Assembly (NCBI GenBank): GCA_001794055.1
Contig: MGJB01000011.1
Span: 1 to 36,662 of the forward strand
Direction of reading: 5' to 3'
Length of the DNA: 36,662 bases
From: Candidatus Yanofskybacteria bacterium RIFCSPHIGHO2_01_FULL_41_26
Lineage (GTDB): Bacteria > Patescibacteriota > Minisyncoccia > 2-02-FULL-40-12 > GWA2-44-9
In this document: positions 1-36,662 of the stretch, piece after piece
Numbering within the stretch: position 1 is the first letter of the stretch
Layout of the letters: every line of letters begins with the position of its first letter
Made by a program: the position numbers and the translations under genes
Notes under the pieces: generated by a model
The model's database searches: none
What the model saw: the letters and a program-made list of their open reading frames with translations, nothing else
Told to the model about the DNA's origin: nothing

Positions 1-1
1 G

Positions 2-1057
2 GCGTTTGTAGACCTCTCTTACTGGGCGCCGAGCGTCGATGCGGTCGCGGGTTCAGCAAATGATGGAACCGCATCGAGCAGTCCGCAAGTCGTTGTTTCT
101 TCTTCTGGCTCGCCGACAGGCATTTTGGTCGCTCTTGCCGATGCCGTCCTGATCCGCGTTCAGAATATCTGGGCGAGCGGGGATATCATTGCTCAGGGCA
201 TCAAAAAAACATATTTCAGCATTGCTGAAACGGTTCAATCCCAGTTTGGCGACATGTCTTTTGACATGGGTACCATGGTAAGTAATTGGCTGTCCCGGGA
301 TATTGCGGTTTCTCCCAATATTCCCGACAGTGAAAGGGCAATATTCCAAAGCAACAATGTCCAGGCCGCCGACCAGTCTAAAGTTGACTTGGCTGAAAAC
401 GGTTCGTATCTGGCCACATACGGCGTTGATTCTACGAGAGGGGAAATAGCTTTGTCGGGGTCATCGCAAATAACGGGCGGAGAGGCGAGGATATTCTTCG
501 ATTTCTCCTTCACTTCCGTCATTTCCGAAAAAATTCCGATTCGGGTCATCATTACGCCGACAACCGCAGTTCAGGGTCAGCTCTACGTTGATGCTAAAAC
601 ACCTTATGGCTTTGTCGTCAAATCCGTGAATGGCTCTGGAGAGGCATCGTTTGATTGGCTGGTTATTGCCCGCCGAAAGGGATTCGAGGGAACTGACGTA
701 TTCGGTTCGACATCTTCATCATCTTTCTCGTCGCCAAGCGACTCAGGATCTGCGGTGACTTCGTCACCGACCCCTTCTCCTTCGTCGTCTGACGACTCCT
801 CAGGATCTACGGTGACTCCGTCACCTACAACATCGCCTACGACAACACCTGAAACCAGCCCGGAACCTACACCAGAAACGACTGCGTCGCCGACACCAGC
901 CCCGTCGGAATCCCCATCGCCTGTTCCTGAATTAACGCCGGAGGCTACGCCGAGCCCCACCCCGACCACGACCCCGACCCCGGATGCTACACCAGAACCC
1001 ACTCCGATGCCGTCGGACACACCTGCTCCAACGCCTGATGCAACCCCGAGCCCTTAA
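2..1057 (+). CDS. Partial (5' truncated) secreted/surface-like protein with a Pro/Thr/Ser-rich C-terminal tail
   Basis: Frame open from position 2 to TAA at 1055-1057; low-complexity [16 protein letters not shown] tail; no start codon needed inside the window. Confidence 0.7.
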
Positions 1058-1105
1058 TACAATGGGGGTCTTTGTATTGACCCTATACAAAGACCCCCAT
1101 TGTAT
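1057..1105. repeat. Left REP-like hairpin of the RAYT element (21-bp perfect stem, 7-nt loop)
   Basis: ATACAATGGGGGTCTTTGTAT-TGACCCT-ATACAAAGACCCCCATTGTAT. Confidence 0.9.
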
Positions 1106-1119
1106 GGTAATAAAGATAA

Positions 1120-1743
1120 ATGAACACAAGAGATTACAAAGAATGTGCACCCGGCAAGTATTACCATATTTTTAATCGTGGCAATGGAAAACAAAATATT
1201 TTTTATAACCCCGAAGATTATGCATTCTTTATTTCTCGTCTTAAATCTAATTTATATCCTTCAGACGATGACTCAAGTAGAATTCAAAAACTTCCCCCCG
1301 ATTCTTTTTCGCTAATCGCATATTGTTTGATGCCTAACCATTATCATTTATTAATTAGGCAAAATAAAGATATCCCTACGAGTAAACTTGTTTCAAAGGT
1401 TTGTACTAGTTATGGTAAATTCTTAAATAAAAAATATGACAAAGTTGGTCATTTGTTCCAAGATCATTTCAAACAAATTAATGTTTCAGATAATAAATAT
1501 TTGATTTGGCTTTCTTGTTATATCCATGATAATCCAAAATCTGCGGGACTCGTGAACAAGCTGTATAATTATGAGTGGAGTAGTTTTAGGTTTTATATGA
1601 GTGGAAGAGGGAATTTGCCTTGTGATAATAAGGTAATTTTAGATCAGTTCAAAAATGTTAGTGAGTATGAAAAGTTAGTTGAAGAGAGCCACTTGTTAAT
1701 TAAAAATAATAAAGAGTTACCGGGTGACTTACTTTTAGACTGA
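1120..1743 (+). mobile_element. REP-associated tyrosine transposase (RAYT / Y1_Tnp, IS200-like)
   Basis: N-terminal YYHIFNRGNGKQNIF and HUH-type motif YCLMPNHYHLLIRQ; flanked by matching hairpins. Confidence 0.9.
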
Positions 1744-1791
1744 CATTTACAATGGGGGTCTTTGTATACAAAGACCCCCATTGTAAATGTC
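1742..1791. repeat. Right REP-like element: 50-nt perfect palindrome
   Basis: GACATTTACAATGGGGGTCTTTGTA|TACAAAGACCCCCATTGTAAATGTC, same core as the left hairpin. Confidence 0.9.
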
Positions 1792-1933
1792 CACATTGAT
1801 AAAGTCGTGTTGATTGGGTAAAATTAATACAGTAAAAAAGGTTTAATTAAATACTTAAATCTTTAAATATTTGGTCCGCCAGCCGGCGGAGGAATGCCTA
1901 AATATTTGGAGGGGTTAAGTGTTTTAAGTAAAA

Positions 1934-4387
1934 ATGGATGCCAATTTTTTGGACGGTAGGGAGGTCGATATCAAGACAGTTTCTTACGACAACCCCGACG
2001 AAACTGTGGAACTTTCAGAAGCCGGATTTCTGGAAACAAAAGAGACAATTTATAGCAGGACGAGCCGTTGGTTTTTGTGTGTCGGTATCTTTGTTTTACC
2101 GCTCTTCTTTTTGCCGTGGACGACAAGTTTTTTGGAGTTTAACAAACAGATGCTTTTATTAGTTTTGGCAGGAGTGGTTTTAATTCTGTGGCTTTTGCAT
2201 GTAGTTATTTCCGGGCAATTATCTTGGAGGGCTAATTCTTTAGACAAAGGAGTGGTGGCGTTACTTTTTGCTATTTTTCTTTCAACTGTTTTTTCTCTGG
2301 CCAGGTTTAAGAGCTTATTCGGGTTAACGGGAAGCTTGAGCGACGCGCTTGTTACTGTCATTGCTCTTTCGGTATTTTATTTTGGAATAGTAAATCTTTT
2401 TGACGATAAAGGAAGAAAGGCGCGCGCTATTCTCGAGTACTCTTTGTTTGTTGTTCTTCTTTACGGCGTTTTAAATATGTTTGGGATCTCGGTATTTCGA
2501 TATATCGATATATCGAAATTTCAATTCGCGGCTTCCAAAACATTCAACACTGTCGGATCAATTAATGCTCTGGGCATGATTGCGGCGGCGGCCTTGCCGT
2601 TATTCTACAAGAGCAATCTCTCAATATTTCGATATTTCAATATTTCGAGAATCGGGATGATTCTTGCCTTGGTTATATTGGTAGTTCTCAATTGGTGGGT
2701 ACTTTGGGCTGTAGCCATAGCTGGAATGGCAACGATTATAGCCCTGGACAGCTTAAATCATGAATCAGGAATGGTAAATCGGGAGTCAAAATTCAGAATG
2801 TCCAGGTTCCTGCTACCAATGACGGTAATTGTTCTGGGAGTTTTCCTTATGGTTGTTGGTTTTAATTTAAATTTTCTAAAGAAAGACTTTCCGATTGAAG
2901 TGGCGCCGTCCTTCGGTTTGTCGACTAATATTGCTGAATCAGTGTTGAAAAAGAGCGTAGCTTTCGGCTACGGACCGGAAAATTTTTCTTTGGCTTTTGA
3001 TCAATATGGCGCCGCAACTCTTGCCAATACAACCTTGTCAAGCGCAAAGTTTTTTGACTCTACGTCCCAGGTTCTTAATTGGGCCGTTGACGGAGGGTTG
3101 ATTGTGCTTGCCGCCTTCGCTTTTCTCTTGTGGCTTATTATTAAAAACATATCAAAACATCTGTCTGTCCGGCAGGCGGGTCGAAATATAAACATGTCGA
3201 GTGAAGACATCGGTGTTTTCTCGGTACTTGTAGCTTTAATCACGGGGATGTTCTTGTATCCATTCAATCTCACCCTCATGTTCGTCGCTTATGTAGCGAT
3301 GGGTCTGGTCGCCGTATCTTTGTGGGGAGACAACAAAAAGTCATTTAATGTCGAAGAGAGAGCTTCTACTTCTCTTGTTTCTTCGCTCGGCTTCATTGGC
3401 GGGCTAATTCTTGTTCTTGTCGGTTTTTATTTCGGAACGGTTTTATATATTTCTGACATAAAGTATGCCCAGGCTCTATCCAGCCAGGACATTAATAAAG
3501 CAGCCAGTCTTCTCGGCGAAGCTGTTAATTGGAACGGTCAGGATGACAGGTATTACAGAACATCTTCCCAGGTCGTATTGTCCTTGCTTTCAATGGAATT
3601 AAACAAAAAAGCCGGTGATGTTGATAAAACAAAAGTCCAGAATTATTTAGCTTCCGTCATAAATTTATCCAAGAATGCCACCGACGTGGTTCCGAGAGAA
3701 TCAAACAATTGGTCAAATTTGGGCAACACATACCAGAGTTTAATAGGAATTGTGGACGGAGTAGAAAAGCTTGCCGAGGATTCATATTTGAAGGCGGCCG
3801 AGCTTCGGCCGGGAGATGCGTCTTTTTATAACAAAATCGGAAGCATGTATCTGGCAAAATCAGATCTGGCCCGCCAATTAGCTGCCAGTGGAGGAACTAA
3901 TGCGGCGCGGTTCCAACAAGAAGTGGTTCCGGATTTGAATAAGGCCCAGGAAAATTTCCAGAAAGCTATAAATATTTCGAGCAGTTTCGGGTTGGCTATA
4001 TATAACTTGGGAGTCGTATATGACAGGATGGGCAAAGTACCGGAGGCCATTGCGCAGCTCGAAAAAATAGCGCCGTATAACAGCGATCAGCCGTCATTGG
4101 CTTTTGAACTTGGTCTTCTTTACTATCGTAACAATCAGAAAGACAAGGCCTTTTCTCAATTACAAAATGCGGTTCTTTTGTCTCCCGATTTTGCCAATGC
4201 CCGCTGGTATTTGGGATTACTGTTTGAAGAAAGACAAGATATTCCTAATGCAATGGACCAGATGCGAAAGATCTTAAGTGTTGACGCCAACAAGGATAAC
4301 CAGACGGTATTAACCAAACTAGATGAACTTCAACGCGGAAAGAAAACAATTCCTCCCAAAAAAGTATTGGACCAAAAGCCTCTCTGA
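1934..4387 (+). CDS. Large polytopic membrane protein with C-terminal TPR repeats (O-antigen ligase-like/TPR)
   Basis: 817 aa; many hydrophobic segments followed by TPR-like units (GLAIYNLGVVYDRMGKVPEAIAQLEKI, PSLAFELGLLYYRNNQKDKAFSQLQ). Confidence 0.75.
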   Translation: MDANFLDGREVDIKTVSYDNPDETVELSEAGFLETKETIYSRTSRWFLCVGIFVLPLFFLPWTTSFLEFNKQMLLLVLAGVVLILWLLHVVISGQLSWRANSLDKGVVALLFAIFLSTVFSLARFKSLFGLTGSLSDALVTVIALSVFYFGIVNLFDDKGRKARAILEYSLFVVLLYGVLNMFGISVFRYIDISKFQFAASKTFNTVGSINALGMIAAAALPLFYKSNLSIFRYFNISRIGMILALVILVVLNWWVLWAVAIAGMATIIALDSLNHESGMVNRESKFRMSRFLLPMTVIVLGVFLMVVGFNLNFLKKDFPIEVAPSFGLSTNIAESVLKKSVAFGYGPENFSLAFDQYGAATLANTTLSSAKFFDSTSQVLNWAVDGGLIVLAAFAFLLWLIIKNISKHLSVRQAGRNINMSSEDIGVFSVLVALITGMFLYPFNLTLMFVAYVAMGLVAVSLWGDNKKSFNVEERASTSLVSSLGFIGGLILVLVGFYFGTVLYISDIKYAQALSSQDINKAASLLGEAVNWNGQDDRYYRTSSQVVLSLLSMELNKKAGDVDKTKVQNYLASVINLSKNATDVVPRESNNWSNLGNTYQSLIGIVDGVEKLAEDSYLKAAELRPGDASFYNKIGSMYLAKSDLARQLAASGGTNAARFQQEVVPDLNKAQENFQKAINISSSFGLAIYNLGVVYDRMGKVPEAIAQLEKIAPYNSDQPSLAFELGLLYYRNNQKDKAFSQLQNAVLLSPDFANARWYLGLLFEERQDIPNAMDQMRKILSVDANKDNQTVLTKLDELQRGKKTIPPKKVLDQKPL

Positions 4388-5366
4388 TTTAAAGATATTT
4401 TTCAAGGAACATAAAACACGCTTAGTTGCTCTGGTGGCGGTAAGTGTGTTTTTGGCATGGATGGCAGCGGGAATTTTCCGGTCTCCCCTTAATGAACCGA
4501 AAGTGGTTGTAATAAAAGGCGGAGTAGGCGCTTATGCCATAGCCGAAATCTTGAAACAAGAAGGGATAATAACAAATAAATTTTTATTTGTTGCTTATAC
4601 GTTTATAACCGGGAACGAAAAAAAGCTCCAAGCCGGAAATTATTTATTTAAACCGGGAGTTACCGTTCCGGACATAATCAATTCTGTTTCAAATGGTCTT
4701 GCCGAATCCGATGATATTATTGTAACCATACCGGAAGGGTTTAATGTGTGGGAGATTGATAAAAGATTGGCCAGTTTTGGGTTGATTGTTGAAGGAGAAT
4801 TTGCCAGAAAATATCAACCGCAAGAAGGGGAATTCTTCCCAGACACCTATCGTTTTAGTAAAGAAGGAGAAACAGTCGATACGATTGCTGAAAAGATGAA
4901 GAATAATTTGGATAGAAACATTTTAACGATCGCATCTATTCTGGAAAAAGAGGCTCGGGAGGAAGAAGATATGCGATTGGTGGCTGGGGTTATCAGAAAC
5001 CGCCTTGCCAAAAAGACGCCTTTGGCAATCGATGCTACTGTTTCTTACGGTGCCTGCCTTAGAGATTTACAAGTCCGACTTGTAAATATATCGAAATATC
5101 AAAATATCAAATATAAAAATTGCGATGTAACTCAAGTAGGAGTCGGAGCGGAAATAAAAATCGACGGTCCTTACAATACTTACACTAGGCAGGGATTGCC
5201 ACCCGGGCCGATATCAAATCCGGGGATTAAATCAATATCCGCCGCCTTAAATCCCGCCACCACTCCCTACTTTTATTATCTCTCCACCCGTGACGGCAGT
5301 CAGATTATTTTCTCCAAAACCGCTGCTGAACATGCGGCAAACCGCCGCAAATATTTGGGGCTTTGA
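4323..5366 (+). CDS. mltG: Endolytic transglycosylase MltG (YceG-like)
   Basis: ILEKEAREEEDMRLVAGVIRNRL and YNTYTRQGLPPGPISNPGIKSISAALNP motifs; exact start uncertain (overlaps upstream ORF). Confidence 0.9.
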   Translation: MNFNAERKQFLPKKYWTKSLSDLKIFFKEHKTRLVALVAVSVFLAWMAAGIFRSPLNEPKVVVIKGGVGAYAIAEILKQEGIITNKFLFVAYTFITGNEKKLQAGNYLFKPGVTVPDIINSVSNGLAESDDIIVTIPEGFNVWEIDKRLASFGLIVEGEFARKYQPQEGEFFPDTYRFSKEGETVDTIAEKMKNNLDRNILTIASILEKEAREEEDMRLVAGVIRNRLAKKTPLAIDATVSYGACLRDLQVRLVNISKYQNIKYKNCDVTQVGVGAEIKIDGPYNTYTRQGLPPGPISNPGIKSISAALNPATTPYFYYLSTRDGSQIIFSKTAAEHAANRRKYLGL

Positions 5367-5391
5367 CATTTAAAATAGATTTTGCTAGTAT
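5363..5391 (+). promoter_or_regulatory. Sigma70-like promoter of rplJ
   Basis: TTGACA (5363-5368), 17-nt spacer, TAGTAT (5386-5391) with TG extension. Confidence 0.7.
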
Positions 5392-5400
5392 TTTCTAATC

Positions 5401-5522
5401 CTCCTTCGCTAAAGAAAGCTTCGGAGGACAAAGCCGTAGACAGCGTGATGAACGCCGAGGTGACAAGATATTTCGAAATATCGATTATCGGTTGTCATCT
5501 ACGGAAAAACCGTAGTTTTTTT
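5401..5522 (+). ncRNA. L10-type ribosomal-protein leader with terminal terminator-like hairpin
   Basis: CCGTAGACAGC...ACGCCGAGGT followed by CTACGG-AAAAA-CCGTAG-TTTTTTT (5499-5522) directly before the rplJ ATG. Confidence 0.7.
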
Positions 5523-6044
5523 ATGAAAAATAAAACCCAAAAAAAAGAAGAACTGAAGAAGCTTAAAGAAAAACTTCCGAAGTCCACAATAACGGTATTT
5601 ACCACCTTTTCAAGAGCAGGCGAGAAGGGGCTTTCTGTGGCCCAGATGTCGGAATTGAAAAAGGTGTTAAGAGCAATTGATGCCGAGCTTTTTGTGACCA
5701 AGAAAACATTAATGGATTTAGCGTTGAGACAATATGTTGATATATCGAAATATCCTGGTTTAGATATATACGGCATGGATGGTTCTGTCGGATTAGTATT
5801 AGGAGGCGGAGAAGGTTATGCGATTTCAAAAAAACTTTACGAATTTGCCAAGAAGAACAAGGCCCTGCAGTTTTTCGGAGCTATTTTTGAAAATAATTTT
5901 ATAGGCAAAGACGGATTTTTAGAAATGGCCAAAATGCCGTCCAGGGAAACATTACTGGCAAGATTATTTGGAATGATGAAATATCCGATTTCAGGATTAG
6001 CAATTGTTTTAAGCGAGGTAGCAAAACTAAAACCTGAAGCGTAA
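5523..6044 (+). CDS. rplJ: 50S ribosomal protein L10
   Basis: MKNKTQKKEELKKLKEKLPKSTITVFTTF...; start moved to ATG 5523 after the leader; followed by L7/L12. Confidence 0.9.
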   Translation: MKNKTQKKEELKKLKEKLPKSTITVFTTFSRAGEKGLSVAQMSELKKVLRAIDAELFVTKKTLMDLALRQYVDISKYPGLDIYGMDGSVGLVLGGGEGYAISKKLYEFAKKNKALQFFGAIFENNFIGKDGFLEMAKMPSRETLLARLFGMMKYPISGLAIVLSEVAKLKPEA

Positions 6045-6103
6045 AACGTGAAACGTGAAACGTCTGAATGATGATTCACGATTCATGCTTCACGATTCAA
6101 GAA
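6034..6103. repeat. Degenerate 7-nt-period repeat spanning the rplJ-rplL intergenic region
   Basis: CTGAAGC GTAAAAC GTGAAAC GTGAAAC GTCTGAA TGATGAT TCACGAT TCATGCT TCACGAT TCAAGAA. Confidence 0.7.
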
Positions 6104-6106
6104 GTT

Positions 6107-6484
6107 ATGGAAAAAAATCAATTTATCGAATCAGTGGAAAAAATGTCCGTGGCCGAATTGAATGATTTGGTTAAAGCACTGGAAGAAAAGTTCGGCGTAT
6201 CGGCCGCTGCCTTCGCCGCTGGCGCGGCTTCGGCAAGTCCAAGCGGCGCTGATGCTGAAGCTGGCGAAGAAAAGGACAGTTTTACAGTTGTCTTAAAAGA
6301 TGCCGGTTCAGCTAAAATTCAAGTTATTAAAGTTCTTCGAGAATTGACTGGTCTGGGATTAAAAGAAGTTAAAGATATTACCGATAAAGTTCCGGCTAAT
6401 GTCAAAGAAGGCGTCAAAAAAGCTGATGCTGAAGAAATGAAAGCAAAACTGGAATCCGCCGGGGCCGTAATCGAACTTAAATAG
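6107..6484 (+). CDS. rplL: 50S ribosomal protein L7/L12
   Basis: [24 protein letters not shown]...[44 protein letters not shown]. Confidence 0.97.
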
Positions 6485-8285
6485 AGTACGGCATTACTTT
6501 CCAGATCTTTCCGTCTTTACCAACGAGATATACTGCTTCATCTTGGTCAAGATAAGCATTTGTGAATGCCTCTTGACTTGAAACTTTGAGAGTCTTGAAC
6601 AAGGTTCCGTTTGCCTTGCTTAACAGATAAATTCTGCCCATATTTTTGTTAATCAAATAAAGATATTGTGAATTTTTGGTTGTTGCCAATAAACTTGAAT
6701 CATCTGGAAAAACGAGAGTGTTTGTTTCGTTTTCTTTTTTGCCCTTGTAATATGTAGCAAGGAGGCCTGATTTATTTAAAACATAAACCTTTCCGTCAAC
6801 AGCTATCAACAATGATTCGGGAAGTAATGCTTCGCTTTTGAGCCATTGAACGGCATCTTTAGGCTTGTTGGAAATGTCGGAAATCTTAGAAATTCCGTCA
6901 GCACCAATAAAATAAAGATTATCTTCATAAATATCTAAACCAGTTGCGCCTGTTCTTGTTTTTTCAGAAGCAAGCAGAGCTGCTTTATCGCTTACGCTCT
7001 TCGGTAATGTTTCGGTAAGGATGGGAGATGATTCCACGGCTTGATCCAGATTATCTAAAAGCTTAACTATTTCACTTTTGGCATCGTCTGTTTTTTTTGA
7101 AGAAACTGCTAAGTTGATACTGGCAATGGAACCGAGTAAAAGTTTTCTTGCGCTTAAAAAGTCGTTTTGGTTAATTTTGGTCTTGGCAAGTTTTATATTG
7201 TTTTGAGCTTCATTAATCGCACTAGATGTCTGTTTTTGTTCCGGACTGACGAAAAAGAATGTCTTGGCGGTCCAAGCTCCGATTAGGATCAAGATTCCTA
7301 ATGACGTAAAAAATACTACTTTGTTTTGTCTTTTTGGTAAAAACATTTTTATTTTTCCGAGGACGGTTATAAAGGGATTATTTTTTTTGCCTAATGCGAA
7401 CTCAGATCTTATTATTCTCGGAAGTTCCGGTTCGGGGATTATATATTCAGATTGTTTATCGCCTTCTTTAGGTGGTTTTTTCTCGTCAATTTCGGATACT
7501 GTGATTGGAGAAGGGATAACTTTTGCTGCTTTGGGAATAACTGCCGGCTCTTTGACCTTATCGAGGTTAATATACAAAGCAGCATAAGTAAAGTCAACTT
7601 TTTCTCCTTTTATCTCTCCTATCTTTTCAAGGAACTGTTTGGCGTTGAGCTTAAGAAAATTTTCTTTGATGGCCTTCTCTTTTATAGCGGCCAATCGGCT
7701 GGGGCAAAAAGCCAACACTTTATCTCCGTGAGCAATTCTGCCGGAGACGATATGGGAAAATTCCTTTTCTTCCACTTTTTCTTTTGTGAAGAGATCTATG
7801 TTGTTAAGAATGTCTATTGTTTTATTGTCGCGAGCAAGAAGTATTTTGAATTTGCCTAATTTGGATATGTTTATATTTTCTCCGGTAAGAGCAAAAATAC
7901 CGATATTGATCTTGGCGTCCTTATTAATGAAAAATTCATCAACGACATCGTTGATTTTCCTTAGTGTTGCCGAAAATGCTTCTTTTGGAGAAAGATCGGG
8001 ATTTGAGTAATATTCACGTTTGGCTAGTGAGGCGACAAGATTGGTGGCGTAAGCGACATCGGACTCTTCCGTATTGTCTTTTGAGCTTGAATCTTTATGG
8101 GTATCGAAGCTCCGTTGAATATTCCCAACAACATATAAGTTACCCAAACTTCTCTTGCTTTCATCGGCATGGTAATCATATGAGAAAATATCGAAGTGTC
8201 CTTCTTTTGGTGACCCTTTGATAAGTATTTCTGTTTGAGTTGGTTTTAGGAAAATTTTTTCCACGTTTGTAGTTGCAATCTGCAA
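6477..8285 (-). CDS. Membrane protein with PP2C-phosphatase-like N-terminal region, one TM helix and a beta-propeller-like C-terminus
   Basis: 602 aa; hydrophobic segment [16 protein letters not shown]; repeated YLY/VYVLNK strands; family assignment tentative. Confidence 0.55.
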
Positions 8286-8330
8286 TAAATTAATTTATCT
8301 TATATTCATTCTAATTCACTTTTAATATAA

Positions 8331-8918
8331 ATGTCAAAGGATACTCTTGATAACATGTTTGGTTCGAAGATTAGGGTTAAGGTCCTGAAGTTCTTATTCC
8401 GGAATTATCCCGGAGAATTTTCTGTAGGAGAACTATCTGGAAAGTTGCAAGAAACAAATTTAGCGCTAAAGCGGGAACTAGAAGCTCTTGCTAAATTTTA
8501 TTTAATTAAAAAAAAGAAAACAATCAAAATTAAGTACTATTTGAATTCCAATTTTGAGTTTTTCGAGGAATTAAAAGCCCTTATTCTGAAAGCCTCTCCA
8601 GCGGAAAATAATAAAATGGTCGCTAAAATTTTAAAACTTGGCAGAGTAAAACTGGCTGTAGTTTCCGGGGTTTTTTTGAACGGCAACGGCGGCGCCAGTG
8701 ATAATTCCATAGCCGATCTTTTTATTGTTGGAGATGATATAAACAAAGATAAATTGAGAAAGTTTTTAAAAGCGCTTGAAGCGGAAGTTGGCAAGGAAAT
8801 AAAATTAAGCATTATGGACAAAGAAGAGTTTGATTATCGGTACGGCATGTTTGACAGATTTGTCAGGGTACTATTGGAATCTCCTCACGAAAAAATAATA
8901 AATAAGCTCGGACTATAG
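8331..8918 (+). CDS. Winged-helix transcriptional regulator-like protein, possible nucleotidyltransferase-like C-terminus
   Basis: MFGSKIRVKVLKFLFRNYPGEFSVGELSGKL... then SGVFLNGNGGASDNSIADLFIVGD. Confidence 0.6.
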   Translation: MSKDTLDNMFGSKIRVKVLKFLFRNYPGEFSVGELSGKLQETNLALKRELEALAKFYLIKKKKTIKIKYYLNSNFEFFEELKALILKASPAENNKMVAKILKLGRVKLAVVSGVFLNGNGGASDNSIADLFIVGDDINKDKLRKFLKALEAEVGKEIKLSIMDKEEFDYRYGMFDRFVRVLLESPHEKIINKLGL

Positions 8919-8924
8919 AACATT

Positions 8925-8997
<73 letters not shown>

Positions 8998-9094
8998 AAT
9001 CTGATTTTCTGCAAATTTACCGACTATGCAAGTTTGACATTTGCCCTCTTTTCCTGTTATAAAAACACCAGCTGCTCATTAAAAAGACGGATAT

Positions 9095-9700
9095 ATGATC
9101 CTAACTCTGACCGGCGCCTCCGGCGCCGGCAAGACAACCATTGCCAAGAAACTTCTGAAAAACCTTACCATTGATGCACAGATGGTTCCCAGCTACACTA
9201 TCCGTAAATTCCGCAAGCCGAGGCCTACCGACATACCCGGTGAGTATAAATATGTAACCAGACTCTGGTTCTGGTTCCTAGAAAAAATCGGGGCTTTCCT
9301 TTGGACAGTTCATGTTCATGGCAACAGTTATGGCACCACAAAACGCTGGGTAGTCAGAGGATTACGGGATGACAATACGATTCATATTATGATTTTATTG
9401 TCCGATGCGATAAAAACCCTGAGAGAGTTTGCTGAAGAAAAGGGTCTTTTAGATCAGGTCTACTCTTTTTATATCTGTTCTCCGCCACAGGAGGTTTTAA
9501 GAGTAAGATTGGAAAAGCGGGGAGATAGTCAGGGAGAAGTAAAGAAGCGTTTGGCGGATTGCCTTAAATGGGACCAGAATGCTTTAAGTTCGGGTATCTC
9601 ATATGAATTCGTCAAAAACGATGGAGAAATTCGAGAAGCCGTAGTAGAAATAAAGGATCGTTTTCTTTTGAAATTTGAAGCCTCTGAAAGTTTATTCTAA
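9095..9700 (+). CDS. Guanylate kinase-like P-loop NTPase
   Basis: MILTLTGASGAGKTTIAKKLL Walker A; PSYTIRKFRKPRPTDIPGEYKYV resembles the GMP-kinase lid. Confidence 0.7.
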   Translation: MILTLTGASGAGKTTIAKKLLKNLTIDAQMVPSYTIRKFRKPRPTDIPGEYKYVTRLWFWFLEKIGAFLWTVHVHGNSYGTTKRWVVRGLRDDNTIHIMILLSDAIKTLREFAEEKGLLDQVYSFYICSPPQEVLRVRLEKRGDSQGEVKKRLADCLKWDQNALSSGISYEFVKNDGEIREAVVEIKDRFLLKFEASESLF

Positions 9701-9704
9701 TTCC

Positions 9705-9726
9705 CACCCAAAAGGTGGATTTTTAA
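9705..9726 (+). terminator. Rho-independent terminator-like hairpin
   Basis: CCACC-CAAAA-GGTGG-ATTTTT. Confidence 0.6.
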
Positions 9727-9753
9727 TTTTAAAGCATTCCAAGTTATGCACAC

Positions 9754-9820
9754 TTGCATGGAGTCGAGGCAGTGCTATACTTAATCTTGTAAGTGGAGGA
9801 AAGTGGATAAGAGTGTTAAT
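9754..9820 (+). promoter_or_regulatory. mraZ promoter with three 10-bp-period MraZ-box-like repeats
   Basis: TTGCAT-16-TATACT with TG extension, then AAGTGGAGGA AAGTGGATAA GAGTGTTAAT (9791-9820). Confidence 0.7.
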
Positions 9821-9833
9821 AATTAACATTTCT

Positions 9834-9880
9834 TGTGGATAACCGACTTGCGAAGTCGGTAAGATCAAAATTGTGGATAA
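9834..9880 (-). promoter_or_regulatory. Two perfect DnaA-box sequences upstream of mraZ
   Basis: TGTGGATAA (reverse complement TTATCCACA) at 9834-9842 and 9872-9880. Confidence 0.5.
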
Positions 9881-9882
9881 CT

Positions 9883-10317
9883 ATGTTAATTGGCGAATAT
9901 CAACACAATCTGGATCCCAAAAAAAGGCTCGCTATCCCGTCAAAATTCAGGAAAGAGCTTGGGGATGGAGCTGTTCTAACCAAGGGTCTTGATGGCTGTT
10001 TATTCATTTTTCCTTTAAAGAATTGGTCGCCGTTTGCAGAGATGCTGGGAGGATTATCTATTGGTAAACAGGACACGAGGTCGTTTGCCCGCCTATTTCT
10101 TTCAGGTGCTGTAGATGTGGAGTTTGATTCATTGGGGAGGATATTGGTACCGGATAATTTAAAAAAATACGCAAATTTAAACAAAAAAATCATAATAGCA
10201 GGATTGTTTAATAGGTTAGAAATCTGGGATGAAGAAAAGTGGAGTATGTACAAGGATAATTTAGAAAAAAATTCAGATAAAACAGCCGAGAAGTTGGGGG
10301 AACTCGGATTGATATGA
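9883..10317 (+). CDS. mraZ: Transcriptional regulator/cell-division protein MraZ
   Basis: MLIGEYQHNLDPKKRLAIPSKFRKELGDGAVLTKG...; start moved to 9883. Confidence 0.93.
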   Translation: MLIGEYQHNLDPKKRLAIPSKFRKELGDGAVLTKGLDGCLFIFPLKNWSPFAEMLGGLSIGKQDTRSFARLFLSGAVDVEFDSLGRILVPDNLKKYANLNKKIIIAGLFNRLEIWDEEKWSMYKDNLEKNSDKTAEKLGELGLI

Positions 10318-10321
10318 GTAT

Positions 10322-11191
10322 ATGGTTCACAAGCCTGTTCTTGTAAATGAAGTTATTGAGTATCTGAGCCTGGAGCCAGGAAATAAGGTGATTGATGCCA
10401 CCCTGGACGGAGGAGGACACGCTTTAGCAATTTTAGAAAAATTTAAAGACATAAAAATTTTAGGAATAGAATGGGATCCGGAACTGTTTAAAAATTTAAA
10501 AATAACAGATAGCAGATTAATAAAGATTAATGATAGTTATGTAAACTTAAAAAAAGTAGTAAAAGATTACAAGTTTGAACCAGATGGTATATTGTTTGAT
10601 CTTGGGTTGTCGTCATGGCATTACGAAGAAAGCGGCAGAGGATTTTCTTTCAAGAAAAATGAAACGTTGGACATGAGGTTTAACCAAGAAATTCAAACCG
10701 AAAGCGCTCTTGATATTGTGAATAAATCAAGCGAGGAGGAATTAAGGGAGCTGATAAGTTCTTTGGGCGAGGAACAGTTTGCCGGAAACATAGCCAAGAA
10801 TATTGTCCGAATCAGACGCGAAAAACCGATTGTGATGACAGGGGAGTTGGTAAGCGTGATAAACCAGTCGGTTCCTGATTGGTATAAGCATCGAAAGATA
10901 CACTTTGCGACCAAAACATTTCAAGCTTTGAGAGTTTCGGTAAACGATGAACTTGTAAATATCAGAAAAGGACTAATGGCAGCCATAGAGGTGTTAAAGC
11001 CTAAAGGAAGATTGGCGATGATAGCGTTTCAAGGATTGGAAAATAAAGTAGCCAAGGAAATTTTTAGAGAAAAGAAGAAAAATGGAGTCATAGAATTTGT
11101 GGTGAAAGGTGCGGTTAAACCTTCTTGGGAAGAACAAAAATCTAATCCGAGAGCGAGGAGTGCCAAGATGAAGGTTATACAGAAAATTTAA
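10322..11191 (+). CDS. rsmH: 16S rRNA (cytosine(1402)-N4)-methyltransferase RsmH
   Basis: HKPVLVNEVIEYL, DATLDGGGHA, ILFDLGLSSWHYE, KTFQALRVSVNDEL. Confidence 0.95.
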   Translation: MVHKPVLVNEVIEYLSLEPGNKVIDATLDGGGHALAILEKFKDIKILGIEWDPELFKNLKITDSRLIKINDSYVNLKKVVKDYKFEPDGILFDLGLSSWHYEESGRGFSFKKNETLDMRFNQEIQTESALDIVNKSSEEELRELISSLGEEQFAGNIAKNIVRIRREKPIVMTGELVSVINQSVPDWYKHRKIHFATKTFQALRVSVNDELVNIRKGLMAAIEVLKPKGRLAMIAFQGLENKVAKEIFREKKKNGVIEFVVKGAVKPSWEEQKSNPRARSAKMKVIQKI

Positions 11192-11225
11192 ACGGGATGG
11201 GAAGGAATGCCCTAGCCCTAAAAAA

Positions 11226-11579
11226 GTGACAGTAACCAAACATGCGGCCATGCCTATCGGCAGGCAGGTAGCTAAAGAGTTAAACCATAATTCAGTAAGT
11301 ACGGTTTTCCTGATAAACACAATTGTATTGTTAACTGTGGGACTCCTGGCGGTTTATTATGTAATTCAGGCCAACATAATTGCGGCCGGCAGTTATAAAA
11401 TAGACGTGTTAAACCAAAAACTCCAGTCTCTAAATGAGACTCACAGTTATTTGGCTGCCCAAGAGCTGTCAATGGAAGATCCGACGAGGGTTCTTAATTT
11501 TGCTTTAAGCAAAAACATGGTTGAAGCAAAAGATGCTGTTTATTTGTTTGAAAATGGAGAGGTGGCTTTGAGGCCATAA
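11226..11579 (+). CDS. FtsL-like small bitopic membrane protein in the dcw cluster
   Basis: Single TM helix plus coiled-coil-like region, located between rsmH and ftsI. Confidence 0.6.
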   Translation: MTVTKHAAMPIGRQVAKELNHNSVSTVFLINTIVLLTVGLLAVYYVIQANIIAAGSYKIDVLNQKLQSLNETHSYLAAQELSMEDPTRVLNFALSKNMVEAKDAVYLFENGEVALRP

Positions 11580-11580
11580 T

Positions 11581-13317
11581 ATGAAATTGCATGATAATTT
11601 ACGCATAAATATATTTTTTATTCTTGTCTTGATTGTTTCAAGCCTGATTTTATACAGGCTTTTTATTTTATCTTATATCCGACATTCGGTTTATTCCCGT
11701 ACTGCGACGGCTCAAAAAGATAATGTCACTAACATTTTGGCCCGGGGTAATATATACATGAATGATCCGGCATCAAATAGCTTATTTCTTGCCGCTACCA
11801 ATAAAAAGTTTCCCTTGGCTTACGTTGTTCCTACTAAGGTTGACTGGGCAAACGATGAGGAAAAGACGACCCAAGCAGCAGATATTTTAAAAGTTGACAA
11901 AAATTTAATTCTAAACACAATCCAATCAGGGCAGAATTATTCTAAAGTTTTGGCAAGAAGGCTTGATGCGAGTCAGGTTGAGGGTATAAAAAATTTAAAC
12001 TTAAGAGGACTAGGGATTTCATATGAAACTGACAGATTTTATCCTGGACAAAAATTGGCGGCTAATGTTTTGGGTTTTTTGGGATATGATTTGAACGGTC
12101 GTTCGGGACAATATGGGATTGAATCTTATTATGATGACGATCTTTTTGGCAGGGCAGGAGTAAAATCATCGACCGCGACAGGAATGTTTAGTTTTATTAA
12201 AAATATTGTTTATCGCAATAAGAAAAGTTCGCTGGCTGGTGAAAACGATGCATTCAACCGTCCGTCGGATGTTGTTTTGACTATAGACAAAAATATTCAG
12301 GCTTATGCAGAAGACAAGCTTGAAAATGTGCTGAAAAAATGGAATGCCCAAGGGGGGACAATTATTGTTCAGGACCCCAATACCGGCAAAATATTAGCTA
12401 TGGCCGATAAGCCGTCATTTGATCCTAATAATTATAGTGATTATCAATCCGGCTTGTTTTTGAATAAAGGCGTGCAAGAAGTCTTTGAGCCCGGTTCGTC
12501 TTTCAAACCCATAACGATGTCTATGGGACTAGATCTCGGCAGAGTTTCTTCTCAAACGACATTTACCGATGTTGGTTTTGTTCAAGCCGCTGAATATACA
12601 ATACATAATTTCAGCAACAAAATTTTCGGTTCTCAAACGATGTCTCAAGTATTGGAAAAATCCATAAATACCGGAGCCATGTTTGTCGAAAATCTTGTGG
12701 GTGATGAAAACTTTCTTAACTATGCCATCAACACCGGATTCGGACAAAGAACAGGCATAGATCTACCGGGCGAGGTAAACGGAGATATAACTAATTTATA
12801 CAGTGGGAGAAAAATTAATTATCTGACGGCATCGTTCGGCCAGGGAATTGCGGTTACGTCCATACAGCTTATTAATGCTTACTCGGCTATTGCAAATGGG
12901 GGCAAGCTTATGAAACCTTATGTTGTTGAAAAGATAATCAAAGAAGGAGGAGAAGAAGTGATTACCAAGCCGGAGATAATAAGCATTCCATTTTCAAAAA
13001 AAACATCAGACAAATTGAAGTCGATGCTGATTGGGGTGGTAGATAACGGCTTTGATAAAGCCAAGATTAAGGGGTATGATATAGCCGGTAAAACCGGGAC
13101 TGCGCAAATACCTGACGGGAAAGGCGGTTACGACAAAACGGAATTTATTCACGATTTTATGGGGTTTGCGCCGGCTTATGATCCTAAGTTTGTAATTTTG
13201 ATAAAAATGGACCGGCCCAAAGGTATTCAATTTGCCGCCGACAGTTTGTCTCCGACGTTCAGAGAAATGGCGCAGTTTTTAATTAATTATTACAAAATTC
13301 CACCTACTAGAAAGTAA
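11581..13317 (+). CDS. ftsI: Penicillin-binding protein, FtsI/PBP2-type transpeptidase
   Basis: FEPGSSFKPITMSMGL (SxxK), SINTGA (SxN), AGKTGTAQIPDGKGGY (KTG), dcw context. Confidence 0.9.
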   Translation: MKLHDNLRINIFFILVLIVSSLILYRLFILSYIRHSVYSRTATAQKDNVTNILARGNIYMNDPASNSLFLAATNKKFPLAYVVPTKVDWANDEEKTTQAADILKVDKNLILNTIQSGQNYSKVLARRLDASQVEGIKNLNLRGLGISYETDRFYPGQKLAANVLGFLGYDLNGRSGQYGIESYYDDDLFGRAGVKSSTATGMFSFIKNIVYRNKKSSLAGENDAFNRPSDVVLTIDKNIQAYAEDKLENVLKKWNAQGGTIIVQDPNTGKILAMADKPSFDPNNYSDYQSGLFLNKGVQEVFEPGSSFKPITMSMGLDLGRVSSQTTFTDVGFVQAAEYTIHNFSNKIFGSQTMSQVLEKSINTGAMFVENLVGDENFLNYAINTGFGQRTGIDLPGEVNGDITNLYSGRKINYLTASFGQGIAVTSIQLINAYSAIANGGKLMKPYVVEKIIKEGGEEVITKPEIISIPFSKKTSDKLKSMLIGVVDNGFDKAKIKGYDIAGKTGTAQIPDGKGGYDKTEFIHDFMGFAPAYDPKFVILIKMDRPKGIQFAADSLSPTFREMAQFLINYYKIPPTRK

Positions 13318-13321
13318 ATCC

Positions 13322-14647
13322 ATGTATAAATTATCCCAAATCATTGTAGAAATACTAGCTAAAATATATTTGTGGCGTTTTGACCCGAAAATTATTGGAG
13401 TTACCGGAAATGTCGGAAAGACATCCGCAAAAGAAGCAATCGGCTTGGTTGTAAGTAAAATTAAAAAAGTCAGAGTCGGTGGGGGAAATTTAAATAATGA
13501 AATTGGTCTGCCTTTTAATATTATTAGCGATTCAGTTGATGAATATTATGAGAAAGGCGGCAGTCTAATTTTTGGAATAAAATCTTTTTTTAAAGCAATT
13601 TTAGGCCTTCTCGGTTCTAACTATCCCGAAGTGCTTGTTTTGGAGTACGGAGCTGACAGACCGGGAGATATAAAAAAGTTATCTAAAAAATATAAACCGC
13701 ATGTTGGTGTAGTTACTGCGGTTGGGGAAGTGCCGGTTCATGTGGAATTTTTTTCTGGACCGGAGGGGGTGGCTCGTGAGAAAGGTCGACTGATTGAAGC
13801 ACTTTCAATTTCCGATTTTGCGGTTTTGAATTTTGACGATCTGGCGGTTCTTGAAATGAAAGAAAAAACAAAGGCTAAAACATTAACATATGGATTTGGT
13901 GAAGGGGCAACGGTACGAATCTCTAATCTTGAGCCATGGACAGAGAGCGGAATTCCTGAAGGAGTAAATTTTAAAATGAATTATAACGACACTCTCCATG
14001 GTGGCGGACAGGGTTTTGTGCCATTTAAACTAAGCGGTTCGTTGGGCAAATCCCAGGGTTATGCTGCTGCGGCCGCGGCCGCAGTCGGCTCAATTTTTGG
14101 CATGAATCTTGTTGATATAAGCGAAACTCTTTCCGAATATCAGGGACCGAAAGGGAGATTAAAAATATTGAAAGGAATTAAAAACTCCACAATTATAGAC
14201 GATACATATAATGCATCGCCTTTATCAACCCATCTTGCCCTAGAAACACTTAGAGATCTGCCTGCTGGCGAGGTGGGTTTACCGGGAACTCGGAAGATTG
14301 CCATGTTAGGTGATATGCTTGAATTGGGGAAATATACTATTCAGGCTCATCAGGAAATCGGCAATATGGCCGGAAGTTTTATTGACTTGCTTGTTTGTGT
14401 GGGTTCAAGGGCGAAATTTATCGCTGACAGTGCTTTTAATCAGATGCCCAAAGAAAATATTTACAGATTTGATACATCAGACGAAACAAAATTAAAAGTT
14501 AACGAATTAATTAATGAAGGGGATTTAGTTTTAGTGAAAGGTTCGCAGGGGATGCGCATGGAGAAAATTGTCGAAGAGATAATGGCCGAACCGGACAAAA
14601 AGAAAGAACTGCTCGTTCGCCAATCCGCTAAATGGCTCAAGAGATGA
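13322..14647 (+). CDS. murF: Mur ligase, UDP-MurNAc-tripeptide:D-Ala-D-Ala ligase-like
   Basis: GVTGNVGKTSAKEAI, IIDDTYNASPLS, KIAMLGDMLELG, VLVKGSQGMRMEKIV. Confidence 0.9.
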   Translation: MYKLSQIIVEILAKIYLWRFDPKIIGVTGNVGKTSAKEAIGLVVSKIKKVRVGGGNLNNEIGLPFNIISDSVDEYYEKGGSLIFGIKSFFKAILGLLGSNYPEVLVLEYGADRPGDIKKLSKKYKPHVGVVTAVGEVPVHVEFFSGPEGVAREKGRLIEALSISDFAVLNFDDLAVLEMKEKTKAKTLTYGFGEGATVRISNLEPWTESGIPEGVNFKMNYNDTLHGGGQGFVPFKLSGSLGKSQGYAAAAAAAVGSIFGMNLVDISETLSEYQGPKGRLKILKGIKNSTIIDDTYNASPLSTHLALETLRDLPAGEVGLPGTRKIAMLGDMLELGKYTIQAHQEIGNMAGSFIDLLVCVGSRAKFIADSAFNQMPKENIYRFDTSDETKLKVNELINEGDLVLVKGSQGMRMEKIVEEIMAEPDKKKELLVRQSAKWLKR

Positions 14648-14690
14648 AGTTTTTATAAAGGTATCCTACGAGCCACTTATAAAAACTTTT
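14647..14690 (+). terminator. Hairpin at the end of the dcw cluster
   Basis: AAGTTTTTATAA (14647-14658) / TTATAAAAACTT (14677-14688), perfect 12-bp stem then TT. Confidence 0.55.
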
Positions 14691-14747
14691 GTTCTGGTAA
14701 ACAAAAAACCCCGATGTTCTGGGGCTTTGGGGGTTAATTGCCTATGG

Positions 14748-14879
14748 TCACTTCTTATTGAGGATATCTCGGATTTCTTTGAGCGTGTCAACTATGTTAG
14801 AAAGATAAAACAAAATCCAACATGCGATTATTAATACTATAACACCGAAAGCCCGAAATAACGCAGTAAGCTCATCCAT
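14748..14879 (-). CDS. Small single-pass membrane protein (43 aa), not in the ORF track
   Basis: MDELTALFRAFGVIVLIIACWILFYLSNIVDTLKEIRDILNKK*; RBS GGAGGGAGAAAG before ATG; terminator-like GCCCCAGAACATCGGGGTTTTTT downstream on the minus strand. Confidence 0.65.
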   Translation of the reverse strand: MDELTALFRAFGVIVLIIACWILFYLSNIVDTLKEIRDILNKK

Positions 14880-14993
14880 CTTTCTCCCTCCACTTGTGGA
14901 AAGAATTTACTAAAAAGAACGTAAAAATACTTTAACATATCGCTAGACTATTTGTCAAATTAGGAAAATTAAGTTAAAATATCCTAATTAAAT

Positions 14994-15068
14994 GGCGCCA
15001 TCGTCTATCGGTTAGGACACATGCTTCTCAAGCATGGAAGCGGAGTTCGATTCTCCGTGGCGCTGCCA
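14994..15068 (+). tRNA. tRNA-Glu (anticodon CTC), CCA encoded
   Basis: GGCGCCA...TGGCGCT acceptor (one G-U), anticodon stem CATGC-TTCTCAA-GCATG, T arm CGGAG-TTCGATT-CTCCG, GCCA 3' end. Confidence 0.93.
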
Positions 15069-15146
15069 TTATGGAAAATTGGTCTTTCGGCGACTAAGTT
15101 GAACGGCTTTTTCCATACTAGGGTTAGATTACTTCCATCCCAGATA

Positions 15147-15174
15147 AAGTTTTCCAATGTTCTCTATCGGCCCA
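15147..15174 (+). repeat. Interspersed repeat, copy 1
   Basis: AAAGTTTTCCAATGTTCTCTATCGGCCC. Confidence 0.8.
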
Positions 15175-15213
15175 ATCTGGTAATTTCTGCCGGTTTTTGT
15201 TTTAATAATTTTT

Positions 15214-15603
15214 ATGAATAAAGATTTTAAGAAATGGCACGACAAGAAAGCCCATCTTCATGATAAGGGTTCTCGAGTATTCTTTCATGAGCGTGAAGTT
15301 TGGTGGTGTTCAATAGGTTTGAATATCGGTTTTGAACAAGATGGCAAAGGATTTAATTTTGCTCGTCCAGTTTTAGTTTTCAAGAAATTCAACAACGAAA
15401 CGTTCTGGGCGATTCCTCTAACCACCAAAGTAAAAACTGGGAAATATTGGTTTCCTGTTAATTTCGAAGATGGTGTAAAGAGAACTGCCGTTCTTTCTCA
15501 AGTTCGTTTGGTTGATGCCAAGCGGCTGTATCAAAAAATTGGAGTATTAGATAAAGCCGATTATCAAAAATTAACCGAAGAATTCGTTAAGCTTTGTAAG
15601 TAA
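15214..15603 (+). CDS. PemK/MazF-like toxin-family protein
   Basis: REVWWCSIGLNIGFEQDGKGFNFARPVLVFKKFNNETFWAIPLTTKVKTGKYWFPV. Confidence 0.85.
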   Translation: MNKDFKKWHDKKAHLHDKGSRVFFHEREVWWCSIGLNIGFEQDGKGFNFARPVLVFKKFNNETFWAIPLTTKVKTGKYWFPVNFEDGVKRTAVLSQVRLVDAKRLYQKIGVLDKADYQKLTEEFVKLCK

Positions 15604-15623
15604 AATAAGTGTGTATATAGTCA

Positions 15624-15686
15624 GAAACACCCTTGCAGGTGTTTCGAGGCCGAAGCCGTATAGGCTTTAAATGTATCATACGGCTT
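15624..15686. other. Two consecutive hairpins after the MazF-like gene
   Basis: GAAACACC-CTTGCA-GGTGTTTC (15624-15645) and AAGCCGTAT...ATACGGCTT (15653-15686). Confidence 0.6.
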
Positions 15687-15801
15687 ATAAAAAGTCAATG
15701 AGTTGTCAACATACCAGCATAACCAACATTTTTTAGATAGCCAGACAAGAATCAGGAATTAATAAGGGTTCACTGATAAAACTTTGATAGATATTTCTCA
15801 A

Positions 15802-15946
15802 CAAAGTTTTCCAATGTTCTCTATTGGCCCTGCCATTAGTGGAATGAGGCAAGCTTTTTAAGCCAGTAATCATTAGGGAATCTGGGTTACTGAGGGTTTG
15901 CCTCATCCCTGTTTTTCTCGACCCCCAAGGGGAATGGAAAACTTTG
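15802..15946. repeat. Structured interspersed repeat, copy 2, with 12-bp terminal inverted arms
   Basis: CAAAGTTTTCCA (15802-15813) / TGGAAAACTTTG (15935-15946); core AAAGTTTTCCAATGTTCTCTATTGGCCC at 15803-15830; inner ATGAGGCAA/TTGCCTCAT. Confidence 0.75.
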
Positions 15947-16004
15947 GTTGACAAATAAATAAATCTTAAGTAAAATCACAGCAGAACTTTCAAAGGATTT
16001 ACCG

Positions 16005-16541
16005 ATGATTAGAAAAATAATGTCAATTTTTGAGAGATTCAAAAAAACACCCGAAGAATATAGCGAAGAATATTTCCGCAAGGCACAGGAAGAGGCTAGA
16101 AAATCAGTAGAAAAATTTGAGAGAGAACGAAGCGAAAAGATCGAAGCCATTAGGAATACTAAGGGCTTTGGGGAAGGTGTAATTTCAACTTGTGCTAAGT
16201 TGGAAATTTCACAAGAAGAAGCTGAAAAGATGACTGACGATGTGAGCTTGTATGATTATGAAAGGAAGAAGTTCTATATAAAAGCCAATATTGATCAAAT
16301 TAGAAAGTACGTTAATTCTGAACATCCGAAGGAAATAATTTATACGAATATTAGATCTGACGATCTTGCCCAATTTGGTGATTATGTTATCGATGTGGGT
16401 AATAATGTCATGATAAGATATGACGGTTATGCACAATATCCCGGTTCTCGGGATATGGCTTCTTTTAATTTCATTCCGATGGAATACAAATCAGAATCAC
16501 TGGGAGGATATTTTTCTAAAACCAGATTTTTTCTAAAGTAG
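16005..16541 (+). CDS. Hypothetical protein
   Basis: 178 aa ORF with upstream TTGACA and downstream terminator hairpin. Confidence 0.6.
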   Translation: MIRKIMSIFERFKKTPEEYSEEYFRKAQEEARKSVEKFERERSEKIEAIRNTKGFGEGVISTCAKLEISQEEAEKMTDDVSLYDYERKKFYIKANIDQIRKYVNSEHPKEIIYTNIRSDDLAQFGDYVIDVGNNVMIRYDGYAQYPGSRDMASFNFIPMEYKSESLGGYFSKTRFFLK

Positions 16542-16546
16542 TTTTA

Positions 16547-16568
16547 GGAGCCTGAAGGCTCCCTTTTA
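16547..16568 (+). terminator. Rho-independent terminator-like hairpin
   Basis: GGAGCCT-GA-AGGCTCC-CTTTTAATT. Confidence 0.7.
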
Positions 16569-16637
16569 ATTACTCAAACCGTAAATTCTGGAATATTTAC
16601 TGGGTTTTTAATAAAATAACCATAGATTTCATTGAAC

Positions 16638-16665
16638 AAAGTTTTCCAACGTTCTCTATTGGCCC
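16638..16665 (+). repeat. Interspersed repeat, copy 3
   Basis: AAAGTTTTCCAACGTTCTCTATTGGCCC. Confidence 0.8.
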
Positions 16666-16723
16666 TGCCAAAGTTGTGGAAGTTTGGTGCGGGGTCAAGC
16701 ACGGAAGCAGAATTAGATAAAAA

Positions 16724-16882
16724 ATGAATAGCTTAACCGAGAGAGTGGGTAATGTCATAGATGTGGTTGGAGCCATGAAAGATGATGTGGAAGTTATAAA
16801 GATGGATATAGAATTTATTAAACATGACCTAAAGAGTAAGGTGGCAAGAGGTGTAGGTGGGAAATTGTCTAATGAATTTTGA
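16724..16882 (+). CDS. Small ORF (52 aa), possible remnant of a coiled-coil protein
   Basis: MNSLTERVGNVIDVVGAMKDDVEVIKMDIEFIKHDLKSKVARGVGGKLSNEF*; not in the ORF track. Confidence 0.4.
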   Translation: MNSLTERVGNVIDVVGAMKDDVEVIKMDIEFIKHDLKSKVARGVGGKLSNEF

Positions 16883-16907
16883 CAAAATATGTATAATCGG
16901 CTAATAT
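16879..16907 (+). promoter_or_regulatory. rplU promoter giving a near-leaderless mRNA
   Basis: TTGACA (16879-16884), 17-nt spacer, TAATAT (16902-16907); ATG at 16917. Confidence 0.7.
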
Positions 16908-16916
16908 ATACAAACA

Positions 16917-17249
16917 ATGACTTTTGCGGTTATTAAAACAGGTGGCAAGCAATATAAGGTCGCCGAAGGCGACGTTTTAAGGGTTGAAAAACTTGCATCC
17001 ATAGACGGGTCTGCCTCCGGCGGAGAGGGTGGCGATGTCGTTTTTGAGGATGTTCTGTTGGTGGTTAATGGTGAAGTGAGGCTTGGAAAACCGATTGTTT
17101 CAGGAGCCAAGGTTACAGCTAAGATTTTAGAAGAAGGAAAGAGCAAAAAGAAAATGGTTTTCAAATATAAATCCAAAACTCGCCAGCACAAGAAAAAAGG
17201 CCACCGTCAGCCATACACCAAAATTCAAATAACAAAAATCATTGCTTAG
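16917..17249 (+). CDS. rplU: 50S ribosomal protein L21
   Basis: [26 protein letters not shown]...[52 protein letters not shown]. Confidence 0.95.
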
Positions 17250-17263
17250 AGCAATGATTTTTT
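17235..17263 (+). terminator. rplU terminator overlapping the 3' end of the gene
   Basis: AAAATCATTGCT-TAG-AGCAATGATTTTTT; the loop is the stop codon. Confidence 0.75.
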
Positions 17264-17285
17264 GGTTATGCTATGATTATTTTAT

Positions 17286-17627
17286 ATGACAATCAATTAT
17301 GACGACTTTGAAAAAATTGATATACGCATGGGTAAAATTATTGATGTCCAAGATTTCCCCGAAGCGAAAAAACCAGCTTTCAAATTGAAAATAGATTTCG
17401 GTTCGGAGCTCGGGGTCAAATCTTCAAGTGTTCAGGCGGTCGGGGCACACACAAAAGAAGAGCTTTTGGGCATGTTGGTCTGTTGTGTCGTTAACTTTCT
17501 TCCGAAAAGAATCGGCCCGTTTACCTCGGAAGTTCTTACGTTGGGATTCAGGAATACTAACGGCATCGGCTGGGTTTTGATAACTCCGTCGAAAGATTCG
17601 GTTAAGATGGGGGATAAATTAGCTTGA
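17286..17627 (+). CDS. csaA: CsaA-like tRNA-binding-domain protein
   Basis: FEKIDIRMGKIIDVQDFPEAKKPAFKLKIDFG...VNFLPKRIGPFTSEVLTLGF. Confidence 0.85.
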   Translation: MTINYDDFEKIDIRMGKIIDVQDFPEAKKPAFKLKIDFGSELGVKSSSVQAVGAHTKEELLGMLVCCVVNFLPKRIGPFTSEVLTLGFRNTNGIGWVLITPSKDSVKMGDKLA

Positions 17628-17652
17628 CAACATATAGACTTTGAATTAAGAT
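17624..17652 (+). promoter_or_regulatory. Promoter of the first attenuator leader
   Basis: TTGACA (17624-17629), 17-nt spacer, TAAGAT (17647-17652). Confidence 0.65.
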
Positions 17653-17663
17653 ATATTATCAAA

Positions 17664-17732
17664 ATGAATATAAGGTTCAGCACAAATTGGCATTATTACT
17701 CAACATTCTCTCGTGAAAGAGGGTTGAGTTAA
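17664..17732 (+). CDS. Leader peptide 1 (22 aa)
   Basis: MNIRFSTNWHYYSTFSRERGLS*; its 3' half is the 5' strand of the antiterminator. Confidence 0.7.
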   Translation: MNIRFSTNWHYYSTFSRERGLS

Positions 17733-17793
17733 TGTCTTTACTTCCTAATTTTTGACATGAATTTAGCCCCCTCTCACGAGGGGGCTTTCGTTT
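17698..17793 (+). promoter_or_regulatory. Attenuator 1: competing hairpins 1:2, 2:3 (antiterminator) and 3:4 (terminator)
   Basis: 1:2 ACTCAAC/GTTGAGT (17698-17704/17723-17729); 2:3 CTCGTG-AA-AGAGGG/CCCTCTCACGAG (17710-17723/17769-17780); terminator AGCCCCCTC-TCAC-GAGGGGGCT-TTCGTTT (17765-17793). Confidence 0.75.
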
Positions 17794-17829
17794 GGGAAGC
17801 CCAGTTCTTTCAAAGGAGGACAATATCAG

Positions 17830-18810
17830 ATGAGTAACCTAGAAAAGCTGATTAGGTATCTTTCTGACGGGATAGTCTCTCAACCGATTGGAGCAACCAT
17901 CGGCGTTGAAGTAGAGACGTCATTCGTAGATGAAAAAGGTGAACCCATTACAGTAGGAAAGTCTCAGGAGGTATTGAGGCTCATGTGTGATGAGAATGGT
18001 TGGAAAATTAGCAAAGTTAAAGGTGAGTTGGTAGCTGAGATTGTAGATTCTTTTGGAAATAGAATCTTATACGAGTTGGGAAGGCAGAATCTTGAATTCG
18101 CTGCGGCGCCATCAGATAGAAGTGGCGTGTATCTCCTGGGGGATTTATTAAAAGAATTATACAAGTCAGCTCAAAAAGCCGCAGCATTTCCAGTATTTAA
18201 GCCAGTATTGGAAACAAGAGATGATCTATTGATAATCCCAGATCAACGGGATGCAACCTGGCTGGAGCTGGATGGCCGCGAGGCATTAGAGCTACTGGCA
18301 AGAATTTCGGCGGTGCAGTTTACTATTTCTGTTCCGAGCCCGGGATCTGCTATCGGATGCTTAAATATGCTCGGAGAAAATATTGGCAAATTCTTGAGAC
18401 TCTATCCCCAAGAAGAGTATTGGAGAAGATACATTAACGAATCTAAGGCCAACTATCACGCACTTAGGTATGGAGGGCCACTGTTTTTCAAAGACTTGAA
18501 AGACTACTGCGAACAGCTTGCCAAACATGATGTAGTCGTTGGACCGAAACTTGTCCCGTTCGAAGAAGTTGAAAATCTGGATATCCCTCTTTTCTTACGC
18601 TCTATCTGGTGGTACTTTAGACTAAAGCGTTACGGTGACAATCTTTGTATTGAAGTCCGGCCGCTTGGGCGTTGGGATGACAGGAGTATTACTTATTATT
18701 TGTGGTATATAGTGCTGGATACATTGAAGGTGGTAGATTGGGGATACTCAGAATACTCAAGTTGTAATTGTAATCACTTGCCAGACCCGAAGCGTCCCGA
18801 AAGTTACTAA
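17830..18810 (+). CDS. GCS2-like (glutamate-cysteine ligase-type) protein A
   Basis: IGVEVETSFVDEKGEPI N-terminal motif and the QNLEFAAAPS region; strong SD AAAGGAGG; substrate unknown. Confidence 0.6.
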   Translation: MSNLEKLIRYLSDGIVSQPIGATIGVEVETSFVDEKGEPITVGKSQEVLRLMCDENGWKISKVKGELVAEIVDSFGNRILYELGRQNLEFAAAPSDRSGVYLLGDLLKELYKSAQKAAAFPVFKPVLETRDDLLIIPDQRDATWLELDGREALELLARISAVQFTISVPSPGSAIGCLNMLGENIGKFLRLYPQEEYWRRYINESKANYHALRYGGPLFFKDLKDYCEQLAKHDVVVGPKLVPFEEVENLDIPLFLRSIWWYFRLKRYGDNLCIEVRPLGRWDDRSITYYLWYIVLDTLKVVDWGYSEYSSCNCNHLPDPKRPESY

Positions 18811-18831
18811 CGTGAGAGGATAATTAGCCAA

Positions 18832-18863
18832 TCTCGTCATACTACGATCGTAGTATGACGAGA
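18832..18863. repeat. 32-nt perfect palindrome upstream of the amidotransferase-like gene
   Basis: TCTCGTCATACTACGA|TCGTAGTATGACGAGA. Confidence 0.9.
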
Positions 18864-18879
18864 CTATATAAAAATAAGT

Positions 18880-19653
18880 ATGAAAAAGAAAAAATTAAAG
18901 ATTCTGTTTCTCGATATTTTGACTGATAATAAATATCTAAGAAAGGATATTGAGGAAAAGGTATATAACGGGAGCACCTATGCCGAAGAAATGAGAAAGG
19001 CTTTAGGTTTGAAAAAGAACCAATTTGTTTCCAAAGATGCTTCAAAAGGAAAACTGCCTAATCCTAACAATTACTCGGCTATTGTTATTGGTGGGTCGGT
19101 TAAGGATCCAGTTAAAGGTCAGGAAAAGCCATGGATGTTTAGGGTCTATAAGGTTATAAGATCCGTCCAGAAAGAAGGCATACCGCTTTTGGGCATTTGT
19201 GGCGGTTTGCAATTTGCAGTTAAGGCTCTGGGTGGGGAGGTTGTATATAATTCCAAAGGCAGAAATTTTGGAAGCGCTCCGACCAAGCTTACTAAAGATG
19301 GCCAAAAAGATCCGTTGTTTAGGGATTTGCCATCAAGCATTGTTGTTCAATCAAGCCACAAATGTATTGCTAAGGGGTTACTTCCGGATTGGAGGTTGTT
19401 AGCTCGATCTGATAAGTCGCCATTCGATGGGATTGCAATAGGTGATAATATAAGGTTATTACAGTTTCACCCGGAGATGAGTGTGGGTATTGCCAGGGGA
19501 ATAGCAAACATGAGGAAGGAGTCTTTCGTTGGTGAGGGATTTGTAAGTAAAGATAACTTCCCCAAACTAGTTAAGTCTTTAAAAGATACAACTAGGGGTG
19601 GCAAAAAGATTCTGAATAACTTTTTGAAGTATTATGTTAAGCTAAGCAATTGA
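18880..19653 (+). CDS. Class-I glutamine amidotransferase-like protein
   Basis: Nucleophile motif LLGICGGLQFAVKALGG, VVQSSHK, LLQFHPEMS (Cys-His-Glu triad present). Confidence 0.85.
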   Translation: MKKKKLKILFLDILTDNKYLRKDIEEKVYNGSTYAEEMRKALGLKKNQFVSKDASKGKLPNPNNYSAIVIGGSVKDPVKGQEKPWMFRVYKVIRSVQKEGIPLLGICGGLQFAVKALGGEVVYNSKGRNFGSAPTKLTKDGQKDPLFRDLPSSIVVQSSHKCIAKGLLPDWRLLARSDKSPFDGIAIGDNIRLLQFHPEMSVGIARGIANMRKESFVGEGFVSKDNFPKLVKSLKDTTRGGKKILNNFLKYYVKLSN

Positions 19654-19660
19654 TTGAAGG

Positions 19661-19689
19661 TTGACCCTAGTTATGACTTATAGTAATAT
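19661..19689 (+). promoter_or_regulatory. Promoter of the second attenuator leader
   Basis: TTGACC (19661-19666), 17-nt spacer, TAATAT (19684-19689). Confidence 0.65.
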
Positions 19690-19699
19690 CAACTTAACC

Positions 19700-19774
19700 A
19701 TGAATTTATTCAAAAACACCAACGTTAACTTTTATTGGTTTACCGAAAGCCTCTCTCGAGGAAGGTGTTTTTGA
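19700..19774 (+). CDS. Leader peptide 2 (24 aa)
   Basis: MNLFKNTNVNFYWFTESLSRGRCF*; same layout as leader 1. Confidence 0.7.
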   Translation: MNLFKNTNVNFYWFTESLSRGRCF

Positions 19775-19828
19775 TGCTCTAAGTCTTTTCTAAATCAAAA
19801 GCCTCTTCCTCGGAAGGGGCTTTTTGAT
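19710..19828 (+). promoter_or_regulatory. Attenuator 2: competing hairpins
   Basis: 1:2 TCAAAAACACC/GGTGTTTTTGA (19710-19720/19764-19774); 2:3 CGAGGAAG/CTTCCTCG (19757-19764/19805-19812); terminator ATCAAAAGCCTCTTCCTCGGAAGGGGCTTTTTGAT (19794-19828). Confidence 0.75.
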
Positions 19829-19883
19829 ACTCGACCTTGCTCAGTATCACCTTTCCGAATTCGGCACCTTAACAAGGAGGCAG

Positions 19884-20666
19884 ATGAAAGAACAAAACGA
19901 GCTAAGTTTGTTTTTATCCAAATTTAATTTTCGGCCGGAATTAGAGGGCTTTATTGGAGTTGAAAGAGAGTACTTTTTAGTTTACGGAGGGGGATTAGCC
20001 TCTGGCACGTATGCTCCGCACGCTAAACGATTCTTGAAGGCTATAGGCGACGCAAGATGGACCTATGAACTTTCTGCATATCAAGTTGAGTCGAGGACCA
20101 ACCCCCAATTAGATTTATCTGCCATTAAGCTAGAAATATTGGAAAATGAAAATTTGGGCGGTCAGACAGCGAGAGGCTTGGTTCTAAGATTGGTAAATAA
20201 AGAAGTGGCTAGTTTGTTGTATCCATTGGAAATATATCCGGATCCAAGGTATTTAGAAATTTCTAAAAATATCTCTAGAGAAAAACTCGATGCTGCTAGC
20301 CGGGTTACTGGAACTCATATTCACATTGGCACAAAAAATATAGACCAAGCTATAGCTGTAAATAATTCCCTCATTGACCATCTTGATAGGTTTTGTGTTT
20401 TGGGAGACCACTCTGGCGGAGAAAGGTTGAGGTTATATAGGGTAATAGCTGAAAATTGGCAGCCTATTGTGTATCAGAACCCAGAACACTTGTTTGAAAT
20501 TGCTAGATCAGAAAGATTTATCGATAACCCCAGAAATTGCTGGAAGCTCATAAGGATTAGCGTTCATGGTACTGTTGAATTAAGAATGTTTGGTTCAACC
20601 GATAACGTTGATGAGATACTAGAATGGGTCTCGATTGTTAAATCCGTCACGGAGGAGGTGCTCTAG
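19884..20666 (+). CDS. GCS2-like protein B
   Basis: IGVEREYFLVYGG, ELSAYQVESRTNP, RVTGTHIHIG; SD AAGGAGG; start moved to ATG 19884. Confidence 0.75.
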   Translation: MKEQNELSLFLSKFNFRPELEGFIGVEREYFLVYGGGLASGTYAPHAKRFLKAIGDARWTYELSAYQVESRTNPQLDLSAIKLEILENENLGGQTARGLVLRLVNKEVASLLYPLEIYPDPRYLEISKNISREKLDAASRVTGTHIHIGTKNIDQAIAVNNSLIDHLDRFCVLGDHSGGERLRLYRVIAENWQPIVYQNPEHLFEIARSERFIDNPRNCWKLIRISVHGTVELRMFGSTDNVDEILEWVSIVKSVTEEVL

Positions 20667-22084
20667 TGTCACAGCTGGATTCAAATTCTTCACCACAAGC
20701 AGAAAAAGAAATGTTCGAATCGTTTGAGCTGCAAGTCAAAGATCTATTAGCATCGCGGGAAAGATTTGTTAGGAATCACCAAGACTTAAAAATTGGTTTG
20801 GAATCAGAAATTGCCATTCATGCCCGATTAGACAATACTGATCTAGTTCAAAAAAGAGATGCAATTATCTCTGAGAATTCGGATTTTACGGATATAGAAC
20901 TTGGTGCCAGCCAGATAGAAATCAGGACTCCACCGGTGGATATTATTTCCAGTAGCGGTTTAGCTAGCTTGACGGAAATATATAAGCAGAGATTCAATAG
21001 TGTTTTGCAGTCAGCACGAAAACATGGAGTTAAGTTACTCCGTGTAGGTGCAAATCCGTTTTTGCCAACGATAAATACTCCTAGAACTGATAAGCCGAAG
21101 TATCGTTTGGTGCCCGACTTTTACAATCGGCATAGGAATCCTAGCTTGGACACAGTGATTGGTCTTGGTCCGCATAGGGTAGATATCGGGGATGCTGCGG
21201 TTGTTTCTCTATTTCAATCATTCCAGGTAAACCTTGAGGCCAAGTCTCTGGAAGATGCTTGCGACAAGATGAACAGATCTCTGGCTATTGTTCCTTATCT
21301 TTTGGCTCTTTCTGGTAACGCCAGGTATCTCAATTGTCAGGATACTCGGATTCAAGACTCACGGATGATGAGTTGGGAAGCCAGCCATGATACAAGAGTT
21401 TTCTGTGATACTAAATTTCAAGATTTAAGAATTATATCTTGGGAAAAGAGTTTTGATGTCAGGCCGGGAAAAACAGAAAATTGGCAAAACGAGTTAAGAG
21501 TAGGATTGCCAGGACGTTATTTTAGGGATTTAGCTGATTATCTTGAAAGAGCAGGGACTTTTCCATTTATATTGCACAACCCAGAGGCGGCTCTAGCAAT
21601 CTCTATAGGTATGACGTGGCTGGATGCGAGAACTAAATTTATTGGAGATTCTGCAATTGTGGAGCTGAGACTGCTTTCTACGCAGCCGACTATTGAGGAG
21701 GAAATTCTGCTAACCCTCTTATACGTTGGCAGACTCTATCATTCTCAGCAGAGCAAGGAAAATCTTATGCCTATAAACATGGTTAGAGAAAATAGGCTTT
21801 CCGCGATGCTTCAGGGTATTAAAAGACCCATGTGGTTTTTAGACAAGAATGGTAACCCTATCAAATTGCCGACTAATCTTGGATTGGAGTTAGAAATTGA
21901 AAAGGCTAAGATTGGACTTAATCAGCTAGGATTGTTGCCCTCTCTTGATATAGGTGTTCTGAGATCAACATTAGAAAATGGTTCGCCGTCAGATAGACTG
22001 GCGAGGGCTTTAGGTTCAAAAGATCTAATTTCGATTACTGATATGGAAGAGGCCCTTACTTTCTGTAATCTAGAGCGTGTTTGA
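20666..22084 (+). CDS. GCS2-like protein C
   Basis: LKIGLESEIAIHA, ELGASQIEIRTPPVD, SFQVNLEAKSLEDA; GTG start overlaps the previous TAG by one base. Confidence 0.65.
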   Translation: MSQLDSNSSPQAEKEMFESFELQVKDLLASRERFVRNHQDLKIGLESEIAIHARLDNTDLVQKRDAIISENSDFTDIELGASQIEIRTPPVDIISSSGLASLTEIYKQRFNSVLQSARKHGVKLLRVGANPFLPTINTPRTDKPKYRLVPDFYNRHRNPSLDTVIGLGPHRVDIGDAAVVSLFQSFQVNLEAKSLEDACDKMNRSLAIVPYLLALSGNARYLNCQDTRIQDSRMMSWEASHDTRVFCDTKFQDLRIISWEKSFDVRPGKTENWQNELRVGLPGRYFRDLADYLERAGTFPFILHNPEAALAISIGMTWLDARTKFIGDSAIVELRLLSTQPTIEEEILLTLLYVGRLYHSQQSKENLMPINMVRENRLSAMLQGIKRPMWFLDKNGNPIKLPTNLGLELEIEKAKIGLNQLGLLPSLDIGVLRSTLENGSPSDRLARALGSKDLISITDMEEALTFCNLERV

Positions 22085-22649
22085 GAGTTATCTCGTCAGC
22101 ATACTCCAGGTGGGAACCAGAGGAGAGGCCACGGGCAAGGCGTGTGATATACACGCCTTTTTTGTTTTTGAAAAGGTCGCGGAGGTAGTGAGAGGTAGTT
22201 TCACCGGCGGTATTGGGATTGGTGGCGATGATCAATTCAACATTTTTGCCTGCTAAGTTATCCATGCGCTTTCCCAGCTCTTCTAAGCGGAGCATTTCGG
22301 GATTAAGGCCATCAAGAGGATTTATTGCTCCCCCAAGAACATGATAGAGACCCTTGTAAAGCCCAGTTCGTTCTATAGAATCCAAGTCGGTAATCTTTTC
22401 TACCACTAAGAGTTTTGTCTGATCTCTTTTCTTGTCTAAACATACTGCGCACAATCCGTTATTGGATATATTAAAACACACAGGACAAAACGAAATTTCT
22501 TTGTGGAGGTTTGCCACAGCATTGCCGAATTCCTGGAGTTCTTCTTCCGGCTTATTCATTAAAGCAATAACAAACCTGGCTGCTTGTCTTGGCCCGACGC
22601 CGGGAAGTTTTTGGAATAATTTTACTATTTCTTTAAATTTCGTGTTCAT
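22056..22649 (-). CDS. recR: Recombination protein RecR
   Basis: LFQKLPGVGPRQAARF, CPVCFNISNNGLCAVC, TNPNTAGETTSHYL, TRLARGLSSGSHLEYAD. Confidence 0.97.
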   Translation of the reverse strand: MNTKFKEIVKLFQKLPGVGPRQAARFVIALMNKPEEELQEFGNAVANLHKEISFCPVCFNISNNGLCAVCLDKKRDQTKLLVVEKITDLDSIERTGLYKGLYHVLGGAINPLDGLNPEMLRLEELGKRMDNLAGKNVELIIATNPNTAGETTSHYLRDLFKNKKGVYITRLARGLSSGSHLEYADEITLKHALDYRK

Positions 22650-22652
22650 GTT

Positions 22653-24080
22653 TTACAAATAATTTTCACCGTCGTTTACTACTCCCAGGTCGCCATGAAT
22701 TTTATCCAATTCCAAGAACCTTAAACTGTCGGGATTAATTTTGAAATCAATTTCTCCGGTAGGGCCATTTCTATGCTTGGCGATAATTAGCTGGGCAGTG
22801 TTAATCTGGTCAGGATTTAATTTATCTCTATCTTTAGTTTTGTCTTCTCGGTGAATAAACATAACTAAGTCTGCGTCTTGTTCTATACTGCCAGAATCTC
22901 TCAAATCAGACAGTTTGGGCCGGTGGCCGTCTCTTTGTTCTACGGCACGGGACAATTGGGAGATGGCGATTATCGGAATATTTAATTCTTTGGCTAAACC
23001 TTTAAGTCCGCGGGATATTTCCGTAACTTGCTGGACGGAGCTATCATAATTTCGGCGAGCGGACATTAACTGCAAATAATCAACGACCAAAAGACCCAAG
23101 TTTCCATGTTCAGATTGCAGTCTTCTGGCCATGGCTCTCATTTGAAGTATGTTTGGCGATGGGGAGTCATCTATAAACAGAGGTAAATTTTTCAATTCTT
23201 CACAAGCGCGGGTTGTTTCCTGAAGTTCTTCTCCGAGTTTACCGGTTCTCATTTTCCACAAACTTACTCCTGATTGAGCGGCGATAAGACGGTCAACAAT
23301 TTGATCAAGCGACATTTCCATACTGAATATTCCCACAGGGACGTTATCTTTAGCCACATTTAAAGCAAGATTTATGGCAAATGCTGTTTTACCGACTGAC
23401 GGCCTCGCCGCAAGTACTATCAAGTCGGATTTCTGAAGCCCACCCAGCTTGTCGTCTAATCCTGCGAAATATGTTCTTTGGCCTCTGATATTGCCATCAC
23501 CTTGATTAAGAATTCTGTTCATTGCGTCGTCCAGAGTATTTCCGAGCCGTAAGAAATTTTTGGTGAGAGATTTTTGGGAAACGGAAAAAAGCTTCTTCTC
23601 GGCCTCGTCCAGAAGATCTTCGACGTCATTTTCTTCATTGGCGCTGATGCCAATGATGTGGTGCGCGGCATCGATCAGGTCTCTCAACATTTTTTTACGC
23701 TGGACTATTTTTGCATAAGAGAGAATGTGGGCCGAAGTTCCCACAGAACCAGCCAAAGAGGTGAGGTAGGCCATTCCGCCTATATCTTCAAAGTGACCCA
23801 TCTCTTCCAACTTGTTGGACAAACTTAAAAGATCAAGAGGTTCGTGTTTGTCGAATAGAGAAATTACCGCCTGATAAATGATCTGGTGGTTTCTTTGATA
23901 AAAATCCTCGGGCCTTAGAAGGTCGGTAACTTTATTTATTGCTTCTTTATCAATCAAAAGGGAACCAAGAAGAGTTTTCTCAACTTCCAGCGCTTGTGGC
24001 GGCAACTTGTCGGCAGAAATTTTGTTCACGATGCATACATTATCATGGATTAAAAAAAGATAATCAAGTTTTTTGTGCAT
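22653..24080 (-). CDS. dnaB: Replicative DNA helicase DnaB
   Basis: KLPPQALEVEKTLLGSLLIDKEA, AARPSVGKTAFAINLALN, SMEMSLDQIVDRL, VVDYLQLMSA; start may be GTG 24029. Confidence 0.95.
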   Translation of the reverse strand: MHKKLDYLFLIHDNVCIVNKISADKLPPQALEVEKTLLGSLLIDKEAINKVTDLLRPEDFYQRNHQIIYQAVISLFDKHEPLDLLSLSNKLEEMGHFEDIGGMAYLTSLAGSVGTSAHILSYAKIVQRKKMLRDLIDAAHHIIGISANEENDVEDLLDEAEKKLFSVSQKSLTKNFLRLGNTLDDAMNRILNQGDGNIRGQRTYFAGLDDKLGGLQKSDLIVLAARPSVGKTAFAINLALNVAKDNVPVGIFSMEMSLDQIVDRLIAAQSGVSLWKMRTGKLGEELQETTRACEELKNLPLFIDDSPSPNILQMRAMARRLQSEHGNLGLLVVDYLQLMSARRNYDSSVQQVTEISRGLKGLAKELNIPIIAISQLSRAVEQRDGHRPKLSDLRDSGSIEQDADLVMFIHREDKTKDRDKLNPDQINTAQLIIAKHRNGPTGEIDFKINPDSLRFLELDKIHGDLGVVNDGENYL

Positions 24081-24166
24081 TAACTGTTAGTAAAAATAAA
24101 TTTATCATTGACAAATCAATAAAATAGGTGTAAATATGAGAAATTATGGTTCTTTGATGGGGACAA

Positions 24167-24457
24167 ATGGAAATCTTGGCCTTGGTTATGTTGGGAAGTC
24201 TTTTTTCGGCTGGAATTTTGTTCTTTTGCGGTCTTTATTACAGTATTTTGGGTAACATAAAATCTGCAAAGTTAATGGCGCTTGCTTTGCTGAATCTAGC
24301 TATTTCATGCACAGTTCTTCTTTACTATGCCGGAAATCTGATCCCTTTAGTTTTGATAAATTATTTGAGAATGTCCTCATTTATTTTTCTCGGCTTATCA
24401 GCGTTTTTTTACTGGTCTTATCAGCTTAATAAAAATAAGGATGGCCAGAGGGGGTGA
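24167..24457 (+). CDS. Small three-TM membrane protein
   Basis: 96 aa with three hydrophobic segments. Confidence 0.5.
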   Translation: MEILALVMLGSLFSAGILFFCGLYYSILGNIKSAKLMALALLNLAISCTVLLYYAGNLIPLVLINYLRMSSFIFLGLSAFFYWSYQLNKNKDGQRG

Positions 24458-25834
24458 TTATTTCTTAGTTACCAGAGATCCGTAGACAGTATCGTCAACC
24501 TGATAGCCCCGATCTTCGATCTGGGCTCTTATTTTATCCGCTTCCTCGTAATTATTTTCCTGACGCAATTCTTCTCGCTTTTGAATAAGTTTAGTGATAC
24601 TGTCCGGGATTTTTTCTTGTTTGGCGGGTATAATTCCTAGGACGGAGTTTATGTTTTGAAGAAATTTTCTTATCTTTTTTGCACTGTTTCGGTTTAAGGA
24701 ATTATCGACAAGCATCGAATTTACCTTGCGTGTTAAATCAAATATTAGTGCAATAACACGCGCGGTATTAAAGTCGTCATCCATAGCTTCCTCGAATTTT
24801 CGGCGGTAGTCTGAAATTTCAAAATCATTATTTCCGTTTGCAAGAGACAGTTTTTGAATAAATTCTGCTATTCTTTGAACTGCCGCTTGAGATTGGTTGA
24901 CAACACTATCATTATAATCCAACGGTGAGCGGTAATAATTAGAAAGAACCATAAATCGGATTGTTTCAGGAGAATAGTTTTTTAAAGCATCCTTGATGGT
25001 TATGAAATTTCCTAATGATTTGGACATTTTTTGTTCTTTCACGGTAAGAAATCCCGGATGCAGCCAGTATTTAACGAACGGTTTTTTACCCGAAGCAGAT
25101 TCTTGCTGGGCAATCTCGGCTTCATGGTGGGGGAACACGAGATCTACTGCTCCGCCGTGCAAATCGTACTGTGAGCCGAAATGATAGTCGGTAATGGCGG
25201 TGTCCTCAATGTGCCAGCCAGGACGGCCGGTTCCCAAGGATGACTTCCATGACGGTTCATTTGGTTTTGAAAACTTCCACAAGGTGAAATCGCCTTTATT
25301 TTTTTTGTTCACGCTTTCATCGATGCGAGAGATTGCGTCTTCCGCCTGGTTGGCGGTACGGTGGGCGAGCTTGCCGTAGTCAGGAAATGTAGAAAGATCA
25401 AAGTAGTATCCATCACCATCTATTTTGTATGCATGACCTTTTTCCAATAATGTCTCGACTTGTTTGACGATTTGCTTAATATAACCGGTTGCACGAGTAT
25501 ATTTGTTTACGCTGTCTATTTTGAGCGCTTTGGTATCTTCTAAAAATGACTTTTCAAATATTCTTACTAATTCTTTGACTGATTTTCCATCTCTCTGGGC
25601 TCGATCGATTATCCTGTCCTCTATATCGGTAATGTTCATTAGGTATGTGACCTTGTATCCGCGATATCGTAAATATTTCGCCACGACATCAAAAAACACA
25701 TATGTTCTTGCGTGGCCTATGTGGGAATGATCGTATACCGTCGGACCGCAGACAAACATTTGGACTTTTTTGCCTGCTGGATCACGCGGTTTAAACTCCT
25801 CTTTTGTTTTTGTTAACGTATTATAAATTTTCAT
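24458..25834 (-). CDS. cysS: Cysteinyl-tRNA synthetase
   Basis: MFVCGPTVYDHSHIGHARTYVFFD, KMSKSLGNFITIKD; start moved to MKIYNTL (25834). Confidence 0.96.
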   Translation of the reverse strand: MKIYNTLTKTKEEFKPRDPAGKKVQMFVCGPTVYDHSHIGHARTYVFFDVVAKYLRYRGYKVTYLMNITDIEDRIIDRAQRDGKSVKELVRIFEKSFLEDTKALKIDSVNKYTRATGYIKQIVKQVETLLEKGHAYKIDGDGYYFDLSTFPDYGKLAHRTANQAEDAISRIDESVNKKNKGDFTLWKFSKPNEPSWKSSLGTGRPGWHIEDTAITDYHFGSQYDLHGGAVDLVFPHHEAEIAQQESASGKKPFVKYWLHPGFLTVKEQKMSKSLGNFITIKDALKNYSPETIRFMVLSNYYRSPLDYNDSVVNQSQAAVQRIAEFIQKLSLANGNNDFEISDYRRKFEEAMDDDFNTARVIALIFDLTRKVNSMLVDNSLNRNSAKKIRKFLQNINSVLGIIPAKQEKIPDSITKLIQKREELRQENNYEEADKIRAQIEDRGYQVDDTVYGSLVTKK

Positions 25835-25844
25835 CGAAACTTTG

Positions 25845-25890
25845 GACACCCCCCTGTTTATGCATAGGCATAAACAGGGGGGTGTCTTTT
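25845..25890 (+). repeat. 19-bp perfect hairpin followed by T-tract, between cysS and the NRAMP gene
   Basis: GACACCCCCCTGTTTATGC-ATAG-GCATAAACAGGGGGGTGTC-TTTT. Confidence 0.85.
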
Positions 25891-27149
25891 TAGAATAGAA
25901 AAAATATCAGTATTGAACAAATGGACATAATCCAAAATGTGATATAGCCGAACCAATTTAAGCGCTTGCTGTTTACATAGTTGCCCATGATCTTTCTGTT
26001 GTTAGCCATATGGAGGACCATTATTATTAATATCGGGGATATCACGGCATAAAGAAGAGAAGTATAGAAAAGCGCTTTAATTGGATGAAATCCCAAAAGC
26101 GGAATAGCCAAACCGATAACCGTGGACGCGATTATAATAATATAAAACTCTTTTGCTTTCATGAAGCTTTTATTGAATCCTTCTGTCCATCCGAAAACTT
26201 CGGCAATGACATAAGCAGCTGAACCGGCAAGGACAGGAATGGCCAAAAAACCGGAACTTAAAATTCCGATAGCGAATAATGAATAAGCATAATTACCGGC
26301 AAGCGGTCTTAACGCTTCGGCGGCGTCCCGGAGTGTCTCTATGTTAGTGATTCCTGACCTAAAAAGGGTAGCAGCTGTTAGTGTAATAATGAAGAAAGTT
26401 ATCAGGTTTGAGAAACTCATTCCTATTCTGGTATCTTTGTCCATGGCCCGCATTTCTTCCGGAGTAGAAGGGCGAAGCCGGCAAATATGTCCGGGCTTGC
26501 ATTGTTCGATTATTTTTTCTTCAACTTCCTGATTGGCTTGCCAGAAAAATAAATACGGCGAGAGGGTCGTTCCCATAAACGCTATTAAAATTACCAGATA
26601 TTCTTTATTAAAAACAATATTGGGAACAAAGAGGTGATAAAATACTTTTGGCCAATCTTGATGGACGGTAAAAGAAGCGAAGACATAGGCGAACAAAGTC
26701 AGGGCGAGCCATTTGAAAACAGTAAAAATCTTTTGGTAAGGGAATATGAGAATTGACCCTAGTATCAAGAGAGTAATGGCGATGGCGGTAAGTTTTTCCG
26801 GCAAAGGGGCAATCATGGCTACGGCTTGGGCCATTCCAGACATGTCAGCCCCTATATTAATTGTGTTTGCTCCGACTATCAAAACAGCTATTGTTATCAT
26901 TACCCACTTTGGATAATGCTTTTTCATATTACCGGCTAAACCTTTGTTGGAAATTCTGCCGATGCGAGCACTCATTTCCTGAATAGTAACCATCAAGGGT
27001 AGAGAAAACAAAGCTACCCAGAGCATTGAATAACCAAACTTTGCTCCGGCTATAGAGTAAGTTGCGATTGCGGACGGTTCGTCATCCGAAGCACCGGTAA
27101 CAAGTCCAGGCCCGAGGGATTTCCAAAGTTTTTTTATTTTATTAGACAT
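25890..27149 (-). CDS. NRAMP-family divalent metal transporter
   Basis: GPGLVTGASDDEPSAIATYSIAGAKFGYSMLW; 11-TM-like; MGTTLSPYLFFWQANQEVEE. Confidence 0.9.
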   Translation of the reverse strand: MSNKIKKLWKSLGPGLVTGASDDEPSAIATYSIAGAKFGYSMLWVALFSLPLMVTIQEMSARIGRISNKGLAGNMKKHYPKWVMITIAVLIVGANTINIGADMSGMAQAVAMIAPLPEKLTAIAITLLILGSILIFPYQKIFTVFKWLALTLFAYVFASFTVHQDWPKVFYHLFVPNIVFNKEYLVILIAFMGTTLSPYLFFWQANQEVEEKIIEQCKPGHICRLRPSTPEEMRAMDKDTRIGMSFSNLITFFIITLTAATLFRSGITNIETLRDAAEALRPLAGNYAYSLFAIGILSSGFLAIPVLAGSAAYVIAEVFGWTEGFNKSFMKAKEFYIIIIASTVIGLAIPLLGFHPIKALFYTSLLYAVISPILIIMVLHMANNRKIMGNYVNSKRLNWFGYITFWIMSICSILIFFLF

Positions 27150-27213
27150 GAGTTAATTATCTGGCCAAGACATTTTAATTTTACCATTGAAATTAACATT
27201 TTGACATGGTAGT

Positions 27214-27738
27214 ATGCTTTACACGTTGTTTTACAAAGAAAAGAAGGTCAAGATGTCCAAGTTGGATCTAATCATTGTCGGCAATATTGTAATTTATCCG
27301 GCCTTAGCTAAGTTTTTAAAAAGATCTCATTATTACATGAAGTATGATCAAGAGGAAGAGAGAATAACGTTTTCTGTTAATGATGGTGACGGTGGTAGGT
27401 GTTTATTTGAAGTTCGGAATGCTTCTCATGAGAATGCACTTAAGCTTGCCAAAGAATTGGGCTTGAAATCTTTAGACAGAGATCCCGAGCATGCGTGTTT
27501 CTGGTCAAAATATTATGAGGTGTTGCACTTATTTCATGATGGAAGTGAAGAGGCCGAATGGTTGAGGATAGAAATATTCAAACTCGGGATTGCTTGCCGG
27601 GTTAGGAAAACTTCCAGAATATGGGCACTGCATATGGGCCAGTACTCTTATGGCCCAACGATGTGGACTGCTGCGCAAGCGCTAGAAGAGATTAAGAGAT
27701 ATAATCACGAAGAACCGACTTTAGACGTAGTATTTTAA
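27214..27738 (+). CDS. Hypothetical protein
   Basis: 174 aa ORF followed by a terminator; start may be ATG 27253. Confidence 0.55.
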   Translation: MLYTLFYKEKKVKMSKLDLIIVGNIVIYPALAKFLKRSHYYMKYDQEEERITFSVNDGDGGRCLFEVRNASHENALKLAKELGLKSLDRDPEHACFWSKYYEVLHLFHDGSEEAEWLRIEIFKLGIACRVRKTSRIWALHMGQYSYGPTMWTAAQALEEIKRYNHEEPTLDVVF

Positions 27739-27757
27739 CCCCGAGTAGGGGTTTTTG
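27737..27757 (+). terminator. Rho-independent terminator
   Basis: AACCCC-GAGTA-GGGGTTTTTG. Confidence 0.75.
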
Positions 27758-27770
27758 TTTATCCACATAA

Positions 27771-27797
27771 TTAGCAGTCTTGACATGTGATTGCCAG
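27771..27797 (+). promoter_or_regulatory. Degenerate CIRCE-like operator over the hrcA promoter
   Basis: TTAGCAGTC-N9-GATTGCCAG; the N9 contains TTGACA (27780-27785). Confidence 0.4.
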
Positions 27798-27815
27798 TTT
27801 TGATATTATTTTAAT

Positions 27816-28589
27816 ATGTTAAGGAATAGACAGGCTATGCCTACCGGCAGGCAAATAAAGCTGCTGGACTTCATAATAAGAGAGCATGTAAAAACCGCAA
27901 AACCGGTAGGGTCTGTTTTGATAGCCAAAAAAGCAGGTTTTAAGGTTAGTTCGGCCACTTTAAGAAATGAGATGGGGGCACTGGAGAAAGCTGGCTATTT
28001 GGCTCAGCTCCACACATCCGGCGGGAGGGTGCCAACAGACAAAGCTTACCGATACTATGTAAATTCTTTATTGGAGACCAAGAAAAATCTAAACCTTGAA
28101 ACGGGACATAAAAATAAAATCAAAGATGCGCTTAATGGGACACCTCCCGATCCAAGAGAAATAAATAAAGTTGTCGCCAGAGTATTGTCTAATCTTTCGG
28201 AAAATCTGGTAATAACTGGTATTTCACAGGATCAAGATTTTTTTAAAAAAGGGCTAGTAAGTTTATTTGAAAATCCGGAGTTTAAAGAATTTGGTGAAGC
28301 ATTTCAACTGGCCAAATTTTTTGAAGAGTTTGAGGGGATGTTTCAATTTATTGAAAGAGAATTCTTTAACACATTGGGAGCTCCACGAGGTGTGCCGGTT
28401 CAGATAATGATAGGCAAGGAGAGTCCTTTTAAGCAAATTCAACACGAAACAGTTATGTGTGCCAAATATGGCCTTCCGGGAAACTGTGTCGGTTCATTGA
28501 CACTAGTTGGGCCTACGAGAATGGATTATGAGAAAAATATCGCTTTAATCAAATTTATGACTGAAGAATTAAATAAATTAATTAAATAA
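27816..28589 (+). CDS. hrcA: Heat-inducible transcription repressor HrcA
   Basis: KPVGSVLIAKKAGFKVSSATLRNEMGALEKAGYLAQLHTSGGRVPTDKAYRYYV. Confidence 0.93.
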   Translation: MLRNRQAMPTGRQIKLLDFIIREHVKTAKPVGSVLIAKKAGFKVSSATLRNEMGALEKAGYLAQLHTSGGRVPTDKAYRYYVNSLLETKKNLNLETGHKNKIKDALNGTPPDPREINKVVARVLSNLSENLVITGISQDQDFFKKGLVSLFENPEFKEFGEAFQLAKFFEEFEGMFQFIEREFFNTLGAPRGVPVQIMIGKESPFKQIQHETVMCAKYGLPGNCVGSLTLVGPTRMDYEKNIALIKFMTEELNKLIK

Positions 28590-28598
28590 CTTAAAATT

Positions 28599-29033
28599 AT
28601 GGATGAACCAAATAAACAACAAGGGGTTGACATCGAAACAGTGACACAGAACAAAGAAGAAGAGTACCTGAATAACTGGAAACGAGAACGAGCTGATTTT
28701 TTGAATTATAAAAAGGACGAGTCGCGGCGTATGGAGGAATTTGTGAAATTCGCCAACGAGGACCTAGTTCTTGAGATGATGGAACTGGTGGATGATCTAG
28801 AGATTGTGGCAAAAGAAATTCCCGGTGTCGGTCTGGAACATATAAGTAAAAGATTCAGTGAATTATTTAAAAAGTATGGCGTGGAGAGAATTAGTGTAGA
28901 TGGCCAGTTTAATCCCGCTCTACACGAAGCAGTAGAAACGGAAAAAGAAGGGACAAAAATGGTAGAAGTCAGGGCGGGATATACAATGCACGGCAAAGTT
29001 ATCCGGCCGGCAAGAGTAAGGTTAACAAAATAA
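28599..29033 (+). CDS. grpE: Nucleotide exchange factor GrpE
   Basis: YLNNWKRERADFLNYKKDE..., FNPALHEAVETEKEG...VRAGYTMHGKVIRPARVRL. Confidence 0.93.
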   Translation: MDEPNKQQGVDIETVTQNKEEEYLNNWKRERADFLNYKKDESRRMEEFVKFANEDLVLEMMELVDDLEIVAKEIPGVGLEHISKRFSELFKKYGVERISVDGQFNPALHEAVETEKEGTKMVEVRAGYTMHGKVIRPARVRLTK

Positions 29034-29035
29034 TC

Positions 29036-29162
29036 GAGGCTCGTATAACATCTTTGCAGTGACCGTTCGTCCACCCCTGCGGCGGACTCACTAGTGCTCG
29101 GTCTGACGCAGATCCAAGCCGTCAGACCTGTGCAGTCACTTTAAAGACATTATTCTCGCCTC
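29036..29162 (+). other. Structured island A (multi-branch RNA-like fold) between grpE and dnaK
   Basis: GAGGC/GCCTC, ATAA/TTAT, TCTTT/AAAGA, AGTGAC/GTCACT closing helix; inner GTCC-A-CC/GG-C-GGAC and GGTCTGACG/CGTCAGACC (29100-29108/29120-29128). Confidence 0.7.
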
Positions 29163-29175
29163 TAACAAATTTTTT

Positions 29176-31059
29176 ATGAGTAAGATTTTAGGAATAGACT
29201 TAGGAACAACTAATTCGGCGATGGCAATAGTGGAAGTAGGTCAACCGAGAATATTGGAAAACAAAGAAGGAATGAGAACTACTCCATCTGTTGTCGCCAT
29301 GGGTAAAAATGGCGAAAGATATGTCGGTGTAACCGCCAAGAGGCAAGCCGTAACTAATCCGCAGAATACTATTTTTTCAGTAAAACGGCTTATTGGCCGC
29401 CGATTTTCAGATACCGAAGTTCAAAAGGATAAAAAACTTCTTCCATACGAACTGAAAACTGGCGCTCATGATGATATTGAGATAAAAATGGGCGATATGT
29501 GGCTTAAACCGGCTGAAGTATCGGCAATGATCCTTCAGAAATTAAAAGCAGATGCCGAAGACAGATTGGGAGAAAAAATAACAGATGCAATTATTACCGT
29601 TCCGGCATATTTTGACGACTCTCAAAGAAAAGCAACCAAAGATGCAGGAGAAATTGCCGGGTTGAATGTTAAAAGAGTTATTAACGAACCGACTGCCGCT
29701 GCACTTGCTTACGGATTAAACAAAAAGAAGGACGAAAAGATTGTCGTCTATGATTTTGGCGGAGGAACATTTGATGTTTCTGTGCTGGAAATCGGAGACG
29801 ACACCATTGAGGTTAGAGGAACTGGCGGAGATACGCATTTGGGTGGAGATGACATAGACCAGAGGATCATCAACTATTTCATAGAAGAATACAAAAAAGA
29901 GCATGGGGTAGATATTTCCAAAGACCAATTGGCCGTCCAACGTTTAAAAGATGCCGCCGAGAAAGCTAAGCATGAGCTTTCCAGCACTTTGCAGACGGAA
30001 GTAAGCATCCCCTTCATTTCTGCCGACGCTTCTGGCGCAAAACATTTCTCTGTTATTTTTACCAGAGCTAAACTTGAAGAACTGGTTAAGGATTTGGTGG
30101 ACAAATCAATTCAACTTACAAAAAAAACTTTGAACGAAAGCGGATTTAAAATTAGCGATATCAACGAGATCATTATGGTTGGCGGACAGACGAGGATGCC
30201 TTTGATAGTTGAGGAAGTGAAGAAATTATTTGGAAAAGATCCTCACAAAGACATAAACCCAGATGAAGTGGTTGCTTTAGGGGCAGCGGTGCAGGGAGGA
30301 ATTATGCAGGGCGAAATTCGTGATGTGTTATTGCTTGATGTGACGCCATTATCGCTGGGAATTGAAACTCTTGGACAGGTGTTTACTAAAATGATAGAAA
30401 AAAATACCACTGTTCCGGTTTCTAAATCCCAAATATTCTCAACCGCTGCTGACAACCAGCCATCGGTAGAGATTCATGTATTGCAGGGAGAAAGAGCGAT
30501 GGCGCATGACAACAAAACTCTTGGAAGATTCATTCTTGACGGCATTCCTCCGGCGCCAAGGGGTATTCCTCAAGTTGAGGTTAGTTTCGACATAGATGCT
30601 AATGGAATCCTCAATGTAAAAGCCAAAGACAAGGCTACTGGTAAAGAACAGTCGGTAAAGATAGAGGGCTCTTCCGGTCTGACAGAAGACGAAAAGAAAA
30701 GAATGATGGCTGATGCCGAAAAGCATGCCACTGAAGATGCCAAAAAGAAAGAATTGGTTGAAATCAAGAATATAGCAGAAGCACTTGTCTATACTTCGGA
30801 GAAGATGCTTCGCGAAAATGGTGCTAAAATAAAAGATGAGGACAAAGAGGAGCTAAAAGCTAAAAGCGAAAAGCTAAAAGTTGAATTGAGATCAGAAAGT
30901 GTTGAGGAAATCAAAAAAGCCACCGAAGAATTATCCAAAGTGGTACAAAGAGTCGGGGGAGAATTGTATAAATCCGGCCAAGCAGAACCGCAACCGACAC
31001 CGCCAACACCAGAGAATGAAATTCCTAAGGAAGACCCTAAAGAAAAACCTAAAAACTAA
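29176..31059 (+). CDS. dnaK: Molecular chaperone DnaK
   Basis: [47 protein letters not shown]. Confidence 0.98.
30851..30885 (+). repeat. Heptamer tandem repeat inside dnaK
   Basis: AGCTAAA AGCTAAA AGCGAAA AGCTAAA AGTTGAA. Confidence 0.8.
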
Positions 31060-31082
31060 TGCTCGTCTCACCTCCTATCTTC

Positions 31083-31279
31083 GCGGGAGTTCCTCATGGA
31101 ACAGTAGCGATTCACTCCTAATTTTTCTGACCATTTGGGGATAACCCCGACCCGGCCATGCGGATCGGCCAAAATCCCGACCGAGCCGGGTCACCCCAAA
31201 CAGGTACCTAGAAAAATAGCGTCGTTCATCTGCTACTGTTATCTATTCGTCTCATGCGATTCGAGGAAGTGTGACTCGC
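31083..31279 (+). other. Structured island B: ~200-nt rod-like hairpin
   Basis: Nested helices TCCTC/GAGGA, AACAGTAGC/GCTACTGTT, ATTTTTCT/AGAAAAAT, TTTGGGG/CCCCAAA, GACCCGGC/GCCGGGTC. Confidence 0.75.
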
Positions 31280-31289
31280 TTCATAAGTC

Positions 31290-31625
31290 ATGGTTACTAT
31301 AATTTTTGAATCTCATGGCACTACGACCGACAATGAAAAACATTTAGCCTCAGGTTGGGCTGATGTTGAATTATCTGAACTTGGAATTCGACAATCAAAA
31401 GAAATGGGTCAGAGATATGCTAATGATAACTTTGATGCTATATTTTGTTCTGATTTACGAAGGTCGTATGAAAGTGCTCAAGTAGGTTTTGGTGGCAAGT
31501 TTCCTGTCATCAGAGATGTCCGATTAAACGAATGTAATTACATTGAAAGATTATATCTTGGAGTCAGACATTTAACGCGTGGCCTGTTGCTGATTTTGTC
31601 ACTTGACGAGGTGATATTACTTTAG
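31290..31625 (+). pseudogene. Histidine phosphatase (phosphoglycerate-mutase-like), C-terminally truncated
   Basis: ESHGTTTDNEKHLASGWADVELSELGIRQSKEMGQRY...FDAIFCSDLRRSYESAQVGFG; C-terminus after RLNECNY looks non-homologous. Confidence 0.55.
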
Positions 31626-31633
31626 AGCGACCC

Positions 31634-31760
31634 AGCCACATACTCCCAGGGAGAACTTGCGCAGGCCCCAAAGCTTGGTGCTTGGTGAGGGGCCGAGCAT
31701 GTAGATGGCCGAGGCTCGCAGGAAGCCGAGGACTATCGGTCGAATCGGGGGTATGTGGCT
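31634..31760 (+). other. Structured island C
   Basis: AGCCACATACTCCC/GGGGGTATGTGGCT (31634-31647/31747-31760), GGCCCC/GGGGCC, CGAGC/GCTCG, CCGA/TCGG. Confidence 0.7.
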
Positions 31761-31901
31761 AGAGAGCGAATCAGAAAAGTGATGGAGTTAAGATATTATT
31801 ATGAAAACTCTGAAATTTAAAGATTTTAAGGCGAAGTGGATTTTGGAAGATAAATTGGGATACAATAGTTAAAATGATTAGATTCAAGTTGTTAAAACCC
31901 A

Positions 31902-32360
31902 ATGACTGATGTGAGTAATAAAAAAGAATCCATTCTGTTTTACGAAAGAGAGTTTTATGTTTTTTCAAATTTTTCTTCTTTCGCTATTGAGTGGGATGGG
32001 AAATTATACATGACGTCAGAACACGTATATCACTCGGAGAAATTTCAAGATGAAGAGATGAAGGAGCTGATAAGAAAAACAAGATCGGCACATGATGCGT
32101 TTAAACTTGCTCATGCTAACGAAGATAAATATCGGCCCGATTGGAACGATGTGAGGATTGGCATAATGAAAAAGATCCTACATGTAAAAGTTTCTCAACA
32201 CCCCTATGTTAAAAAGAAACTTCTCCAATCTGGAGACAGAGAATTGATAGAAGATTCTTGGAGAGACAATTTTTGGGGTTGGGGCCCGGATAAAGATGGA
32301 GCAAATCACCTTGGAAAGTTGTGGATGGAAGTTCGTGCCGAAGTAATAAATAATGAATAA
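31902..32360 (+). CDS. NADAR-domain (YbiA-like) protein
   Basis: FYEREFYVFSNFSSFAIEWDGKLYMTSEHVYHSEKFQD...LLQSGDRELIEDSWRDNFWGWGPDKDGANHLGKLWMEVR. Confidence 0.88.
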   Translation: MTDVSNKKESILFYEREFYVFSNFSSFAIEWDGKLYMTSEHVYHSEKFQDEEMKELIRKTRSAHDAFKLAHANEDKYRPDWNDVRIGIMKKILHVKVSQHPYVKKKLLQSGDRELIEDSWRDNFWGWGPDKDGANHLGKLWMEVRAEVINNE

Positions 32361-33144
32361 ACTTAAATTAAAACTAATTGTCTGGCATGGGGCGGTGTTG
32401 GTTTTGTCATGGGAGTTTTGGAGGTATTTGAGCTATTTATTTAATAATAGTTCTAAACCAGACTTTGAGCCGGTGGGAGTAATTAATTTTATAGTCCTGT
32501 CTTCGGTCTTGGCTTTGGGACTCATGCTTTTTAGGAGGAAGTGGCATGCGTTGTCATTTGGTGCGACTCATGGATTATTTTATCTCGTTTATTTCGGTTT
32601 CAATGCCATTAATTTATTGGGCGTTGCTATTCTGGCGGGGCTATTATTTCTTTCCAGGTTAAGTATTAATTCTGAGCTGAATGAAAGATTTAAGATAAAT
32701 TCAAAGACGATTTTAAGGCGCGGATTGATGAGCGTGGTTCTCGGAATTTTTGTTCTGATATCATTTGCCGCTTACCAAAGCCCATTGGCAAAAGAAATTG
32801 AAAGTTCTAAAAAACTTCCGTCAGGGACAGAAGTTTTTATTCGTGATATTGTTGCAAACACAATAGGTTCAAGAGTTGATACTGTAAATGAGGCAGAGAA
32901 ACAAAATATAATTTCCCAAATTACCAATGAGACATTTGGAGAAATAAACACCTTTTTAAAGCCGTATTTTCAATATGCCCCACCTTTGCTGGCCTTTGGT
33001 TTATTTTTGATATTGTGGGGGCTTAGCTGGATTTTTATATGGTTGAGTGTGTTGTTGGGTATGCTGATTTTTTGGGTGCTTAAAAAAACTGATGTGATTA
33101 AGATAGAAGAACGTGATATTAAGGCCGAAGTACTGATTATTTAA
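32353..33144 (+). CDS. Polytopic membrane protein, hypothetical
   Basis: 263 aa, multiple hydrophobic segments; overlaps the NADAR gene by 8 nt. Confidence 0.6.
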   Translation: MNKLKLKLIVWHGAVLVLSWEFWRYLSYLFNNSSKPDFEPVGVINFIVLSSVLALGLMLFRRKWHALSFGATHGLFYLVYFGFNAINLLGVAILAGLLFLSRLSINSELNERFKINSKTILRRGLMSVVLGIFVLISFAAYQSPLAKEIESSKKLPSGTEVFIRDIVANTIGSRVDTVNEAEKQNIISQITNETFGEINTFLKPYFQYAPPLLAFGLFLILWGLSWIFIWLSVLLGMLIFWVLKKTDVIKIEERDIKAEVLII

Positions 33145-33145
33145 C

Positions 33146-33298
33146 ATGACTAAAGAAATATTTGAAAAATTTATAAATTGGGCAAAATTCAAATTTAACA
33201 TCTTTATATTGTGGGCCATTCCTCTAACCAGCAAAAATAAGACCGGGAAATATTATTATCAATTGTGGATAAATAAAGATAGAGGAATAATTGGGTGA
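33146..33298 (+). pseudogene. Remnant of a MazF/PemK-like gene
   Basis: MTKEIFEKFINWAKFKFNIFILWAIPLTSKNKTGKYYYQLWINKDRGIIG*; compare FWAIPLTTKVKTGKYWFPV in the ORF at 15214. Confidence 0.6.
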
Positions 33299-33320
33299 TA
33301 ATTGTTTTTGAAAAGAAAAA

Positions 33321-33683
33321 ACCTTCCAGTGCTACTCAATACTGCACCTTGCAGACGAGTAATTAATGGAAGGTCGGTGCCGGAGACGGCCACCCTGGAA
33401 TGTCGCGTCTCCGGCGATTTTCGCAGAAGTTAGCTGGTCGACGGAGTCACCGCCGGCTGCTAATTCTGGCCAGGTATCGGAACGGTGTTCGTGAGTGAGG
33501 TCGCCCGTGACGCGCGAGTCCGGGTCACTCCTCAAGCTACGTAGGCGCTCTGCCCGGCCACCCGTCCCGAATTTCGAAAGAACGTTGAAACCGATTTTTT
33601 CAAATGTAGCGGACCGCGGTCCGCCAGAGCAGCTGGGTTAAGGGTCCACAACCGGTTCCCCAAAAGTCCCTTCCCAAGCTCTG
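33321..33683 (+). other. Structured island D (~360 nt, GC-rich multi-hairpin)
   Basis: ACCTTCCA/TGGAAGGT, GCCGGAGACG/CGTCTCCGGC, CAGAA(G)TTAGC/GCTAATTCTG, GAGTGA/TCACTC, palindrome GCGGACCGCGGTCCGC, GCTCTG/CAGAGC. Confidence 0.7.
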
Positions 33684-33755
33684 ATAAATCCATTATAGCA
33701 TACCTTGATATGAAATGTCAAGTAGTGTAAAATATTAAGTAAATAAGCTATTTTT

Positions 33756-34559
33756 ATGCCAAATAAAGATTATTATAATATATTGGGTGTTCAAAGGAAT
33801 GCTTCGGAAGAGGAGATTAAGAAAGCGTTTCGTAAGCTGGCTCATGAGCATCATCCCGATAAGAAAACAGGAAATGAAGCCAAGTTTAAGGAGATAAACG
33901 AGGCCTATCAAATTTTGTCTGATCCAAAGAAGAGGTCAAATTATGACAACTTTGGTTTTGGTTACAATGACGGTGGGTATCAGCAGGGTGGATATGACTT
34001 TGGCGGACAAGGTGGAAATTTCTGGGATTTTTTTGGCGGTTCACAGGGGCGCACTGGCGGGGTTGAAGATTTGTTTGATATGTTTTCTGACACGTTTGGT
34101 GGATTTCGCCAACCTCAGCAGGAAGAAAGTTCAAAGGGAGAGGACTTATACTTGGAATTGACTATAAATAAAAAAGATTTGGGAACGATTAAAACGGTAG
34201 AATACGAAGCATTCGGAGTATGTGATGATTGTTCCGGTCATGGGGTTGCAAAAGGACACAAAATTATAAATTGCAGCACATGTCACGGTACCGGCCAGAT
34301 AAGATATACTTCAAGAACTGCAATAGGAATGTTTACTCGGATAGGGGTTTGCAACACTTGCAAAGGCAAAGGAAGAATTCCGGAAAAAGAATGTACCAAA
34401 TGCAGAGGAGTCGGTAGGATTAAAGCTAAACAAAAGTTAGAAATTCGTATTCCGGAAAATCTAGAAAATAATTATAATATCGTTATTCCCAAAGGCGGAA
34501 ACTCGGGTAAGGTTGGGAAACCATCAGGTGATCTGGTGTTGAATATAAGGATTAAGTAG
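33756..34559 (+). CDS. dnaJ: Short DnaJ-type co-chaperone
   Basis: [33 protein letters not shown]; four CxxC zinc motifs; ends near [10 protein letters not shown]. Confidence 0.9.
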
Positions 34560-34796
34560 GATTTTCAACCCCTACCCATTTGTCGGCCTATTGGTTACGT
34601 CCCCCGGATCTTCTTCTGACAAACAATTAAATTAACCTTCAATTTGGTTAATAAATTTTTTGATTAATTTAATGGTTGTGTTGCTAGAAGAAACCAAACG
34701 GCCTAAAATAGGGATGGGGTCTCGCTTGTGGTTTACTTGCAACTTGTTTTAATATTTGGTAAAAGTTATCAGCCTCTTGAAATAAAAGGATCAGGA

Positions 34797-35132
34797 ATGA
34801 CAAATGAAAAGCTGTTTGAATTTGCAGCGGAGAAGGGCTGGGATAAGTTTTTAGAAGCAGCTTATAATATTCATACCTTACCAGAACTTGCAACTAAACT
34901 TGGCAAGAAGGAAAGCCATCTAAATATTGAAATTCGAGCAATGTGTGCTTTGGGTTTACTAGGACTGCTTCCAAAACTAGGGGGAGGCTATAGATGTGCG
35001 CCTACGGTTTTAGGAGCGAAATTTATACAGGCACAAAATGTTAAAAAAGGTAAAACTTTTTCATGCCAGCTGTGCGGAACTACCACGGGCCTTCCCCATG
35101 TTTGCCCAGCATTTTATCCTGAATTTGGGTAA
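34797..35132 (+). CDS. Hypothetical protein with C-terminal zinc-ribbon-like CQLC...HVCP
   Basis: MTNEKLFEFAAEKGWDKFLEAAYNIHTLPELATKLG...; start within ORF 34728-35132. Confidence 0.55.
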   Translation: MTNEKLFEFAAEKGWDKFLEAAYNIHTLPELATKLGKKESHLNIEIRAMCALGLLGLLPKLGGGYRCAPTVLGAKFIQAQNVKKGKTFSCQLCGTTTGLPHVCPAFYPEFG

Positions 35133-35212
35133 TGATATCGCCGATAATCAACATCGGCCTTTTGTTTATTTGTGTTCCACTCCCATCCAACCCCCATCTT
35201 CATCACATCTTC

Positions 35213-35577
35213 GCGATACGACAAAAGAGCTGACGGATGTACGGAAATTACCATGAGCACTTCGCTATAATGGTAATTTCCTATCCGTCAGCTTCTTTAT
35301 GTTACCGTATCGCTGCGAGGAGTGATTCGGACAGGGATATGGCTGGGAGCTTTCGAGTGAAGCAAGAAGCGGAAGCCACTCACTTTCTGACATACCCGCA
35401 GGCAAGTCATGAACTGAAAGACGGACAATAAATAGCACTAAAATAATAGGTCGAGCGTCGAACGATAGTGGGGAGGCAAGCGAGGGTTACCTGTTATTTT
35501 AGATGCTCTTTAGAGACGTCTTGAGGTGAATGACGCAGACGTCGCGGAGTGGTTTCCTGACCGTGCTTTAGCCGGTC
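35213..35577 (+). other. Structured island E (array of strong hairpins)
   Basis: GCGATACG/CGTATCGC + AGCTGACGGAT/ATCCGTCAGCT + GGAAATTACCAT/ATGGTAATTTCC (35213-35313); AGCA.CTAAAATAATAGGT/ACCTGTTATTTTAG..TGCT; GACGTCT/AGACGTC; GACCG/CGGTC. Confidence 0.75.
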
Positions 35578-35652
35578 AAGGAATTCTGTAGGACTGGATG
35601 GAAGAAGGTGAGTGGCTGGAGCTGATTAAGGCGCAATGATATACTTAAACTA

Positions 35653-36198
35653 GTGGAGAAATATATTCCAAATTTTGATTTTGTGGCTATTTCCGGATTT
35701 AACTTTAATTTTGGGCCGTCGGGGCTGTTTGCTATTCTGGGCCTGATATTTTTATTACTTTACGGATTGAGTTTGGGCCGAACGCGGGCGCTGGTATCTC
35801 TTCTGGGGATTTATATTGCTTACGCAATCATGTCGGTGTTTCCTTATCTTGACCGCTTGCATGATCTCATCGGAATCTCGCCGGAGTTGTATATTACGCG
35901 CGTGGGATTATTCCTGTTTGTTTACATAATAGTGTTTGCCGTGCTTAACGGTTCTCTTGTTAAAAGCCGTCTAACCATAAAAGATTCCTCGTTTTTTTCA
36001 GTTTCAATAATTAGTTTTTTACAATTAGGTCTTTTAATTACAATAATCACAAACATAGTTTCGATTAGCGCTCTCAAAACGCCAGAAAACCTTTCTTATT
36101 TTGCTGAATATTTTTCTACAAACGAAGCATTGTTCTATTGGTTCTTGGCACCTATTGTGGTTGTTTTATTTATGAGAAGGGATAGAAATCAGAGATAA
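35653..36198 (+). CDS. Polytopic membrane protein, CvpA-like or hypothetical
   Basis: 181 aa, about 4 hydrophobic segments. Confidence 0.5.
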   Translation: MEKYIPNFDFVAISGFNFNFGPSGLFAILGLIFLLLYGLSLGRTRALVSLLGIYIAYAIMSVFPYLDRLHDLIGISPELYITRVGLFLFVYIIVFAVLNGSLVKSRLTIKDSSFFSVSIISFLQLGLLITIITNIVSISALKTPENLSYFAEYFSTNEALFYWFLAPIVVVLFMRRDRNQR

Positions 36199-36234
36199 TA
36201 GGCTCTGACATTTTTTCGTCACCCCGAATAGCGG

Positions 36235-36662
36235 TCAATAGCTTCGCAACACTTCTGCTGGTGTCTTGAAATTAATTCCCATATGCAATCTCTCTGTATT
36301 GTAATATTTCAGATACAGTGGGATTGCTTTTTTTGAATGATTGGATTGATTGAACAATCTGATCTAAACACTCTTCCTGTATTGTCCGATTGAATCTCTC
36401 GATGTGGGCATTGTCATTTGATTGTCGTACTCTGGAATGTCTGTGCTTGATACCCACCCGCTTCAATTCATGGGTAAACCAAATGCTAAATTCTGGCCCA
36501 TGATCCGTTTGCGCCATCTCAAATTGAAATGGCGCTTTTTCTTGAGCATGTTTAACAAACAATACGCTCTGGCTTGCTCCGATCTTTTCTACTACTTCTG
36601 CATATGCCCAGCGTGAATACAGGTCAATGATGGTATACACATATATCCTTGACCCATCCGGA
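36235..36662 (-). mobile_element. Partial IS integrase-core transposase (IS3/IS481-like rve), apparently frameshifted
   Basis: PDGSRIYVYTIIDLYSRWAYAEVVEKIG...QTDHGPEFSIWF...SNDNAHIERFNRTIQEECL; C-terminal YYNTERLHMGINFKTPAEVLRSY* lies in another frame. Confidence 0.8.

Follow-up and report, generated by a model that had tools for sequence, protein, structure and literature searches.

Seven extra residues in the HrcA of a Yanofskybacteria genome as a probable insertion of a dispersed 20-nt palindrome

The hrcA gene of Candidatus Yanofskybacteria bacterium RIFCSPHIGHO2_01_FULL_41_26 contains a short in-frame insert, and the seven residues that it encodes are very probably the product of the insertion of one copy of a dispersed, hairpin-forming 20-nt palindrome, CCTGCCTGCCGGCAGGCAGG. 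We analysed a stretch of 36,662 nucleotides of this genome (the window). The genome itself (G000; 799,807 bp in 18 contigs, GC 40%) was compared with that of a congener (G009), to which its aligned DNA is 73.5% identical. The open reading frame assigned to HrcA (Pfam PF01628, E 4e-22) has grpE and dnaK directly downstream, and the N-terminus encoded from position 27816 is MLRNRQAMPTGRQIKLLDF.

In the congener, AGACAGG is followed directly by TAAAAC, while in the window the corresponding AGACAGG and TAAAGC are separated by CTATGCCTACCGGCAGGCAAA; the G009 DNA reads ATGTTAAGTTCAAGACAGG before the junction and TAAAACTATTAGATTTC after it, 21 bases fewer than the window. At the protein level the insert adds AMPTGRQ (+7 aa) between MLRNRQ and IKLLDF, MLRNRQAMPTGRQIK being the peptide that spans it if translation reads through from 27816. 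This exact 21-nt gap confirms the seven-residue in-frame palindromic insert of the original prediction, which had placed it at 27831-27857; the element is indeed there, although the empty site sets slightly narrower limits, 27835-27855. Here, as in the other genes described below, insertion is read from gaps between species. The near-palindrome with one A-C mismatch that had been proposed was also recovered, as the 16-mer TGCCTACCGGCAGGCA, which pairs with itself in that way. With up to three mismatches allowed, this core gave four matches against 0.09 expected in shuffled sequence, the four being two sites (27838-27853 and 11251-11266, the second with one mismatch) counted on both strands. 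The features of the window are collected in Table 1.

Table 1. Features of the hrcA region and further palindrome copies in the window
Feature	Position	Strand	Basis
hrcA, heat-inducible repressor; insert after codon 6	27816..28589	+	Pfam HrcA; purifying selection outside the insert
21-nt in-frame insertion CTATGCCTACCGGCAGGCAAA in hrcA	27835..27855	+	G009 DNA lacks exactly these bases
20-nt palindromic unit, decayed copy of CCTGCCTGCCGGCAGGCAGG	27836..27855		consensus of family and phylum copies
16-nt core TGCCTACCGGCAGGCA of the hrcA insert	27838..27853		self-pairing except for one A-C pair
Second palindrome copy, AMPIGRQ, in frame; 21-nt gap in G009	11249..11268		DNA comparison with G009
Third family-A insertion (more diverged), in frame in a MurF-like gene; 21 nt, codes DLPAGE	14254..14274		census against G009
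Degenerate CIRCE operator TTAGCAGTC-N9-GATTGCCAG, 4 mismatches, overlapping a TTGACA promoter element	27771..27797	+	CIRCE search of the genome
In-frame ATG within the insert, possible alternative start giving MPTGRQIKLLDF	27837..27839	+	MPTGRQ aligned over MLSSRQ

The consensus of the copies from the window genome, the family and the phylum is a 20-nt perfect palindrome, CCTGCCTGCCGGCAGGCAGG, with unconserved flanks, a hairpin energy of -13.9 kcal/mol and no stop codon in any frame. The hrcA copy differs from it at 5 of 20 positions, the decay lying at the outer positions. Regarding its spread, copies of the 16-nt core were found in 20 of 28 family genomes; at up to two mismatches there were 8-14 copies per genome in G000 and G009 and 24 in G015, the family maximum. 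In an even sample of 382 genomes over the phylum, 132 carried a total of 801 copies at up to one mismatch, and the reversed-pattern control gave around 3. The distribution is patchy, with 250 of the 382 genomes lacking copies and a maximum of 63 in a single one; the genomes compared are probably metagenome-assembled. In the genome with 63 copies (G325; L201, L202, L205, L207), several pairs lie 52-53 nt apart, like REPIN/BIME doublets, inside a longer repeat.

HrcA is present in 27 of the 28 family genomes, and the seven residues are missing from every readable N-terminus except that of G014. The alignment of relatives thus supports the view that the residues are not a universal part of the protein, the sole other carrier having a palindromic insert of its own. 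The G014 protein reads MMTLRHACLPARQAKVL where its congener G013 has MFTLRQAKVL, and the underlying 21-nt gain, CATGCCTGCCTGCCGGCCAGG, is spelled differently and sits at the same Arg-Gln codons as the insert of the window. The two hrcA inserts are best read as two independent insertions. A CIRCE-anchored pattern applied to 387 genomes of the class returned, among the matches listed, none resembling a further hrcA insertion; the pattern is narrow and misses variants, including both known hrcA cases. Directly upstream of the insert-bearing hrcA of G014 (L307, C16) lies a gene for a Y1 transposase, flanked by hairpins of its own; G013 likewise has a Y1 gene upstream of hrcA, yet no insertion.

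An unbiased census of the well-anchored indels of 15-30 nt that separate G000 from G009 gave 112 cases; 76 of these had a length divisible by three, and the length distribution peaked at 21 and 24 nt. Family A, defined by CCTGCCTGCCGGCAGGCAGG, accounted for 11 of them (0.1 with shuffled inserts), family B (CCCTTCGACAAGCTCAGGG) for 13, mostly 24-nt insertions (0.3 with shuffled inserts), and family C (CCTCCGCCAGCTGGCGGAGG) for 4 (0 with shuffled inserts). Together, the three palindromic families made up 28 of the 112 indels, against 0.4 by chance. Nine of the eleven family-A gaps were of 21 nt. At C18:13975 of G000, outside genes conserved in both species, the family-A insertion is exactly 20 nt long and shows no target duplication.

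The genome-wide repeat search that the original prediction called for found the palindrome dispersed and also in frame in other conserved genes (gene names other than HrcA and GrpE were assigned by reading of the sequences): gaps fall exactly at the element in PriA-like and FtsK-like genes (7 aa each), in PGK (6 aa, 18 nt), in a tRNA-binding-domain gene and in several genes of G015. The host of the copy at 11249-11268 is a conserved 135-aa membrane-type ORF (window 11172-11576). Of the family-A copies in G000 and G009, 9 lie inside and 11 outside genes conserved between both species. All nine in-gene copies read in the LPAGRQ/MPxGRQ frame, a count that includes the shared pair G000_C8:14045 / G009_C2:194191 in a pseudouridine-synthase-like gene, which may be native sequence. 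The other two frames of the palindrome would introduce a cysteine, a possible reason for this bias. Two further genes of the window carry insertions relative to the congener. The MurF-like gene (13283-14644) has two separate 21-nt in-frame insertions, at 13992-14012 and 14254-14274, the first of which resembles a CCATGGTGGCGG palindrome, and a bL21-looking gene (16905-17246) has a 24-nt in-frame insertion, ATAGACGGGTCTGCCTCCGGCGGA, at 17001-17024.

Three sites are recurrent: hrcA (G000 and G014), PGK and the tRNA-binding gene. In the last, relatives read ..EQRQILSGIAK and the element stands at the conserved RQ in G000, G005 and G006; at the site that family A occupies in these three, G004 (L248) carries a family-C palindrome, CCGCCAGCTGGCGG. 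The PGK site is common to two genera (G009 and G026), and 21 other sequences are free of the insert. Target DNA resembling AGGCAG, which matches the arm of the element, is found at two of the three recurrent sites, the arm microhomology being clear for hrcA and for the tRNA-binding gene; in PGK, the relatives show GCCGG, which resembles the centre of the element. Target sites in the FtsK gene and in the gene at 11251 showed no clear match to the element, so the rule that these sequences suggest, in which tolerant sites and short matches would guide insertion, is tentative.

One could argue from such matches that no dispersed element is needed at all, and that template switching at the similarity between AGACAGG and CGGCAGG built the quasi-palindrome in place by local mutation. 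At hrcA, CAGG stands both ahead of and within the insert, whose net gain is 21 nt, and a number of insertion sites look like either the arm (GGCAG) or the centre (GCCGG) of the palindrome. Nevertheless, the same 20-nt consensus is found at unrelated sites and across the phylum, which mutation in place would not yield, and the FtsK and C18:13975 inserts match the consensus yet seem to be without arm similarity. We therefore regard purely local mutation as very unlikely, while template switching may still serve as the mechanism by which the palindrome is copied.

A second explanation concerns the agent of movement: the element would be a REP, mobilised by a RAYT/IS200-like Y1 (HUH) transposase of the genome. 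Genes for Y1_Tnp are present in 15 of the 28 family genomes, two of them in G000, and an exact insertion without target duplication suits Y1-type movement. Over the 382 genomes, a Y1 gene was detected in 42 of 54 with at least five copies and in 99 of the 250 that had none (odds ratio 5.3), and the association held when families were taken as strata (MH odds ratio 7.6, permutation p 1e-4), these statistics resting on genome sampling and hand-tabulated within-family strata rather than on a tree; the control transposase domain rve gave an odds ratio of 1.8 (p 0.07). The positions of the copies speak against it. Leaving the hrcA copy of G014 apart, just one of 40 Y1 loci has a copy within 400 nt (at 75 nt), and many Y1 genes have flanking hairpins of their own that are different. 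The GTAG tag was found in 4 of 192 flanks, compared with 4.8 in shuffled sequence, and CGTC in 4 of 192, compared with 6.0. Moreover, twelve genomes with 6-40 copies gave no Y1 match, and within the family G004-G006 hold 5-14 copies and no Y1. We thus consider it unlikely that the element is such a REP, although a Y1 protein may act on the palindrome in trans. The window also contains a RAYT-like Y1 transposase ORF (207 aa, 1120-1740), followed by a 50-bp perfect palindrome, GACATTTACAATGGGGGTCTTTGTATACAAAGACCCCCATTGTAAATGTC, at 1742-1791; 14-mers of the latter occur about 15 times in the genome.

The reading that we favor is that a copy of the dispersed palindrome was inserted into hrcA. The element would be non-autonomous, selfish or neutral, with its copies made in trans, the likeliest routes being a hairpin intermediate of single-stranded DNA and template switching where short stretches match its arms. 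In hrcA it would have landed beside the conserved codons for Arg-Gln, where AGACAGG resembles the CGGCAGG arm of the element. With one extra nucleotide the 20-nt unit would come to 21 nt, which would leave the reading frame open and free of stops, and selection would retain insertions in tolerant places such as loops and termini, mostly in the x-LPAGRQ-x frame. The hrcA site precedes the winged helix, where the extra residues are probably neutral.

Outside the insert, the HrcA of the window is 95% identical to that of G009, with dN 0.027 and dS 0.71 (dN/dS ~0.04), so the gene is under strong constraint; the comparison suggests that HrcA carrying the insert stays functional. In the HrcA of T. 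maritima (1stz), the only solved homologue by sequence, around 14 residues precede the same motif, and a short N-terminal addition is thus plausibly harmless. A single-sequence AlphaFold model of HrcA reached a pLDDT of 34.5, too poor for use.

Whether the seven residues reach the protein depends on the start codon. The real start could be the ATG inside the element, at 27837, so that the product would be MPTGRQIKLLDF, of native length, and the insert would lie 5' of the gene and add no residues. In favor of this start, MPTGRQ aligns without gaps over MLSSRQ of the congener, AAGGA stands 11 nt upstream, and REPs at predicted N-termini have often been judged non-coding for such a reason (PMC3733652). 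Initiation at 27816, in contrast, would give the N-terminus MLRNRQAMPTGRQ. Family members keep a CIRCE-type operator over the TTGACA box, with the ATG close after the -10 region; this conserved geometry puts 27816 right after the -10, as in a leaderless start, and favors initiation there and translation of the insert. Judging by the same geometry, the hrcA mRNA is probably leaderless. The MLxxRQ codons have also been retained upstream of the insert, and in other genes the palindrome insert is internal. The hrcA insert of G014 has its ATG in another frame (CAT GCC) and must there be read through. On balance, we consider a start inside the element unlikely. The operator of the window is the only CIRCE-like site in the genome at up to four mismatches, so HrcA may regulate its own operon only.

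The degenerate state of that operator, with its four mismatches to CIRCE, could also be taken together with the insert as a sign of adaptation, for instance if an mRNA hairpin at codons 7-14 lowered the translation of hrcA. The first 65 nt fold at -16 kcal/mol, compared with -2.9 in the congener, but this folding is not clearly beyond what composition predicts (z -1.5). Besides, like insertions in PGK, FtsK, PriA and other genes point to a general process that is not specific to hrcA, and we regard an adaptive origin as very unlikely.

Palindromes that encode protein have been known chiefly from Rickettsia and Wolbachia. The original prediction had likened the hrcA insert to the Rickettsia RPEs, and the likeness holds for behavior, since in both cases a palindromic repeat is found intergenically and in frame within conserved protein genes, housekeeping genes among them. 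It does not extend to identity: as outlined for Ogata 2000 in PMC2229807, RPEs are palindromes of 105-146 bp with 12-bp inverted ends, inserted in frame in protein genes, whereas our element is a 20-nt perfect palindrome without separate ends that adds 7 aa, and copies of one sequence are shared by many families of a phylum. No sequence relation between the two was seen. The GTAG/CGTC REPs, including RPE-4/RPE-6, occur within genes too, many of them replication and repair genes (PMC3733652). With these the element shares the form of a short hairpin-forming palindrome (20-40 nt) in many dispersed copies, some in genes, but it has no adjacent GTAG or CGTC tag and its copies do not flank Y1/RAYT genes. 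It thus works like an RPE or an intragenic REP and falls outside both definitions as tested, because of its size and its lack of the tag. The RAYT/TIRYT-like hairpins of the same genomes are likewise dispersed, but differ in sequence and sit beside Y1 genes. Palindromes within coding sequence are also described in the mitochondria of Nematomorpha, where, going by the features given for them in PMC6649704, they are long (up to 284 bp), mitochondrial and not a dispersed unit of fixed sequence. For the DNA and peptide strings of the element, and for palindromic repeats in Patescibacteria, we found no report in the open-licence literature, as judged partly by title and abstract.

Taken more broadly, we tentatively propose, as an idea that has a reasonable chance of proving right but that we would not yet bet on, that phylum-wide minimal palindromic elements (the 20-nt unit and its relatives) insert blocks of 7-8 codons at recurrent sites in the essential genes of Patescibacteria, and rank among the main sources of indels in the proteins of these reduced genomes. 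Compared with the elements known before, a much smaller and almost invariant unit recurs here in genomes from across a phylum whose members are mostly uncultured, and together with two sister palindrome families it makes up one in four of the indels of 15-30 nt that separate two congeners. This raises the question of what copies a 20-nt palindrome. It also carries a warning for annotation, as LPAGRQ or PTGRQ strings in such proteins may be repeat-derived. For the organisms themselves, it would offer a simple and testable way in which the essential proteins of reduced genomes acquire short blocks of peptide.
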